This document shows positions 1 to 64,000 of a stretch of 64,000 bases of DNA, in pieces. This DNA is from Cryomorpha ignava (GTDB taxonomy: Bacteria > Bacteroidota > Bacteroidia > Flavobacteriales_D > Cryomorphaceae), in assembly GCF_010686655.1 (NCBI RefSeq), contig NZ_JAAGVY010000018.1, positions 1 to 64,000 on the forward strand. The letters are read 5' to 3'. How positions within the stretch are numbered: the first letter of the stretch is position 1; each line of letters starts with the position of its first letter. Under the pieces are notes generated by a model. That model ran no database searches. It saw only the letters and a program-made list of their open reading frames with translations, and was not told where the DNA came from. Position numbers and translations under genes: made by a program.

Positions 1-1
1 T

Positions 2-112
2 GGTAATTTTATTTCAAATCTACTCTCTGGCTTAATAGCATACTCGTTTTTTCAAAAGAAACCAGCTATAAAATATGAAGCCGATTTTAACACGCTGCCA
101 CAACTATTTTAG
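2..112 (+). CDS. C-terminal fragment of a transposase-like protein (partial at window edge)
   Basis: Reading frame 2 is open from the window edge to a TAG at 110-112 and encodes about 36 residues that include NFISNLLSGLIAYSFFQKKP. From memory, this hydrophobic stretch followed by a short basic tail resembles the C-terminus of IS982-family and related DDE transposases of Bacteroidota. A possible right end of the element is the ...CAGGT at about 122-126, because IS982 ends often begin with ACC. The catalytic part lies outside the window, so family and integrity are unknown. It could instead be the tail of an unrelated protein. Confidence 0.45.
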   Translation, partial: GNFISNLLSGLIAYSFFQKKPAIKYEADFNTLPQLF

Positions 113-471
113 AATCGAACTCAGGTTGTTAGTTATTTGTAAACAGTAAATTTCGATTGAATAATATTCATCCAAGATGCGTTGCATTGAGCGGCGTCGA
201 AATGTGTATAGAGATTAGTTTAGGGATAGGGTACGGGAAGGCATTGAATAACAAGTATTTGACGAATCTAAATTCCCACAGATAGATAACAAATCCAAAC
301 TTCAATTATATTATTTTCGAGTCAACAATGAACTCTTTTTCGCTCTACGAAATTTATATTCAGCGAACTATAATAGGAAAACCAATCTCCTCCTTCCAAA
401 AACCCTTAATCCTCTTAACTCCTTAATGGTTCATTTTTTAAAAAGCCATGAAGGCATTAATCCCCATTTTC
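113..471. other. Intergenic, no gene seen
   Basis: No supported gene here. At 203-219 it holds a near copy (16 of 17 positions) of the ATGTGTGTAGAGATTAG motif that also occurs at 49313-49329 and, inverted, at 48972-48988. Just before it, at about 188-202, is a GAGCGGCGTCGAAAT string of the dispersed intergenic type common in this phylum. Confidence 0.5.
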
Positions 472-506
472 AAAAAAAAAGCCGCTGCAAACTAATGCAA
501 CGGCTT
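472..506 (-). terminator. Intrinsic terminator of the S46 peptidase gene
   Basis: On the minus strand a 9-bp stem (GCCGTTGCA with TGCAGCGGC, one wobble pair) is followed by a run of T residues (the A run at 472-480 on the plus strand). It lies about 40 bp downstream of the peptidase stop codon at 542. Confidence 0.8.
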
Positions 507-541
507 CATAATAAGGTTATACTCTAGAGAATCAACTCCGA

Positions 542-2794
542 TTAATTCATCGCCGGTTCCGGTTCTTTCTTCTCATTCATCCGCTCTCGTGGAGCTTCCG
601 GCAGGGGTGCCTTTGCATTCATATCTTTTACCGATCTGGTTTTTACAAGCGTCATCTCGTCAATTAGGTTTTGAGCACCGCCCATCTTGTCGATAATGAA
701 AAGCACATAGCGAATATCAACCGAAATGGTGCGCTGAATAGATTTTTCAAAATTAATGTCACCGCTCATGGCCTCCCAATTTCCGTCAAAGGCAATACCG
801 ATAAGCTCACCATTTCCGTTTATAACCGGGCTACCCGAGTTGCCACCGGTAATGTCGTTTGTGCTAATGAAGTTTACGTGCAGCTTTCCATCTTTGGCGG
901 CATATTGTCCGTAATTTTTAGCTTCGTAAAGCTCTTTTAATTTGGCCGGTACAATAAACTCATCGTTGTTTGGATCTTCCTTATCCATCACCCCTTCAAG
1001 CGTAGTGTAAAAGTCATAAGTTACTCCGTCTCTTGGTTTGTAATTCGCTATATTTCCAAATGATGCACGCATTGTTGAATTAGCATCAGGATAGAAGTCT
1101 TTATTGGGTTCCATCTCTCTCAAACCTTCCTGAAAAAGGCGGTTTCCTTTTGTAATCAACTCTCTACCTTCAGCGTTTTGCTGTGCCTGTCCGCGGTAAA
1201 TTTCAAATAGATCGTCAGCAACTTCTTTCATCATATCCTTTTCAAATTTCTTCTCATTTGGATTTTCGATAAAAGCAGTCAGTGTATTTTTATCAGTAAA
1301 GAAACTTTTTGAATATACTTTGTCAGCGAATTTATCCCACTTTCCATTGTACTTGTCACCAAGATCGCGCATGTATTGTGGTTGCTGATCTATAGGCACA
1401 TTTTTAGCATAGAGATCCTGCGTTACCGCAAATAGCTTCTTATCAGTAGGAATGTTTGTTTCTTCAAAAAATTCGGCAGTAGCAATTTTAAGATTGTCTT
1501 TTGTCTCTTCTTTATCAATACCGGCTTCCATCGCCATATAGGCTTCTATTTGACGAGCCATTCTATAGGTAAACAAAATTATATCGGCGCCCACAAGTCC
1601 GCCTTCAATTACGTAAGTTCCGCTTATTACATTATTGTCGGTCTCTTTATAACCTTCTTCAATCATGCTAAGTGCATTTCCGTACTTCGCTTTACGTGTC
1701 TCATCGGCATCGGCCCATTCTTGAAACTGTGCTTCGAGTCGCTTTTTTGTACCGATTACGTCATTCTGATTCAGCTGCTCTGTTTGTCCAATAAAGTACT
1801 TCCAGTAGTTAGCAATTTGAGCGTATTTAGCAGCGTATTGCAGGCGCACTGCATCGCTGGCCTTCATATCTCCTCTAAGTGCAGCAAGCTTGGCATCTCG
1901 AATTTCAACAATTGTAGGGTTCTTTTTGGCAATAGCCTGATCCACACCGTAGCTTGTAAGGTAGCGGTCTGTACTTCCGGGATATCCAAAAGTCATTGTA
2001 AAATCACCATCTTCTAAACCGGCAATAGATACAGGCAAGAAGTGCTTGGGCTTCATTGGAATATTGTCTTTACTGTATTCTGCCGGTTTTCCGTCAGGAC
2101 CGGAATACACTCTAAATACCGAGAAATCGCCTGTTTGGCGTGGCCACATCCAGTTGTCGGTATCGCCACCATATTTACCGATTGACGAAGGTGGGGTACC
2201 TACCAATCTTACATCGGTAAATCTTTCGTAAACAAAAAGGTAAAACTCTTTGCCTACATAAAAGCTCTTTACGTTCGCATCGTAATGTGTGCCTTCTTCT
2301 GCTTGATCTGAAATGGCGTCACTTAATTCGGCGATTTTTGCATTGCGTTCAGATTCTGATTCTATTCCTTCAAGTTGAGGTAAAATCTGATCGGTTACAT
2401 CTTCCATGCGTACCAGAAACGATACGAATAGGCCTTCGTTGGGCTTCTCTTCTTCGTAAGATTTAGCCCAGAAACCATTGGTTAGAATATCATCTTCTAC
2501 CGTACTGTTTTCACGAATGGCATCAAAACCACAGTGGTGATTTGTAAGCATCAATCCGTTTGGAGAAACTATTTCGCCGGTACAAAATCCACCCATCGAT
2601 ACTATTGCATCTTTTAGGCTGGAGTTGTTTACGCTGTAAATTTCTTCAGGCGTAAGCTGCAATCCCATTTTTTGAAGATCGCGCTGATTTAAACGCTTAA
2701 TAAGCATGGGCAACCACATACCCTCGTCGGCCTTAACCGGGGCAATGGAAACAATCGCCAGCAAAAGGGCGAGGAGGAACGACTTTTTCATCAT
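542..2794 (-). CDS. S46 family serine dipeptidyl-peptidase, DPP7-like
   Basis: Secreted or periplasmic exopeptidase that removes dipeptides from peptide N-termini. The 750-residue length matches DPP7/DPP11. Residues 1-22 form a signal peptide ending VKA-DEG. The catalytic His lies in TNHHCGFDAI (about residue 87) and the catalytic Ser in GGNSGSPV (S653). The residue 18 after this Ser, which is Gly in DPP7 (broad hydrophobic P1) and Arg in DPP11 (acidic P1), is Gly671 in the string FDGNWEAM, so DPP7-like specificity is inferred. It is followed by its own terminator. The upstream gene (2846-3736) runs the same way with a 51-bp gap. In these organisms such enzymes supply dipeptides from proteins. 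Confidence 0.93.
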   Translation of the reverse strand: MMKKSFLLALLLAIVSIAPVKADEGMWLPMLIKRLNQRDLQKMGLQLTPEEIYSVNNSSLKDAIVSMGGFCTGEIVSPNGLMLTNHHCGFDAIRENSTVEDDILTNGFWAKSYEEEKPNEGLFVSFLVRMEDVTDQILPQLEGIESESERNAKIAELSDAISDQAEEGTHYDANVKSFYVGKEFYLFVYERFTDVRLVGTPPSSIGKYGGDTDNWMWPRQTGDFSVFRVYSGPDGKPAEYSKDNIPMKPKHFLPVSIAGLEDGDFTMTFGYPGSTDRYLTSYGVDQAIAKKNPTIVEIRDAKLAALRGDMKASDAVRLQYAAKYAQIANYWKYFIGQTEQLNQNDVIGTKKRLEAQFQEWADADETRKAKYGNALSMIEEGYKETDNNVISGTYVIEGGLVGADIILFTYRMARQIEAYMAMEAGIDKEETKDNLKIATAEFFEETNIPTDKKLFAVTQDLYAKNVPIDQQPQYMRDLGDKYNGKWDKFADKVYSKSFFTDKNTLTAFIENPNEKKFEKDMMKEVADDLFEIYRGQAQQNAEGRELITKGNRLFQEGLREMEPNKDFYPDANSTMRASFGNIANYKPRDGVTYDFYTTLEGVMDKEDPNNDEFIVPAKLKELYEAKNYGQYAAKDGKLHVNFISTNDITGGNSGSPVINGNGELIGIAFDGNWEAMSGDINFEKSIQRTISVDIRYVLFIIDKMGGAQNLIDEMTLVKTRSVKDMNAKAPLPEAPRERMNEKKEPEPAMN

Positions 2795-2845
2795 AATTCT
2801 TAATTTCTAAAAAGGTGTAAAGTTAAGTTTTTGAGAGTGCAATAA

Positions 2846-3736
2846 TTAATTTCGATATTTATATTCGTATGTGGTGATTACAATTAGTTGATTTTCTTCT
2901 TCGCGTTTTAATTCAGCTTTTAAGTGCATGTTTTTACCGAGGTACACAAATTCGGTGCGATACATCACTGCATCATCTACTAGCTTTCGCTCTTCAAGCA
3001 GGTTGCCCACATCGTCGTAGCTGTATTGCAAGGTATAGGGATTTGAACCATCGCTTATGGTTTTTTCAGAAAGCCAGCCTCGATCATTGTAGGCGTAAGT
3101 TTCTTCCAATCTTCCACTGCTCATGATATACGTTTTGAGGTATTTTACCAAGTATTTATTTTCGTCGTAATAACGAATTTCCTTCAAATAAGGCCTTCCA
3201 ACAGAGTTGTGCAAGGTGGAGTGAAGCTGGTTTTCGTAGGTTTTATAATCGTAAATCTCGGCGGTTATTTCGGTTCCCAGCGACCTGTCAAGCGAGGCAG
3301 TAAGTGAACTGTATCGTTCGGCACGGCCGTATCTCAATACAATGGGTCGCCCACTATTATCGTATTCGTAGCAATAGCTATACATACCTGCTGCGTCATT
3401 TCTCACCTCACATTCCAGTCGGCCATTGGTGTATTCAAAAAAAGTAATGCTCGTATCGCGGAGTTTTTGATTGATGTGCGAAATCATTTTCAAATCGCCA
3501 TTCTCATAAAAATGATACACATCTATCCGGTAGCTGTCGCGAATGCGGTCACCGTCTTTCTTTACATCCACACTACAGCGTATTTCTGAAATCTTATTGG
3601 TGCGGATAAAAGTGCTATTAAACTTGGTGTGGAGACCGAATTCCATTCCTACAGGTGGTTGCACAAGCTGGCCAAAACCCGATGGGCTTAATGCGATTAG
3701 TGCTAAGAAAAGCAAAAGGAGTCTATTGGCTTTCAA
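2846..3736 (-). CDS. Secreted hypothetical protein with YD/RHS-like repeats
   Basis: A 296-residue protein with an N-terminal signal peptide ([21 protein letters not shown]). The body repeats short Y-x-Y/YDxxG strings such as [21 protein letters not shown] and [12 protein letters not shown]. These resemble the wrapped beta-strand repeats of YD/RHS-type and MORN-like secreted proteins. No enzymatic motif is visible. Its start overlaps the 3' end of the upstream DUF255 gene by 14 bp, so the two are probably co-transcribed. Function is unknown; a periplasmic or surface location follows from the signal peptide. It is far too short to be a full RHS toxin. Confidence 0.75.
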
Positions 3737-5768
3737 ACTTTTTTCTAAGTCTTATTATTTCAATTTTTGCAGCTTCTATGGTCTCTACCGGTTTCAAACA
3801 AGCGTGATTTTGACAGATATAGATCAATGTTTTTTCTGCTTCATAACGATCGGCGAAGATAGGCAACCTACTGTTTTTATCGCTTACAGCCAATATAAAA
3901 TATGATAAATCGCCCTTTTTCATTTCTTGGTGATATTCATGAGCGTTTTCGCCAATAATTACAAGCTCCGGAGAGCCCATTACATTCTGCAAATACAGAT
4001 TTGCCCAATTGCCATAACCTTCGGGATATTCTATCATACTTTTTTCTACTGCAGAGAGAAGTCTATTTGCGATTTCAGTATAATATGGCAAACTTAAATA
4101 AGCACCAAGTATGTGTAAACTCCTTGCCATTACAGAGTTTGACGATGGAATAACATTATCGCTAAGCTCTACCGGACGGTTTATTAAATCTGACTGATCT
4201 GAAGATGTAAAAAAGAAAATTCCTTTTTCTCTGTCGTAAAATTGGTCTATGGCAATAGCTGTAAATTCTTTAGCGCGATTAAGAGCTTCTTCATCAAAGG
4301 TGGTTTGATAGAGGTCTATCCACGCCGAAATCAGAAAAGCATAGTCTTCCAAAAATCCAAATTCACTTGCTTTACCGGTTTTCCATGAGTGCGTAAGTTT
4401 TCCGGTGGTTGCATCAAAAAACTCATTATCAATAAATTTTAGAATGCCTTTAGCATCGGTAAGTGCCGTTTCATCGCCTGTGGCGGCATAGGTTTTTAGT
4501 AGCCCGCTTGCTAGCATGGCGTTCCACGAACAAAGGGTCTTGTCGTCAGTAAGTGGTCGGGTACGCTTTCCGCGAATGGCTAATAATTGTTCATTTAGCG
4601 TATCGAAATTGGCTATGGTTTCCTTTTCAGAAATATTTATGGCGGAGGCTATTTCCTTGAAAGATCCTTTGCGCACCGGAATAAGCTTTCCTTCCCAAAG
4701 CGCATGACTATCAGTAAAATAAAATTTTGAAAATGCGTCAAGCAATCCTTCAGCTTTTAATTCTGCAGTTTCAAAAGTGTAAAATTTGCCTTCCACACCT
4801 TCGCTATCGGCATCGAGCGCACTGTAATAACTTCCATTTGCTTCTGCCATTTCGCGCCGCAGCCAGCCAGTAATCCCTTCTGAAATGTGCAGATAGTCTG
4901 ATTTTTTATAATGATTATATGCCTCTGCATACAGGGTTAGCAACTGCGCATTGTCGTACAGCATTTTTTCAAAATGGGGCACTTTCCAGAATTTATCGGT
5001 TGAATATCTGGTAAAACCGCCACCCACCTGATCGTAAATTCCGCCTTGTGCCATTTTATCGAGGGTTAGCTCTACATGGTTTAAAAGCGACTTGTCGTTT
5101 TTGATTATTCCGTACCGAAGCAGGAAAATATAATTTACCGGAAGGGGAAATTTGGGAGCTTTATCAGGGCCGCCATATGTGTTGTCCATCCGCGACTCCC
5201 AGTTTTTTATTGCATCGCTAAGGCTTTTCTCTTCCCAGACTTTTCTGCTGTCGTGTACCGCAATTGAACCCGAAACCTGCATGCCTTCGGCTAATTTATC
5301 ACCATATTCCTGCACATCTTTAGGTGTTTTTTGCCAAAGATCTGATAGCTGATTTAAAATATCAATCCAGTTGACTTTTGGAAAATAGGTGCCTCCATAA
5401 ACCGGTTTCCCATCGGGTGTTGTAAAGCAATTGAGCGGCCAGCCGCCCTGTTTTCGCATGGCTTGCACGGCGTCCATATACACTTGATCTACATCGGGTC
5501 GTTCCTCGCGATCGACTTTTACGCATACGAAATTATCGTTCATTAGCTGTGCAACTTCTTCGTTTTCAAAGCTTTCTCGCTCCATTACATGGCACCAATG
5601 GCAAGCACTGTAGCCAATGCTTACTAGCATAAGCTTATTTTCGGCGGCAGCCTTCTGCCTCGCTTCATTGCCCCAGGGAAGCCAGTTTACGGGATTGTGC
5701 GCATGTTGCAGCAAGTAGGGGCTACTTTCCTTACTAAGTGCATTTGTGTGTTTCGGATCGTTTGGCAT
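3723..5768 (-). CDS. DUF255 thioredoxin-domain protein (YyaL/SPATA20 family)
   Basis: A 681-residue protein with the family architecture: an N-terminal thioredoxin-like domain (residues ~1-170) that starts with [15 protein letters not shown] and carries a SACHWCHVM redox CxxC, followed by an (alpha/alpha)6-barrel-like region ([30 protein letters not shown]). It has no signal peptide, so it is cytoplasmic. The biochemical role of this widespread family is not established; thiol redox or sugar-epimerase-like activity has been suggested from fold. It overlaps the downstream secreted repeat protein by 14 bp. The start ATG at 5768 gives the conserved N-terminus. Confidence 0.9.
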
Positions 5769-5849
5769 TGGAGAAGTTGATTAGGAAGAGTTTATGCACT
5801 TAGATGCTCACTATGACCGCTTCGCGGTTAAAAAACAAACATTGACGCA

Positions 5850-6305
5850 TCAAAAAGTTGCTTTGTGCTCGTAATCGAAATCAAATTTCTTTCCGATAAT
5901 AAACGTTTTGGCTTTCGCTGTTCCTTTAATTTCTATGTTAACGCTGCGCTTTACCGATGCTCCTATAATAATTGGAATAAGCTGAACACTTCCGGCAGTA
6001 AAATCGGTGCGTATTCTAAAATCGATAAAATCATCAAAATTAGCGGGTATCACCACTTTGTCGAGCAATTTGGCTTCACCTGCTTGCCTGCCGTCCAGAA
6101 AAAGATCAGCATCAGTGCTCTGCACTTTTATTTTGTAATTATTCGGATTGTAAACTTTTGCGCTTCCGCGAATTTCAATTCCGTTTTTATCGAGTTTTTC
6201 AATTTTTATCTCTCGAATGTCGCGCAATTCCACATCGCTGTAATCACATGCCGTGAGCAGGATTACAGCGACCAGGAATAAAAATTTACTTCGAAAGTTC
6301 AGCAA
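5850..6305 (-). CDS. LEA-type-2 domain lipoprotein
   Basis: The frame stays open up to 6404, but the hydrophobic stretch FRSKFLFLVAVILLTAC is a lipoprotein signal with a lipobox Cys, so I prefer a TTG start at 6305 (151 residues). ATGs at 6371 and 6404 would put an odd extension in front. The mature part (IEIRGSAKVYNPNNYKIKVQSTDADLFLDGRQAGE read in pieces) is a LEA14/WHy-like beta-sandwich: conserved 'NPN' and strands typical of LEA_2. It is probably anchored in the periplasmic leaflet of a membrane; role unknown. It overlaps the 3' end of the upstream M20 peptidase gene, which implies translational coupling. Confidence 0.75.
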   Translation of the reverse strand: MLNFRSKFLFLVAVILLTACDYSDVELRDIREIKIEKLDKNGIEIRGSAKVYNPNNYKIKVQSTDADLFLDGRQAGEAKLLDKVVIPANFDDFIDFRIRTDFTAGSVQLIPIIIGASVKRSVNIEIKGTAKAKTFIIGKKFDFDYEHKATF

Positions 6306-7656
6306 AGTGCTTGTAGAATAGCGGAATTGTTTCAATGCCTTTGTAGTAGTTAAAGAGTCCGTAATTTTCATTGGGTGAGTGGATTTTATTTGAATCCAAC
6401 CCAAATCCCATCAGGATTGTTTTTAGACCCAGTGTTTTCTCGAAAAGTGATACGATAGGAATTGAACCACCTCCACGCATCGGAATCGGTTTCTTGCCAA
6501 AGGCTTCTTCCATAGCCATTTCAGCAGCGCGGTACGCTACAGAATCTATTGGCGTTACAGCAGGTTCACCACCGTGATGCGGAATGACTTTCACCTTCAC
6601 GTAGTCTGGTGCAATATTATTGAAATGACGTGTAAACTTATCTGTTATTTCTTTGGAAGTCTGATTTGGAACCAATCGCATAGAAATTTTGGCGTAAGCC
6701 TTAGATGGCAATACCGTTTTGGCACCCGGCTGGGTATATCCACCCCAAATACCGTTTACATCAAGCGTAGGTCGAATGCTTCCGCGCTCTAAGGTGGTAA
6801 ATCCTTTTTCTCCATGCACTTCATTAATTCCGAGGTCTTCGGTGTATTCCTTCTCATCAAATGGGGCAGAGTTAAGACCAATGCGCTCCTCTGGAGTTAA
6901 ATCATTTACATTGTCATAAAATCCGGGAATGGTAATGCGGTTGTTGTCATCAGTTAGAGAGGCAATCATCTTGCAAAGCACATTTATTGGATTTGCAACG
7001 GCACCTCCATATATTCCGCTGTGCAGATCTCGGTTTGGGCCCGTAACTTCTACTTCCATATAGCTAAGCCCTCGCAAGCCCATAGTGAGGCTTGGAGTAT
7101 CGTTAGAGAGCATGGCAGTATCAGATACAAGAACAACATCGGCCTTGAGCTTCTCCTTATTGGCTTCCAAAAATGGCCCCAGACTATCAGAACCCACTTC
7201 TTCTTCGCCCTCTATCATAAACTTGATATTGCAGGCGAGCGAATCGGTTTGCATCATGGCCTCAAATGCCTTCACGTGCATGTACACTTGCCCCTTATCG
7301 TCGGCAGATCCGCGCGCAATCACTGTACCGTCTTTTACCACTGGCTCAAATGGCGGTGAGTCCCACAGCTCAAGTGGGTCGGCCGGTTGCACATCATAAT
7401 GTCCGTAAACCAAAACCGTAGGAAGATTTTCGTCGATAATTTTTTCACCATAAACAATTGGGTACCCACCTGTTTCACAAACTTCTACCTTGTCGGCTCC
7501 CGCTTCTTCGAGTTTCTTTTTCAGAAAATCGGCGGCTTTTAATATGTCACCTTTAAAAGATGCATCGGTACTTACCGAAGGTATTTTGAGTAAATCAATA
7601 AGTTCCTGAAGGAATCTGTCTTTATTTGATTCCAGGTATTTTGTAGTATCTGTCAT
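6286..7656 (-). CDS. M20 family metallo-dipeptidase (CNDP/PepV-like)
   Basis: A 456-residue cytosolic dinuclear zinc peptidase. Metal and catalytic motifs are visible: VYGHYDVQPAD (first zinc His and Asp), ARGSADDKGQ (bridging Asp), EGEEEVGS (catalytic Glu plus ligand) and the C-terminal HSPNE His. The inserted lid/dimerisation domain occupies residues ~205-370. Similarity of the motif layout to carnosinase-type M20 enzymes suggests it hydrolyses dipeptides or tripeptides. It has no signal peptide. The ATG at 7656 is the only sensible start. The downstream LEA lipoprotein overlaps its last codons. Confidence 0.93.
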   Translation of the reverse strand: MTDTTKYLESNKDRFLQELIDLLKIPSVSTDASFKGDILKAADFLKKKLEEAGADKVEVCETGGYPIVYGEKIIDENLPTVLVYGHYDVQPADPLELWDSPPFEPVVKDGTVIARGSADDKGQVYMHVKAFEAMMQTDSLACNIKFMIEGEEEVGSDSLGPFLEANKEKLKADVVLVSDTAMLSNDTPSLTMGLRGLSYMEVEVTGPNRDLHSGIYGGAVANPINVLCKMIASLTDDNNRITIPGFYDNVNDLTPEERIGLNSAPFDEKEYTEDLGINEVHGEKGFTTLERGSIRPTLDVNGIWGGYTQPGAKTVLPSKAYAKISMRLVPNQTSKEITDKFTRHFNNIAPDYVKVKVIPHHGGEPAVTPIDSVAYRAAEMAMEEAFGKKPIPMRGGGSIPIVSLFEKTLGLKTILMGFGLDSNKIHSPNENYGLFNYYKGIETIPLFYKHFAELSK

Positions 7657-7832
7657 ATTATTGGATTTCTATAAGGTCGCCAAATATAAGAAATTCAAAA
7701 CCCTTTTTGTTTTTAGGAACTACGGTACATTTTTACTAATTTTATAACTTTAACTTTAGGGCAACTTTGCGGATGGTGCGCCGTCAGGTAGAGTAGTATC
7801 AAATTAGTTTTTTGATTACATTAAAATCTATC

Positions 7833-10514
7833 ATGCTGAAAAGACTTCTATCTACTTCATTTATATTTGCTTTCATAGCTGTTTCGACGAGTTTAACTGC
7901 TCAAATACAGATAGATACCACCTTAACTCCTGAGCAATTGGTTCAAGATGTTCTATTAGGAAATGGTGTTAGTGTGTCTAATATTACATTTAATGGACAG
8001 CCGGCCAATACACTAAATGCGCAAGCGGCTCATTATATCGGGCCAAGTAATTTCGTGGAATTTCCAGAAGGAATTCTACTTAAATCGGGTCATGCTTTTG
8101 ATGTTCAGGATCCGACGTTTTTTCCACCCTTTAACCCCCCTTTTCCGGACCCCAATATTCAAAGCGATAATGACTTAGAAGATATTTGCGGTCAAAACAT
8201 TAATAACGCCGCCATTTTGGAGTTTGATTTTGTTCCTAATGGCGATTCGCTGGTGTTTCGATACGTGTTCGCATCCCAAGAATATCCCTCTTTTACATGT
8301 TCAAGTTTTAATGATGCTTTTGGTTTCTTTATCAGTGGTCCCGGAATTAATGGCCCGTTTGAAAACAATGCGATAAATCTTGCTCTTATTCCGGGAACCA
8401 ATATTCCGGTTGCAATCAATACTGTGAACTCAGGAACACCCAGCGGTGGAAATGCACAACCCTGTCTTAATGCCAATCCGAATTTTGTTGAAGATAGCCA
8501 ATACTTCGTTGAGAATGGGGATGAGCCGGAAGGTGATATTCAGTTTCCGGGTATGACGGTTGCTCTTTCGGCTTTCGCCAATGTGCTGTGTGGTGAAACT
8601 TACCACATAAAACTTGCCATTGCAGATGCATCTGATGGTGCACTCGATTCAGGCGTTTTCCTCGAAGCGGGTTCATTTACATCAAATAGCTCCGTGCAAG
8701 TTAATCTAGACATTCCTGTAGGTGTTAACGACTCTACACTCTACGAAGGTTGTGGTAGCGCAAATCTTCAATTTATCCGTCCCGGCGAAGGTGCAGGTCT
8801 TCTGGAAATTGCCTATCTCGATATTTCCGGTTCAGCAATTAATGGCGTTGACTACATACCGATGCTGCCAGATAGTGTAATCTTTCCTGCTGGGGTTGAT
8901 ACAGTTACTTTTGAGCTCTTTGCCCCAAACGACGCCAACTTTGAAGGCGAAGAATTTGCGCATATCCAAATTACCAATATCGCATCAGATTGTTCCGGAG
9001 CAGTAGTTACTTCCGAATTTCAATTTTATGTTAATGAAGCCGAACCGCTTCAAGTATCCGGATTTGACGGAACTCTGATAGATTGCCACGACGATATTCA
9101 ACTTTTCCCAACCGTTTCGGGTGGGTATGGCGAATACAATTATTCATGGAGCAATGGCATGAATACCGATTCCGTAACAGTTTCTCCGGGGCAAACTACG
9201 ACCTTTTTTCTGGTCGTATCAGATACCTGTGGTGTAAACGCGGTGCAAACCACTTTCGATGTGGAAGTGCCTGTTTATCCACCTGTTCAAGTTGTCTTGC
9301 CCGAAGATTTTGAAGTCGCCCAATGCGATGTTACTGTAAATCTTATCCCCCAAGTATCAGGCGGTTTTGGAAATTATGACTATTACTGGACAGGCAATGG
9401 TGCTTTGATTAGCGAAAATCCTGCGCTTAACTTTCTGGTAGAAGAAACAACTGATATTGTGCTTGTTGCCACCGATGATTGCGATGCCACAGGAAGTGAT
9501 GATATACGCGTAACCATTCCACAGGTTGAAATCACCGCTTTCCTTCCCGATGCTTTCGAAGCAAATTCATGTTTAGAAGATATATTATTACCGGCTATTG
9601 CCGAAGGTGGAATAGGACAGAAAAAATATGTTTGGATAGTAGATGGTATTTCTCAAGACACCACACTTTCTACCTACTTTATGTATAGTCCGTCTATGGG
9701 TCAAAATGTGGTAATAAAGGCAATTGATGAATGTGAAAATTTTGGTTCCGATAGTACCTTTATTCCATTTAATTTTCCGGAAGTAGAAATTACTGCTTCT
9801 GCAGATACCTCTATCTGTCCCAAAACTACTGCACTGCTTCAAGTAGATGTGCTTAATGGATCGGGAGGATACCATATAGATTGGGGAGATTCAGACTCAA
9901 CCTCTTATTTGGTCAAGCCAAAAGGCGATCAAAACTACACAGTAGTGGTAACCGATACCTGCGGAATGCGTGCCGAGAAAAGGATAAATGTAAGGGTACG
10001 AGAGGTAAAAGCCGATTTCGATTATATATATAAGGACTATTACGGTCTTGAATTTACCAACTATTCCAGAGCCATTAACCCAACTTTCTTTTGGAATTTT
10101 GGAGATGAAGAAACCAGTACCGAGCGCAACCCCATTCATTTCTATGAGGAATCTCTACCTTACAGGGTTATGCTTACCACTACGGACGACATAGGGTGCA
10201 GAGACTCTGTATTTTTTAGAACTATACCTCCACTAGAAATTTTTATTCCAACATCATTTACACCAAATGGCGATGGAATCAATGATCTTTTTGGTGTGGA
10301 AGGCTCTAATATCAAAGAATTTTCAATGCGCATTTACGACCGTTGGGGGCATCTTGTATTCCATGCCAACGACATAGATGAGAAATGGAATGGTGCAAAT
10401 AATGACGATGGTTACCATTCAGGTGCGGCAATTTACTCTTATTTTATTCGCTATAAAGGTGAAAAAGAGGAAGATGCAATAGAAGTAACAGGAAATATTA
10501 CTGTAATCCGCTAA
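7833..10514 (+). CDS. Choice-of-anchor L surface protein with PKD-like and T9SS type B C-terminal domains
   Basis: About 893 residues. A TTG at 7812 also opens the frame, but the ATG at 7833 gives a clean signal peptide (LKRLLSTSFIFAFIAVSTSLTAQ). The N-terminal choice-of-anchor L domain (residues ~25-290) has FVFASQEYPSFT-like and GFFISGPG motifs, here YVFASQEYPSF and NAINLALIPGTNIPVAIN. Next comes a Calx-beta-like region, then several Ig/SprB-like repeats ending in VVSDTCG/ATDDCD. A PKD domain (FFWNFGDEETS) and a gliding-motility-type C-terminal domain (PTSFTPNGDGINDLFGVEG, YDRWGHLVF) follow. Type B T9SS cargo is typically exported and attached to or released from the cell surface. It is a tandem paralog of the next gene, 35 bp downstream. 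Confidence 0.92.
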   Translation: MLKRLLSTSFIFAFIAVSTSLTAQIQIDTTLTPEQLVQDVLLGNGVSVSNITFNGQPANTLNAQAAHYIGPSNFVEFPEGILLKSGHAFDVQDPTFFPPFNPPFPDPNIQSDNDLEDICGQNINNAAILEFDFVPNGDSLVFRYVFASQEYPSFTCSSFNDAFGFFISGPGINGPFENNAINLALIPGTNIPVAINTVNSGTPSGGNAQPCLNANPNFVEDSQYFVENGDEPEGDIQFPGMTVALSAFANVLCGETYHIKLAIADASDGALDSGVFLEAGSFTSNSSVQVNLDIPVGVNDSTLYEGCGSANLQFIRPGEGAGLLEIAYLDISGSAINGVDYIPMLPDSVIFPAGVDTVTFELFAPNDANFEGEEFAHIQITNIASDCSGAVVTSEFQFYVNEAEPLQVSGFDGTLIDCHDDIQLFPTVSGGYGEYNYSWSNGMNTDSVTVSPGQTTTFFLVVSDTCGVNAVQTTFDVEVPVYPPVQVVLPEDFEVAQCDVTVNLIPQVSGGFGNYDYYWTGNGALISENPALNFLVEETTDIVLVATDDCDATGSDDIRVTIPQVEITAFLPDAFEANSCLEDILLPAIAEGGIGQKKYVWIVDGISQDTTLSTYFMYSPSMGQNVVIKAIDECENFGSDSTFIPFNFPEVEITASADTSICPKTTALLQVDVLNGSGGYHIDWGDSDSTSYLVKPKGDQNYTVVVTDTCGMRAEKRINVRVREVKADFDYIYKDYYGLEFTNYSRAINPTFFWNFGDEETSTERNPIHFYEESLPYRVMLTTTDDIGCRDSVFFRTIPPLEIFIPTSFTPNGDGINDLFGVEGSNIKEFSMRIYDRWGHLVFHANDIDEKWNGANNDDGYHSGAAIYSYFIRYKGEKEEDAIEVTGNITVIR

Positions 10515-10549
10515 AAGCGTATATTTACCGACTCTTAATCTTATTTATT

Positions 10550-12949
10550 ATGAAATTACGATTACTCTTAATTAGTTTTATTATTGTATTGTTTGGTTAT
10601 AACGCCCATTCTCAGGTAACTGTTGATAATACCTTGACCGTTCAACAACTCGTTGAAGAGTATTTCTTGGGTGAGGGAATCTTTGTTTCAAATATTACAT
10701 TTAACGGGCTACCAGCGGATTCTGCATTTATACAGATAGGACTTTATGAAGGAAATGGTAGCAGCAATGTAATTGATTTTGAGAGTGGCTTGGCCATGGT
10801 TACTGCCGATGCGGCGGCTCAAATTACTGGTGAAGGATTGGTTGCGAATCCTGTAGATACCGATAATTCTGGTAATGGATATGGGAATGATGATAGCGAT
10901 CTTGTAACAATAGCCAATCCTTCGGGAACCAGTTTTAACGTTAATGATGCCGCTATACTTGAATTCGATTTCGTTGTAGTTGGAGACTCAATTACCTTTA
11001 AATATGTCTTTGCTTCTGACGAATATCCTAGCTTCACATGCAGTAATTATAATGATGCTTTTGGTTTCTTTCTTAGTGGTCCAGATATTAGTGGACCATT
11101 TGAGAATGGAGCCATTAACCTTGCCTTAATACCCGGTTCTGATACTCCTGTTGCGATAAATACATTAAATTCGGGAGTTTCTTCTAGTCCCGGGAATGAG
11201 TCAAATTGCGCAGCTGCCAATCCGAATTGGGTTGAAGACAGTCAGTATTTCGTTAGTAACTCTGGTACGCCATTTGGAGATGTATCTTTCCCTGGAATGA
11301 CCCAAACATTAACTGCTGCCGCTAACGTGATTCCGTGTGAAACATATCACATAAAAATGGCCATTGGCGACGTGTCTGATCAAGGCTTTAATTCAGGTGT
11401 TTTCCTAGAGGCTGGTTCTTTTGAACTTGAAGGTGATATAGAAGTAAATCTATCTCCAACTATTGATGGAGCTCCTGTTACTACTCCGGGATTTGAGAAT
11501 GTGCTCATCCCAGGTTGTAGCACGATTGATATTTCAATTACAAAACCTAGTTGTCTTCCGGCTGATACGGCTTTTATAGTATATGGAGGAACAGCGATTC
11601 AGGGTGAAGATTACGAATTCCTAAACCAAGAAGATTCTATCACCTTTTTTCCGCCAAATATCAACGCAATAACGATCCAATTCGATATTCTTTGGGATGG
11701 TGTTCCAGATGAAAATGAAGTGTTGGAGATTTACGTAATCTGGGTAAATTTATTTGGCGAACTTGACACAGTTACTGCTTCAATCCCTTTTATCGATCCG
11801 TATTCTATTTCTTCTGAAACAGAAGACGTGGTGGTAACATGCCCTGCAGATCAGGTACAAATTGCTGCTCAGGGACTTGATGGAATTGAGCCTTATTATT
11901 ACGATTGGATTGACAATCTCGCAGGAGAAGACCTTACGGAAGTCATGGTGGATGTTCCACCAGACTCTGTTTATTATTTGGTGGGTATTTCAGATCAATG
12001 CGCCTTTGAAGTTATATATGATAGCGTGTTGGTTACCAATAACATTCCGCCGCCGCTCCAAGCTACAATAGATGGGTTTACTCAACCGGAGTGTACCAAT
12101 GAACCCGTAGGTCTGCATACCAGTATTCAAGATGGAAATGGAGAATATACCATTGTTTGGACAGATGGTAATGACAATGGATACTTTCCAAATGAGAACA
12201 TTACAGTGCAAAATATCAATAGTACCATCGTTTTTAATCCCGATCCGATTGGATATACAGAAGTGCTGCCGGTTTACCTGATGGTTATAGACACCTGTGG
12301 AACGATTGTTACTGATACCATCCAAATTAACTATCCATTCTTTGAGCCGCTTACTGCCAATTTTACGCCTCTTACAGACAATTGTCCGGAAGAGCCTGTA
12401 GTCATTACATCACAGCCTGAATTTGGAGCCGGAGATTACTTTTATGCGTGGGAAAAGACAAATGGTGAATTTGGTGTGGGTGCCGATCTAAATGCATCTT
12501 TCATCCATGTTGTTCCTGCCGGAGGGATGAATAATTATACGCTCACCGTTACAGATTTTTGTGCGCGCGAAGGGTATAGCTATAATTATGTAGAGGGAGA
12601 TTCCGGAGATCTATTCTCAGGTGGACTTGCGGTTTACGAAGATTCTTTGCGCGTAATTAAGCTCGATAAAATAATGAACATTATTACACCGAATGGTGAC
12701 AATAGAAACGACTTCTTTGCCATAGAAGGCGTAGAAGAGTTTGAAGATGCTCGCCTGGAAGTGTACGACCGTTGGGGTAAGCTTATTTTCGAAACAGATA
12801 ATTATATGGCCGGAAAACCACAAATTAAAACCGACAACGCCTTTGATGCGGACGGTTTTGGCGATGGCACCTACTTTTATATTATCAATGTTGAAAGTGG
12901 CGAATGTGTAACTTCAGGTACGATTGAGGTTCTTCGTGGAAGTAATTAG
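10550..12949 (+). CDS. Choice-of-anchor L surface protein with T9SS type B C-terminal domain (paralog)
   Basis: 799 residues with a signal peptide ending NAHSQ. The N-terminal choice-of-anchor L domain is clearly homologous to the preceding gene (EYPSFTCSNYNDAFGFFLSGP; INLALIPGSDTPVAINTLNSG). The middle region has Ig-like repeats with fewer copies and no obvious PKD domain. The C-terminus carries the gliding-motility-type module (IITPNGDNRNDFFAIEG, YDRWGKLIFET, GTYFYIINV). The short gap after the first paralog suggests one transcript, ended by the strong terminator at 12999-13031. Probable adhesin or extracellular scaffold; the ligand is unknown. Confidence 0.92.
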   Translation: MKLRLLLISFIIVLFGYNAHSQVTVDNTLTVQQLVEEYFLGEGIFVSNITFNGLPADSAFIQIGLYEGNGSSNVIDFESGLAMVTADAAAQITGEGLVANPVDTDNSGNGYGNDDSDLVTIANPSGTSFNVNDAAILEFDFVVVGDSITFKYVFASDEYPSFTCSNYNDAFGFFLSGPDISGPFENGAINLALIPGSDTPVAINTLNSGVSSSPGNESNCAAANPNWVEDSQYFVSNSGTPFGDVSFPGMTQTLTAAANVIPCETYHIKMAIGDVSDQGFNSGVFLEAGSFELEGDIEVNLSPTIDGAPVTTPGFENVLIPGCSTIDISITKPSCLPADTAFIVYGGTAIQGEDYEFLNQEDSITFFPPNINAITIQFDILWDGVPDENEVLEIYVIWVNLFGELDTVTASIPFIDPYSISSETEDVVVTCPADQVQIAAQGLDGIEPYYYDWIDNLAGEDLTEVMVDVPPDSVYYLVGISDQCAFEVIYDSVLVTNNIPPPLQATIDGFTQPECTNEPVGLHTSIQDGNGEYTIVWTDGNDNGYFPNENITVQNINSTIVFNPDPIGYTEVLPVYLMVIDTCGTIVTDTIQINYPFFEPLTANFTPLTDNCPEEPVVITSQPEFGAGDYFYAWEKTNGEFGVGADLNASFIHVVPAGGMNNYTLTVTDFCAREGYSYNYVEGDSGDLFSGGLAVYEDSLRVIKLDKIMNIITPNGDNRNDFFAIEGVEEFEDARLEVYDRWGKLIFETDNYMAGKPQIKTDNAFDADGFGDGTYFYIINVESGECVTSGTIEVLRGSN

Positions 12950-12998
12950 TAGAGATTGCAATTTGGGAAGTTTCCGAAATCTAAAAAATAAGTATGAT

Positions 12999-13031
12999 AA
13001 ACCTCGTTTCTCGGAAAGAAACGGGGTTTTT
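12999..13031 (+). terminator. Intrinsic terminator after the choice-of-anchor L pair
   Basis: A 13-bp stem (12999-13011 with 13017-13029, one G-T wobble) with a 5-nt loop CGGAA and a terminal T run. It starts 50 bp after the stop codon at 12949. Confidence 0.88.
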
Positions 13032-13281
13032 ACTTTATCTTCTTTAATGAAATTTGATCGAATCCAGACCAGGTTTCTAAACTTAGCGGAGCGATCTCAC
13101 AACCGAAGGGCGTAAACCTGGCAGGTCTTTGACTTTGGCGATTTCAGTATTGAAATGACGCCGTATTTTCTTGGCTGTAAGTTCGCAATAGATTGCGGAG
13201 GCTAATATGAATTCGCTGTACTTGATACTCAACAGGTAATTGAATCTATCTAAAAACCAAAAACTAAAAACCAAAAACTCG
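13032..13281. repeat. Non-coding gap with dispersed repeat motifs
   Basis: No gene seen. CAGGTTT at 13069-13075 is inverted by AAACCTG at 13113-13119, flanking GAGCGATCTCAC-type sequence; this kind of string recurs between genes in flavobacteria. At 13253-13279 there is a simple CCAAAAACTAAAAACC-type repeat, related to the longer one at 17060-17111. Confidence 0.5.
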
Positions 13282-13917
13282 CTATTCACTACTCACTCCT
13301 AACGCACGCGCCTCCTCCTGTGCCTCCACAAAAGTCTTGTGAGCAGCAATTTCGTTCTCCCAAATACTTCCGTGAAAAGCGGCACCGTGAAAACCATAAT
13401 CATTTACTTCCTTAAGGCGTTGAACCGTAATGCCACCCAGCGCATAAATAGGCTGTTTAGCCTGGGGAATAATAATGAGTAAAGCGCGTTTGCTAAACCC
13501 TCCCGCCAGCGAGCTTCTGGTTACGCTGTCAAAAACGGGGCTTAAAAAGGCGTAGCTATAGCGGCGCCGGTCACTTGTAATATCTGTAAGTTTATGAAAA
13601 GTTCTGGTTACAATCAATTCAGGATTCATTTTGCGTTTTAGCCATAAGCGAAATGAATAAAACTTATTTCGCCTGCGGTGCTCACGGCTTAGGTGAATGC
13701 CGCCAAGATTAAACTGTTTAGCCAGGCCGTGGTAGGAATGCAAAATCATTTGACTGCGAAATTTATTCGGAAATCGCTGGATATAATTGGCGAGCTGTTG
13801 CTTATTCATCCGTGGTTTTCGGATATGAAAATGCTTTAAGCCGGAATCAAACATACGCACCACATCTTCTATTTCGGTGAGTTCATCGTCAGCCGATGAT
13901 ATGACAGTAATTTCCAT
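13282..13917 (-). CDS. Thiamine-phosphate-synthase-like (ThiE/TenI) TIM-barrel protein
   Basis: 211 residues with recognisable ThiE/TenI signature positions: HIRKP near the N-terminus, GGIHLSREH, a degenerate phosphate loop SPVFDSVTRSS, and YALGGI. In true ThiE the diphosphate-binding motif is usually G-P-x-F-x-T-x-T-K and the 'NDR' Asp is conserved. Here the corresponding parts read SPVFDSVTR and LHSYH, so catalysis of HMP-PP plus thiazole phosphate condensation is uncertain and a TenI-like or divergent role is possible. It is last in an operon with the GGGP synthase gene (1-nt gap) and the PPTase gene. No thiC/D/G/M neighbours and no TPP riboswitch are seen. Confidence 0.75.
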   Translation of the reverse strand: MEITVISSADDELTEIEDVVRMFDSGLKHFHIRKPRMNKQQLANYIQRFPNKFRSQMILHSYHGLAKQFNLGGIHLSREHRRRNKFYSFRLWLKRKMNPELIVTRTFHKLTDITSDRRRYSYAFLSPVFDSVTRSSLAGGFSKRALLIIIPQAKQPIYALGGITVQRLKEVNDYGFHGAAFHGSIWENEIAAHKTFVEAQEEARALGVSSE

Positions 13918-13918
13918 A

Positions 13919-14671
13919 TTACACCCTTATTTCGCTTAATTCAGAAATAAACTCCGGCCTTTTTTCAGCGCCGTTTCCAATAACCAGAATATCTGCACCA
14001 GCATCGCGAAGTGCCGCAGCATCTTTTGTTGTTTTAATTCCACCACCAACAATAATGGGAGTGGAGACCCATGCTTTTACCTTGGCGACCATTTCGGGAG
14101 AAACTGGTTTTTCTGCTCCGCTGCCACCATCTAAATAAATGAGTTTTAATCCAAGCATTTCGCCGGCAAGAGCAGTAGCGGCAGCAATCTCGGGCTTGTT
14201 ATATGGAACGGGGCTTGTATTACTTATATACTGAGCAGTAGTGGCTGCACCGCAACCCACAAGTATATAGCCGGTGGGTAAAATTTCTAAACTAGATTTC
14301 TTCAAAATCGGGGCGGCAGCTACATGATTTCCAATCAGGAATTCTGAATTGCGCCCACTAATTAAGGATAAAAACAGAATCGCATCGGCACTTTCGTCTA
14401 TATGAGCAGGCGATGAAGGAAAAAGAATTACCGGTATATCAGATATATCTTTTAAGGCTTTTACAATGTCAAATTTGGGATTAGCCGTTATTAGGCTTCC
14501 GCCAAAAAAGAATAGGTCCACTCCGGCACTCGCTGCACGATTTACAATATCGCTCAAATGATCGAAATCGCGTATGTAATCGGGATCAATAAGTTGTGCG
14601 ATGAGCATCCGCCCTGCTTCCCGTGCCTGATATATATGTGATAGGATTTTCAATTTTCCGCAAAAGTCCAA
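13919..14671 (-). CDS. Geranylgeranylglyceryl/heptaprenylglyceryl phosphate synthase family (PcrB-like)
   Basis: A TIM-barrel prenyltransferase of about 250 residues that joins a polyprenyl diphosphate to glycerol-1-phosphate in archaea; bacterial relatives use varied prenyl donors. Visible motifs are AQLIDPDY near the N-terminus, FFFGGSLIT, LFPSSPAHI, YILVGCGAAT, LIYLDGGSGAEKPV and IIVGGGIKTTKDA. The last two form the phosphate-binding C-terminal side of the barrel. The frame opens with TTG at 14671; a second TTG at 14653 (product starting KILSHIYQAREAG) fits family N-termini equally well or better. It lies between the PPTase gene (8-nt gap) and the ThiE-like gene (1-nt gap), so the three are one operon. 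Confidence 0.88.
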   Translation of the reverse strand: MDFCGKLKILSHIYQAREAGRMLIAQLIDPDYIRDFDHLSDIVNRAASAGVDLFFFGGSLITANPKFDIVKALKDISDIPVILFPSSPAHIDESADAILFLSLISGRNSEFLIGNHVAAAPILKKSSLEILPTGYILVGCGAATTAQYISNTSPVPYNKPEIAAATALAGEMLGLKLIYLDGGSGAEKPVSPEMVAKVKAWVSTPIIVGGGIKTTKDAAALRDAGADILVIGNGAEKRPEFISELSEIRV

Positions 14672-14679
14672 ATGTAATT

Positions 14680-15288
14680 TTATTCTATCACATAAGCCAG
14701 ACTCATTCCATCAATATAATCCACAATGAGTTTATGGGTTTGCTTTTCACCATTTCTATTGGCTACAGCCAGTGCAGTATCGCTTACGGGATCATAGTGT
14801 TTAACCTCGATATGCTTAAAAGTCAAACCGGTGCCGTAGTATTTAAAAACAGCTTCTTTTATTGACCAGATAATGCTAAGAGATATTATTTCATCAGAGG
14901 TTTTTACCGTTTCCATATCCATATCATTCAGAAACCTAGCGGAAATAACTTTTAGTTTCGGGTCTGCCCACTGCACATCTATTCCAGATTTGTAATGAGA
15001 AATCTGAACGGCCACAACATCTTGCGAATGGCTAAAACTTATTTCGGGACCGTTAAACAGATAGGGTTTTCTTTGCGAATAAAGCTGAATGGCAGCGGGA
15101 TAAATCCGGCAAAGCAAAAAACGAGAAGCGTACCATTGGTGAATTTTTTCGGGATGGTGAATCTGCTCTACCTGATCTGTCGGAAAGTCCTGCTCCTTTA
15201 AATTATCTCTAAAAAAGTCGCTGTGTTCCGTGGCTTTCCAGAGAGCTATTTCCGCATTTTGCAATGATCGGTAGTATAGTAGAGGCAT
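14680..15288 (-). CDS. 4'-phosphopantetheinyl transferase superfamily protein
   Basis: It transfers phosphopantetheine from CoA to a carrier-protein Ser. About 202 residues from the ATG at 15288 (MPLLYYRSLQNAEIALW); the frame opens further upstream, to 15375, but that would overlap the ahcY promoter region. The two diagnostic Mg/CoA motifs are present: KSGIDVQW and, about 45 residues later, WSIKEAVFKYYG. An upstream SFSHSQD resembles the 'SHS' motif of Sfp-type enzymes. It is first in the operon with the GGGP synthase and ThiE-like genes. Whether it modifies fatty-acid ACP or secondary-metabolism carriers cannot be told from sequence alone. Confidence 0.88.
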   Translation of the reverse strand: MPLLYYRSLQNAEIALWKATEHSDFFRDNLKEQDFPTDQVEQIHHPEKIHQWYASRFLLCRIYPAAIQLYSQRKPYLFNGPEISFSHSQDVVAVQISHYKSGIDVQWADPKLKVISARFLNDMDMETVKTSDEIISLSIIWSIKEAVFKYYGTGLTFKHIEVKHYDPVSDTALAVANRNGEKQTHKLIVDYIDGMSLAYVIE

Positions 15289-15346
15289 ATTTTTAAATCC
15301 TTTTCGAGTCAGATTAGATTCGTCAAATATAGTCAAGACGATTTTG

Positions 15347-15354
15347 TATCTTTG
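15347..15354 (+). promoter_or_regulatory. Putative -7 box (TATCTTTG) of ahcY
   Basis: Exact match to the Bacteroidota -7 consensus TAnnTTTG, 30 bp before the ahcY start codon. No clear -33 TTG partner at ideal spacing. Confidence 0.6.
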
Positions 15355-15383
15355 CCCCTTAAAATTTAAAAGCATTTATATAC

Positions 15384-16700
15384 ATGAGCAATTCTGCCGA
15401 AACGAAGAAATCACCTTATAAAGTAAAAGACATCAATCTCGCTGATTGGGGTCGGAAAGAAATTAGACTAGCCGAGGCTGAAATGCCGGGACTTATGGCT
15501 CTGCGTGAAGAGTACGGAAAGGAAAAACCGCTTAAAGGAGCGCGTATTGCAGGATGTCTTCACATGACCATTCAAACTGCTGTTCTTATCGAAACCCTTG
15601 TAGATCTAGGTGCCGATGTAACCTGGAGCAGTTGTAATATTTTCTCTACCCAAGACCATGCCGCCGCTGCGGTTGCTGCCGCTGGCGTTCCGGTTTATGC
15701 GTGGAAGGGAATGACTGAAGAAGAATTTAACTGGTGTATAGAGCAAACCTTGTTCTTTCCGAACGGCGAGCCGCTAAACATGATTTTGGATGATGGTGGC
15801 GACCTTACCAATATGGTTTTTGATGAATATCCAGAGCTTGCCGCAGGCATTCGCGGACTTTCTGAAGAGACTACAACAGGTGTGCACCGCTTGTATGAGC
15901 GCATGCGCAATGGTACGCTGGTTATGCCTGCTATCAATGTTAACGACTCTGTAACGAAGTCTAAATTTGACAATAAATACGGCTGTAAAGAATCATTGGT
16001 TGATGCAATTCGCCGTGCTACTGATATAATGATGGCCGGAAAAGTTGCTGTAGTTGCCGGTTACGGTGATGTAGGTAAAGGATCTGCCGCATCTCTTCGC
16101 GGAGCAGGTGCACGTGTAATCGTTACCGAAATCGATCCAATTTGTGCGCTTCAGGCTGCAATGGACGGTTTTGAAGTAAAGAAAATGATCGATGCTGTGC
16201 AAGAAGTTGATATCGTAGTTACTGCTACTGGTAACAAGGATATTATTGGCGGAGAACATTTCGAAAAAATGAAGGATAAAGTGATCGTTTGTAATATCGG
16301 TCACTTTGATAATGAGATAGATGTATCATGGTTGAATAAAAATCATGGAAGCACTAAATCTGAGATCAAGCCGCAGGTTGATATGTACACCATTAATGGC
16401 AAAGACATTATTCTTCTTGCCGAAGGCCGTTTGGTAAATCTTGGATGTGCCACCGGACACCCTTCATTTGTGATGTCAAACTCATTTACGAATCAAACAT
16501 TGGCGCAAATTGAGTTGTGGAAAAATCACGATAATTACGAAAATAAAGTATATACACTGCCAAAATATCTTGATGAAAAAGTAGCACGCTTGCACCTGGA
16601 AAAGATTGGTGTAACGCTTGAAACGCTTCGCAAAGATCAGGCAGATTATATAGGAGTGGAAGTTGAAGGGCCGTACAAGCCAGAGCAATACCGCTACTAA
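15384..16700 (+). CDS. ahcY: Adenosylhomocysteinase (S-adenosyl-L-homocysteine hydrolase)
   Basis: A cytosolic NAD-dependent enzyme that reversibly hydrolyses SAH to adenosine and homocysteine, relieving product inhibition of methyltransferases. 438 residues. Substrate-site motifs include [31 protein letters not shown], and [13 protein letters not shown], which carries the Lys and Asp of the active site. The NAD-binding Rossmann loop is [18 protein letters not shown]. The C-terminus KPEQYRY supplies the conserved Lys/Tyr that close the NAD site of the neighbouring subunit. Single gene with its own promoter and terminator, divergent from the PPTase operon. Confidence 0.98.
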
Positions 16701-16727
16701 GCCTTTTAAGATTATATTTTTTTTTAC

Positions 16728-16754
16728 GCCCCGGCAATTTGTCGGGGCTTTTTT
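16728..16754 (+). terminator. Intrinsic terminator of ahcY
   Basis: Stem GCCCCG/CGGGGC (16728-16733 with 16743-16748), 9-nt loop, then six T residues. It starts 28 bp after the stop codon. Confidence 0.88.
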
Positions 16755-16786
16755 GTGTGGTGATATAAATGGAGATTTATACTGAA

Positions 16787-17041
16787 GAAACCCGGCAAGA
16801 TGCCGGATAAGTAGTCCCCAAGTTAAACGGCTTGGCGACTGCGCTCGCCCACGCTCGCGTCCCGCGAGGGTGTCTTCATCTGGCGTCCCGCCAGGCTTGT
16901 TTTAACTAAACTTCGTGCATAAGTCGGCGCGGATTATTTCTTGGCTTCTTGTAAGGAATTTTATAGAAGGAAACCCGGCAAGATGCCGCTTGAGTCGTCC
17001 CCAAGCTAAAAAGCTTGGCGACTGCGCTCGCCCACGCTCGC
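16787..17041. repeat. Pair of ~72-bp direct repeats plus a double-hairpin element
   Basis: Two direct copies, 16787-16858 and 16970-17041, align without gaps and are roughly 90% identical; each starts GAAACCCGGCAAGATGCCG and ends CGCCCACGCTCGC. Next to the first copy, at 16854-16894, lie two adjacent 6-bp-stem hairpins, CTCGCG-TCC-CGCGAG and CTGGCG-TCC-CGCCAG, 11 nt apart. The same double hairpin recurs three times at 62192-62525. No coding potential is supported. Confidence 0.8.
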
Positions 17042-17059
17042 ATTGCGAGAATACTGGTC

Positions 17060-17111
17060 ACCAAAAACCAATCACCAAACACCAATCACCAAACACCAAA
17101 CACCAAAAACT
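17060..17111. repeat. Short tandem CACCAAAC/CACCAATC array
   Basis: Several 7- to 14-bp units of the type CACCAAACACCAATC repeat in tandem and run up to the stop codon of the next gene. The units are too short, and have no spacers, for this to be a CRISPR array. Confidence 0.7.
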
Positions 17112-17538
17112 AATTATAAATCCTCAATAAATTCGCATTTGGATTGTACTGTGTATTAAAGTATTGAAGGGGGCGTGTAGCTTCGCCAGAAACCGGAGTT
17201 CCGGTTATTATCTCAAATGTAGAGTGGCAGCATTCTTCATCTTCGGCTATGGTTCCATCTAAAACATTTACCTTGCAGCGTTTTTCTACCTGATAGGTAC
17301 AGTGCCTGTCAAAAGCAGAAAATTCATCAATAGATGATCTGTACACAATAATTCCCTGCGATCCGCCATTTACATATACCCAGCCGCCGGGATTTGCCAA
17401 AGCACTGAATCCGGGAAGGTTAATGTTAATTGTTACGTCTGTGGAAACCCTGGGAACTTGCAATTCATCGCTGTTGTCCTTTTTGCAACCAAAGGCGACC
17501 GTTAATAAAATAAGAGAAAAATAAATCGTACGTTTCAC
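17110..17538 (-). CDS. Rieske-fold-like lipoprotein with incomplete cluster ligands
   Basis: 142 residues; residues 1-18 form a lipoprotein signal (SLILLTVAFGC, Cys18 as lipid anchor). The C-terminal half follows the Rieske [2Fe-2S] pattern: DRHCTYQ (residues 77-83), then ECCHSTFEI (102-110), then a G-x-P-x-x-G-x-A-x-x-PL-x-x-Y motif (TGTPVSGEATRPLQYF), typical of Rieske domains. However, the first-loop His is replaced by Tyr82, and the second-loop Cys expected three before His105 is Glu102, so a normal cluster is unlikely. Extra Cys88, Cys103 and Cys104 may form disulfides or bind another metal. It stands alone between repeats and the next gene. Function unknown. Confidence 0.72.
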   Translation of the reverse strand: MKRTIYFSLILLTVAFGCKKDNSDELQVPRVSTDVTININLPGFSALANPGGWVYVNGGSQGIIVYRSSIDEFSAFDRHCTYQVEKRCKVNVLDGTIAEDEECCHSTFEIITGTPVSGEATRPLQYFNTQYNPNANLLRIYN

Positions 17539-17554
17539 GAAAGTTTATTTCAAG

Positions 17555-17869
17555 ATGATAAAACGCAAAAATACATTCATTATTTCACTCTTTATCTTTT
17601 TTACTGTTTTTGCTGCTTCAGCACATGCACAAAAGCCGGAAAAGCAAAAATCGGTAGAGAAACAACGTAAGGAATTTCTTCAATTGCAGGATGACCGCGA
17701 TGCAGAGCTTAGTAAAAAAATGGGTGAGGATCGTGAAAAGCATGTAAAGATACAGACCAAAGAAACACAGAAACGAATGAAGAAAAACCGCAAAAAGATG
17801 CGCAGACGCAAGGAAGGAAAGCATGAAAAATCATTTTTTGAAAGATTGTTTACAAAAAAACCACATTAA
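17555..17869 (+). CDS. Small secreted highly basic protein
   Basis: 104 residues: a signal peptide ending ASAHAQ followed by a very Lys/Arg/Glu-rich, probably helical tail (RMKKNRKKMRRRKEGKHEK) ending in FFERLFTKKPH. No family is recognised. It is divergent from the Rieske-like lipoprotein, with start codons 16 bp apart. The charge suggests binding to LPS, nucleic acid or peptidoglycan in the periplasm, but that is a guess from composition only. Confidence 0.65.
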   Translation: MIKRKNTFIISLFIFFTVFAASAHAQKPEKQKSVEKQRKEFLQLQDDRDAELSKKMGEDREKHVKIQTKETQKRMKKNRKKMRRRKEGKHEKSFFERLFTKKPH

Positions 17870-18148
17870 AAGGGGCCTCCTAACTTGATAAAAACGTGAA
17901 GTTTCTGTTTAAGGATTCATGCTGTAATTTAAAGTCTATGTGTATGTTTACATACCGAACAGCCTATTATTGAGCCGAAAAGGGTAACTCGATTTTTAGT
18001 AAAATGAGGAGTGTAATATGTTAGGATTGTAAGAGGAGTGATAAAATTCATTTGAACCGTTTCTCAAATGGTCTTGGTTAGGTGGGTTAAAAATCTATAT
18101 ATTTACCGCCTTGTTGCAAAAAAGTTAAAAATACGTAAACTATACTAT

Positions 18149-21100
18149 ATGTTGCGAAATCTCTACCTACTGGGTTTAGTATTCCTGTTATCTACTTCTT
18201 CTTTACTCGCACAGGTTGGTGCGGGAACACTAAAAGGGAAGCTTACCGATTCTGAAACAGGGGAACCCCTACCTTTTGTTAACATCGTTTTACAGAGCGG
18301 CGACCAGCAGGTTGCCGGTGGGTCAACCGATTTTGATGGGAACTACACCATCAAACCGATCCCGCCGGGATCGTATAATGTTCTAATCTCTTACGTAGGT
18401 TACAACGCTAAGAGAATTGAAGGAGTGATCATTAATAACTCCAAAATTACCTTTTTGGACATCGATATGGATTCTGGTATTAAACTTACCGAATTTGAAG
18501 TAGTGGAATATTCTGTTCCGCTTATTGATAAAGATGGAGGTTCTACCGGGGGTACTGTTACCCGCGAAGATATTGCGCGTATGCCCGGTCGGTCTGCTAC
18601 TTCTATCGCTGCAACCGTTGGTGGAGTGCAGGAAACCAGCGGTGGAGATATTTCAATTCGCGGAGCCAGAACAGACAACACCTATTATTATATAGATGGA
18701 ATTAAGGTAAGGGGCTCAAGCAACTTGCCTAAAGCCGCCATTGAAGAGGTATCTGTTTTAACAGGAGGTATTCCGGCCAACTACGGTGACGCCACCGGTG
18801 GTATTATTGCGATTACTACGCGTGGTGCCAGCAGCCAATACTTTGGTAGTATCGATGTACTAACATCGGGTTTTGCAAATGAAGATGGAGACGGAATTGG
18901 TCTCGACCGTTTTTCACAAACGCAGGTAGAAGGTGTTATTTCAGGCCCGCTTATTTGGAAAAAAGACGCCGAAGGAAACAAAGACAAACCTCTTATCGGA
19001 TTTTTTGCATCAGGGAACTACAGGGACTTTTTGGATGGTCGACCGACCATTGGTAACTATAGAATTAAACAATCGGTAAAAGATCAATTGGTTAACAATC
19101 CGCTGGATTTTAGTTTAATTAATTTCGATGTTAACCCTTCCGCAGACGTTTATATTAATGATCAGGGTGAGTTAGTTAACGCAACGGTAGTAAGTCCTTC
19201 TGTTCAGGGAATTTCAAATTCTGAATTTCTAAATTCTTCAGATTGGGAAGAAGTACCTGCGAGACAAAATGATAGACAACAAGGAGTCTCGGCAACATTA
19301 AAATTTGATGTGGCTACAGCGCCGAATTTTGATGTGTCTTTCGGAGGTACATACGACTGGGAAAAAGATAATTTATACAACTATGAAAACAGCCTGCTGA
19401 ACGCACAAAACAATGGTGAATCCACAGATCAAACCTGGAGAGCGTTTGGTAGATTTACACAGCGGTTTAACTCTGATGCCGTTCAAGGCGAAGAAGAAGG
19501 CCTTATAAAGAATGCGTTTTACAGCATAATGGTAGATTATAGCCGCAGAGAGCGTGTACGCCAGGATCCAATTCACAAAGACAAGCTATTTAATTATGGA
19601 TATGTTGGCAGTTTTGAAACACAGACTGCACCTAACTATCGTTTTAGACAGGATACCTCAGCATTTGGATTTTATCAGGAAGGTTTGCGTGAGATTGCTA
19701 CTACTTTTACACCTAGTGAGGTGAACAGCGATTTGGCTTCATATACATCTGCACTTTACAATTATTACAACGAGTTGGGATTTGTGCCTAGAACACTGAA
19801 CGATATTCAGGCCGCAGGTGGTTTGATAAATGGACAGGCTGCTCCTAGCGTTTATGGACTTTACAATGCAATAGGTCGGCCGTATAACAATTATGCATTC
19901 TTTAATCAAAACCAGTTTCGAATTACAGGTTCAGGTTCTGCCGATATAGGCGACCATGCAATTACTCTTGGCTTTGAATTTGAACAATATACTGAGCGTA
20001 ATTTTGGTGCCAACCCTATTGAGTTGTGGATCCAAGCTCGCGGTCTTGCCAATCGCCACCTTCAGGAATTTGATAAATCATCTGTTGCAAACCAGTTTGA
20101 TGTTAACGGGACTACTTTCTTTACTTATGACCGCATCAATGATCTTGCAAGCCAAACTACTTTTGATAGAAATCTGCGGATTTCCCTTGGTATGGATCCC
20201 AATGGAAGTGAACTTATAAACGTCGATGGTCTTGATCCCGATGTTTTTGAGTTAGATATGTTCAGCGCCGATGAGCTTTTGCGTCAGGGTGGAACTTCTT
20301 CGCTGGTAAATTATTACGGGTATGACTACAAAGGCAATGTGCTGACGGGAAGCCGCCCAACAATTGTAGATTTCTTTAATGAAAGAGACGAAAACGGGGT
20401 GCTTACAAGACCAATTGCTGCATTTGAGCCGGTTTATATTGCCGGATACATTATGGACAAGTTTGCTTTTGATGACATTATCTTTAACGTTGGGGTTCGC
20501 ATCGACCGCTTTGACGCAAACCAGTCTGTACTAAAGGATAAATATGTAATTGGTGATGCACGCACTGCAGGCGAAATTAGAAATGCCGATCCGGAATCAA
20601 ATCTCTTCTTTGGAGAATTGCCTAATAATGTTGGCGACGACTGGGTGGTGTATGTAAATGACCTACAAAATCCTACCGCAATAAATGGGTATCGCGACGA
20701 CGAAACCTGGTATAATGCACAGGGTGTTGTTATTTCTGATCCAAGAGCCATTAAAACAGCGTCTGGAATAGCACCTTTACTTCGCGATCCTAGTGCAGTT
20801 GGTGAAAATTTAACGAGCGATGCTTTCGAGGATTACAAGCCGCAAATTAATGTTATGCCACGGGTTTCTTTCTCTTTCCCGATTTCTGATGAAGCTGTTT
20901 TCTTTGCACATTACGATATCCTTACGCAAAGACCAACAGGCCAAAATATTACCAATCCGGCAGATTATCTGTTTATTCAGAACTTGGGAAATCGCGCGGT
21001 TAATAATCCAAATCTTCGACCTACCAAAACAATCGATTATGAACTGGGTTTCCAGCAAGTGCTTTCCAGGAGCTCTTCGCTCAAAATATCAGCTTTTTAT

Positions 21101-21913
21101 CGCGAAACCCGCGATGAAATTCAGGCGCGAAGATTGCTCGAAGCTTTCCCGGTTACTTATACCTCTTTCGACAATTTTGACTTTGGTACTACAAAAGGAC
21201 TTACACTTACGTATGATTTGCGTAGAACAGGAAACATCACTTTGCGTTTGGCTTATACGTTGCAGTTTGCTTCAGCCACTGGTTCAAGCGCTGGATCATC
21301 GCTTAACCTTGTAAACTCAGGCGAGCCTAACCTTCGGGTTATCTTCCCTACCGATCGTGATCAGCGCCACGTTTTTGTTGGAACATTTGATTACCGTTAT
21401 GGATCTGGTAAAGATTATAACGGACCCACCATCGGCGGAAGCCAAATTTTTGCAAATGCCGGCCTAAATTTAGTTGGAAACTTGGGTACAGGTACACCGT
21501 ATTCACAGCAGCAGCGCGCTACCGGTGAGGCATTTATTAATACCGCAGGTTCGCCACAGCTTGAAGGTACTGTAAATGGTTCCAGACTTCCCACTCAATT
21601 TAGAATCAACGCTCAGATTGATAAGTCATTTCAATTGAAATTTGGCAAAGAAGGCGAAGAGCAAAAACAAGCTTCACTAAATGTTTACTTACTAATTAAC
21701 AATTTACTCAACACCCAAAACATTTTTGGTGTATATAGATATACTGGTAATGCTGATGATGATGGATATCTTGCCTCTCCTCAGTTTGCTCCTGGTATTG
21801 AGTCGCAAATAGACCCGCAGTCGTTTAGAGATATGTATGCGCTAAAGGTTGCTACACCATTTAATTATTCTTCTCCACGCACCATTCAGCTTGGGGTAAG
21901 ATTAGACTTTTAA
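18149..21913 (+). CDS. TonB-dependent outer-membrane receptor with carboxypeptidase-regulatory-like N-domain
   Basis: About 1254 residues from the ATG at 18149, which directly precedes the signal peptide (LRNLYLLGLVFLLSTSSLLAQ); the frame extends upstream to 18068 without a plausible signal. After the signal comes a CarboxypepD_reg-like beta-sandwich (GTLKGKLTDSETGEPLPFVNI ... YNVLISYVGY). The plug domain follows (DIARMPGRSATSIAA, ISIRGARTDNTYYYIDG, IPANYGDATGGIIAITTRG) and then a long 22-strand barrel ending RTIQLGVRLDF, with the expected terminal Phe. It imports a substrate using TonB energy; the substrate is unknown. There is no SusD gene next door; a giant secreted protein and a PorV-like barrel follow instead, in the same direction. 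Confidence 0.93.
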   Translation: MLRNLYLLGLVFLLSTSSLLAQVGAGTLKGKLTDSETGEPLPFVNIVLQSGDQQVAGGSTDFDGNYTIKPIPPGSYNVLISYVGYNAKRIEGVIINNSKITFLDIDMDSGIKLTEFEVVEYSVPLIDKDGGSTGGTVTREDIARMPGRSATSIAATVGGVQETSGGDISIRGARTDNTYYYIDGIKVRGSSNLPKAAIEEVSVLTGGIPANYGDATGGIIAITTRGASSQYFGSIDVLTSGFANEDGDGIGLDRFSQTQVEGVISGPLIWKKDAEGNKDKPLIGFFASGNYRDFLDGRPTIGNYRIKQSVKDQLVNNPLDFSLINFDVNPSADVYINDQGELVNATVVSPSVQGISNSEFLNSSDWEEVPARQNDRQQGVSATLKFDVATAPNFDVSFGGTYDWEKDNLYNYENSLLNAQNNGESTDQTWRAFGRFTQRFNSDAVQGEEEGLIKNAFYSIMVDYSRRERVRQDPIHKDKLFNYGYVGSFETQTAPNYRFRQDTSAFGFYQEGLREIATTFTPSEVNSDLASYTSALYNYYNELGFVPRTLNDIQAAGGLINGQAAPSVYGLYNAIGRPYNNYAFFNQNQFRITGSGSADIGDHAITLGFEFEQYTERNFGANPIELWIQARGLANRHLQEFDKSSVANQFDVNGTTFFTYDRINDLASQTTFDRNLRISLGMDPNGSELINVDGLDPDVFELDMFSADELLRQGGTSSLVNYYGYDYKGNVLTGSRPTIVDFFNERDENGVLTRPIAAFEPVYIAGYIMDKFAFDDIIFNVGVRIDRFDANQSVLKDKYVIGDARTAGEIRNADPESNLFFGELPNNVGDDWVVYVNDLQNPTAINGYRDDETWYNAQGVVISDPRAIKTASGIAPLLRDPSAVGENLTSDAFEDYKPQINVMPRVSFSFPISDEAVFFAHYDILTQRPTGQNITNPADYLFIQNLGNRAVNNPNLRPTKTIDYELGFQQVLSRSSSLKISAFYRETRDEIQARRLLEAFPVTYTSFDNFDFGTTKGLTLTYDLRRTGNITLRLAYTLQFASATGSSAGSSLNLVNSGEPNLRVIFPTDRDQRHVFVGTFDYRYGSGKDYNGPTIGGSQIFANAGLNLVGNLGTGTPYSQQQRATGEAFINTAGSPQLEGTVNGSRLPTQFRINAQIDKSFQLKFGKEGEEQKQASLNVYLLINNLLNTQNIFGVYRYTGNADDDGYLASPQFAPGIESQIDPQSFRDMYALKVATPFNYSSPRTIQLGVRLDF

Positions 21914-21942
21914 TATTATTGAAATTCAATTATAAATAACTT

Positions 21943-24900
21943 ATGAGAGTGTTTAATTACAGTTTATTAATCGCAGCTCTGCTCACAGTTAGCGTAAACT
22001 CCACTCAGGCACGAGAATATATGGGTCCGAAATCGAACTCAAATAAGGGTGTAAAAGCCAAAGCTGCCGGATGTTCACCCGCTCAAACACTTACCGAGTT
22101 TTTCGTAAATAACGTACGAACATCTGCGGAAACAGGCGGTAATACCTGGTATGATCGTGGAAATGGCCAGCCTTATTATGAAGTTCCGGCAAACGAAGGC
22201 AACCACGCTATTTTTGCAGGTGCCTTGTGGATGGGTGGTGAAGACCCTGCAGGAAATCTAAAACTTGCGGCAATTCGCTTTCGCCAAAACGGAAACGATT
22301 TCTGGCCAGGCCCACTTTCTGTTGACGGTACGGCTTCTATTGACGAAGCTACTTGTCAGTTATGGGATCGTTTTTTCCTCATGTCAAGGCAGATGGTCGA
22401 AACCCATAGATATTATTTTACACTACTAAACTCTGGTGTAGATCCAACAACAGATCCGCTATTTGAAAATGGATACCAGATACCGACAGAAATTTTGGAA
22501 TGGCCTTCGCAGGGTGATGCCAACCTGGGTCAAAGCCCGACTATAGCTCCATTTGGAGATTTGCGCGATCCGGAAACCGGAGAGATTGTTACTACCCCCG
22601 GTTTGTATGAACCACTTTTGGGAGATTACCCGCTTTACGATTTAGATCAGGAAATTGATTGTAGAACCAGACTGGTAACAGATCCTGTTCCACTTTTTGG
22701 TGACTTTACCATGTATTGGGTATTTAACGATAAAGGAAACGTACACACAGAATCGAATGGTGATCCGATCGGAATGGAAATTCAGGCGCAGATGTTTGGG
22801 TTTACTACCAATGATGAGATCAATAATATGACATTCGTTAACTATGTATTAATTAACCGTGGTACCTTAACACTTGAAGATACTTATTTTGCCCAATGGG
22901 TAGATACTGATCTTGGAAATCCGCAAGACGACTTTATTGGTTGTGATGTAATGAGAGGTCTCGGTTATTCTTACAATGGAGATAACGATGATGAAGGATC
23001 GTCGGTTGGTCCCGGTTATGGTACACAGCCTCCTGCTATTGGAGTAGATTTCTTTGAAGGACCGTATCAAGATCCCGATGGAATAAACAATGCTTATGGT
23101 ATAGGCGAAGGGCAAGCTTTAAATGGTTTAGGTTATAGAAATCCGCTTGATTCTTTATTGCCAAATGGAATTGATACAATTATTGACAATGAGCGCTTTG
23201 GAATGCGTAGATTCCTTTTTCACAACAATTCATCAGGTCCGGTTCCTACTCAGGATCCGCAAAATGCTGTAGAGTATTACAATATGATGCGCGGAATTTG
23301 GAAAAATGGTACGCCAATGACTTTTGGTGGTACAGGTTATAACCCTACATGCCAGGCTTGTCTTACCGCAGATTTCATGTTTCCCGGCGATACAGACCCA
23401 CTTCACTGGGGTACTGAAGGAGTAGATCCCAACTATCCTGAAACGGGTGGATGGACTGAAGAGAATGAAGGAAATGAGGCCGGTGACAGACGTTTTGTGC
23501 AATCGGCCGGGCCATTTACGCTCGACCCGGGTGAGTTTAACAATATTACTGTTGGGGTAGTTTACGCTCGCGCCTCTAATGGTGGTCCGTTTGCGTCAGT
23601 TACCGAACTACTTCAGGCAGATGACAAAGCACAGTCTCTGTTTGACAACTGTTTTAGATTGCTCGATGGGCCTGATGCTCCTGATCTTACAGGTCAGGAA
23701 CTAGATAGAGAACTGATTCTTTATCTCAGAAATACGAGTCCTTTGAGTAATAATAACCAGGAAAAATATACAGAACTAGATCCAACTATACCGCCGCAAA
23801 ACACAGAAGGTGAAGCGAATGACCAGTTCTATAGATTTCAGGGATATGAGGTTTATCAATTGAAAAATTCCGGAGTTTCTGTATCAGATATAGAAGACCA
23901 GAGTTTGGCTCGCCGAATCTTTCAATCAGATATACGTGATTTTAAAAACGGTGGTGAAGCTATTGGGCAAATCATTAATTACGAATTACAGCAAGACATA
24001 GGATTGCCGGTTCCAAGAGAGATGGTGAACGGTGCCAATGAAGGGATTAGACATTCATATCAAGTTACAACAGATCAGTTTGCCTCTGGAGATACGCGCT
24101 TGATCAATTTCAAGAAATATTATTTTCTTGCGATTGCGTATGGATATAACGAGTATGAACCTTATAATCCTGATCCAAACATACTTTCAGGTCAGGCGAG
24201 ACCATATTTACGTGGTAGATCAGGTGCTGTTGGCGATATTCAGGCTATCACCCTTATTCCTCACAAGCCTGTACCAGAACAGTTTGGTACAGTGATTAAC
24301 GCTGAATATGGTGATGGAGTTCAAATTACACGCTTAGAGGGAACAGGGAATGGTAATAACAACCTTGTACTTACAAAAGAGACGGTAGATGCCATAATGG
24401 ATGAGGCTCCTTTTAAAGCTGATCAACTTACATATGAGCCGGGCGAAGGCCCTATAAATGTCCGAGTAATTGATCCGTTAAATGTTAAACCGGCGAACTT
24501 TACACTTCGATTTTACAACGAGAAAGACCCGAGTGGAGAAGGTTATATAGGCGATTTTAATACTTCCAGCTGGTATATGGTAGATGCAAATAATCCTGGA
24601 GATACCATTTTTAGTGAAACGACTATTCAAACCCAGAGCGAGCAAATTGTACCCGAGTATGGTATATCTGTATCTGTTGGTCAATATGAATACGATATTG
24701 TAAACAGAGAATTAAGTGCTAACGAAATTAAGCGGTATCCGCTTCTACTTGGAAATAGCATTGAGTTTACAAGCGGCCCCGATGGCTGGCTGGCAGGCGT
24801 TGCTGATCAGGAAGGCGCTAATCCGCTTAATTGGATTAGATCAGGCTCTAACGTTGTTACTCCTGAAACTAATTCAGGTGACCCGTGCTTCCTTCTGCCT

Positions 24901-26340
24901 GATGGTACAACAGATCCATCTGTATTTAATGACTATAGAGGGATTGATAACGCTCAAATATTTGAAGATGTTGTGGGTGGTACATTTGCTCCGGCGCGTT
25001 TGGTTGCCGGGTATGACTGCGGTATTGCACCATTCTCGAACGAAGCTTCGGCAGCTGTAATTAAAGATGCGAAAGATCTCAGCTTAACAAAATCAGTTGA
25101 TATTTTCATTACTCAAGATAAGAGTAGATGGAGTCGTGTACCGGTTTTCGAAATGCAATTCCAAAAGGAATTTGCACAGTTAGAGAAGAAGAAAATGCAG
25201 CTGCGTGGTGCTTTATCGGTAGATAAAAACGGTAGAAATCAACTTGAGCCCGGAGCCAATATTGATGAATGTACATACAATGGTGCGCAAGTGCTTACAG
25301 AAGAAGAAGTATTTGGATGGACCGAAGCCAAGCGCATGGCATTTCTTGCACTTGTAAGTGGTCAATACACCGAAATTCAAAGTGCCGATCAATTGGTTGG
25401 CTTGTCATTTGGAATGGGATACTTTCCGGGGTATGCTATTTCTCCCGAAAGCGGTGAACGCCTGAATATGGGATTTGGTGAAAACTCATACCTGTCTGGT
25501 GACAACGGAAGAGACATGTTGTGGAACCCGACTTCTAGAGTTACTACACAGCTCAATGATCAGTTTATTGTTGGTGGCGAACACTACATATATACTTTCC
25601 GCAACAAGAAATATGACGAGAGTTTGAAAACTAGTCCTGATCCACGTCAGGCGATGCCTGCTTATGATGGAGGTCAAACAGTTTACGATGTAATGACTGA
25701 GTTTGAGAAACCTACGTTCTCTAATGAAATTGACCGTTTGTATCGAGCATTTGCATGGGTAGGTTTCCCGCTTCTTGCCAACGGCTTTGAATTTTTATCG
25801 CCCGAAGAAGGCCTTGTGCCCGGTAATGTTAAAGTTTCGGCTCATGTGGCGCAGCCTTACTCGCCGTATGCTACCGTTAGAGACGAGCTAGGAGATGCTT
25901 CAATGCCTCAGCCGCTTCCAACTACGAATTACAATCTTAGCTCCAATTTCTGGTATCCTGAATACGCGTTCTCAACAGAGGGCAGTGAAACGCTTAGAAA
26001 CCAAACAGAAGTAGGTACAACAGCGCTTGATCTGATTGATATAGTTCCAAACCCATACTACGCTTACTCGGCTTATGAGCAAAGCAGGGTTGATAATAGA
26101 GTGAAATTTGTAAACCTTCCTCCTGAATGTAAAATTTCAATCTTTACCATAAATGGAACGCTTATCAATGTATTTGAAAAGGATAATCCGAATACTTATT
26201 TGGAGTGGAATTTACAAAATGAGAGCTTTATTCCAATTAGTGGAGGTATGTACTTAATACATGTACAATCACCGGGTCTTGGCGAAAGAGTACTTAAATT
26301 CTTCGCTGCTACGCGACCTACCGACCTAAGAAACTTCTAA
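21943..26340 (+). CDS. Giant secreted surface protein, T9SS/FlgD-like C-terminus
   Basis: 1465 residues with a signal peptide (FNYSLLIAALLTVSVNSTQA). The N-terminal region, with AIFAGALWMGGEDPAGNLK and NDFWPGPL, matches a long secreted protein type often found next to TonB receptors in Bacteroidota; the function of that type is not known to me. The C-terminal ~90 residues read DIVPNPYYAYSAYE ... ISIFTINGTLINVF ... SGGMYLIHVQSPG, the layout of a T9SS type A sorting or FlgD-Ig-like domain. It sits 29 bp after the TonB receptor and 31 bp before the PorV-like gene, so one operon is likely. Export by T9SS and cell-surface exposure are inferred. Confidence 0.82.
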   Translation: MRVFNYSLLIAALLTVSVNSTQAREYMGPKSNSNKGVKAKAAGCSPAQTLTEFFVNNVRTSAETGGNTWYDRGNGQPYYEVPANEGNHAIFAGALWMGGEDPAGNLKLAAIRFRQNGNDFWPGPLSVDGTASIDEATCQLWDRFFLMSRQMVETHRYYFTLLNSGVDPTTDPLFENGYQIPTEILEWPSQGDANLGQSPTIAPFGDLRDPETGEIVTTPGLYEPLLGDYPLYDLDQEIDCRTRLVTDPVPLFGDFTMYWVFNDKGNVHTESNGDPIGMEIQAQMFGFTTNDEINNMTFVNYVLINRGTLTLEDTYFAQWVDTDLGNPQDDFIGCDVMRGLGYSYNGDNDDEGSSVGPGYGTQPPAIGVDFFEGPYQDPDGINNAYGIGEGQALNGLGYRNPLDSLLPNGIDTIIDNERFGMRRFLFHNNSSGPVPTQDPQNAVEYYNMMRGIWKNGTPMTFGGTGYNPTCQACLTADFMFPGDTDPLHWGTEGVDPNYPETGGWTEENEGNEAGDRRFVQSAGPFTLDPGEFNNITVGVVYARASNGGPFASVTELLQADDKAQSLFDNCFRLLDGPDAPDLTGQELDRELILYLRNTSPLSNNNQEKYTELDPTIPPQNTEGEANDQFYRFQGYEVYQLKNSGVSVSDIEDQSLARRIFQSDIRDFKNGGEAIGQIINYELQQDIGLPVPREMVNGANEGIRHSYQVTTDQFASGDTRLINFKKYYFLAIAYGYNEYEPYNPDPNILSGQARPYLRGRSGAVGDIQAITLIPHKPVPEQFGTVINAEYGDGVQITRLEGTGNGNNNLVLTKETVDAIMDEAPFKADQLTYEPGEGPINVRVIDPLNVKPANFTLRFYNEKDPSGEGYIGDFNTSSWYMVDANNPGDTIFSETTIQTQSEQIVPEYGISVSVGQYEYDIVNRELSANEIKRYPLLLGNSIEFTSGPDGWLAGVADQEGANPLNWIRSGSNVVTPETNSGDPCFLLPDGTTDPSVFNDYRGIDNAQIFEDVVGGTFAPARLVAGYDCGIAPFSNEASAAVIKDAKDLSLTKSVDIFITQDKSRWSRVPVFEMQFQKEFAQLEKKKMQLRGALSVDKNGRNQLEPGANIDECTYNGAQVLTEEEVFGWTEAKRMAFLALVSGQYTEIQSADQLVGLSFGMGYFPGYAISPESGERLNMGFGENSYLSGDNGRDMLWNPTSRVTTQLNDQFIVGGEHYIYTFRNKKYDESLKTSPDPRQAMPAYDGGQTVYDVMTEFEKPTFSNEIDRLYRAFAWVGFPLLANGFEFLSPEEGLVPGNVKVSAHVAQPYSPYATVRDELGDASMPQPLPTTNYNLSSNFWYPEYAFSTEGSETLRNQTEVGTTALDLIDIVPNPYYAYSAYEQSRVDNRVKFVNLPPECKISIFTINGTLINVFEKDNPNTYLEWNLQNESFIPISGGMYLIHVQSPGLGERVLKFFAATRPTDLRNF

Positions 26341-26371
26341 AAATACAACTACAGCGATTAACTGTCGAAAT

Positions 26372-27439
26372 ATGAAATACATTTCTAGAAATATAGTAAA
26401 AGCCTTTGTCGTTGCGACTTCATTGCTTACAGTTTCAACTGCCTTTGCAGGCAATCCCGATCGTGCAGGATCTGCCGGCGGAATGCAGCTTCTAATTAAC
26501 CCTTGGGCGCGGAGCAATGGACTGGCTGGAGCCAATATGGCCGATGGTACACCCGTTGAATCTATGTTCCTGAATGTTGGGGGTCTCGCTTTTGTTGAAA
26601 AAACGGAAGTGGCTTTTACCAATGTAAATTATCTGTCAGGTTCAGATGTGTCAATCAATTCAGTTGCTCTGGCACAGCGAATTGGCGAAACAGGTGCAAT
26701 TGGAGTATCGGTTAGTGCATACAACTTTGGTGATATCCGAAGAACGACGACAAACTCGCCCGATGGTGATGGCACCACTTTTAATGTGAATATGGTGAAT
26801 ATAGGCCTATCTTACTCCAAGGCTTTTTCCAATAGTATCTATGGTGGGCTTACATTAAAAGTGCTTAATGAAAGCGTTGCCGACCTTAAATCTACCGGTA
26901 TTGCAATAGACGCAGGTATTAAATATATAACCGGAGACCGCGATCAGGTGAAATTTGGAATTACCCTTAAAAACGTTGGTCCTCCAATGTCGTTTAGCGG
27001 AGATGGACTTAGTTTTGATACTCAGTCACCTACACAAGAATATCCGCTTACGGCAGAGCTGAGAAGTGAAAATTACGAGCTTCCGTCATTGGTAGCTATC
27101 GGATTTAGCTATGACTTTTTACTTGCCGAAGATCACAATCTTACAGCGCACGGTACCTTTATAGCCAATTCTTTTACAGAAGATAATTTTCTGATTGGTG
27201 CTGCCTATGACTTTAAGAAAATGTTGTTTCTAAGAGCTGGATACCACTACGAGCCAAACATTACAAGTGACGAAGACAGAAGATTTGTGTATACTGGTTT
27301 TGCTGCCGGTGCTGGTTTGCAATTTGCCTTTGGAGCTAATAAAACACGTATAGCACTTGATTATTCTTACCGTGCTTCTCAGCCGTTTAACGGAACCCAT
27401 GCAATTGGAGCAAGAATTCATGTCGGTAGTTCTGAATAA
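26372..27439 (+). CDS. PorV/PorQ family outer-membrane barrel protein
   Basis: 355 residues with a signal peptide ending STAFA. The mature start (GSAGGMQLLINPWARSNGLAGANMADGTPVESMFLNVGGLAF, seen in parts) is the classic PorV/PorQ/FadL-like N-terminus, in which a hatch region is followed by 14 barrel strands. The end, NGTHAIGARIHVGSSE, is typical of the short PorV relatives. PorV shuttles T9SS cargo to the attachment complex. This copy is linked to a TonB receptor and a giant secreted protein, so it may serve that partner rather than being the general PorV. Third gene of the apparent operon. Confidence 0.87.
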   Translation: MKYISRNIVKAFVVATSLLTVSTAFAGNPDRAGSAGGMQLLINPWARSNGLAGANMADGTPVESMFLNVGGLAFVEKTEVAFTNVNYLSGSDVSINSVALAQRIGETGAIGVSVSAYNFGDIRRTTTNSPDGDGTTFNVNMVNIGLSYSKAFSNSIYGGLTLKVLNESVADLKSTGIAIDAGIKYITGDRDQVKFGITLKNVGPPMSFSGDGLSFDTQSPTQEYPLTAELRSENYELPSLVAIGFSYDFLLAEDHNLTAHGTFIANSFTEDNFLIGAAYDFKKMLFLRAGYHYEPNITSDEDRRFVYTGFAAGAGLQFAFGANKTRIALDYSYRASQPFNGTHAIGARIHVGSSE

Positions 27440-27454
27440 GATTTAAAATAGTTC

Positions 27455-27462
27455 TATCTTTG
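27455..27462 (+). promoter_or_regulatory. Putative -7 box (TATCTTTG) ahead of greA
   Basis: Exact TAnnTTTG match. The predicted transcription start (about 27467-27470) falls directly before the hairpin at 27472-27502, so the greA leader would begin with a terminator-like structure. Confidence 0.5.
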
Positions 27463-27471
27463 TATTAAATT

Positions 27472-27502
27472 GAGAAAGCCCTTCGTGGGTTTTCTCTTTT
27501 TT
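27472..27502 (+). terminator. Terminator-like hairpin between the PorV-like gene and greA
   Basis: A fully paired 10-bp stem (27472-27481 with 27487-27496, one G-T pair), loop TTCGT, then six T residues. It can serve as the terminator of the upstream operon (stop at 27439). If the TATCTTTG box at 27455 is used, it would also act as a leader attenuator of greA. Confidence 0.8.
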
Positions 27503-27535
27503 GCATGTATATACCTTTCCTTAATTCATTTTATT

Positions 27536-28009
27536 ATGTCGCAAATTAACTACTACACAGAAGGTGGGCTAAAAAAGCTTAAAGACGAGATTCACAAGTT
27601 GAAAACTGTTGATAGACCTTCTATATCTAAACAAATCGCTGAGGCACGCGATAAAGGAGATCTTTCTGAAAATGCAGAATACGATGCTGCGAAAGAGGCG
27701 CAAGGGCTTCTGGAAGCACGTATTTCAAAATTAGATAATGTAATTGCAAATGCCCGTGTGGTTGACGAATCTAAAATGGATACGTCAAAGGCATATATAT
27801 TGAGCAAGGTTAAAATAAAAAATCTCAATAATAATATGATGGTAGATTATCAGCTCGTAGCAGAAAATGAGGCTGATCTTAAAAGCAAAAAGTTATCTAT
27901 TGAATCGCCTATTGGAAAAGGATTACTCGGAAAAGAAAAAGGTGAAGTAGTAGAAATTGAAATTCCTTCTGGAATAGTGAAGTTTGAAATTGTAGAAATT
28001 ACAAGGTAA
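27536..28009 (+). CDS. greA: Transcription elongation factor GreA
   Basis: 157 residues from the ATG at 27536 (MSQINYYTEGGLKKLKDEI); the longer frame from 27470 translates the leader hairpin and is rejected. The N-terminal coiled coil carries the acidic tip (RDKGDLSENAEYDAAKE), which reaches into the RNA-polymerase secondary channel and stimulates cleavage of backtracked RNA. The C-terminal FKBP-like domain ends ISIESPIGKGLLGK-type (here KLSIESPIGKGLLG) and VEIEIPSGIVKFEIVEI. The HIT gene begins 1 bp after its stop, so the two are co-transcribed. Confidence 0.97.
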   Translation: MSQINYYTEGGLKKLKDEIHKLKTVDRPSISKQIAEARDKGDLSENAEYDAAKEAQGLLEARISKLDNVIANARVVDESKMDTSKAYILSKVKIKNLNNNMMVDYQLVAENEADLKSKKLSIESPIGKGLLGKEKGEVVEIEIPSGIVKFEIVEITR

Positions 28010-28010
28010 T

Positions 28011-28400
28011 ATGTCTTCAATTTTTACCAAAATCCTCTCAGGTGAAATCCCTTCTCATAAAGTAGCAGAGAATGACAAGTTTTTGGCCTTTTTGGATATT
28101 AGCCCCTTGGCAAAAGGTCATGTACTGGTTATTCCAAAGGAAGAGATAAATTATATTTTTGATATTCCTGACGAACTTTTAGGTGAGCTGATGGTCTTTG
28201 CAAAGGGCGTTGCGAAGAAAATGGAGAAAGTTGTGCAGTGCGAGCGGATTGGTGTAACCGTTATAGGATTAGAAGTCCCACACGCGCATGTACACTTAAT
28301 TCCAATCAACTCGGTAAGCGATATGAACTTTGCCAAGCCTAAATTAAGCATTGAGGCTGATGAGCTGGCAGAGATTGCAGCAAAAATCAGAAATGCGTGA
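28011..28400 (+). CDS. HIT family nucleotide-binding hydrolase
   Basis: 129 residues. The histidine triad H-x-H-x-H is HAHVHLIPIN, and the N-terminal SIFTKILSGEIPSHKVAEND and DISPLAKGHVLVIPK motifs are typical of the HINT/PKCI branch. Cytosolic; family members hydrolyse nucleoside phosphoramidates or dinucleoside polyphosphates. It follows greA with a 1-bp gap and converges on ruvC, whose stop codon is only 2 bp away on the other strand. Confidence 0.95.
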   Translation: MSSIFTKILSGEIPSHKVAENDKFLAFLDISPLAKGHVLVIPKEEINYIFDIPDELLGELMVFAKGVAKKMEKVVQCERIGVTVIGLEVPHAHVHLIPINSVSDMNFAKPKLSIEADELAEIAAKIRNA

Positions 28401-28402
28401 GA

Positions 28403-28954
28403 TTAACTTATCTTACGTTTTGGATTCTGACTTAAAAATGCCTTCCACGAACCGGCCGATCCACTGGTCTTAGCCCCACCTTGGAAATAATGGCATATAG
28501 CTGCCGCTAATCCATCAGAAGCATCCAGAAACTCCGGAAGGTCTTTCATGCTTAGCAAAGATTGAATCATCTTAGCAACCTGCTCTTTGCTGGCATTACC
28601 ATTGCCGGTTACAGCTTGTTTTATTTTGCGCGGAGCATATTCTGTATAAGGAATTTCGCGGCTTAATGCTGCCGCAATCGAAACCCCCTGTGCGCGACCC
28701 AGCTTGAGCATTGACTGAACGTTTTTACCAAAAAATGGCGCTTCAATTGACAATTCATCAGGATTGTACTGATCAATTAAGCTGATTACCCTGTCATAAA
28801 TTATTTTTAGGCGCAATGCATGGTCAGCGTATTTGCTCAGCTTTATTACCCCTTGAGTTATCAAAGTCATTTTATTAGACTTGCAAAGTATTATGCCGTA
28901 ACCCATAACTGAAGTCCCGGGATCAATTCCTAAAATGATGCGTTCTGCCGACAA
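28403..28954 (-). CDS. ruvC: Holliday junction resolvase RuvC
   Basis: 183 residues. The RNase-H-fold acidic residues are visible: Asp in [14 protein letters not shown], Glu in [13 protein letters not shown], and the C-terminal Asp residues in [13 protein letters not shown]. It cuts four-way junctions symmetrically together with RuvAB. The KMIQSLLSM and [12 protein letters not shown] segments match the conserved core. The start ATG at 28954 is 20 bp from the divergent flippase-like gene. No ruvA or ruvB is in the window, the usual situation in Bacteroidota. Confidence 0.96.
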
Positions 28955-28974
28955 TATTTTACCTTTAGCCTCAA

Positions 28975-29916
28975 ATGTATAAAACTGTTTCTACAGCGCT
29001 GCAAAGTAAACAAGTTAAGCTGGTAATTCCCGCTATTATTTTGGGAACTCTGGCTTACGTATTTTGGCGGAATATAAGCTCTTTTGAGATTTTTTCGTGG
29101 CAGCTCCTTCGCGATCATGCCACAGTGCTTATACTTATCACATCACTTACCTTTGTAAATCTATATTTCGAAATGCGAAAGTGGACTGCATTGATTAATT
29201 CGCCTGTGGTAAAACCAAAAACGGCATTTACAGGTATTCTTTTAGGAATGTGTTCGGGATTTGTAACGCCAAACAGGCTCGGTGAGTTTGCGGGGCGATC
29301 TGCGGCTCTCCCAAAAGCGGCGCGCAAAAAGGGTGCTCTAATGACTTTTGCAGGTTCAGGTATTCAGGGCGCCGTTACACTTTTAGCCGGAGCGATCGGT
29401 TTCATTTTTTATCCAATTCTTCCTCAAATAGCTTCTTTAGCAAAGCTATGGCCTCAGGTTTTTTATATCGTAATCGCCTCTATTGCCTTGGCAGCTCTAT
29501 TCCTTTGGTTTAAAAAGCCGCTTAAACCCCATATCGCAATTGTGCTGAAGCATCTTAAATCTATAAAGACGCCTATCTTAATTAAAGCCTGGTTTTGGGC
29601 AATTGGCAGATACGCCATTTTCAGTACTCAGTTTGTCCTGGCCTTGTACTGCGTAGGATTTACCAGCGATATATGGATGTGCTATACCGGTGTTTTTCTG
29701 CTTTATTTCTGCCAGAGTTATTTGCCTTTTACAGCCATGGGCGAACTGGGAATTCGCGAGGTTCTTGCTATTTTTATTTTTGGTGCGTTTTTACCTGAAC
29801 CTATGCTCGCTGCCGTCGCTTCTTTAATCGTATGGGTGGCGAATATTGGAATTCCGGTTTTAATGGGACTCTTGAAAATGAAACTTACTAAGACCAGGCT
29901 TATTGGAATCAGCTGA
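28975..29916 (+). CDS. Flippase-like multi-pass membrane protein (UPF0104/LPG-synthase TM-like)
   Basis: 313 residues with about eight transmembrane segments. The string [22 protein letters not shown] matches the conserved TPgRxGE motif of the lysylphosphatidylglycerol-synthase transmembrane (UPF0104/AglD-like) family, and a late [17 protein letters not shown] motif is also typical. Members are thought to flip or process lipid-linked glycans. The next gene is a GT2 glycosyltransferase overlapping by 14 bp, so a shared envelope-glycan role is inferred. Confidence 0.82.
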
Positions 29917-31006
29917 TCTTTATGGATTGGCGTTTTTTCTAATCGCCGGCATTTTTGTGAGTATTCTGATTTTCCTACTATTTCATGGATGTCGCTCAAA
30001 GGAAATTCCCAGTGATAAATTAAACGGGCTTACCATTCTCATACCTTTTAAAAATGAAAAGGCCGTTTTGCCCCATCTGATCAAGCAATTGACCACTAAA
30101 TTAAAGCTAAATCCAACCGTTTGCGTTTGGCTTTTAAACGATCATTCTACAGATTTGTCTGCTACCGATTTGGAAAAGCTAGAACTCCCTGCTCAAATAA
30201 AACTTTTCCCGCCTATTAAAGGGGTTACCGGAAAAAAAGCTGTTTGGAGAGAAGCAATAAAGCGTGTAGAAACAGAGTGGGTACTCATAATGGATGCTGA
30301 TACCGAGCCGTCGGAATTGTTGTTTACTAGTGGGGTTAGGTTGATTCCAAAAGGAGCGAAATGTCTGCTTATACCAATTATACCGTCAAAAAGAATGGGT
30401 GCAATAGCGTCGTTTTTTGATCTGGATTTTTTGAGTTTGCACTTTGCAGGTCTCGCTTCCGCGAAAGCGAACAAACCACTTCTCGCAAATGCCGCTTGCA
30501 TGTTGATGCAACGCGAGGCATTTCTGAAAAGCGCTAAAGAGCGCAATGACTGGTCAGAGCCTGGGGGAGATGATGTATTTGCGATGTTTGCAATTGCCAA
30601 AATGTTTGGCGCAAACTCTATTACTACGGTGCAGAATGCGAGTTTATTTACCAAAGTACATTTTCCGAAACAGGCTGCATCCCTGTGGTATCAGCGTTTG
30701 CGATGGATTTCGAAAACCGGAAAAATAAAAAATGCTTGGTTTCAATTTATAGCATGGACGGTTCTTTTTGCCCAGATTCTGTTTTTAATTGGCTTATTCT
30801 TTCTTTTTAAATCAATGGCTGGGTTTCTTACATTAGTTGCCGCTGCGATGATTATTATTGCAGAAATCGTTTATCTCGCTCTTATTTCCGCAAAATTGAA
30901 AAGACGGGATTTGTGGCCTTATATTTTGCCGGCAATATTTATTTATCCTTTTTATCTTTTGGCTCTCGTTATTTTCGGCACTTTTGCCAAACCAAAATGG
31001 AAATAG
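29903..31006 (+). CDS. GT2 family membrane glycosyltransferase
   Basis: 367 residues from a TTG at 29903 that overlaps the previous gene by 14 bp. One N-terminal membrane helix (LAFFLIAGIFVSILIFLLF) precedes a GT-A domain: LTILIPFKNEKAVLPHLIKQL, the DxD-type WVLIMDADTEP, and an ED-like EPGGDDVFAMF with a QRLRW motif (WYQRLRWISK). Two or three C-terminal helices follow. The QxxRW motif suggests a processive or membrane-coupled transferase. The ABC permease gene starts within its last codons. Confidence 0.87.
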   Translation: MESADLYGLAFFLIAGIFVSILIFLLFHGCRSKEIPSDKLNGLTILIPFKNEKAVLPHLIKQLTTKLKLNPTVCVWLLNDHSTDLSATDLEKLELPAQIKLFPPIKGVTGKKAVWREAIKRVETEWVLIMDADTEPSELLFTSGVRLIPKGAKCLLIPIIPSKRMGAIASFFDLDFLSLHFAGLASAKANKPLLANAACMLMQREAFLKSAKERNDWSEPGGDDVFAMFAIAKMFGANSITTVQNASLFTKVHFPKQAASLWYQRLRWISKTGKIKNAWFQFIAWTVLFAQILFLIGLFFLFKSMAGFLTLVAAAMIIIAEIVYLALISAKLKRRDLWPYILPAIFIYPFYLLALVIFGTFAKPKWK

Positions 31007-32214
31007 ATTCAAAAGAAAACATTTCGCCGTCGAGGCTGGCATGGTTGCGCTTTAAGCAAAACCGAATGGCCGTTGCGGGGCTCTATATTCTTGCTATGGC
31101 AACACTTATTGCCATTCTGGGTGGAGCCATAAGACCAGATTCTACCAAAAATGCCAATAGTCAACAGGTATCACTTGCAAAAAAGGGAATTAACTTTTCA
31201 GTGAAAACACTCCAGGTGCGCAAAAACGCCGAAGTTGCGAATGAGGGTTTCCTCAAACAATTTTTCTTTGGAGGAAAAGAAAACCCGCACCGCATCATTC
31301 CGATTCATTCCTATTCTTTTTCGGGCGACTCTATTTCGGGATATATTTATGGGGGCACAGACCAGGCGAGGGGAGAGCCTTTTGCCTTTAATTTGCTCGA
31401 TGTTGTAGAACCTATCGACATCGCAACCCTAAACCAGCGCGGCGAAGAAATCTTTGCAAATTCAGTATCAGGCGAAAGGATTTCAGCAACAAGAAGCCAT
31501 CTCGAAAGCGAAATTCTTACAAACAACCTGAGCACCACACGCTATTTGTTCGGCACGGATAAGTTTGGTCGCGATATGCTTAGCCGACTAATGGCTGGAA
31601 CGATTGTATCTCTTTCGGTGGGGCTCATTTCGGTTTTGATATCGCTCCTGCTTGGAATTTCACTGGGCGCCATTGCCGGATATTTTGGTGGTTGGATTGA
31701 TGATTTTATTACATGGATAATTAACGTGGTATGGTCTATCCCCACTTTATTGCTCGTTATCGCCATTACATTCGCACTTGGAAAAGGGTTTGTACAGGTG
31801 TTTATAGCAGTAGGTCTCACCATGTGGGTTGAAGTGGCAAGGGTGGTGCGCGGACAGGTGCTTTCGCTAAAAAACATGGAGTATATTGAGGCTTCCAGAG
31901 CATTGGGATACAGCACTTTTAGAATTATTTCCCGACATATAATACCCAATATCATGGGGCCGGTAATCGTAATTTCTGCTGCTAATTTCGCATCGGCAAT
32001 ACTGCTTGAAGCTGGTTTGAGCTTTTTGGGAATCGGCGCACAAATTCCAATGGCCTCGTGGGGACAGATGATAAAAGATCATTACGCATATATTACCACC
32101 GATATGGCTTATCTGGCCATTTTACCGGGTCTCTGTATTTCTTTGCTCGTATTGGCTTTTATGCTGATAGGCAATGGCTTGCGCGACAGCCTCGATACAC
32201 GATTTACGGCTTAA
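30997..32214 (+). CDS. ABC transporter permease, OppC/DppC-like
   Basis: 405 residues from the ATG at 30997 (MEIDSKENISPSRLAWLRFK), which overlaps the stop of the glycosyltransferase gene. An OppC-type N-terminal helix (MAVAGLYILAMATLIAILGG) is followed by a ~120-residue periplasmic insert and then a BPD_transp_1 core of five helices. The EAA loop is EASRALGYSTFRIISRHIIPN. It would form the inner-membrane channel of a peptide/nickel-type importer together with an OppB-like partner and ATPases, none of which is in the window. Converges on the AtoE gene, with stop codons overlapping in TTAA. Confidence 0.92.
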   Translation: MEIDSKENISPSRLAWLRFKQNRMAVAGLYILAMATLIAILGGAIRPDSTKNANSQQVSLAKKGINFSVKTLQVRKNAEVANEGFLKQFFFGGKENPHRIIPIHSYSFSGDSISGYIYGGTDQARGEPFAFNLLDVVEPIDIATLNQRGEEIFANSVSGERISATRSHLESEILTNNLSTTRYLFGTDKFGRDMLSRLMAGTIVSLSVGLISVLISLLLGISLGAIAGYFGGWIDDFITWIINVVWSIPTLLLVIAITFALGKGFVQVFIAVGLTMWVEVARVVRGQVLSLKNMEYIEASRALGYSTFRIISRHIIPNIMGPVIVISAANFASAILLEAGLSFLGIGAQIPMASWGQMIKDHYAYITTDMAYLAILPGLCISLLVLAFMLIGNGLRDSLDTRFTA

Positions 32215-33599
32215 AAAAACAGAAGCGCGGTAAGAAATATTACAGACCCGATTATCATAAAGAAAAGGGTATAGGGCAGAATATCGCGCGCGCGCAAACC
32301 TGTAATTGATAAAAGTGGTAGCGCCCAAAAGGGTTGGATCATATTCGTAATCTGATCGCCGTAGGCCATGGCGAGAATGCTCTTGCCGAGAGGTAAGCCC
32401 AATTTTGTTGAGGCCTCTACAATGATAGGCCCCTGCACCATCCATTGCCCGCCACCACTGGGAACGAGAATATTGATAAAACCAGCGCTGAAAAAGGTGA
32501 AAATCGGATAAGTACGAGCTGTTGAAATGGATACAAAGAATTCAGAAATTCCCGATACAATTCCCGAGTGTTGCATTACACCCATAATTCCAAAATACAG
32601 AGGAAACTGAATTAAAATTCCGGCAGCTCCTGTAATTGCCTCGCCTACCGCTTCTGCAAATTTCGATAAACTGCCGTGTCCGATTAATCCAAACGCGAGA
32701 AAAATAAGATTTAGAAAATTGGGATCTACAAAGTTGGCATTTCCGTTCACAATAGAATTGGTGGCTACAATTGCAGCGGCCATTAATGCGAGAAAACCCA
32801 GAAATAAGGCGGGAAATTGATAATCATCAAACCGTTCAGCCCATCCTGATTTCATTCCGGTCTCGGCGGTGGAATGAAAACGCTTGAGCTGATAAGGAGC
32901 TGGCACGGCGTTTTTGCCGAGAGCATAAGCACTAAAGGGCAAAATAATTACAAGTGCCAGTGCCACGCTTATGTTCATTGGTGAAAAAACAGTTTCTGAA
33001 AAACCCACAATATCGGGCAACACAATTCCGGCGAATGCAGCATTGCCCTGCATTAAATTAGTAAGGTGTCCGCTTTCAGCCACTTTAATAAGCGAGCTTC
33101 CCGATATTCCGCCATGAAAGACCATTAAACCCACGTATCCGCTCGCGGCAATAAGCGGATAGTTGATTCTAAATCCTTTTTTGGTGGCGTACTCGGCGAC
33201 TTTTCGGGCGAAAATTGCACCGAAAATTAAAGCCAACCCCCAATTTAAAAGTCCCAGTATAACGCTGAACGCTGTAACTATGGCGGCAGCCCGAGCTGTA
33301 GTTGTGCAGTAACTCGCGGCTTTTTCAATAAGGAGGCTCGCCGATTTTGTAAGCGCCAATACATGCCCCAATACTAAGATGAGAATCATTTGGTATGCAA
33401 AAACCAAAAATGGGCCATTCCAAATACCCCGATACCAATATACGAGTATATCAACACCATGATTTAAGAAACCCTGGTCTGTAGGTTTGAAAAAAAGAAA
33501 GGCTACCAGAAGCACAAAAAATGTGAGCCCAACGGCCAGAGTAAACGGGCTGGGCAACACATTGTGAAAAAGTCGTTCAAACTTTTGAGAGAACGACAT
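32211..33599 (-). CDS. Short-chain fatty acid transporter family (AtoE-like)
   Basis: 462 residues with about 12 membrane helices. N-terminal LPSPFTLAVGLTFFVLLVAF and GIWNGPFLVFAYQMILILVLGHVLA match the AtoE/DcuC-like family. Conserved segments MVFHGGISGSSLI, VPSGGGQWMVQGPI and AYGDQITNMIQPFWALPLL contain the substrate-site glycines. It probably carries short-chain monocarboxylates such as acetoacetate or butyrate. Preceded by DUF3127 (22-bp gap) in the same direction. The last codon shares bases with the convergent permease stop. Confidence 0.9.
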   Translation of the reverse strand: MSFSQKFERLFHNVLPSPFTLAVGLTFFVLLVAFLFFKPTDQGFLNHGVDILVYWYRGIWNGPFLVFAYQMILILVLGHVLALTKSASLLIEKAASYCTTTARAAAIVTAFSVILGLLNWGLALIFGAIFARKVAEYATKKGFRINYPLIAASGYVGLMVFHGGISGSSLIKVAESGHLTNLMQGNAAFAGIVLPDIVGFSETVFSPMNISVALALVIILPFSAYALGKNAVPAPYQLKRFHSTAETGMKSGWAERFDDYQFPALFLGFLALMAAAIVATNSIVNGNANFVDPNFLNLIFLAFGLIGHGSLSKFAEAVGEAITGAAGILIQFPLYFGIMGVMQHSGIVSGISEFFVSISTARTYPIFTFFSAGFINILVPSGGGQWMVQGPIIVEASTKLGLPLGKSILAMAYGDQITNMIQPFWALPLLSITGLRARDILPYTLFFMIIGSVIFLTALLFF

Positions 33600-33621
33600 T
33601 TAGGCAAAAATCAGATTCAGA

Positions 33622-33996
33622 TTAAAACGGCAAATCATCGCTGTCATCGTTGTTTCCAGCATGAGCAGGCTCCTGCGTAGGCAACGGTGGCAGATTATTA
33701 GCTGCAGATTCTTGTGAAACTTTCTCTAAGCGCCACGCATCCAGAGAAACAAAAAACTTGGTTTCGTTTGTTTTTGGATTTTCCCATCTTCTTCCGCGAA
33801 GGTTAAAGTTTACTTTTATCTCATCGCCAATATTGTAGGCTTCAATCAGGTCGCATTTATCCTGAACCAATTGAAACATAATTTCTTGCGGGTACTGACT
33901 TCCATCATCTGAAATTACAAACTCGCGTTTTTTGAAAGAATCTGTGATTTGCTCTGCGTCATTTTTTACAATGAGCTTTCCATTAATTGTAAACAT
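33622..33996 (-). CDS. DUF3127 OB-fold-like protein with SSB-type acidic tip
   Basis: 124 residues. The core (FTINGKLIVKNDAEQITDSFKKREFVI in parts; VNFNLRGRRWENP) is the small beta-barrel of DUF3127, thought to be an OB fold. A linker rich in Pro/Ala precedes a C-terminus NNDDSDDLPF that closely resembles the acidic tip of single-strand DNA-binding protein (DDDIPF type), which docks many genome-maintenance enzymes. ssDNA binding is inferred, not shown. It sits 13 bp after the flavin reductase gene. Confidence 0.88.
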   Translation of the reverse strand: MFTINGKLIVKNDAEQITDSFKKREFVISDDGSQYPQEIMFQLVQDKCDLIEAYNIGDEIKVNFNLRGRRWENPKTNETKFFVSLDAWRLEKVSQESAANNLPPLPTQEPAHAGNNDDSDDLPF

Positions 33997-34009
33997 AATG
34001 TCTTGATTT

Positions 34010-34903
34010 TTAATTGTTAAAACTTAATAAGGTCATCCAGGCTTCATCTATTTTACCACCTGTAATTAATTCTTTTGCTTTATTGTGAAGCACTGCTTCG
34101 AGCGTATTTGGATCATCTTCATTATCAACAAAACACTGGCTCAATTCAGTGAGTCGATATTCATTTACATCGGTCTCATTTGGCAATTCTTCAACATTTC
34201 CGAGCTGGCCGAGGTCATTACCGCTCAAGATACTACTATTTTTTATGTCTTCAGGTATTTTATCTACACCAATTCCTGATTTGGAGATTGGCTTGACAAC
34301 CTGAAAAAGAGCGTTGCCATTTGCGCGGCAATAATAAGCGCCACCCATACGCCCCACCAGGTCTATTTTTTCCTGATCTACATGTAGGTTTTCATCTAGC
34401 AAATTTGCTCTCACATGCACTTTTACCACTTCGCAAATTACCAGGTTTCCCGCGCCACCTTCTGTTCCCAATTCTACCACTTCTTTTACCACACATTCAA
34501 ATTGTGCCGGCGATTCCTTTACTCTAAAAGGTTTTACCTTTTCGGAAGGGAGCATTGTAAACCCTGCTTTTTCAAATTCGTTAACCCCTTTTGGGTAAGC
34601 CGTACTTGCAAGGGAGGTTTGCTGAACCATCGCAAAATCGACGATATTAATAACCACCTCTTTATGCACTTTTACGTTTTGATACGTATGCTTTGTAGAA
34701 TTGTCTATTCCGCTTCGCGCCGGCGAAAAAATCAAAATCGGCGGGTTGGCACTAAACATATTAAAGAAGCTGAAAGGTGCAAGGTTTGGTTTTCCATTTT
34801 CATCAATTGTACTGGCAAAAGCGATAGGTCTGGGGCCAATAACGCCCAGCATTAAGCCATGCAATTTAGATACAGAAATGTCAGACGGATTGAAACTTTG
34901 CAT
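34010..34903 (-). CDS. Flavin reductase family FMN-binding protein
   Basis: 297 residues. The N-terminal split barrel has MLGVIGPRPIAFASTIDENGKPNLAPFSFFNMFSANPP (in parts), the flavin-reductase-like FMN-binding signature, and later EVVINIVDFAMVQQ. The C-terminal ~70 residues are an extension (NELPNETDVNEYRL ... TGGKIDEAWMTLLSF) seen in Bacteroidota members. It probably reduces flavin or another substrate with NAD(P)H; the partner is unknown. A TACCTTTG -7 box lies upstream at 34921-34928 on this strand. First gene of a flavin reductase, DUF3127, AtoE series. Confidence 0.9.
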   Translation of the reverse strand: MQSFNPSDISVSKLHGLMLGVIGPRPIAFASTIDENGKPNLAPFSFFNMFSANPPILIFSPARSGIDNSTKHTYQNVKVHKEVVINIVDFAMVQQTSLASTAYPKGVNEFEKAGFTMLPSEKVKPFRVKESPAQFECVVKEVVELGTEGGAGNLVICEVVKVHVRANLLDENLHVDQEKIDLVGRMGGAYYCRANGNALFQVVKPISKSGIGVDKIPEDIKNSSILSGNDLGQLGNVEELPNETDVNEYRLTELSQCFVDNEDDPNTLEAVLHNKAKELITGGKIDEAWMTLLSFNN

Positions 34904-34920
34904 TAAAAGTGGATTTCCTG

Positions 34921-34928
34921 CAAAGGTA
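34921..34928 (-). promoter_or_regulatory. Putative -7 box (TACCTTTG) of the flavin reductase gene
   Basis: Exact TAnnTTTG match on the minus strand, 18 bp before the start codon at 34903. No clear -33 element seen. Confidence 0.5.
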
Positions 34929-35053
34929 AAAACTTTAGAATCTTAATCAGTGCTCAAGCGGTTTTGATTGCCTCTATTGTGGAAAAGTTATTTGTTTTTA
35001 GGAATGCAAATATTTTCACTTAGTGAATTATGCTGATGGCTCAAAAAAATAAT

Positions 35054-35083
35054 TTTGAGAATAACATTATCTCATTATCTTTG
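35054..35083 (+). promoter_or_regulatory. tRNA-Leu promoter
   Basis: TTTG at 35054-35057 and TATCTTTG at 35076-35083 are separated by 18 bp, a full match to the Bacteroidota promoter (TTTG, spacer, TAnnTTTG). The tRNA begins 26 bp downstream. Confidence 0.75.
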
Positions 35084-35108
35084 CCCTCGCTTTCAAAAAT
35101 CACCTATT

Positions 35109-35190
35109 GCGGATGTGATGAAATTGGTAGACATGCCAGACTTAGGATCTGGTGCCGTGAGGTGTGTGGGTTCGAGTCCCTCCATCCGCA
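35109..35190 (+). tRNA. tRNA-Leu (anticodon TAG)
   Basis: Acceptor stem GCGGATG (35109-35115) pairs with CATCCGC (35183-35189), discriminator A at 35190. The anticodon stem CCAGA/TCTGG encloses the loop CTTAGGA, giving anticodon TAG, which reads CUA and other CUN codons. The T loop is GTTCGAGTC. The variable arm is short for a class II tRNA, giving 82 nt. The 3' CCA is not encoded. Confidence 0.96.
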
Positions 35191-35192
35191 CT

Positions 35193-35217
35193 AAAAGCCC
35201 CAAATTGGGGCTTTTTT
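35193..35217 (+). terminator. Terminator of the tRNA-Leu gene
   Basis: Stem AAAAGCCCC/GGGGCTTTT around AAATT, ending in a T run, 3 bp after the tRNA. The same hairpin occurs again at 36046-36065. Confidence 0.88.
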
Positions 35218-35226
35218 CATTTATAG
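35198..35226 (+). repeat. Direct repeat, copy 1 (29 bp, flanks msrA)
   Basis: Begins CCCCAAATTGGGGC and ends CATTTATAG. It is identical over 29 bp to 36046-36074, with msrA between the copies. Homology continues weakly past it: a TTTTTGTACCAG string here corresponds to TTTTTGTACTAG after copy 2. Confidence 0.9.
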
Positions 35227-35239
35227 TCATTTCTTGTTG

Positions 35240-35247
35240 TATTTTTG
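35240..35247 (+). promoter_or_regulatory. Putative -7 box (TATTTTTG) of msrA
   Basis: Exact TAnnTTTG match 55 bp before the msrA start, just after the tRNA terminator. A purine-rich AAAAGGAG ribosome-binding site at 35292-35299 sits 3 bp before the ATG. Confidence 0.55.
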
Positions 35248-35302
35248 TACCAGATGTTTTAAGAATTGCGCAACAAGTAAACTAACCGCTTAAAAGGAGT
35301 AA

Positions 35303-35797
35303 ATGAAAAATTATAAAAAGGCATATATTGCGGGAGGATGTTTTTGGGGGGTGGAAGACTTATTTAGAGTTAGACCGGGAATAAAAGATACGGAAGTTGG
35401 CTACCTGGGTGGAGACAATGAAAATCCCACCTATAGAAATCATCCGGGACACGCGGAAGGGATTGAGCTCACTTATGACCCGAATGAAACCTCCTTCAAT
35501 ATCATATTAGACTATTTCTTTAGAATTCACGATCCATCTACAGTAGATAGGCAAGGAAATGATAGAGGGTCAAGTTATAGGTCTGCCATATTTTTTCAGA
35601 ATCAAGATGAAAAAAGGGATGCAAAAAAGATGATAGAGATCGTTGATGACTCTAGGAAATGGGAAGGTAAAGTTGTAACCACATTAGAGCCATTCACAAA
35701 ATTTTGGCCTGCAGAGCCAGAGCATCAAGATTATTTGGTCAAACAACCTAACGGTTATACCTGTCATTTTGAGAGGTTTGAAGAAAGCTTTGTTTAG
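35303..35797 (+). CDS. msrA: Peptide-methionine (S)-S-oxide reductase MsrA
   Basis: 164 residues. The catalytic Cys lies in [12 protein letters not shown], and the conserved [40 protein letters not shown] and [10 protein letters not shown] blocks are all present. It reduces the S-epimer of methionine sulfoxide in proteins and free Met, recycled by thioredoxin. The C-terminus ([15 protein letters not shown]) is short, without the extra resolving-Cys tail of E. coli MsrA. It stands alone between two copies of the tRNA terminator repeat, which suggests it was inserted between tRNA-Leu and tig. Confidence 0.95.
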
Positions 35798-36109
35798 GGG
35801 GCGTCACTGCGCTTTTATTGAAATTTTAGCTCTTGTAAAAAAGAAACTTATGACTGCTTTTGATTAATCCAGATTTGGTCCGACTTGTACTTAGTGCTAG
35901 GATTGGGCAATAAAAATGGCTGCTGCCTGAACCAGTAATGAAAGTTTTTTTCAAAAATAAAGGCATAAGTTAGTTAGATATCAGTCCTTGTGTTGAACTC
36001 AGAATTAATTTGCGCCCTTATTTTCAAAAGTCAAATTATAAAAATCCCCAAATTGGGGCTTTTTTCATTTATAGGCTTTTTGTACTAGCCTAGTTTCGTA
36101 ACAAATACG
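35798..36109. other. Intergenic between msrA and tig, degraded copy of tRNA flank
   Basis: No gene seen. At 36004-36033, a TTAATTTGCGCCCTTA string plus TTTCAAAAGTCA resembles the tRNA-Leu promoter/leader (TTATCTTTGCCCTC, TTTCAAAAATCA at 35075-35102). It is followed after 12 nt by the second terminator copy, with no tRNA between them. Confidence 0.6.
36046..36074 (+). repeat. Direct repeat, copy 2 (29 bp) with terminator hairpin
   Basis: Identical to 35198-35226. It carries the CCCC-AAATT-GGGG hairpin and T run, so it can terminate transcription from msrA before the tig promoter. Confidence 0.9.
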
Positions 36110-36117
36110 TATATTTG
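36110..36117 (+). promoter_or_regulatory. Putative -7 box (TATATTTG) of tig
   Basis: Exact TAnnTTTG match 48 bp before the tig start codon, downstream of the terminator repeat. Confidence 0.55.
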
Positions 36118-36164
36118 CATCCCAAAATAAAAAGGAAATTTCAAAGCCTTAACTACTTGTTAAT

Positions 36165-37517
36165 ATGAATATTACCGAAGAAAAGATAGACAGCCAAAAT
36201 GCATTGTTGAAAATAAAATTGGAGCCGAACGACTATTCAGCTCAATATGACAGTGCGCTTAAGAAATATAGACAGCAAATTACGCTTCCCGGTTTCAGAG
36301 CCGGTAAGGTGCCAATGGGCATGGTAAAGCAGCGCTATGGTAGGTCTCTTCTGGTAGAAGAACTAAATAAAGTGCTGAACGAAAACATTCAGAAGTACAT
36401 TAAAGATAAAGAGCTTCAGGTGCTTGGAAGTCCTATTCCCAGTGAGTCTCATAAAGAGCAGGGCAATTGGGATAATCCGGCAGATTTTGAGTTTGTTTAC
36501 GAACTCGGTCTGGCTCCTGAACTGAAAGTGGAGATATCTAAAAAAGATAAATTTGACTTCCATACGATTAAAGTAGAAGGTAAAATGCTCGATGAGCAGA
36601 TTAATAATGTTGCACGCCGCTACGGCAAAATGTCTGAAGCCATGAAAGCCGGAGCAAATGATATGCTTGTTGGCGATTTTGTAGAGCTTGATGAGAATGA
36701 TGAAATTGTGCCAGGTGGGATTATGAACCAGGCCACTGTTTCGCTTGAGTTTGTTGATAAGGCCGAGCAAAAGAAATTTTTAGATAAAAAAGCGGGTGAT
36801 GATGTTGTGGTAGATCCACACAAAGTATCTCGCGGTCACGACGATTTAGCTAAAATGCTGGGTGTTGCCCATCACGATGTTCACGATATCAATACAAACT
36901 TCAAATTTATGATTCGTGAAATCAAGCATCTGGAGCCTGCCGTATTAAATCAGGAGTTTTTTGATAAAATCTTTGGTGAAGGAGAAGTAAAAGACGAAAA
37001 GGAGTTTCGTGAAAAAATAACCAAAGACCTCGAAAAAGGGTTTGTGGCCGATAGCGAGCGCCTTTTTAAAAGAGACATTACAAATAAACTTATTGCAGAT
37101 TACAATCCTTCACTTCCCGATGCCTTCCTGAAAAAATGGATACGCATGACGAATGAGAAGCCTGTGACGGCCGAAGAGGTAGAAAACGATTATGATCAAT
37201 ACCAAAAAAGTCTTCAATGGCAGTTGATTTTTAATAAACTCGTAGAAAACGAAGCAATTAAAATAAAAAGTGATGAAGTTATTGAGCGCACGAAACAACT
37301 AATGATCAGCCAATACGCTCAATACGGCATGCCTGCACCAGAAGAAGAGGAGCTAAAGCAAACGGCTCTTCGCGTTTTGTCAAATCAGGATGAGTCGCGC
37401 AAGGTTTACGATATGCTTTACGATGAAAAATTGATTGCATACATTCGTGAAAACGCCACAGTAAAGGAAAAACCTGTAACTTACGACGAGTTTGTGGAGA
37501 TGGCCAATAAGGCATAA
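36165..37517 (+). CDS. tig: Trigger factor (ribosome-associated chaperone)
   Basis: 450 residues. The N-terminal ribosome-binding domain has the signature GFRAGKVPMGMVKQRYG (residues ~44-60). The middle part (residues ~150-240) is a divergent FKBP-like PPIase region with poorly conserved active-site residues, as is usual in Bacteroidota trigger factors. The long alpha-helical C-terminal arms run to the end. It shields nascent chains at the ribosome exit. Followed by clpP (44 bp) and clpX (32 bp), the classic proteostasis block. Confidence 0.95.
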   Translation: MNITEEKIDSQNALLKIKLEPNDYSAQYDSALKKYRQQITLPGFRAGKVPMGMVKQRYGRSLLVEELNKVLNENIQKYIKDKELQVLGSPIPSESHKEQGNWDNPADFEFVYELGLAPELKVEISKKDKFDFHTIKVEGKMLDEQINNVARRYGKMSEAMKAGANDMLVGDFVELDENDEIVPGGIMNQATVSLEFVDKAEQKKFLDKKAGDDVVVDPHKVSRGHDDLAKMLGVAHHDVHDINTNFKFMIREIKHLEPAVLNQEFFDKIFGEGEVKDEKEFREKITKDLEKGFVADSERLFKRDITNKLIADYNPSLPDAFLKKWIRMTNEKPVTAEEVENDYDQYQKSLQWQLIFNKLVENEAIKIKSDEVIERTKQLMISQYAQYGMPAPEEEELKQTALRVLSNQDESRKVYDMLYDEKLIAYIRENATVKEKPVTYDEFVEMANKA

Positions 37518-37561
37518 TCTTCTGACTATCAAATTTTAAGAAAGTAGAATAGAAAAAATTT

Positions 37562-38227
37562 ATGGCAAATAAATCAGAATTTGAACGCTATGCCACCGGG
37601 CATCACAGAATTAACAGTCTATATCTTAACGATTACGTAAAAAATCTAACTCCCTATATTATAGAGGAACGCCAGCTTAACGTAGCGCAGATGGACGTAT
37701 TTTCGAGACTCATGATGGATCGAATTATTTTTCTGGGCACAGGAATAGACGATCAGGTAGCAAATATTATTCAGGCGCAACTTTTGTTTTTGGAAAGTAC
37801 TGACCCTAAAAAAGATATTCAGATTTATCTGAATTCTCCGGGAGGATCTGTTTATGCGGGTCTCGGTATTTACGATACTATGCAATATATTGCTCCTGAT
37901 GTAGCAACGATCTGTACAGGTATGGCTGCATCTATGGGTGCTGTATTGCTATGTGCTGGCACCAAGGGTAAACGAACTGCACTAAAGCATTCGCGTGTTA
38001 TGATTCACCAGCCTCTTGGTGGTGCTCAAGGTCAGGCATCTGATATTGAGATTACTGCACGTGAGATTATTAAGTTGAAAAAAGAACTTTACGATATTAT
38101 TGCCGAACACAGCGGACAGTCTTACGAAAAGGTAAACGAAGACAGCGACCGGGATTATTGGATGCGCGCAGAAGAGGCAAAAGAATACGGAATGATTGAC
38201 GAAGTGCTCGTAAGAAATACGAAATAA
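37562..38227 (+). CDS. clpP: ATP-dependent Clp protease proteolytic subunit
   Basis: 221 residues. The catalytic triad is visible: Ser in [14 protein letters not shown], His in [15 protein letters not shown], and the Asp in [20 protein letters not shown]. Fourteen subunits form the double-ring chamber fed by ClpX. The N-terminus ([20 protein letters not shown]) has a short leader before the processing zone. It lies between tig and clpX in one apparent operon. Confidence 0.98.
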
Positions 38228-38259
38228 TTGCACGATTAATCAATTGATAAAAATGACTT

Positions 38260-39495
38260 ATGTCAGATAAGAAGGAAATAAAATGCTCTTTTTGCGGACG
38301 CGGAAAAAGTGAAGTGAACGTGCTAATCGCAGGTGTGACAGGCCATATATGCGATAATTGTATTACACAGGCGCAGAGCATTATTAAAGAGGAGATTGCA
38401 CAAAAAGCACAAAAACAGCTCGAATCAAATCTGGTGCTTCAGAAGCCTTACGAGATTAAGAATTACATGGATAATTATGTAATTGGACAAGATCAGGCCA
38501 AAAAGGTACTAAGCGTGGCCGTGTATAATCACTACAAGCGTTTGCTCCAAAAAGCAGACGATGATGAAGTGGAGATTGAAAAGTCGAATATTGTACTTGT
38601 AGGAGAGACCGGTACCGGTAAAACCTTAATGGCCAAAACGATAGCAAAAATGCTTAATGTGCCATTTTGTATTGCCGATGCTACAATTCTTACTGAAGCC
38701 GGATATGTTGGCGAAGATGTGGAGAGCATTTTGTCTAGACTTTTGCAAGCTGCAGATTATGACGTAGCGCTGGCAGAACGAGGAATTGTGTTTGTAGATG
38801 AGATTGACAAAATAGCCCGCAAAAGCGATAATGCCAGTATTACGAGAGATGTAAGTGGTGAAGGTGTGCAGCAGGCGTTGCTTAAATTACTCGAAGGGTC
38901 TGAGGTAAATGTGCCGCCGCAAGGGGGTAGAAAACACCCCGAGCAAAAGCTTATTCAGATAAATACTCAGAATATTCTATTTATTTGCGGAGGTGCTTTT
39001 GACGGTATCCAGCGCATTATTGAAAGAAGGGTAAAGAGTTCAACTATTGGCTATAGCTCGAGCGTTGAAAATGATAATTTTGATAAGGAGAACATTCTTC
39101 AATATGTTTCACCGCAAGATTTGAAATCTTTTGGGTTAATCCCAGAGCTGATTGGTCGTTTTCCGGTTTTGAGTTATCTCAACCCTTTAGATAAAGAAAC
39201 CTTGCGCAGAATTCTTACAGAGCCTAAAAATGCATTGGTTAAGCAATATGTCAAGCTTTTCGATATGGATGGGGTTAAACTTTCATTCGATAAGAAAACC
39301 CTTGATTTTATTGTTGACAAGGCAATGGAATATAAACTTGGAGCGCGGGGTTTGCGCTCAATTTGCGAGGCTATTCTTACCGATTTGATGTTTGAACTTC
39401 CATCAGACAACAAGATGAAAGCATTTAATGTAACGGTAGATTACGCAAATGAAAAATTCAGTAAATCAAAAATTTCTCAACTTAAAGCTGCTTGA
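38260..39495 (+). CDS. clpX: ATP-dependent Clp protease ATP-binding subunit ClpX
   Basis: 411 residues. The N-terminal zinc-binding domain has [11 protein letters not shown] and HICDNCI (four Cys). The AAA+ module has Walker A GETGTGKT, Walker [11 protein letters not shown], the pore loop [12 protein letters not shown] and the RKH-loop-like GRKHPEQK, ending in the sensor-2 [10 protein letters not shown]. It unfolds tagged substrates into ClpP. The downstream DUF2911 gene starts 37 bp after its stop. Confidence 0.98.
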
Positions 39496-39532
39496 TAATC
39501 GAGTAGAATTCACTAAACAAATATCCTTAAAA

Positions 39533-40354
39533 ATGAAAAAACTATTGATTTTGGCCATGATGGCCTTTACTTTTGGAGCAAATGCACAGACATTCCCACA
39601 ACCAAGCCCACTCGCTAAAGTGTATCAGGTGGTAGGCCTTAATGAAATGGAAATTGTGTACAGCAGTCCTGCAGTGCGCGAGCGCAAAGTATTTGGTGAG
39701 ATGTTGCCAAATAACGAGCTTTGGAGAACAGGAGCAAACAGTGCAACGAAACTCACGGCCTCTGATAAATTTATGGTTGGAGATAAGGTAGTAGAAGCTG
39801 GTTCTTACTCTATTTTCACAATCCCTGCTGAAAAGGATATTACTTTTATCCTTAATTCAGATGAGAATGCTTCTGGTGGAAGCTATGATGAAACGAAGGA
39901 TGTTGCACGAGTAAAAGTTCCATTTAACACTAGCGAAAAAAATATGGAGCGCCTGCAGTTTACGTTTGCCAACACAACGCCAAGCGGTTCAGACATCATG
40001 TTCAGATGGGCAGATCGCAGTTTTGTTGTTCCTGTAAAGGTTATGACTGATGAGGCTGTTAAAATGAATTATGATGCTAAACTTAAAGAGTATGAAGGTG
40101 AGTTTTCATTGTACAGCGAAGCGGCAAATTACTACCTTGAAACAGGAAATAATAAGCTGGCGCTTGAAATGGCTAAGAAATCAACAGATTTGAACAAGAA
40201 ATTCTGGAATACGCACACTCTTGCGAAAGCTTATGTGGCCAATGGAGACAAAAAGAACGCTAAGATTGCAGCAGAAGAGTCATTGAAATTAGCCCAAGAA
40301 GCTAATTATGATCACTACATCAAATTAAATGAAAAGATGATTTCTGAATTGTAA
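39533..40354 (+). CDS. DUF2911 domain secreted protein with TPR-like tail
   Basis: 273 residues from the ATG at 39533, which gives the signal peptide (KKLLILAMMAFTFGANAQ); the frame extends back into clpX and that part is rejected. DUF2911 core: SPAVRERKVFGEMLPNNELWRTGANSATKL, with TFILNSDENASGGSYDETKDVARV following. The last ~80 residues form TPR-like helices (AANYYLETGNNKLALEMAKKS; AYVANGDKKNAKIAAEESLK). Periplasmic; function not established. It follows clpX in the same direction and ends in a terminator. Confidence 0.9.
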   Translation: MKKLLILAMMAFTFGANAQTFPQPSPLAKVYQVVGLNEMEIVYSSPAVRERKVFGEMLPNNELWRTGANSATKLTASDKFMVGDKVVEAGSYSIFTIPAEKDITFILNSDENASGGSYDETKDVARVKVPFNTSEKNMERLQFTFANTTPSGSDIMFRWADRSFVVPVKVMTDEAVKMNYDAKLKEYEGEFSLYSEAANYYLETGNNKLALEMAKKSTDLNKKFWNTHTLAKAYVANGDKKNAKIAAEESLKLAQEANYDHYIKLNEKMISEL

Positions 40355-40376
40355 TCAACTTATAATACTTTATGTA

Positions 40377-40410
40377 AAAAGCTGCTTCGAAACCGAGGTA
40401 GCTTTTTTTT
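40377..40410 (+). terminator. Intrinsic terminator after DUF2911
   Basis: Stem AAAAGCT-GCTTCG paired with CGAGGT-AGCTTTT (one internal mismatch), loop AAAC, then eight T residues. Confidence 0.85.
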
Positions 40411-40467
40411 GGCTCTTAACTTTATTGGCGTCCCAAACCTGGCAGACTTTTTTCAGATTATCTTTTC

Positions 40468-42171
40468 TTATTCAACTACCGGTTTTCGATTCTCAATAGC
40501 CGAAAAGAGTATTCCAAACAGAATTACCAGGCCGCAACCTATAATATTGAAATACAAGTAAGAGATATATTCACTGAAAAATATAAAGGTCAGGATTACC
40601 GAAATTTGAGCGAGAAGCGCCGCTATAAATACACTTCTGCCTCTTACAAATTTGAAAAAGAAAGCCACCAGAAAAATTCCAAGGATAGTTCCATAAAAAA
40701 TACTTCCCAAAATATTTACTGCCTCAATCAGGTTTTCAAATAAATCTGCTGTTAGTGCAAACCCCAAAGCTATGGCTCCCCACAGAGCGGTAAGCCACTT
40801 TGAAGCTATTAAATAGTGTTTTTCTGATTTCCCGGGTTGGATTACGCGCTTGTAAAAATCTACCGAGCTCGTTGATCCCAAAGCGTTAAGCTCTCCCGCT
40901 GTGCTCGACATAGCCGCCGAGAGAATTACTGCCAGCAAAAGCCCTATGAGACCGGCCGGCATGAAATTGAGAATATAGGTAATGAACACGTAATCTGAAT
41001 CGCGCTGTGTGTTATTCGGAAATTCGGAAATAACCAATTCCTTTGCTGCATTGCGCAGTGATTTGCCTTCGGCATTAAGCTCTCTAAGATTAGTCGTTGC
41101 CCGATCTATCGCATCTTCATTGCCATTGTCCATCGCACTTATAAGTTCATACGAAGCAGCTTCCTTTTTATCGTGATTTGCATAGTGTTCCGATCGTAGT
41201 TCATCGAGTTGTCCTTTGCTTTCGGTATTTTCTAATAGCCCTAAAGAAGTGCTGTCAAAAAGTACGTCGTGCTGCTGAAACTGAAAGAATACAAATACCA
41301 GAACCCCCGTTAGCAAGATAAAAAACTGCATTGGAATTTTCAGAACGGCATTAAACATCAGCCCCATTCTGCTTTCGCGAACGCTGCTGCCACCGAGATA
41401 CCGCTGCACCTGCGATTGATCAGTGCCAAAATAAGATAGTGCGAGAAACAAACCTCCCGTTATTCCGGACCAGAATGTGTAGCGCTCTTTAACGTCGAAA
41501 CTAAAATTTATAGCGTCCGTTTTACCCATTTTGCCCGCCAGCTTTAGTCCGTCGATCACACCCACACCTTGAGGTAAATTATTAATTATAGTACCAAAGG
41601 CAATTCCCATCCCGATAAGGATAATTCCCATTTGCCATTTCTGGGTAAGGCTTACCGCCTTAGAACCACCGGAAACGGTATAGATAATTACTAAAACACC
41701 AACAACTAAAATCGTTAGTGTTAAGTTCCAGTTTAGTACTGATGAGAGTACGATTGCGGGCGCATAAATCGTTATTCCTGCCGCCAGCCCGCGCTGAATG
41801 AGAAAAAGAGAAGCCGCCAGCAATCTGCTTTTAAGATCAAATCGCCTCTCCAAATATTCATAAGCGGTATAAACCTTGAGCTTATAATAAATTGGAATAA
41901 ATACTATAGAGATAATTATAAGTGCAATCGGCAATCCGAGGTAATTCTGCACAAATGCCATCCCCGATTCGAATGCCAGACCCGGAGTACTTAAAAACGT
42001 AATAGCACTGGCTTGAGTCGCCATGACCGAAAGACCAATAGTACCCCATTTTAACTTATTATCACCCAGAAAATAGCCTTCAATATTTTTGCTTTTTCGT
42101 GTTTTCAGGGTGCCGTAAATCACAATTGTCAAAAGCGTACCAAGCATTACGGCATAGTCTAATCCACTCAT
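40468..42171 (-). CDS. Sodium:solute symporter family transporter
   Basis: 567 residues with about 13-14 helices and the SSS core: LDYAVMLGTLLTIVIYG, the TM1 unwound-region MATQASAITFLSTPG, and YFGTDQSQVQRYLGG. An unusual ~100-residue charged hydrophilic insert (LLENTESKGQLDELRSEHY ... AAKELVISEFPNN, residues ~300-385) lies between two helices. The substrate is unknown; some SSS proteins of this type sit with sugar- or amino-sugar-processing genes. Its start ATG overlaps the stop of a 43-residue membrane protein (ATGA), and a PIG-L deacetylase gene lies upstream, so all three are one operon. Confidence 0.92.
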   Translation of the reverse strand: MSGLDYAVMLGTLLTIVIYGTLKTRKSKNIEGYFLGDNKLKWGTIGLSVMATQASAITFLSTPGLAFESGMAFVQNYLGLPIALIIISIVFIPIYYKLKVYTAYEYLERRFDLKSRLLAASLFLIQRGLAAGITIYAPAIVLSSVLNWNLTLTILVVGVLVIIYTVSGGSKAVSLTQKWQMGIILIGMGIAFGTIINNLPQGVGVIDGLKLAGKMGKTDAINFSFDVKERYTFWSGITGGLFLALSYFGTDQSQVQRYLGGSSVRESRMGLMFNAVLKIPMQFFILLTGVLVFVFFQFQQHDVLFDSTSLGLLENTESKGQLDELRSEHYANHDKKEAASYELISAMDNGNEDAIDRATTNLRELNAEGKSLRNAAKELVISEFPNNTQRDSDYVFITYILNFMPAGLIGLLLAVILSAAMSSTAGELNALGSTSSVDFYKRVIQPGKSEKHYLIASKWLTALWGAIALGFALTADLFENLIEAVNILGSIFYGTILGIFLVAFFFKFVRGRSVFIAALLAQISVILTFIFFSEYISYLYFNIIGCGLVILFGILFSAIENRKPVVE

Positions 42172-42299
42172 GCTGTAAGTACTGTAAATAAGTACATAAA
42201 AAGAGTAAATAGCGCAAACCAGCCTATTACCAGCAGGTAAACTTTTTTCCAGTTTGTTTTGTCAGATGGCAATTCCTTCTTGTCAATATGATCCTCCAT
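42168..42299 (-). CDS. 43-residue single-helix membrane protein preceding the symporter
   Basis: Starts at ATG 42299, 1 bp after the PIG-L stop, and ends in TGA overlapping the symporter ATG. The product is a charged N-terminus (MEDHIDKKELPSDKTNWKKV) followed by one hydrophobic helix (YLLVIGWFALFTLFMYLFTV) and LTA. The tight coupling on both sides, together with the signal-anchor layout, supports a real gene that probably acts as a small partner subunit of the SSS transporter. The N-terminus would lie in the cytoplasm by the positive-inside rule. Confidence 0.8.
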   Translation of the reverse strand: MEDHIDKKELPSDKTNWKKVYLLVIGWFALFTLFMYLFTVLTA

Positions 42300-42300
42300 A

Positions 42301-44799
42301 TCAGTTTTTTGGGTCTTGACTGCCTAACGCCAAAATGTTAGCCAAGAGGCGATATGCGCCGGGCACGCCTGCGGGGAGCTGGCGGAAAAAAGAAATGCCG
42401 GAATAAACAAAATATCCGCTTCCATGTGGAGCTACAATTAAACCCCCGTCACGAGCTGGTTCACCACTATCGTTCCATGAGATAAGAGCTTGGAATTTCG
42501 GATCCCAGTCGGCAGCAAAATAGAGACCGCGCTCCTGCACCCAATTGTCAAAATCGGCTTGGGTAATTTTATTCGGATAGTTCATTAGGGCGTGATCCGG
42601 AAGCAACATACTAGCCACTGCATTTTCGTCTGTTACACGCTCACGTGTAATTGTAAACGGGTAGGGGCCAATTTTATCAGATTTCAATCCCCGATTTGTG
42701 TTGTACTGCACCAACCAGATGCCACCGGCCTCTACGTACGCATTAAGGTTATCATTGTCAAATCCCAGATCATCGCGGGTGTTAAAAGCCCGAATACCTG
42801 TTACAATGGCATCAAACCTGCTCAAATTTCCACTTCGCAAATCATCTGCGTTTATATGTTCTACTTTATAGCCGGCTGCACCGAGATATTTAGCAACATC
42901 ATCGCCAGGGCCGTCTATATATCCAACTAATTGCACATCACCGGTCTTTAAGTCGATGGGAACGAGGTCAATAATAGCAGGTTTCAAAATAATCTGAGCA
43001 GGAATATGATCGTAATCTATTATTTCAAGACTCATAGCAGGCTTTCTCAAGGTTTTGTCAGATTTGATTACGCTTAATGAAGCTTTACCACTCTGCGCTC
43101 CAGCTATAGCGCGCACATCGAAATTAATGATTTTCGCATTTCCTGCTCCTTCCAAATCGAGAGATACGCTTGTGGGAGCGGCTTCCCAGCCTTTCGGTAA
43201 ATTGAGCTGAACCTCACCGCTAAATGCTTCACCATGATTTGTTGCAGTAATCTGTACCGTTCGATAGTCGTTGCCTGCGGCAATGTTTACATTTTCAGAG
43301 AAATTGAAAGTCACACGCGGAACGATATAAGTAGGATTGAAAATTACGGCTTTTGCCGGATCAATAATTTTCTCCTTAACAGGCACATTCACCGAAAAGG
43401 TGTAACCGTCTTTTTCAAAGAATAGGTCTGCGAATACGGAAGGAGCGTTTTGTGGATTTCCCAAAAGGGAATAGTCATTCACTAAATAGATGTTTTCAAA
43501 TGGCTCGTTAAGCCAGTAAGGGTTGCTCAATTCGGCATTTTCTTCAAGGTGCAATTTCACTTCTTCTGAGAAAAGAACGTTGTTCACCAAATTTGCTTCA
43601 CCCAAAATTTCTTTATTCTGGTATACTGCTTTCTTAAGAGTAAGCGAACTAGCGCCCGGGTTTACAATATCAATACGTGCAAATACATCCTGCCCAGGCA
43701 CGACAAGCATTTTATCAGTATTGAACTCAATTGACACACCCAGCATATGAAGCAATAAATCGTTCAGCTCTTTTTGTTTTTGAATGAAAAACGGAGTTTT
43801 CTTTTTGCTGTTCATTATTTTCCCAGCTTTGGCGAGGGTACCGGCTGTGGCCGAAGGATTTAAGGGATCAAAGTTTTTAATTGCTTCGTCGATTAAACTG
43901 CCGATATCACTGGCGTCGTAACGCGACCAATCATTGCCAATTCCATCGAGTATTTCGCCCCCTGGAATTACTTTATCGCCTTTTACATATTTAATGTATT
44001 CGATATTCGTGCCATACGGAAAGTCTGTACCAAATCCCTGACTTTGGTGCTGGCTTCTGCTGCGAGAGGCAATTTGGGCGTAGCTTTCGCCAAGTAGGCT
44101 GTTGTATTCGCCCACATCAATCGTTAGAAACTCGTCTGAATTTTTGGCTTGCTCTTCCAAATCTTTTATCCACCACGAACTGGTGTTGAAATACAATCTT
44201 TTTGGTTGCCATACTTCTACTGCACTTAGCTGTTCCGGAAAAGCATCGGGATCAGCAGCCAGATCAAAAGCTTCTTCGGCCAGCACGGCACTTGCCTCAT
44301 GATGTCCGTGACCTGCGTAATTTGACGGTGGAAACCGGGTAATGATTACGTCGGGTCTGAATTTTCTGATTATGAAGACCACATCAGCAAGAATGTTTTC
44401 TTTGCCCCATTTCTCAAAAGTTTCTTCAGCCGATTTAGAATAACCAAAATCAACTGCACGTGAGAAGAATTGTTCGCCACCATCTATTTTTCGGGCTGCC
44501 AGTAATTCCTGGGTTCTCAAAATACCAATTCCCGGTCCTATTTCTGTACCGATCAAATTTTGACCTCCATCTCCACGTGTTAGCGACATGTACGCGGTAC
44601 GCACATGTTGTTTGTTTTCGAAATAGGAAATCAATCTGGTGTTTTCATCATCGGGATGGGCAGCGAGATACAATACACTGGCGCCAGTATTAAGTTTTTC
44701 TAATTGATGATAAAGTTCTGAAGAAGTGTACGTGGTTGGAAACTGACCGAATAACCAGGAAAGGGATAAAGCAAAAATTGCCGTTAGCGAAATTCTCAT
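42301..44799 (-). CDS. PIG-L family deacetylase, secreted, with long C-terminal extension
   Basis: 832 residues with a signal peptide (RISLTAIFALSLSWLFGQ). The PIG-L/LmbE deacetylase domain (residues ~35-290) shows the zinc motif AAHPDDENTRL and the late Zn His motif GHGHHEAS. The remainder has beta-sandwich, NPCBM- or Ig-like domains (AIFNPTYIVPRVTFNFSENVNIAA) and a C-terminal ~200-residue glutamine-amidotransferase-like or ThuA-like part (VGYIDGPGDDVAKYLGAAGYKVEHI; GGIWLVQYNTNRGL). It probably deacetylates an N-acetylated sugar in the periplasm. Coupled to the small membrane protein and the symporter, which could import the product. Confidence 0.9.
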   Translation of the reverse strand: MRISLTAIFALSLSWLFGQFPTTYTSSELYHQLEKLNTGASVLYLAAHPDDENTRLISYFENKQHVRTAYMSLTRGDGGQNLIGTEIGPGIGILRTQELLAARKIDGGEQFFSRAVDFGYSKSAEETFEKWGKENILADVVFIIRKFRPDVIITRFPPSNYAGHGHHEASAVLAEEAFDLAADPDAFPEQLSAVEVWQPKRLYFNTSSWWIKDLEEQAKNSDEFLTIDVGEYNSLLGESYAQIASRSRSQHQSQGFGTDFPYGTNIEYIKYVKGDKVIPGGEILDGIGNDWSRYDASDIGSLIDEAIKNFDPLNPSATAGTLAKAGKIMNSKKKTPFFIQKQKELNDLLLHMLGVSIEFNTDKMLVVPGQDVFARIDIVNPGASSLTLKKAVYQNKEILGEANLVNNVLFSEEVKLHLEENAELSNPYWLNEPFENIYLVNDYSLLGNPQNAPSVFADLFFEKDGYTFSVNVPVKEKIIDPAKAVIFNPTYIVPRVTFNFSENVNIAAGNDYRTVQITATNHGEAFSGEVQLNLPKGWEAAPTSVSLDLEGAGNAKIINFDVRAIAGAQSGKASLSVIKSDKTLRKPAMSLEIIDYDHIPAQIILKPAIIDLVPIDLKTGDVQLVGYIDGPGDDVAKYLGAAGYKVEHINADDLRSGNLSRFDAIVTGIRAFNTRDDLGFDNDNLNAYVEAGGIWLVQYNTNRGLKSDKIGPYPFTITRERVTDENAVASMLLPDHALMNYPNKITQADFDNWVQERGLYFAADWDPKFQALISWNDSGEPARDGGLIVAPHGSGYFVYSGISFFRQLPAGVPGAYRLLANILALGSQDPKN

Positions 44800-44863
44800 T
44801 TTTAAAAGTACGAGTTAAGCGGCAAATATAACGAGAAGAAATAGAGTGAACCTTTAAGATATC

Positions 44864-45448
44864 TTAAAGTGGTCGAGAAATCTGCGCGTAGGACTTGAAA
44901 ATAGCCTCGTCAGCACAGAAAGATTTAATTTGTTGGATTTGATCTGCATTTAGCGATGTTTCAAATCCGGGATTTGTTTCGATATCAATTCCAAAAATGT
45001 CTGAGCGTTCAATGCGGGTATTAAAAGACTCCATGGTAACGAAGAATGATGCATTGCTATTAATCATTTTTCGCTTAAGCGTGTATTTTTCAATCATTAT
45101 GTTCAGCGACTTATTGGCTGGGCATGTTTTAATTGAAACGTTGTCGATATCTTCAAAGTCGCCATTTTTATTTTCGACTCTCACAACGGTTTTACTCAAA
45201 ACATCAATTTGAGTATCATCTTCCTGAGTAGATTCAAGCTGATGAAACTCATAACACGGCTCTTCGCAGAAGCGGACAGTGTCTAAAACATGCTGAACAG
45301 CGGGCTCATCAAGCAATAAATTATGCTCTGCAATCTCCTCACTTTTCGAGAAATCGCTATTCAATCCATTGATTCCCAGTATTCCGGCTGAAACCAGAAG
45401 AAGAGAAGCGAGGCTGAAGAAGATGATATGACTAACTTGTTTTTTCAT
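44864..45448 (-). CDS. Membrane-anchored hypothetical protein
   Basis: 194 residues. One N-terminal helix (VSHIIFFSLASLLLVSAGILGI) is followed by a soluble, probably periplasmic domain with Cys in VRFCEEPCYEF, IKTCPANKS and IKSFCADEA. No family recognised. The domain is rich in polar residues and ends FKSYAQISRPL. It lies 64 bp upstream of the PIG-L operon on the same strand; no promoter is clear, so linkage is possible but not shown. Confidence 0.6.
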   Translation of the reverse strand: MKKQVSHIIFFSLASLLLVSAGILGINGLNSDFSKSEEIAEHNLLLDEPAVQHVLDTVRFCEEPCYEFHQLESTQEDDTQIDVLSKTVVRVENKNGDFEDIDNVSIKTCPANKSLNIMIEKYTLKRKMINSNASFFVTMESFNTRIERSDIFGIDIETNPGFETSLNADQIQQIKSFCADEAIFKSYAQISRPL

Positions 45449-45914
45449 TTTGTTAATGATCGCTAAAAATACATTATCTTTTGGACATATCCAAATATCA
45501 TTATAATTTTTGTTAACGGATCAATTTTAGAACGTGTTGGGTACAAAAATGTTTTACGGTCGTTGAAAAAAATAGTCATTCTGAGGCCGTTGATGTAAAA
45601 TGTCGGAAGAAACGTAATCCTGTCTTTACTTCAAGCATCTATGAGCCAATGGATATGCTGATCTCCTTACAAATCGACTGTAAAAATTTCGATGATTACA
45701 ATTAGGTTCTCTAAGTATTTCCAAATAATGCTTTCGCGCGCCCCTGGCAGGGGCGCGCTTGGGAATTGATTTACAATAGAATTCTACACATTTTTACATG
45801 AGTTCAGAAGCTTATAAATATTTGTATAAAAAGATTAGTCGGTTTTGTGGTTAAATATTTCTTTGTTTTCACCACATAGAAATAGGCACATTTGGGATGT
45901 TGCAATGGGTAACG
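45449..45914. other. Non-coding gap with a GC-rich hairpin
   Basis: No gene or clear promoter is seen. The only marked structure is a perfect 10-bp inverted repeat at 45736-45758, GCGCGCCCCT-GGC-AGGGGCGCGC. It stands out in otherwise A+T-rich DNA and lacks a T run on the plus strand. Confidence 0.6.
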
Positions 45915-46421
45915 CTATTTTTTATTCCGCCTATAAATTTTAAATGTAAATGAATAAGCGTGTTTAGCGTCTATGCCGTGCTCACCAAGAATTTCTTCAT
46001 CCCAATCGCTTTTGTCAAATTCCGGAAAAAAGGCATCGGCATCAAACGCTGTGTGAATTTCAGTGATATACATACGGTCTATCAGGTCTTTTTCCAGAGC
46101 GAGTTTGTATATTTCACCTCCGCCTATTACACAAATTTCTTCTTTATTACGGCAGTGTTCTATGGCTTGTTCAATACTGTTTACCACTTTGCACCCGGGC
46201 GCAGTGTAGTCTTTTTTTCGGGTTATAACGATATTCTCCCTGCCTGGAAGCGGTCGGTATTTTTCGGGAATTGATTCATAGTTTTTACGACCCATAATAA
46301 CCGGTTTCCCACGTGTTTTTTCTTTAAAAAACGCCATATCATCCGGTAGATTCCAAATTAGATCATTGTCTTTCCCAATAGCTTGATTTTCCGCGACAGC
46401 GGCAACAATAGTTACAATCAT
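45915..46421 (-). CDS. folA: Dihydrofolate reductase
   Basis: 168 residues. Motifs: VAAVAENQAIGKDNDLIWNLPDDMAFFKEKT (substrate Asp in LPDDM), PVIMGRKNYESIP (NADPH site), and ICVIGGGEIYKLAL. It reduces dihydrofolate to tetrahydrofolate, which is consumed by thymidylate synthase. It starts 2 bp after the thyA stop, so thyA-folA is one transcript. The C-terminus carries the IHTAFDADAFFPEF strand. Confidence 0.96.
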   Translation of the reverse strand: MIVTIVAAVAENQAIGKDNDLIWNLPDDMAFFKEKTRGKPVIMGRKNYESIPEKYRPLPGRENIVITRKKDYTAPGCKVVNSIEQAIEHCRNKEEICVIGGGEIYKLALEKDLIDRMYITEIHTAFDADAFFPEFDKSDWDEEILGEHGIDAKHAYSFTFKIYRRNKK

Positions 46422-46423
46422 TC

Positions 46424-47218
46424 TTAAACGGCTATTGGTGCTTTAATGGTAGGCAATGGATCGTAATTAACCAATTCAAAATCTTCAAACTTAAAATCGA
46501 AAATATTGGCAACCTTGTGGTTAATTTTCATTTGTGGCAAATGTCTCGGACTTCGCGAAAGCTGTTCTTTGACCTGCTCAAAATGATTGGAGTAAATATG
46601 TGCATCGCCAAAGGAATGTACAAAATCGCCCGGTTTTAAGTTGCAAACCTGGGCTACCATTAGCGTAAGCAGAGCGTAAGAGGCAATATTAAACGGAACA
46701 CCAAGAAAAGTGTCAGCACTGCGTTGATAAAGCTGGCAACTTAATTTTCCATCGGCTACATAAAATTGGAAAAGTGAATGGCAGGGTGGAAGAGCCATAT
46801 CATCTACCAATGCCGGATTCCAGGCAGTTACGATGTGACGGCGGCTGTATGGATTTGATTTGATGTTCTCAATAAGTTTAGAAATCTGGTCGATATGCTC
46901 ACCGTTAGGTGCCGGCCAGCTGCGCCATTGATAGCCATACACGGGGCCAAGATCGCCATTTTCGTCAGCCCAATCATCCCAGATTTTAACACCGTTTTCT
47001 TTTAAATAAGCAATGTTTGTATCGCCTTTCAAAAACCAAAGAAGCTCATGGATGATACTGCGCAAATGGAGTTTTTTGGTAGTAACCATCGGAAAACCTT
47101 CCGAAAGATCAAACCGCATTTGATAACCAAAAACGCTTCTGATTCCGGTTCCGGTTCTATCGGGCTTGTCCACACCATTTTTCATAATGTGGGTGAGCAT
47201 GTTGAGATAAGCTTGCAT
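46424..47218 (-). CDS. thyA: Thymidylate synthase
   Basis: 264 residues, the standard ThyA length. Catalytic Cys in [13 protein letters not shown], conserved [23 protein letters not shown] at the N-terminus, [21 protein letters not shown], and [16 protein letters not shown]. It converts dUMP to dTMP using methylene-tetrahydrofolate, leaving dihydrofolate for FolA, encoded next in the operon. A TATTTTTG box lies upstream at 47235-47242 on this strand. Confidence 0.98.
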
Positions 47219-47234
47219 GAAAATTTAATTTGCC

Positions 47235-47242
47235 CAAAAATA
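47235..47242 (-). promoter_or_regulatory. Putative -7 box (TATTTTTG) of thyA-folA
   Basis: Exact TAnnTTTG match on the minus strand 17 bp before the thyA start codon. Confidence 0.55.
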
Positions 47243-47298
47243 AAGAAAGCAGGCCTCAAGACGAAGCCATGTTAATAAGATTTGACAAGTTGTTTTGA

Positions 47299-47384
47299 GC
47301 TTCAAGCTGCAAGCCGAAAGCTGCAAGACTTGAATTAGCCGCAAGTCACCTTGAAGCCTGAAGCTTACGGCTTAAAGCTTTTTT
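47299..47384. repeat. Intergenic AGCTTCAAGC-type repeats
   Basis: Imperfect tandem and inverted units such as GCTTCAAG (47299-47306), AAGCTGCAAG, CTTGAAGC (47350-47357) and CGGCTTAAAGCTTTTT. Related strings recur at 62146-62180. The last unit ends in a T run. On the minus strand this is downstream of the nucleoside transporter. Confidence 0.65.
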
Positions 47385-47397
47385 AAAATTATTTCTC

Positions 47398-48711
47398 CTA
47401 CACAAGTGATTCCATAAGTGCACTTTCCCTAATTTCTTTTGGCCTGTGTTTGTGTTTAAACAACACCATAAATAAAAGAGCGACAACCAAGGAGTAGCCT
47501 GCAAATGAAAGCCATATTCCTGTCCAGTCTTTGCTTCTATCGGGGTTGGTGAAAAATTCTTCTATCACATATCCACTCACTGCACTTCCCAATATGGCTC
47601 CAAACCCATTGGTCATCATCATAAATAAACCTTGAGCACTTGCTCTAATGCTTGAATCACTTTGTGTTTCTACAAAAAGAGAACCCGAAATATTGAAAAA
47701 ATCAAATGCCATACCGTACACGATGCATGACAATATGATCATCCATAACCCATCGCCGGGGTTGCCATAAGCGAATAAGCCAAACCTCAATACCCAGGCA
47801 AACATACTGAAGAGCATCACCTTTTTAATGCCAAATCTTTTTAGAAAGAATGGAATGGCTAGGATAAATAGTGTTTCAGAAATTTGAGAAATAGACATGA
47901 TGATGGCCGGATATTTCACTGCAATCAAATCCTTGTATTTGTCTACAGAAGCAAAGTCATGTAAAAAGGTATCACCATAAGCATTAGTCAATTGGAGTGC
48001 TGCTCCGAGTAATAATGCAAACATGAAAAAGATCGCCATCTTCTTTTCTTTAAATAGAGAAAAGGCCGAGAGTCCAAGCGCTTCTAATGTGGAAGTAGCT
48101 TTTGCACGATTGAGTAGCGGAGGACATTTGGGCAGTGTAAAAGCATATAATCCCAGTAACAAAGCCGCCCCCGAAGCAATATAAAATTGATTGGCAGAAG
48201 TCTCATAATGCAATAAGCTCACCGTCCAAAGTGCAGCAATAAATCCAATTGTTCCCCACACCCTGATTGGCGGATAATCTATTACCACATCTTTCCCTGC
48301 TTTTTTTAATGCGGAATAAGCTATTGCAATGGACAAAGAAATTGTTGGCATGTAGAAACACATGTTTAATAGCATTACCCAAAAGAGGGTAACGGGATCT
48401 TGAATCAATGGAAGTGAAAAAAGAACTACAGCTCCCAGAATATGTGCAATACCATATAGTTTTTCAGCATTGACCCACTTATCAGCAATAATACCTAAGA
48501 GTGCAGGCATAAATAGCGAAGCAATGCCCATGGTAGAAAAAAGTGCACCAAAGGCAGAACCTGTCCATACCGATACCTTGGTGATCGGGTCTAAAACCGG
48601 ATATAAATTTGGCAATGTTTGAAACCAATAAGCACCAATAGTAATTAGCCAGGAACTCCACACAAAAAATTGTAGAAAGTTCATTATGATAAGACGAAGC
48701 TTAAGACTCAT
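47398..48711 (-). CDS. Nucleoside:H+ symporter family MFS transporter (NupG-like)
   Basis: 437 residues with 12 helices. The N-terminal IIMNFLQFFVWSSWLITIGAYW and MGIASLFMPALLGIIADKWVNAEKLYGI segments are typical of the NHS (nucleoside permease NupG/XapB) family; YGMAFDFFNISGSLFVE and SAQGLFMMMTNGFGAILGS follow. It likely takes up nucleosides with protons. Located upstream of thyA-folA on the same strand but separated by a repeat region. Its own promoter is not clear. Confidence 0.88.
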   Translation of the reverse strand: MSLKLRLIIMNFLQFFVWSSWLITIGAYWFQTLPNLYPVLDPITKVSVWTGSAFGALFSTMGIASLFMPALLGIIADKWVNAEKLYGIAHILGAVVLFSLPLIQDPVTLFWVMLLNMCFYMPTISLSIAIAYSALKKAGKDVVIDYPPIRVWGTIGFIAALWTVSLLHYETSANQFYIASGAALLLGLYAFTLPKCPPLLNRAKATSTLEALGLSAFSLFKEKKMAIFFMFALLLGAALQLTNAYGDTFLHDFASVDKYKDLIAVKYPAIIMSISQISETLFILAIPFFLKRFGIKKVMLFSMFAWVLRFGLFAYGNPGDGLWMIILSCIVYGMAFDFFNISGSLFVETQSDSSIRASAQGLFMMMTNGFGAILGSAVSGYVIEEFFTNPDRSKDWTGIWLSFAGYSLVVALLFMVLFKHKHRPKEIRESALMESLV

Positions 48712-49413
48712 AAGTGATGAAATAGATAGTGGTTTGAAATAAAGTGGATCAAAAAAAAGAGGAAAGATAAACCAATTGAGTTAAGAATAACAAACGTTTT
48801 TTATTCTGATGTTGGAAGATGGATGTTGGAGGTTGGATGGCGTGCTTCCCTTATGGGCTGAGGCGGAAGAATGATGTTGGATGCTGAAAAAAGTTCAGGA
48901 TCACGCAGTTGTTGTAGGTTGGAGCTGCCTATTGGAGCCTATCATCCTTGCCTATATGGCCCTACGGTCATCTAATCTCTACACACATCGTGAATGAAAG
49001 TTAAACTATAAGAATTTCAAACTACCAAACACCTGCTTCTTAACCCCTTCCCGCGCCCCAACCCTAAAGGGAGGTCACCGCTCACCTTATCCAAAATAAG
49101 TAGTTGTCTCATTTTTAAAGCTTTCTAGGCATTCCTAGAATAAGTCTTTTTACGGAACGTTGATGTGTGCGGCGGAAACTCCTTTTAAAGTTGTGGCGCG
49201 CGTAAGCATTGATAAATAGTTGTTTGATGTTTTTAAAAAAAAGATATTTATGTAATTATTCTTGCAATTTCAACCACTATTATACTAACCCAAATTGATT
49301 TAAAGCAAAAAGATGTGTGTAGAGATTAGTACGGTCATGAATCGTTGCACTAAGTTGCCTATTACTCCCTACGGTCATGAGATCGTTGCACTAAGTTGCC
49401 TATTGCAAATTGC
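48712..49413. repeat. Long non-coding gap rich in short repeats, possible MITE remnant
   Basis: No gene seen in 702 bp. ATGTTGGAGGTTGGATGG- and GATGTTGGATGCTG-type strings lie at 48815-48885. An exact 18-bp inverted repeat pairs 48972-48989 with 49312-49329. A 34-bp unit at 49330-49363 is repeated at 49370-49404 with one inserted G; its parts TACGGTCAT and TTGCCTATT occur additional times. The mosaic of inverted and direct repeats suggests remains of a small non-autonomous element. Confidence 0.65.
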
Positions 49414-50007
49414 CTATTTCTTCTTGCGCTTCTTCAATTCGTCGCGCAATTTTGAAGCTTTTTCGTAATCTTCCCTCTCCAAGGCTAATTCTAATTGTTT
49501 TTCTAAGTCGGCAAGAGTGTCAGCTTCACCTGCATCGAGCTCCGATACTTCTTCCATAGAGAAGTTACTGGTCTCATCTTCAGCTCCCTCATCTTCTTCG
49601 TCAATAATTATACCGGCTGATCCCAGAATAAAGTCATGGGTGTAAATGGGTTTTTCACATCTCAGAGCAATTGCAACCGCATCGCTCGAGCGTGCATCAA
49701 TCTCCAGATTTTTAGCTCCTTGCGAACAAATAATCTTCGCAAAAAATATTCCTTCTACCAAATTGTAAATGACTACTTCATGCATTACAATATCAAAACT
49801 ATCGAGAAAGCTCTTAAAAAGATCGTGCGTCAGCGGACGGCTGGGAGTCATCTTTTCCAAGGGAATTGCTATAGCCTGTGCTTCCGCACCACCAATAATA
49901 ATAGGCAGCCTTCTGTTACCACTTTTCTCTTTCAGAATAAGCGCGTAGGCTCCCGTTTGGGTTTGGCTGTAGGAGAGACCGACTACTTTGAGTTCAATTT
50001 TATCCAT
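49414..50007 (-). CDS. Bifunctional nuclease family protein (DUF151) with UVR-like tail
   Basis: 197 residues. The DUF151 domain (residues ~1-135) carries LPIIIGGAEAQAIAIPLEKM and IDARSSDAVAIALRCEKPIY, the conserved nuclease-fold motifs. After an acidic linker (DEEDEGAEDETSNFSMEEV) comes a UVR-like helix pair, LEKQLELALEREDYEKASKLRDELKKR, as in UvrB/McsA. DUF151 members have been reported to cut DNA and RNA; partners of the UVR motif are unknown. No signal peptide. Confidence 0.9.
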   Translation of the reverse strand: MDKIELKVVGLSYSQTQTGAYALILKEKSGNRRLPIIIGGAEAQAIAIPLEKMTPSRPLTHDLFKSFLDSFDIVMHEVVIYNLVEGIFFAKIICSQGAKNLEIDARSSDAVAIALRCEKPIYTHDFILGSAGIIIDEEDEGAEDETSNFSMEEVSELDAGEADTLADLEKQLELALEREDYEKASKLRDELKKRKKK

Positions 50008-50208
50008 TCAGCAGTGTAGAGACTGTTTTCAAATTTATTTTACTAATTTGCAAGTGCAAAGCTAATTTCGATTTATGCCAATTCAAAATATAGGCTTTGC
50101 TTTCTTACGGAATAGCCATTTAAAAATCCAAAATGTTCTTCATTCGTAAAAAAAAGAAGAACAGATATGGATCGAAAATGAAATATCTAAATTAAGGAAA
50201 AAATTTGA

Positions 50209-51177
50209 TTAGTTATTGGCCTTAAATTTTTTCACGGCTGCGGTCAGTCGCGGAAGTACTTCAAAAGCATCTCCAACTACGCCATAATCAGCAGCTTTAA
50301 AGAACGGCGCTTCAGGGTCGGTATTGATTACAACGATAGTTTGACTATTATTCACACCGGCCAAATGCTGGATTGCACCGGATATTCCAGCAGCAATGTA
50401 CAAGTTTGGTCTGATGGCAATACCTGTTTGCCCAACGTGCTCATGGTGGGGGCGCCAATCCATATCGGCTACCGGGCGCGAGCAGGCAGTGGCTGCACCG
50501 AGTGCTTTGGCCAAATCTTCTACAATACCCCAATTTTCCGGCCCCTTCAGGCCACGACCGGCCGAGACAACTAAATCTGCTTCGGGAAGTGGAATTCCGT
50601 CTCCACTATCCATTTTCATTTCTTTTACTTTGATTTTTCCCTCAGCAGCATCTGGAGTAAAACTTTCTACCTGAGCAGTTTCGCCACCTTTTACCGGCTT
50701 AATGCTATTTGGCATTAGCGATATAATCTTGATTTCTGTCTTTATGGCATTTTTTGAAAATGCCTTACCGGAGAAAACACTTTTTGTAACAGTAAAGTTA
50801 TCGCCATCCATCTCGGGAAGTTCTGTAGCACCTGTAACCAAACCTGCTTGCAGGCGGGCAGATAAGCGAGGAGCCAAACTTTTACCCAACGGATCGAAAG
50901 AGAAAATGATCACTTTTGCTCCTTCTTTCTCTACAGCCGCAGCACCCATTGCGGTGAGCTGCTCGTCGTTGTCTTCTTTTATATTTTTATTAACCAATAC
51001 TTTGGTTGCTCCATAATTACCTAAAGCGGCAAGATCAGAGTCAGACACATCACCATAGGTTAAAACCGTAACGGTAGATGAACTTTTATCGGCTATTTGT
51101 TTTCCGTAATACACAGCTTCATAAGCTGCTTTGGCAATTTTGCCTTTTGGGGCATCTGCAAATACGAGTATAGACAT
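50209..51177 (-). CDS. etfA: Electron transfer flavoprotein alpha subunit
   Basis: 322 residues. The C-terminal FAD domain is clear: SAGRGLKGPENWGIVEDLAKALGAA, DMDWRPHHEHVGQTGIAIRPNLYIAAGISGAIQHLAG (in parts), and INTDPEAPFFKAADYGVVGDAFEVLP. With the beta subunit (27-bp gap upstream) it carries electrons from acyl-CoA and other flavin dehydrogenases to ETF:quinone oxidoreductase. The N-terminal half is the Rossmann-like domain. Confidence 0.97.
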   Translation of the reverse strand: MSILVFADAPKGKIAKAAYEAVYYGKQIADKSSSTVTVLTYGDVSDSDLAALGNYGATKVLVNKNIKEDNDEQLTAMGAAAVEKEGAKVIIFSFDPLGKSLAPRLSARLQAGLVTGATELPEMDGDNFTVTKSVFSGKAFSKNAIKTEIKIISLMPNSIKPVKGGETAQVESFTPDAAEGKIKVKEMKMDSGDGIPLPEADLVVSAGRGLKGPENWGIVEDLAKALGAATACSRPVADMDWRPHHEHVGQTGIAIRPNLYIAAGISGAIQHLAGVNNSQTIVVINTDPEAPFFKAADYGVVGDAFEVLPRLTAAVKKFKANN

Positions 51178-51203
51178 ATCTTTAAATTTTCTTTTGCGGG
51201 TTC

Positions 51204-51944
51204 TTAAATTACTTTGGCTTCGTTGTGAAGCAGCTCTACCAATTCGTCCATATTATCAGGATCGATTAGTTTTACCGAACCTTTTTCGGGCGGAAGGGTA
51301 AAGCTTACGGTTTCAGTAAGCGATTTTACTTCTGCAGGCTCAATAACCTCAAGCTGTTTGGTGCGGGCAGCCATAATACCACGCATATTTGGAATGCGTT
51401 GTTCTGCCATTCCTTTGGCGCAGCTAACTACCATTGGCAGCGGTCCTTCCACTACTTCAACTCCACCTTGAATATCGCGTTCAAGCGTTGCTGTTTGTCC
51501 TTCTACCTCAAGCTTGCTGGCTATAGAAACGTAAGGCTGACCAAGTAATTCGGCTATCATTCCACCTACCTGTGCCCCATTGTAATTAATGGTTTCCTTT
51601 CCGGTTAGGATAAGGTCAAACCCTTTGTCTTTAGCATATTCGGCGATTTGTTTTGCTGTAAAGTAGGCATCTCCGGCATCGGCGTTTACACGTACTGCGC
51701 CGTCTGCTCCAATGGCGAGTGCCTTGCGAATAATCGGATCGTGATCAGCACCGCCAACAGTAATGGTTGTTACAGTTCCGCCGGCTTTTTCTTTAAGCTC
51801 AAGTCCGCGCACAAGCGCGTACCACTCATCATAAGGATTAACAATAAATTGAACTTTATCTTCATTAAACTTTGTGTTATTGTCAGTAAAGCTAATTTTG
51901 GTTGTGGTATCCGGGGCTTTGCTGATACATACTAGTATTTTCAT
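51204..51944 (-). CDS. etfB: Electron transfer flavoprotein beta subunit
   Basis: 246 residues from the ATG at 51944 (MKILVCISKAPDTTTKISF); the frame extends upstream to 52049 but that lies before the promoter box and the family N-terminus. The AMP-binding signature V-R-V-N-A-D-A-G-D and the recognition loop SCAKGMAEQRIPNMRGIMAARTKQ match ETF-beta. First gene of etfBA. Confidence 0.97.
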   Translation of the reverse strand: MKILVCISKAPDTTTKISFTDNNTKFNEDKVQFIVNPYDEWYALVRGLELKEKAGGTVTTITVGGADHDPIIRKALAIGADGAVRVNADAGDAYFTAKQIAEYAKDKGFDLILTGKETINYNGAQVGGMIAELLGQPYVSIASKLEVEGQTATLERDIQGGVEVVEGPLPMVVSCAKGMAEQRIPNMRGIMAARTKQLEVIEPAEVKSLTETVSFTLPPEKGSVKLIDPDNMDELVELLHNEAKVI

Positions 51945-51979
51945 GGTATATATTTTTTGTCGGAGTTCATTTAAGAGCA

Positions 51980-51987
51980 CAAAAGTA
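51980..51987 (-). promoter_or_regulatory. Putative -7 box (TACTTTTG) of etfBA
   Basis: Exact TAnnTTTG match on the minus strand, 36 bp before the etfB start codon. It supports starting etfB at 51944. Confidence 0.55.
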
Positions 51988-52174
51988 AGATTTATGCGGT
52001 GAACTCTTGCTATGAAGTTTTTTGTATTTCTACAAAGGTATGCATGCATAACAAATTAGCAAGGTGAATGTTGCATTTGATTGAATTAGGAGATGTTAAA
52101 ATAAGGCTTGCCAATGTTGTCTGAAACTAAACCAATCAGAATATACGGGATTCTGATTTTAGCTAAAAATGATG

Positions 52175-52182
52175 TAACTTTG
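52175..52182 (+). promoter_or_regulatory. Putative -7 box (TAACTTTG) of the toxin-antitoxin operon
   Basis: Exact TAnnTTTG match 18 bp before the antitoxin start codon. No clear operator palindrome seen. Confidence 0.5.
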
Positions 52183-52199
52183 ATTAAAGATCAATTTAA

Positions 52200-52442
52200 A
52201 TGGATATTCAATCAAGGAAAATAGTATTTATTCAAGAGTTTTTAAAAGTAAATGATGAGGAAGTAATTTCTCTTCTTGAAAAAATATTGGGCAGTATTAA
52301 TAAACATCCATCAGAGGATGACTTCACCCCCATGTCAGTTCAGGAATTCCACGATAGAATTGACAAATCGATGAAGGATTCTTCAGAAGGACGTTTAATA
52401 AAAGCAAGTGATCTTAAGGAAAGAATCAAAAAATGGACTTAG
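52200..52442 (+). CDS. Putative type II antitoxin
   Basis: 80 residues. The first part looks helical (SRKIVFIQEFLKVNDEEVISLLEKIL). The C-terminal part, MSVQEFHDRIDKSMKDSSEGRLIKASDLKERIKKW, follows the pattern of Bacteroidota RelB-like antitoxin tails that wrap a RelE/ParE toxin. It overlaps the toxin gene by 10 bp, as antitoxins often do. No DNA-binding fold is obvious. It may repress its own promoter. Confidence 0.78.
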   Translation: MDIQSRKIVFIQEFLKVNDEEVISLLEKILGSINKHPSEDDFTPMSVQEFHDRIDKSMKDSSEGRLIKASDLKERIKKWT

Positions 52443-52753
52443 AATTATTTTGGACGGAATTTGCAGAAAGTGAGCTTCAAAGAATTTTCAAGTACTATAA
52501 TGATATAGCAAGTTATCGTGTTGCCTATAAGATTGTTAATGAGATATTAGATGAACCAGAGATATTAAAAACACACCCGGAAATAGGTCAATTAGAAGAA
52601 CTACTTGCGGGTAAAGTGGAAGGATTTAGATACTTAGTGTACCGAAACCATCATAAAATTATCTATTGGGTTAATTCGGAAGAAAATAGAATTGAGATTG
52701 TTGATGTTTTTGATGTTCGGCAATATCCTGAAAAAATCAAGAGGACTATTTAG
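52433..52753 (+). CDS. RelE/ParE superfamily toxin
   Basis: 106 residues: DLELFWTEFAESELQRIFKYYNDIAS at the N-terminus, GKVEGFRYLVYRNHHKIIYWV in the middle and IVDVFDVRQYPEKI at the end, the strand pattern of ParE/RelE toxins (conserved R-Y-L-V-Y-R-x-H-H-K-I). RelE members cleave mRNA at the ribosome and ParE members inhibit gyrase; the sequence alone does not decide. Starts inside the antitoxin gene. The pair lies alone between etfBA and the PDH locus, typical of a mobile accessory module. Confidence 0.87.
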   Translation: MDLELFWTEFAESELQRIFKYYNDIASYRVAYKIVNEILDEPEILKTHPEIGQLEELLAGKVEGFRYLVYRNHHKIIYWVNSEENRIEIVDVFDVRQYPEKIKRTI

Positions 52754-53099
52754 GGATCAGTATCAATTAAACTTCTAAACTCTTTATAAAATCATCCGAT
52801 TCTTCTCTCTTAAACTCATTTGGAATGCATACTCAATGATATAAATTTAAGGCTTGATAATTAATGCATTATAGTGAAAACATTTTTAAATTAAGGAACA
52901 CCATTAAAAACAACCAACCAAATTCAGTTTTATTAAAATACGAAAGAGAAAAGGGAGAAGGAATGAAACAACATGTATTCCTGCTCTCAATAATATTACT
53001 GCCACTAATATGCTCAATCCGGTAAGAAAGCATTCAGCAGGAATCAATAATCATTGGCTAATGCATAAAACATTAATCCGGTTAATAGAATATAATTTC
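52754..53099. other. Intergenic between toxin gene and pdhB, with a signal-peptide relic
   Basis: No full gene seen. A 20-codon ORF at 52963-53025, preceded by a strong AGGGAGAAGGA site, encodes only a lipoprotein-like signal (MKQHVFLLSIILLPLICSIR) and stops; it looks like a truncated gene start. Confidence 0.6.
52963..53025 (+). pseudogene. Truncated signal-peptide ORF (20 codons)
   Basis: An ATG with a good upstream purine-rich site opens a hydrophobic leader (VFLLSIILLPLIC) with a lipobox-like LPLIC and then a stop codon after SIR. There is no continuation in any frame before pdhB at 53128. Probably the 5' end of a lost lipoprotein gene; a functional leader peptide is a weaker alternative. 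Confidence 0.4.
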
Positions 53100-53107
53100 T
53101 AATTTTG
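53100..53107 (+). promoter_or_regulatory. Putative -7 box (TAATTTTG) of pdhB
   Basis: Exact TAnnTTTG match 21 bp before the pdhB start codon. Confidence 0.55.
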
Positions 53108-53127
53108 CTCCCACTCAAAAAGAAATC

Positions 53128-54111
53128 ATGAGAGAAATACAATTCAGAGAAGCGGTTAACGAAGCCATGAGCGAAGAAATGCGCAATGACGACCGCGTGT
53201 TTTTGATGGGCGAAGAAGTCGCTGAATACAATGGTGCCTACAAAGCGAGTAAAGGTATGCTCGATGAGTTTGGCCCAAAACGCGTTATCGATACCCCAAT
53301 TAGTGAACTCGGTTTTACAGGTATTGGCGTAGGTGCTGCAATGAACGGCCTTAGACCAATAATAGAATTTATGACCTGGAACTTCGCTGTTCTTGCCGCT
53401 GATCAAATTATTAATTCGGCTGCAAAAATGCTGCAAATGAGCGGTGGCCAATTTAATGTGCCTATTGTTTTTCGTGGTCCAAACGGCCCTGCCGGACAAC
53501 TTGCTGCCACGCACTCATCAAGCTTTGAGGCTATGTACGCGCATATTCCAGGACTTAAAGTAGCTACTCCATTTACCCCATACGATGCCAAAGGCTTGCT
53601 AAAGGCGGCCATTCGCGATAACGATCCCGTTCTTATTATGGAATCTGAAAAAATGTATGGCGATAAAGGCGAAGTTCCTGAAGGAGAATACATCATTCCA
53701 CTCGGTGTAGCCGAAGTGATGAAGAAAGGAAAGGACGTTACAATTGTTGGTTACGGAAAAATTCTGAAAGTAGCTTTAGAAGCTGCCGAAGTGCTTAAAA
53801 ACGAAGGAATAGAAGTAGAGATTATCAATCTGCGCACCATTCGTCCGCTTGATATCGACACGATTATTCAAAGCGTAAAGAAAACCAATAGATTGGTAAT
53901 CTTAGATGAAGATGTACCATTCGCAGGTGTTTCTGCAGAGATATCTCACCGTGTACAACGTCTTGCTTTTGATTATCTGGATGCACCTGTTCACCGAATT
54001 ACTTTGGCTGATACACCTTTTGCTTTTGCGATTCCACTTATTGAAGAGGCACTCCCAAATGTGAAGCGTACTGTAAAAGCGGTTAAAGAAGTGATGTACA
54101 TAGCAAAATAA
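53128..54111 (+). CDS. pdhB: Pyruvate dehydrogenase E1 component, beta subunit
   Basis: 327 residues. Transketolase-like pyrimidine-binding domain (MREIQFREAVNEAMSEEMRND; EYNGAYKASKGMLDEFGPKRVIDTPI) with the conserved Glu in LMGEEVAEY. The central VFRGPNGPAGQLAATHSSSFEAMY matches the E1-beta signature, and the C-terminal domain has RLVILDEDVPFAGVSAEISHR. It forms the alpha2beta2 E1 with PdhA, whose gene is separated from it by hppA. Other 2-oxo-acid E1-beta assignments are possible but the linked pdhA/pdhC favour pyruvate. Confidence 0.93.
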   Translation: MREIQFREAVNEAMSEEMRNDDRVFLMGEEVAEYNGAYKASKGMLDEFGPKRVIDTPISELGFTGIGVGAAMNGLRPIIEFMTWNFAVLAADQIINSAAKMLQMSGGQFNVPIVFRGPNGPAGQLAATHSSSFEAMYAHIPGLKVATPFTPYDAKGLLKAAIRDNDPVLIMESEKMYGDKGEVPEGEYIIPLGVAEVMKKGKDVTIVGYGKILKVALEAAEVLKNEGIEVEIINLRTIRPLDIDTIIQSVKKTNRLVILDEDVPFAGVSAEISHRVQRLAFDYLDAPVHRITLADTPFAFAIPLIEEALPNVKRTVKAVKEVMYIAK

Positions 54112-54423
54112 AAATTTTTCAACTAATTTAAGTCTTTAGTCAGCTCTTTCGCGGATGCCTTTTTTTACTAAAACGATCTGTAAGTAAAGCATTAAAATTT
54201 AACTAGATTCTGTCTTTAAAATTAAGTGACTGGATCAAGAAGTTCAATAGCAAGGCGCACGTAGGGTTGAAAATCAAGGAGTTGACCCTTGTCAATGACT
54301 GTTTTCAAGACAAGTGCAACGCCGATAGTGGACTTTTTGGACAGGCACTAACTTATATTTGCAACCTATCTCATCTATTCCTATTTTTGCGCTCCTTTAA
54401 AATGGGTAATTAACAAAACTATT
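54112..54423. promoter_or_regulatory. Intergenic pdhB-hppA with putative hppA promoter
   Basis: No gene seen. A TATATTTG -7 box lies at 54354-54361, 62 bp before the hppA start, with TTTG at 54336-54339 upstream (a shorter than usual 14-bp spacer). At 54270-54300 there is an imperfect inverted repeat, AAGGAGTTGACCCTTG. Confidence 0.5.
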
Positions 54424-57150
54424 ATGAACTTTTTGTACGAAAACATGATCTATTTGATACCGGTCATGGGAATTATTGGCCTGATCGTTATGGCCGTTAA
54501 GTCATCTTGGGTAACTAAGCAAGATGCGGGTGATGCCTCAATGGCACAATTAGCAAAATACATTGCCGATGGAGCAATGGCATTTTTGAAAGCCGAATGG
54601 AAGGTAATGACGTATTTCGTTGTTATTGCCGGATTGCTGCTCGCCTATTCAGGCACTCTTGTGGAGCATTCAAGCCCTATTATCGCCATTGCATTCGTAA
54701 TTGGTGCGGTACTATCAGCTTTCGCCGGATTTATAGGTATGCGCATTGCTACAAAAACCAACGTCCGTACTACACAAGCCGCCCGTACCAGTTTGGTTCA
54801 GGCATTGAAAGTTTCTTTTAATGGTGGTTCTGTAATCGGTCTCGGTGTTGCCGGATTGGCTGTACTCGGTATGGGATCGCTTTTCATTATATTGTATCAT
54901 TATTTTGTTCCCGAAGGAGCATTAATGACTGGTCCTGAAATGAGAACAGCCATCGAAGTTTTGGCTGGCTTCTCTCTTGGAGCCGAGTCTATTGCTCTTT
55001 TTGCGCGTGTAGGTGGTGGTATCTATACCAAAGCTGCCGATGTTGGTGCCGATCTTGTTGGAAAAGTTGAAGCGGGTATTCCCGAAGATGATCCACGAAA
55101 TCCTGCCACCATTGCAGATAATGTTGGAGACAACGTAGGTGATGTAGCCGGAATGGGCGCCGACTTATTCGGTTCATACGTAGCTACAATTCTTGCTACA
55201 ATGGTTTTGGGTCAGGAAATGACTTCCAATGATAATTTTGGCGGTATGGCCCCCATACTTTTGCCAATGGTAATCGCTGGTTTGGGTCTTATTTTCTCTA
55301 TTCTGGCTATGGGGCTTGTGCGTATTTCGGGCGAAAACAGCTCGGTGCAAGCCGCTCTTAACCGCGGTAACTGGGCATCTATAATTATGGTGGTCCTGGT
55401 TGCTTATCCTTTAACTACCTGGATGCTTCCCGAAACTTTAAGCCTTCGCGGATATGAATTCACAAATGTAGATGTATTCCTTGCTATTCTGGTCGGTTCT
55501 ATAGTAGGAGCCTTGATGAGTTGGGTTACAGAGTTTTATACGTCAATGGGTAAGCGTCCGGTAAATAGCATTATTCAGCAATCATCTACCGGTCACGCTA
55601 CAAATATTATCGGCGGTTTGGCTATGGGTATGCAATCTACTGTAGCTCCTATTCTTATTCTGGCTGCCGGTATTATCTTTTCTTACACTTTCGCAGGTCT
55701 TTATGGTGTTGCTATCGCAGCAGCTGGTATGATGGCCACCACGGCTATGCAGCTGGCTATTGATGGGTTTGGCCCTATAGCAGATAATGCGGGTGGTATT
55801 GCCGAAATGAGCGGTTTGCCTGAAGAGGTTCGCGGACGAACAGATAATCTTGATGCCGTAGGAAATACTACTGCAGCTACCGGAAAAGGATTTGCAATTG
55901 CATCTGCTGCACTTACAGCGCTTGCCCTTTTTGCCGCCTTTGTGGGTATTGCAGGTATCGACTCTATTGATATTTACAAAGCGCCCGTTTTGGCTATGCT
56001 TTTTGTTGGTGGTATGATTCCATTTATCTTTTCATCGCTTTGTATCTCGGCTGTAGGTCGCGCTGCTATGGCGATGGTGCGGGAAGTACGTCGTCAGTTT
56101 AAAGAAATTCCGGGAATAATGGAAGGTACTGCCACTCCCGAATATGAAAAATGTGTTGATATTTCAACCAAAGCTTCAATCCGTGAAATGGTTCTTCCGG
56201 GGGCTATTGCTATTCTTGCTCCCGTATTGGTTGGTTTTGGTTTTCTGGGGGTTTTTCCTGAAACGTCTTCAGCCGAAATGTTGGGTGGTTTACTTGCAGG
56301 TATTACCGTGAGTGGTGTATTGATGGGGATTTTCCAAAACAATGCCGGTGGTGCATGGGATAATGCCAAAAAATCTTTTGAAGCCGGAGTAATGGTAGAT
56401 GGTAAAATGGAATATAAAGGTTCTGAAGCACACAAAGCTTCTGTAACCGGAGATACTGTTGGAGATCCATTCAAAGATACTTCAGGGCCTTCTATGAATA
56501 TCCTTATTAAACTTACCTCAATTGTTGCTTTGATTATTGCTCCCCATATCGCTGTAGATTCTGCTAACGGTGGAATGATCAACAACGAATCTTCTATTAT
56601 TGGAACCGATGGCAGTTCAAATGAAAGAACAATCACTGATGGTTTTGAGGTTACGCCAAGCAACAGTTCATTTACCTGGGTGGCTAAAAAAGTTACCGGC
56701 CAGCACAATGGAAGCATTCACGCCATAGGTAAAGTGGAAATGGTAGAAAATCTTTTAATAGATGCAATGTTTGAGATTGATATGGAGTCTATTAAGGTGT
56801 TGGATTTGAAAGACGCTGAAAACAATGATAAACTCACCACGCATTTAATGAGCGAAGACTTTTTTGGTGTTGATCAATATCCAACTTCATTATTCCAAAT
56901 CACCAATTCTTCAAAAGACGGAACGGGTGCGTACGTTTTTGAAGGAGAGCTTACTATTAAAGGCAATAAGCAAAAAGTAAGTGGAGTGTACGATGTTATA
57001 GCGAGAGGAGATGACAATGTTATTACCGGAGCTTTTGACTTTGATAGAACTGATTACGATATAAAATACCGTTCAGGTCAGTTTTTTAGCGATCTGGGTG
57101 ATAAAATGATTTATGACGAGGTTTTAATCGGTTTTGAGATAAAACATTAA
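54424..57150 (+). CDS. hppA: Membrane-bound ion-translocating pyrophosphatase fused to a C-terminal YceI domain
   Basis: 908 residues; known membrane pyrophosphatases have about 660-780. Residues ~1-710 are a complete M-PPase with 16 helices: GGGIYTKAADVGADLVGKVE, EDDPRNPATIADNVGDNVGD and, near the end, TGDTVGDPFKDTSGPSMNIL, which carry the Asp/Lys PPi site. GNTTAATGKG has Ala and Gly at the two positions that mark the K+-dependent subfamily. Residues ~739-908 form a YceI-like lipocalin-type domain (NSSFTWVAKKVTGQHNGSIH; KVLDLKDAENNDKLTTHLMS; YPTSLFQI; AFDFDRTDYDIKYRSG). The M-PPase C-terminus is periplasmic, the usual YceI location, so the fusion is topologically sensible. It lies between pdhB and pdhA with its own promoter and terminator. 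Confidence 0.95.
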   Translation: MNFLYENMIYLIPVMGIIGLIVMAVKSSWVTKQDAGDASMAQLAKYIADGAMAFLKAEWKVMTYFVVIAGLLLAYSGTLVEHSSPIIAIAFVIGAVLSAFAGFIGMRIATKTNVRTTQAARTSLVQALKVSFNGGSVIGLGVAGLAVLGMGSLFIILYHYFVPEGALMTGPEMRTAIEVLAGFSLGAESIALFARVGGGIYTKAADVGADLVGKVEAGIPEDDPRNPATIADNVGDNVGDVAGMGADLFGSYVATILATMVLGQEMTSNDNFGGMAPILLPMVIAGLGLIFSILAMGLVRISGENSSVQAALNRGNWASIIMVVLVAYPLTTWMLPETLSLRGYEFTNVDVFLAILVGSIVGALMSWVTEFYTSMGKRPVNSIIQQSSTGHATNIIGGLAMGMQSTVAPILILAAGIIFSYTFAGLYGVAIAAAGMMATTAMQLAIDGFGPIADNAGGIAEMSGLPEEVRGRTDNLDAVGNTTAATGKGFAIASAALTALALFAAFVGIAGIDSIDIYKAPVLAMLFVGGMIPFIFSSLCISAVGRAAMAMVREVRRQFKEIPGIMEGTATPEYEKCVDISTKASIREMVLPGAIAILAPVLVGFGFLGVFPETSSAEMLGGLLAGITVSGVLMGIFQNNAGGAWDNAKKSFEAGVMVDGKMEYKGSEAHKASVTGDTVGDPFKDTSGPSMNILIKLTSIVALIIAPHIAVDSANGGMINNESSIIGTDGSSNERTITDGFEVTPSNSSFTWVAKKVTGQHNGSIHAIGKVEMVENLLIDAMFEIDMESIKVLDLKDAENNDKLTTHLMSEDFFGVDQYPTSLFQITNSSKDGTGAYVFEGELTIKGNKQKVSGVYDVIARGDDNVITGAFDFDRTDYDIKYRSGQFFSDLGDKMIYDEVLIGFEIKH

Positions 57151-57225
57151 GTCTATTTGGGTGATAAAAAGCTAACTCATCTTTTAAAATATTTAATGCT
57201 TAAGGCGGCTTATGTCAGCCTGTGT

Positions 57226-57260
57226 AAGGAGTAGTTCTTCGGGGCTGCTCCTTATTTTTT
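57226..57260 (+). terminator. Intrinsic terminator of hppA
   Basis: Stem AAGGAGTAG (57226-57234) with CTGCTCCTT (57245-57253), one wobble, then a T run. It separates hppA from pdhA. Confidence 0.8.
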
Positions 57261-57402
57261 ATATGGGTTTTTAATTTCATTTCCCATTCGCCGTACACGC
57301 AATTCACTTCGTTCAAAAGGCAAAACCAACTGCAACGCCATTTGATAAACAACAATAGGCAACGCTTTTGAACTTTTGGGATGTTTTCTAATTTCTGCAT
57401 TG

Positions 57403-57410
57403 TATATTTG
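57403..57410 (+). promoter_or_regulatory. Putative -7 box (TATATTTG) of pdhA-pdhC
   Basis: Exact TAnnTTTG match 21 bp before the pdhA start codon. Confidence 0.55.
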
Positions 57411-57430
57411 CCAATCGAATTTGAAACACT

Positions 57431-58468
57431 ATGGCAACGAAGACAAAAACGCCGCAAAAAAAGGCGGACGCAGCTAAGAAAACGAAGTTTCCGAAAACCA
57501 CTTATTTAAAGTGGTATGAGAGCATGCTTCTAATGCGCCGCTTTGAAGAGAAATGCGGTCAGCTTTATATTCAACAAAAATTTGGTGGATTTTGCCACCT
57601 CTATATTGGTCAGGAAGCTATCCTTGCAGGTATGGTATCGGCAATGGATAAAAACGACAGAGTAATTACTGCTTACCGCGACCACGTGCACCCCATTGCA
57701 TTGGGCACCGACCCAAAATATGTAATGGCAGAGCTTTACGGAAAAACTACCGGCCTAAGTAAAGGCAAAGGTGGTTCTATGCACATGTTTGACAAGGAGC
57801 GAAATCTATTTGGTGGTCACGGAATTGTGGGTGCGCAAATAGCTATGGGTGCTGGTATCGCTTTCGCGGATATGTATCGCGGAGATAAGAACGTAACCTA
57901 TTGCTTTATGGGCGATGGTGCTACCCGTCAGGGAATTTTGCACGAAACCTTTAATATGGCTATGACCTGGAAAATTCCGGTGGTGTATGTAATTGAAAAT
58001 AATAATTACGCCATGGGTACTTCGGTAGCTCGAACGTCTAATGTCGTAAATCTAAGCGAATTGGGCGAGAGTTATGATATGCCTGCACTTTCGGTTGATG
58101 CTATGCGCTGCGAAGATGTTCATGAAGCTTTTGCGACAGCCGCCAAACACGCACGTGAAGGTAAAGGGCCCTTTCTTTTGGAAATGAAAACGTATCGTTA
58201 CAAAGGCCACTCCATGTCTGATCCGGCAAAATACCGAACAAAAGAAGAAGTAGAATCTTATAAAGACAAAGATCCGATTACGGAAGTGAAGAAGGTTATT
58301 AAAGATCAAAAATGGATGACTGACGAAGACTTTAAGAAAATGGACAAAAAGATTAAAGAACAAGTTGATGCGAGTGTTACATTTGCTGACGAATCTCCAG
58401 ATCCGGATCCAATGGAACTTTACGAAGATGTTTATACACAAGAAGATTACCCATTTATAAAAGAATAA
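57431..58468 (+). CDS. pdhA: Pyruvate dehydrogenase E1 component, alpha subunit
   Basis: 345 residues. A short basic, low-complexity N-terminus (ATKTKTPQKKADAAKKTKFPK) precedes the E1-alpha domain: MLLMRRFEEKCGQLY, FCHLYIGQEAILAGM, HGIVGAQIAMGAGIAFAD. The thiamine-diphosphate motif is GDGATRQGILHETFNMA ... NNNYAMGTS. The phosphorylation-loop region YRYKGHSMSDPAKYR is also present. It oxidatively decarboxylates pyruvate with PdhB. Only 6 bp before pdhC. Confidence 0.96.
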   Translation: MATKTKTPQKKADAAKKTKFPKTTYLKWYESMLLMRRFEEKCGQLYIQQKFGGFCHLYIGQEAILAGMVSAMDKNDRVITAYRDHVHPIALGTDPKYVMAELYGKTTGLSKGKGGSMHMFDKERNLFGGHGIVGAQIAMGAGIAFADMYRGDKNVTYCFMGDGATRQGILHETFNMAMTWKIPVVYVIENNNYAMGTSVARTSNVVNLSELGESYDMPALSVDAMRCEDVHEAFATAAKHAREGKGPFLLEMKTYRYKGHSMSDPAKYRTKEEVESYKDKDPITEVKKVIKDQKWMTDEDFKKMDKKIKEQVDASVTFADESPDPDPMELYEDVYTQEDYPFIKE

Positions 58469-58474
58469 GTTTAC

Positions 58475-59875
58475 ATGGCAGAAGTAGTTAGAATGCCCAA
58501 GCTTAGCGACACCATGGAAGAAGGTGTGGTAGCTGAATGGCATAAAAAAGTAGGCGATAACGTAGAATCCGGAGATTTGCTTGCCGAAATAGAAACCGAT
58601 AAAGCAACCATGGAATTTGAATCTTTTCAGGATGGTGTGCTCCTGCATATCGGTGTTGAAAAAGGTGACTCTGCACCTGTTGACTCCATACTCGCTATCC
58701 TTGGCGAAAAAGGAGAGGATATTTCCGATTTGCTCGAGGGTGAAGGAAAAACGGATTCAAAGAAGAAAGAGAAAAAAGAAGATTCTGAAGATAAAGAAGA
58801 GAAGGAAAAGTCTGAATCACAATCTGAAGATGAATCTGCCGAATCTGAAAAAGACAAAGCCAAAAACGATTCTGAAAAAGACGGCTCTGAAGATGACGAT
58901 TCTGAAGATGAGGAATCTGATGAAAAAGCTGAAAAGTCTAAAAAAGATACCGATGAAGAATCTGATAAAGAATCTGAAGATAAGTCTTCTGAAAGTACAA
59001 AACGATCGTCATCCGACGGGCGCATTATTGCTTCTCCCTTGGCCAAACGTCTTGCTTCTGAAAAGGGAATAGATATTTCTGAGGTTCAGGGCAGCGGCGA
59101 CGGCGGAAGGATTATTAAGAAAGATGTAGAAAACTTTAAGCCATCTGCTAAGACTGCATCAGCAGCTTCAGCGTCCGTGCCGGGTAAAGAAAGCTATACC
59201 GAAGAAACGGTTTCGCAAATGCGTAAAACCATTGCCAAACGATTGGCAGAGAGCAAGTTTACCGCTCCGCATTTCTATCTCACAATGGAAATTGATATGG
59301 AAAATGCCATGTCTTCGCGCAAAGCCATAAACGAAGCTATTGAGCCGTCAAAAATTTCCATAAATGATATGGTTATTAAAGCGGTTGCAGCGGCCTTGAA
59401 GAAAAACCCAAAAGTGAATTCATCGTGGCTGGGCGATAAAATCAGGCACAATGAGCACGTGCATATTGGCGTTGCTGTGGCTGTTGATGAGGGACTTTTG
59501 GTTCCGGTTATTCGACATGCTGATCAAAAGTCGATGGTGAAGATTAACGAAGAAGTGGTTGATTTTGCCGGAAAGGCACGCAGCAAAAAATTGCAACCAA
59601 AAGACTGGGAAGGCAATACCTTTACCGTTTCTAACCTGGGAATGTACGGAATTGAAGAGTTTACCGCTATTATCAATCCACCCGATGCCTGCATTATGGC
59701 AATAGGTACAATTGTTGAAAAACCGGTTGTGCGTAAAGGACAAATTGTGGTAGGTCATACCATGAAAGTTACCCTTTCTTGCGATCACCGTGTGGTGGAT
59801 GGCGCTGTTGGTTCACAGTTTTTGAATACATTTAAAAGATATATGGAAAACCCGGTGATGATGCTCGCAGAGTAG
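58475..59875 (+). CDS. pdhC: Dihydrolipoamide acetyltransferase (PDH E2)
   Basis: 466 residues. One lipoyl domain with the lipoylated Lys43 in EIETDKATMEFES. Residues ~89-181 are an unusual linker made almost only of Ser, Glu, Asp and Lys (for example EDSEDKEEKEKSESQSEDES). Next come the peripheral-subunit-binding domain (SPLAKRLASEKGIDISEVQGSG) and the catalytic domain with the CoA-transferase motif CDHRVVDGAVGSQFL (HxxxDG). It transfers acetyl groups to CoA and forms the complex core. The E3 (lpd) gene is not in the window. Confidence 0.96.
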   Translation: MAEVVRMPKLSDTMEEGVVAEWHKKVGDNVESGDLLAEIETDKATMEFESFQDGVLLHIGVEKGDSAPVDSILAILGEKGEDISDLLEGEGKTDSKKKEKKEDSEDKEEKEKSESQSEDESAESEKDKAKNDSEKDGSEDDDSEDEESDEKAEKSKKDTDEESDKESEDKSSESTKRSSSDGRIIASPLAKRLASEKGIDISEVQGSGDGGRIIKKDVENFKPSAKTASAASASVPGKESYTEETVSQMRKTIAKRLAESKFTAPHFYLTMEIDMENAMSSRKAINEAIEPSKISINDMVIKAVAAALKKNPKVNSSWLGDKIRHNEHVHIGVAVAVDEGLLVPVIRHADQKSMVKINEEVVDFAGKARSKKLQPKDWEGNTFTVSNLGMYGIEEFTAIINPPDACIMAIGTIVEKPVVRKGQIVVGHTMKVTLSCDHRVVDGAVGSQFLNTFKRYMENPVMMLAE

Positions 59876-59877
59876 CC

Positions 59878-59943
59878 GCGCGATTTATCGCGCGGAACTC
59901 GAGTTTGGCTTTTGACCAAAAGCCGCGAGATTCATCGCGCGGA
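59878..59943. repeat. CGCG(A)-type palindromic repeats after pdhC
   Basis: Two related units, GCGCGATTTATCGCGCGGAA (59878-59897) and CGCGAGATTCATCGCGCGGAA (first base 59923), flank a GGCTTTT-GACC-AAAAGCC hairpin. Such units recur between genes in flavobacteria. Confidence 0.7.
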
Positions 59944-59985
59944 AATGAAAGCTTCATCATTTAAGAAGTAATATTGATTAAAAAG

Positions 59986-60009
59986 AGCCGCAACCATGCG
60001 GCTTTTTTT
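59986..60009 (+). terminator. Intrinsic terminator of pdhA-pdhC
   Basis: Stem AGCCGCA (59986-59992) with TGCGGCT (59997-60003), loop ACCA, then a T run. The ATG at 59996 lies inside it, so that ATG is not used as the recG start. Confidence 0.85.
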
Positions 60010-60040
60010 ATTTTTACCAATTCAAGGTTCACTACTGGTT

Positions 60041-62140
60041 TTGACTTCATTTTTAAATAACTCGCTCGAATTCATTAAAGGCGCCGGCACGGTAAAGGCC
60101 GAGCTGCTTGCGGCCGAGCTGGGAATCAGAACTGTGGGCGATATGCTTGAGCATTATCCATTCAGATATGTGGACCGCTCGCAGATTATGACTCTGGCAG
60201 ACTTGCGATCGCTCAACGATTTTGGACAGGTACGCGGAATTCTCGGCCCTCTGCGCGAAGAAGGCACCAATGTAAAAAAACGCCTTCGCGGAAGCTTTAC
60301 CGATAGCACCGGAAGCATAGAGCTCATTTGGTTTAAAGGGGTGAAATGGATGAAAGAAAATCTCCTTCCGGGAAATGAATACATGCTTTACGGCAAAGTG
60401 ACGAACTTTATGTCCAATCTCAATGTCGTTCATCCCGAGCTGGAGCGAATCATTGACAGCCGGATTCCCCAGGGGTACCTTCAGCCTATTTACAGTACCA
60501 CCGAAAAGCTGACCAAGAGAGGATTGAGCTCAAAAGGAATTGAAAAAATTATTGAAAATATTATTAGCCGACCCGAGTTGGCTGTTGAAGAAACCTTGCC
60601 TGATTATTTGCGCGAAAGCTTGGTGCTGGTTCCTAAAAAGAAAGCCATTATTGATATTCACCGGCCAAAATCACAGGCAGATATAAATCAGGCGAGTCGC
60701 AGATTAAAATTTGAAGAGTTATTTTATATCCAGCTGGAATTGTTGCTGAAAAAAGAGTTGCGCTCCAAGCAGGTCTCGGGATTTACTTTTGAAAATGTAG
60801 GCGACTATTTCAATACATTTTACGAAAAACATTTGCCATTTGAGCTCACCAATGCGCAGAAACGCGTGCTCCGTGAAGTGCGTCGCGATATGAAGTCCGG
60901 CACTCAAATGAATCGCTTGCTTCAGGGCGATGTGGGTAGCGGAAAAACGATTGTGGCTGCGCTCGCTGCGCTAATCGCAATAGACAATGGTTTCCAGGCA
61001 TGCATTATGGCACCAACCGAAATTTTGGCAGGGCAGCACTATCAAACTATTAGCGAGCTGCTGGGCGAGATGAATATCAAAATTGATTTGCTAACAGGTT
61101 CGGTAAAAACCAAGCGCCGACGCGAAATAGACGAAGCCTGCACATCGGGCGAACTGCATATTTTGATAGGCACCCATGCGCTCCTTGAAGACAAGGTGAC
61201 ATTCAAAAATCTGGGTCTTGCTATCATTGATGAGCAACACCGATTTGGGGTGGCGCAACGCGCAAAACTTTGGAAGAAAAACACAAGGCCACCACATATT
61301 TTGGTCATGACAGCTACGCCTATTCCGCGCACGCTTTCTATGACGCTCTATGGCGACCTCGATGTTAGCGTAATTGACGAGCTACCACCGGGAAGAAAAG
61401 ACGTGCAAACCATGCATGTAAAAGACAACGCACGCCTGCGGATATTTGGTTTTATGGAAGATCAGATTCGCCGCGGCAGGCAGATTTATGTGGTTTATCC
61501 CCTAATAGAAGAGTCGAAGGTGCTCGATTTGAAAGACCTGATGGATGGGTATGAAAGCATTGCCCGTCGTTTTCCAACACCAAAATATCAAATCAGCATT
61601 GTACACGGCCGCATGAAACCTGCTGACAAGGATTTTGAAATGAACCGCTTTGTAAAAGGCGAAACCCAGATTATGGTGGCTACAACAGTTATTGAAGTTG
61701 GGGTAAACGTGCCAAATGCATCGGTCATGATTATTGAAAGTGCGCAGCGATTTGGACTTTCACAATTGCACCAGCTGCGCGGCAGGGTGGGGCGTGGTGC
61801 CGAGCAATCATACTGTGTGTTGGCTACAGACGTAAAGCTAAGTTCTGAAGCGCGCCTCCGTATGAAAACGATGTGCGAAACAAATGATGGATTTAGAATT
61901 GCCGAAGTAGATTTGAACTTGCGTGGCCCGGGCGACTTGATGGGTACCCAGCAAAGTGGAATCGTCGGTTTAAAACTCGCCGATTTGGTTACCGATGTAA
62001 AAGTGCTGCAATACGCCCGAAATACCGTTATGGATATTCTGGAAGAAGATCCTAATCTCAAGTTGGAAAAACATTTGCCGGTAAGGAAAAAAGCGATTGA
62101 TATTATGAAGAATAAACCGAATTGGAGTAGGATTTCTTAA
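60041..62140 (+). CDS. recG: ATP-dependent DNA helicase RecG
   Basis: 699 residues from a TTG at 60041 (TSFLNNSLEFIKGAGTVKAELL), which matches RecG N-termini; the ATG at 59996 is part of the terminator stem and would add a meaningless leader. Wedge OB domain (residues ~50-170), then helicase motifs: LLQGDVGSGKTIVAALAAL (Walker A), DEQHRFGVAQR (DEQH box), MTATPIPRTL, and the TRG-like VEVGVNVPNASVMIIESAQRFGLSQLHQLRGRVGRG. It reverses forks and processes branched DNA. Single gene after the pdhC terminator. Confidence 0.96.
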   Translation: MTSFLNNSLEFIKGAGTVKAELLAAELGIRTVGDMLEHYPFRYVDRSQIMTLADLRSLNDFGQVRGILGPLREEGTNVKKRLRGSFTDSTGSIELIWFKGVKWMKENLLPGNEYMLYGKVTNFMSNLNVVHPELERIIDSRIPQGYLQPIYSTTEKLTKRGLSSKGIEKIIENIISRPELAVEETLPDYLRESLVLVPKKKAIIDIHRPKSQADINQASRRLKFEELFYIQLELLLKKELRSKQVSGFTFENVGDYFNTFYEKHLPFELTNAQKRVLREVRRDMKSGTQMNRLLQGDVGSGKTIVAALAALIAIDNGFQACIMAPTEILAGQHYQTISELLGEMNIKIDLLTGSVKTKRRREIDEACTSGELHILIGTHALLEDKVTFKNLGLAIIDEQHRFGVAQRAKLWKKNTRPPHILVMTATPIPRTLSMTLYGDLDVSVIDELPPGRKDVQTMHVKDNARLRIFGFMEDQIRRGRQIYVVYPLIEESKVLDLKDLMDGYESIARRFPTPKYQISIVHGRMKPADKDFEMNRFVKGETQIMVATTVIEVGVNVPNASVMIIESAQRFGLSQLHQLRGRVGRGAEQSYCVLATDVKLSSEARLRMKTMCETNDGFRIAEVDLNLRGPGDLMGTQQSGIVGLKLADLVTDVKVLQYARNTVMDILEEDPNLKLEKHLPVRKKAIDIMKNKPNWSRIS

Positions 62141-62145
62141 TTAGC

Positions 62146-62180
62146 TACAAGCTTTAAGCTACAAGCTGCAAGCTTCAGGC
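62146..62180. repeat. AGCTACAAGCTTTAAGC-type repeats
   Basis: Short imperfect units (AGCTACAAGCTTTAAGCTAC, AAGCTGCAAGCTTCAGGC) related to those at 47299-47384. They lie just after the recG stop. Confidence 0.6.
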
Positions 62181-62191
62181 ACGCGCCCAGG

Positions 62192-62525
62192 CTCGCGTCC
62201 CGCGAGGCTGTTGTTACTCTGGCGTGTCGCCAGGATTTATTTAAGATATGTTAGTGTTAGAAGAGTGAATTTCCGCAAGAGTTTTCTGGAGTTGATAAAT
62301 TTCATAAGGGAAAAGAGCTTAGCCATTATGTTTGGTTTCAGCTACTCGCCCAGGCTCGCGTCTCCGCGAGGCTGTTTTACTCTGGCGTCTCGCCAGAGAT
62401 TGACTTAAGTAAAGTTTATTTGCAGGGAAGTCATTCCTTTAAAAAACGGTTTAGCATATGATAGTTGATCTTTCGCAATAGAACCTGGCGGGACGCCAGA
62501 CAAAGCCACCCTCGCGGGACGCGAG
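62192..62525. repeat. Three copies of the double-hairpin repeat
   Basis: Copies at 62192-62233, 62355-62396 and, inverted, 62485-62525. Each has a CTCGCG/CGCGAG hairpin and a CTGGCG/CGCCAG hairpin 11-12 nt apart. Stems are conserved while loops differ (TCC, TCTC, TGT, TCT, GGA), implying selection or replication of the structure. The same unit occurs once at 16854-16894. No gene is in this 62141-62658 gap. Confidence 0.85.
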
Positions 62526-62630
62526 CGTTTGCATCAATGAGAAAGTCTCGCGACAAGAGACTAAAAACCCACCAAATTCTTAGCTCGTGACTGCGAAGCG
62601 AAGCGTAGCACCAATTACCCCATTAATTTT

Positions 62631-62638
62631 TAGCTTTG
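62631..62638 (+). promoter_or_regulatory. Putative -7 box (TAGCTTTG) of pheT
   Basis: Exact TAnnTTTG match 21 bp before the pheT start codon. Confidence 0.55.
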
Positions 62639-62658
62639 TCGCTTAAAGTTTTTTTAAG

Positions 62659-64000
62659 ATGAAGGTTTCTTATAACTGGCTTCAATCATACCTTAAGTTA
62701 GATCAAACTCCCGAACAAGTAGCCGAAATCCTTACAGATACCGGCCTGGAAGTGGAGAAATTGGAAAAGTGGGAATCCGTTCCAGGTGGATTGGAAGGAG
62801 TAATGGTTGGCCATGTGGTTGATTTGTGGCCACATCCAAATGCCGACAAGCTCAATGTTACAAAAGTTGATCTTGGTATTGGAGAACCTGTACAAATCGT
62901 ATGTGGCGCGCCAAATGTGGCTAAAGGACAGAAAGTACTAGTAGCCACCGTTGGTACTACGCTTATGCCCGAGCCTGGCAAACCCTTTGAGATCAAAAAG
63001 GCGAAAATTCGCGGTGAAGAATCATTTGGAATGATTTGCGCAGAAGATGAACTTGGAATTGGTACAAGCCATGCGGGAATTATGGTTTTGCCTGGCGATA
63101 CCAAGATGGGAATAACAGCGGCAGATTATCTGGGACTGGAAACAGATTATGTTTTTGAAATTGGCCTTACCCCAAACCGTACCGATGGATTTGGACACTA
63201 TGGGGTGGCGCGCGATATAGCGGCACGATTAAGCCTCAAAAAACAGGTAGGCGCGGAGAAACCCGAACTCAAAAAGCTGGATATCTACCAAAGTGAGAAG
63301 CCAAAAATTAGTGTTGAAATAAGAGATAAGCAAGGCTGCGGTAGATATGCAGGCTTATTGATTGAAAACATAAAAGTACAACCTTCGCCAGAGTGGCTAC
63401 AAAACAGATTGCGTGCTATTGGTCAGACGCCAATAAATAACGTAGTAGATATTACCAATTTTGTTTTGCACGAAATGGGTCAGCCCCTACATGCATTCGA
63501 TGCGGCGAGGATTAAGGGAAACAAGATAGTTATTGACACCTTGCCAAAAGGGACAAAGTTCACCACGCTCGATGAAGTTGAACGCGTGCTTGATGAGAAA
63601 GACCTGATGATATGCAATGGCGAAGGCGGAATGTGTATTGCGGGCGTTTTTGGAGGAATTCGCAGTGGTGTATCTGATCATACGACTTCTGTATTTCTTG
63701 AAAGTGCCTGGTTTAATCCCGTTCGCATTCGCAAAACAGCGAAGCGTCACGGACTCAATACCGATGCATCGTTTAGATTTGAACGCGGCGTTGATCCAAA
63801 CGGAACTGTGTTTGCCCTGAAGCGAGCAGCAAATCTGATTCTCGAGATTGCCGGAGGAGAAGTGGTTGGGCCGTTAATTGATGAGATTACAGAAATACCG
63901 CAACAAGTCGCACTCGATTTTAGTCTTGAGCGATTTAATAGCCTCGCCGGAACAAATCTCGATGAACAAGTTGTGACCGGAATTTTGAAATCGTTAGATT
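62659..64000 (+). CDS. pheT: Phenylalanine--tRNA ligase beta subunit (5' part; runs off window)
   Basis: ATG at 62659; the frame stays open to the window edge (447 complete codons of an expected ~800). N-terminus KVSYNWLQSYLKLDQTPEQVAEILTDTGLEVE, then the EMAP/tRNA-binding OB domain (VGHVVDLWPHPNADKLNVTKV; VCGAPNVAKGQKVLVATVG), then the B3/B4 core (GLTPNRTDGFGHYGVARDIA; NNVVDITNFVLHEMGQPLHAFD) and the B5 region (HGLNTDASFRFERGVDPNG). The alpha subunit is not in the window, the usual split arrangement in Bacteroidota. Confidence 0.96.
   Translation, partial: MKVSYNWLQSYLKLDQTPEQVAEILTDTGLEVEKLEKWESVPGGLEGVMVGHVVDLWPHPNADKLNVTKVDLGIGEPVQIVCGAPNVAKGQKVLVATVGTTLMPEPGKPFEIKKAKIRGEESFGMICAEDELGIGTSHAGIMVLPGDTKMGITAADYLGLETDYVFEIGLTPNRTDGFGHYGVARDIAARLSLKKQVGAEKPELKKLDIYQSEKPKISVEIRDKQGCGRYAGLLIENIKVQPSPEWLQNRLRAIGQTPINNVVDITNFVLHEMGQPLHAFDAARIKGNKIVIDTLPKGTKFTTLDEVERVLDEKDLMICNGEGGMCIAGVFGGIRSGVSDHTTSVFLESAWFNPVRIRKTAKRHGLNTDASFRFERGVDPNGTVFALKRAANLILEIAGGEVVGPLIDEITEIPQQVALDFSLERFNSLAGTNLDEQVVTGILKSLD

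Follow-up and report, generated by a model that had tools for sequence, protein, structure and literature searches.

A TonB-dependent receptor, a large protein with a T9SS-type sorting domain and a PorV/PorQ-family barrel encoded in one conserved operon of Cryomorpha ignava: a candidate surface assembly

What might a TonB-dependent receptor do in one operon with a very large protein and a PorV-family β-barrel, with no SusD-type partner encoded beside it? In the window (the whole stretch of 64,000 nucleotides of C. ignava DNA analysed here), the receptor open reading frame (18149-21913; 1,254 residues from the ATG of the original prediction, with a longer frame beginning at 18068) is followed by those of a 1465-residue protein (21943-26340) and of a 355-residue PorV/PorQ-family barrel (26372-27439), all on the + strand. 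The gaps of 29 and 31 bp, respectively, agree with the predicted spacing of about 30 bp, and the three genes are one operon. Its end is marked, by folding energy, by an intrinsic terminator (stem-loop, 27472-27496, + strand) ahead of greA; the segment 27462-27508 has a ΔG of -17.9 kcal/mol (z -5.6), with none of 200 shuffles as low.

The original prediction would have failed if the three genes were not conserved together in relatives. They are: all three occur together in 30/40 regions from relatives (with the HIT gene as downstream marker), where in the order the triad holds a fixed position between housekeeping genes, and in 20/20 regions from other Bacteroidota lineages, chosen by strong matches to the sorting domain, most of them known beforehand to have a nearby barrel but not a receptor. 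As a conserved unit the triad is old, and the co-occurrence of its genes is not due to chance, given the region counts and the pairing of sorting domain and barrel described below. Seven of the 40 regions hold copies without the receptor, six of these also lacking the barrel (the L077 contig stops before a barrel could show), and one holds receptor and large protein with the barrel absent; the triad is thus not obligatory for every copy. The 1465-residue protein, single-copy in its own genome, has homologues in 58 of the 60 genomes searched, its own counted. SprA is present in all 123 genomes having a match, and none of the 57 genomes (of 247) without SprA has one, a co-occurrence that is confounded by phylogeny. 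Within the class outside the order, only 5/55 SprA-bearing genomes match, all of one family; the triad is therefore missing from most of the class as sampled.

The C-terminus of the large protein had been described as "FlgD/T9SS-like", a resemblance that is weak in the single sequence and clear once an alignment and a structure model are used. With matches to T9SS sorting domains both by fold and by profile, the second outcome that would have counted against the original prediction, a C-terminus unlike every T9SS domain, did not occur either. The last 100 residues (26038..26337, + strand) make up an Ig-like, PorZ/PorU-like C-terminal sorting domain (CTD), with a C-terminal extension ending in Phe and a conserved Lys at residue 1452 (26296-26298, + strand) that recurs in 55/57 and 18/19 proteins of two sets. 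On TIGR04183 the whole protein scores 13.6 bits and its C-terminal pieces 16.3 and 19.6, i.e., below the curated cut-off (23) for type A cargo (TIGR04183/PF18962); its PorZ score in NCBIfam is 12.5 bits, and the type B model TIGR04131 is absent from the NCBIfam matches up to E 1. Of the broader marks of T9SS cargo, a Sec signal peptide (by eye), an Ig-like CTD fold and a near-invariant Lys are present. The C-terminal model has a mean pLDDT of 53.9, with 80-87 for the CTD part alone, which has seven strands. Its best PDB match is PorZ (Foldseek E 2.9e-6; Z 10.6 over 90 residues, rmsd 2.4), with PorU at Z 9.2 and with CTDs bound to SprA-PorV and those of mirolase, RemZ, NucA and RemA also among the matches; a sequence profile of the CTD finds only PorU and PorZ in the PDB up to E 1, both weakly (0.48 and 0.58). 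Orthologous C-termini match the NCBIfam PorZ and PorU models in 14/14 and 13/14 cases, versus 1/6 and 2/6 for canonical CTDs of the C. ignava genome, these controls being six of at least 150 and shorter than the orthologous pieces. Among eight CTD proteins of other lineages, Pfam finds no family above its cut-off.

That the third gene encodes a PorV-family barrel was borne out by a score of 150 bits on NF033709, the NCBIfam PorV/PorQ family (cut-off 90). The barrel lies far below the equivalog cut-offs for PorV (NF033710, 61/250 bits), PorQ (NF033711, 74/220) and PorV2 (NF052325, 36/325), and all three proper are encoded elsewhere in the genome (487, 323 and 477 bits); its score on the PorP/SprF model is 18.8 bits against a cut-off of 90.55. 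In a tree of 79 rows, of which 75 are distinct since four triad rows each repeat a gene already included, the triad barrels form one group of 57 rows, separate from PorV, PorQ and PorV2, with support of 94/90, slightly below the starred level. The type of CTD tail tracks the barrel subgroup (17/17 and 13/13, the latter from 10 distinct loci), a pairing that could simply result from the joint inheritance of the operon genes. Two genomes from other lineages have 9 and 8 CTD matches, and 15 of these 17 sorting domains of triad type are encoded directly upstream of a barrel gene; each of these genomes has 16 barrels, set against just 8 and 7 CTD matches that are paired.

SusC/SusD (RagA/RagB) and similar systems are receptor-lipoprotein transporters. 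The receptor of the triad has a signal peptide (by eye) and carries CarboxypepD_reg and Plug (PF07715) domains above the Pfam cut-offs, which places it among TonB-dependent receptors, presumably with an outer-membrane barrel after the plug. Among NCBIfam matches up to E 1 it finds no SusC/RagA model, and none of the three proteins matches a SusC/RagA or SusD family in Pfam or NCBIfam up to E 1. The triad shares with SusC/SusD a TonB-dependent receptor and a proposed surface partner in the same operon; in contrast, this partner is not a SusD-like lipoprotein, having a T9SS-type CTD and a barrel of its own.

As for what such a partner might bind, the 1465-residue protein has a signal peptide and no visible lipobox (both by eye), and matches no Pfam family up to E 1. 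Against PDB sequences, neither the protein alone nor a profile of residues 44-1110 finds a match up to E 1. A structure model of the N-terminal part (residues 44-573; 22072..23661, + strand) is a large β-sandwich likened to the N-terminal domain of glycoside phosphorylases, glucoamylases and GH116 enzymes, with pLDDT mostly 66-90 in blocks of ten and below 50 at protein residues 377-417. VIA-align superposes it on the glycoside phosphorylase β-sandwich with Z 18.5 over 255 residues. Foldseek returns nothing below 1e-3 (best E 1.6e-3) and the consistent set comes from second-pass VIA-align only; we therefore treat the fold as a lead, and the model as a hint that this part may bind glycans. Residues ~770-1360 are mostly poorly modelled, and we claim no fold for them.

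Our preferred reading, to which we give a probability of roughly 60%, is that the triad forms a surface assembly for ligand capture, in which a T9SS cargo sits on a dedicated PorV-family carrier and anchor beside a co-expressed TonB-dependent receptor. The barrel, as a dedicated PorV/PorQ-family carrier, would dock on the SprA translocon and take the 1465-residue protein via its Ig-like sorting domain. It would then stay bound, leaving the sorting domain uncleaved and turning carrier into anchor, as for PorZ on PorQ, PorU on PorV and type B cargo on PorP/SprF. Anchored beside the receptor, the large protein would capture or pass on a ligand, probably a glycan or a similar compound, and would thereby fill the place of SusD in SusC/SusD systems with a T9SS-exported partner. 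The original prediction is supported in part. The role it gives to the PorV relative, presenting or anchoring the giant protein, draws support from the gene pairing, the barrel tree and the PorU-PorV, PorZ-PorQ and SprB-SprF precedents; for the putative dedicated complex near the receptor, the evidence is the conservation of the operon.

According to a review, the Ig-like CTDs of PorU and PorZ stay uncleaved on PorV/PorQ-family barrels (PMC10202324), the arrangement that we propose for the triad. In the C. ignava genome, PorV directly follows the PorU gene, in the same order as cargo and barrel of the triad. Unlike in PorU-PorV and PorZ-PorQ, the triad barrel falls in a separate group and a TonB receptor belongs to the operon, and the 1465-residue protein matches neither PorU nor PorZ beyond the CTD. 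The PorU2-PorV2 pair (NF052324, NF052325), also present in this genome, likewise has an adjoining PorV-family barrel and CTD protein, and the CTD of this PorU2, encoded next to PorV2, resembles that of the triad (PorZ 26 bits; TIGR04183 20.6, under the cut-off); there, however, the barrel gene comes first, the cargo is a putative sortase and the region fetched shows no match to the receptor profile. Most T9SS cargo is described as either type A, carried by a single general PorV, or type B, carried by a dedicated PorP/SprF (PMC10994853, PMC12635249, PMC12618676), and one review adds type C, seen in ChiA (PMC10202324). For type B (SprB-SprF, PG1035-PorP), adjoining cargo and carrier genes are described and the carrier is proposed as a bound anchor (PMC12618676, PMC9143113); the triad shares the adjoining genes and, as proposed, the anchoring, but has an Ig-like, PorZ/PorU-like CTD and a carrier of the PorV/PorQ family. 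With general type A cargo it shares the Ig-like CTD fold and the conserved C-terminal Lys, whereas the window CTD scores below the type A threshold and is paired with a barrel of its own; some relatives do pass that threshold.

Were the 1465-residue protein nonetheless ordinary type A cargo, general PorV would export it and PorU would cleave its CTD, with the linked barrel (e.g., a FadL-like channel) and the receptor acting separately. PorV and PorU proper are present in the genome, which has at least 150 matches above the type A cut-off and, among the barrels scanned, one above the PorV equivalog cut-off. At a limit of E 1, TIGR04183 matches all 14 orthologous C-termini (best E 3.3e-8). Of three triad CTDs from other lineages, two pass its cut-off of 23 (31.9 and 25.2 bits), and the window CTD is no nearer PorZ (18.1 bits) than type A (19.6), so that the triad CTDs grade into type A. 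Proteins of ~600 residues related to the N-terminal part bear ordinary-looking CTDs, stand-alone copies of the large protein occur and the barrel has a weak Toluene_X/FadL match (E 0.003). We still regard this account as unlikely in view of the 15/17 pairing with a barrel, the separate barrel group, the PorZ and PorU structures as nearest matches and the C-terminal extension, which is absent from the six canonical CTDs compared.

An envelope biogenesis complex, not concerned with nutrient uptake and akin to PorZ delivering A-LPS to PorU or to BamG-BamH, is not readily reconciled with an operon that includes a TonB-dependent receptor, with the CTD matches of two genomes from other lineages, whose numbers (9 and 8) suggest substrate diversification, and with an N-terminal model that points to a fold other than the propeller domains of PorZ. 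A CTD nearest to PorZ, the single copy in the window's genome and the fixed place among housekeeping genes in the order all speak for it, as does the likeness to BamG-BamH of a barrel that holds a surface protein (PMC12578637); we consider it quite improbable. As a BamG/BamH pair proper, the triad was set aside on the descriptions in the papers, where a FadL-family barrel and a surface lipoprotein are BAM-associated (PMC12611786, PMC12578637); these components do not fit. Very unlikely, in our estimate, is an adhesin or gliding module with an SprF/SprB-like carrier and adhesin and a merely co-regulated receptor: the size of the large protein and the cargo-then-carrier gene order, also reported where type B cargo genes adjoin SprF-like ones, would suit it, but the CTD is Ig-like rather than type B, the receptor is found in 20/20 regions of other lineages and the barrel lacks Cys altogether, as against the C-terminal Cys-X-Cys of SprF, which is reported not to vary among close homologues and to matter for movement (PMC12635249).

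If the surface-assembly reading is right, CTDs of the type A fold that have their own PorV-family carriers would form a widespread set linking the T9SS classes, which would help to account for the 16-17 PorV-family genes in each of three sampled genomes of other lineages. The surface half of a TonB-dependent uptake system could then come through the T9SS, in a role that to our knowledge otherwise falls to lipoproteins. The triad would also test the suggestion, made in a review, that cognate PorV-like barrels shield the CTD from cleavage (PMC10202324). Within the open PMC library, judged by titles, hit counts and the openings of abstracts, we found no paper on an operon of TonB receptor, T9SS-CTD protein and PorV-family barrel. 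We put at even odds the broader view that such triads represent a further class of T9SS cargo beside A and B, with PorZ/PorU-like Ig CTDs, their own PorV-family barrel for export and permanent anchoring, and SusD-independent TonB-dependent uptake; this class would be old in the phylum, multiplied in several other lineages and retained, in single or double copy, by a few lineages of Bacteroidia.

A 104-residue, highly charged and (by eye) secreted protein is encoded upstream of the triad on the same strand (17555..17869, +). It matches no Pfam family at 1e-3 and may or may not belong to the system; among the 30 regions of relatives that hold the triad, 21 have a homologue upstream of it.

The trio is laid out as the original prediction had it, on one strand with gaps of about 30 bp: genes for a TonB-dependent receptor, a large protein of 1465 residues and a barrel occupy 18149 to 27439 on the + strand, separated by 29 and 31 bp, with a terminator stem-loop (27472-27496, +) 3' of the third gene and ahead of greA (folding energy of 27462-27508 -17.9 kcal/mol, z -5.6). 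The receptor carries CarboxypepD_reg and Plug domains; searches up to E 1 gave no SusC/RagA match for it and no Pfam family for the large protein. The third product belongs to the PorV/PorQ family (150 bits, cut-off 90) and scores far below the cut-offs for PorV, PorQ and PorV2, each of which the genome encodes elsewhere (487, 323 and 477 bits, respectively). Upstream lie genes for a Lys/Arg/Glu-rich protein of 104 aa, by eye secreted (17555-17869, +), and for a 142-aa protein (17110-17538, -), the Cys/His pattern of which recalls a Rieske-like lipoprotein; against Pfam at 1e-3, neither matches a family.

Of 60 genomes searched, from C. ignava itself, its family and its order, 58 have a homologue of the large protein, including 51/51 of good quality. 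For 40 of the 58, one region per genome was fetched, and in 30 of these regions the receptor, large protein and barrel lie together and share strand and order, so that the conservation among relatives on which the original prediction depends holds. Six of these 30 triads have one incomplete gene, owing to a contig end (L062, L066, L068, L074) or to a receptor or large protein split over two frames (L078, L106). Elsewhere, the contig begins within the large protein, with the barrel next (L101, L104); the barrel is missing after receptor and large protein (L100); or neither receptor nor barrel was seen (L072, L073, L077, L091, L095, L098, L105; L077 is cut at a contig end). Six of these last seven genomes, re-searched, gave two matches apiece, the other copy in G025 sitting in a triad (L116). 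Among 20 named contigs, at least two of which stem from genomes already represented among the 40 regions, all three genes are present in 11, including MAGs labelled Fluviicola, Cytophagaceae and Bacteroidales; three are cut by a contig end (L046, L052, L057), L041 lacks the barrel, and L043, L053, L054, L055 and L058 hold the large protein alone, part of it, or a short relative. A HIT gene lies downstream in 28 of the 30 triad regions; upstream are the 104-aa homologue (21), the 142-aa protein (17) and S-adenosylhomocysteinase (10); not all regions are long enough to reveal these genes. Conservation of both triad and neighbours in relatives' regions thus indicates that the locus is old and stable. 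In L067, L075, L101 and L106, the large protein is duplicated, with a copy on each side of the barrel, a hint that two cargos may share a single barrel.

The predicted T9SS-like C-terminus was likewise confirmed. In the single 1465-aa sequence the signal is weak, at 13.6 bits on TIGR04183 (the type A sorting-domain model, cut-off 23) and 12.5 bits on PorZ; aligning 14 orthologous C-termini makes the resemblance clearer, with matches up to E 1 for 14/14 to NCBIfam PorZ (best 5.5e-11), 14/14 to TIGR04183 (best 3.3e-8) and 13/14 to PorU. Against the PDB, up to E 1, the C-terminal profile matches PorU and PorZ alone, both weakly. Residues 1111-1465 gave an AlphaFold model of low overall quality (mean pLDDT 53.9), in which model residues 281-340, part of the seven-stranded C-terminal sorting domain (CTD), nevertheless reach pLDDT 80-87. 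The best PDB match is PorZ (Foldseek 2.9e-6, Z 10.6); PorU follows at Z 9.2, and SprA-PorV-bound CTDs reach Z ~7.5 amid other Ig-like folds of like Z. Six canonical CTDs from the same genome, taken as controls, score 49-60 bits on TIGR04183, with only one matching PorZ (16 bits) and two matching PorU. Three triad CTDs from elsewhere in Bacteroidota score 51, 38 and 21 bits on PorZ versus 32, 25 and 13 on TIGR04183, two of them therefore also clearing the type A threshold; for the CTD of the window protein the two scores tie (18 versus 20). The genome's PorU2 CTD scores in triad-like fashion (PorZ 26, TIGR04183 20.6), and its PorU has 27.7 bits on TIGR04183.

Type A CTDs have a near-invariant Lys that touches PorV in the structures described in PMC10994853; it is present in 55/57 C-termini from the window and its relatives (exceptions: one Arg, one lost at a contig end) and in 18/19 from other lineages. 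Past this Lys runs a C-terminal extension, at 26317-26337 (+) in the window and also in other triad CTDs, with Phe or Tyr as last residue in 45/57 and, in other lineages, 16/19. This terminal residue recalls the C-terminal aromatic of outer-membrane barrels.

According to a review (PMC10202324), PorU and PorZ are T9SS proteins that retain their CTD, on PorV and PorQ respectively, and cognate PorV-like barrels are suggested to shield the CTD from cleavage. In our genome, PorU is encoded directly upstream of PorV, and PorV2 is followed directly by PorU2 (L108, 8429-14583; NCBIfam models, 477 and 662 bits), so that CTD proteins paired with PorV-family barrels form a pattern. For type B cargo, e.g., SprB, PMC12618676, PMC9143113 and PMC12635249 describe a dedicated carrier of the PorP/SprF type, the gene for which commonly comes next downstream and which is proposed to stay on as an anchor. 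The triad unites the two, with a PorZ/PorU-like CTD and, encoded directly downstream, a proposed dedicated carrier, here from the PorV family.

In a tree of 79 barrels (75 different), the triad barrels fall within one group of 57 rows (94/90), those of Bacteroidia forming one group of 26 (100/100); PorV proper, including that of the C. ignava genome, is separate (99/98), with its PorQ and PorV2 also apart. The only non-triad row in the triad group (L181) is a barrel whose gene comes straight after a frame that matches the receptor profile, no CTD protein intervening. Two barrel subgroups, which co-occur in genomes G131 and G089, differ in their partners: in the larger, 17/17 non-Bacteroidia rows are paired with CTDs bearing the extension, versus 13/13 CTDs ending ~5 residues past the Lys position in rows of the other with a CTD neighbour (10 distinct loci). 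Such pairing fits cognate recognition between tail and barrel; the same pairing would also be expected if the operon had simply descended as a unit.

The triad is a real, conserved three-gene surface module, which we did not find described in the literature searched; its novelty lies in the combination of genes, built from known kinds of parts. Our best reading (probability roughly 0.6) is of a TonB receptor with a T9SS-exported partner kept on its own PorV-type barrel; i.e., the large protein would be exported by the T9SS and then held by this dedicated barrel as the receptor's partner. Triad large proteins perhaps represent a new class of T9SS cargo.

At 1e-10 or better, the C-terminal profile matches in 123/247 genomes, near full length in only 8, comprising C. 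ignava, 2 from its order and 5 from a single further family of Bacteroidia; in the others the match falls chiefly in the CTD half of the profile, frequently within ~1100-aa proteins, several per genome. SprA is found in 190/247 genomes and in 123/123 with a profile match (Fisher p 3e-21, species not being independent). Among the 55 listed genomes of the class that carry SprA and lie outside the order, the 5 from that one family alone match; the module is therefore missing from most of the class as sampled. Among 30 loci fetched by profile search with ~1.5 kb either side of the CTD, 26 have a barrel frame and 1 a contig-end fragment. Conservation extends to all 20 hand-picked larger regions from other lineages (18 genomes), each a triad in the same gene order (the L152 receptor is cut by a contig end). 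In two many-copy genomes, 8/9 and 7/8 CTD matches are followed directly, within ~215 bp and in the same orientation, by a PorV-family gene; each genome has 16 PorV-family genes, about half without a paired CTD match. Three other-lineage genomes have 16, 16 and 17 such genes, against 2-4 in five of the class and, at the same threshold, 6 in C. ignava. Two further C. ignava barrels, PorV-family-like, fall just under the family cut-off of 90 bits (L109, 9551-10618, 82.9; L110, 9355-10170, 71.2).

Residues 44-573 of the large protein, modelled mostly at pLDDT 66-90, align with the beta-sandwich that stands at the N-terminus of glycoside phosphorylases, glucoamylases and GH116 enzymes (Z 18.5 over 255 residues, rmsd 3.3), all 50 rows listed having Z > 14; Foldseek gave an E of only 1.6e-3. 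This domain is the non-catalytic one in these enzymes, and from the model one may reasonably conjecture that the ligand is a carbohydrate. Relatives of ~600 aa (L113, L114, L115, L117, L118, L119) share this N-terminal part and end in ordinary-looking type A CTDs, an independent pointer to the cell surface for it. Set beside the large protein, they amount to a natural CTD swap inside one family. In the 5.0-Mb C. ignava genome itself, where 150 of 257 candidates were scored, no fewer than 150 sorting-domain matches exceed the type A cut-off.
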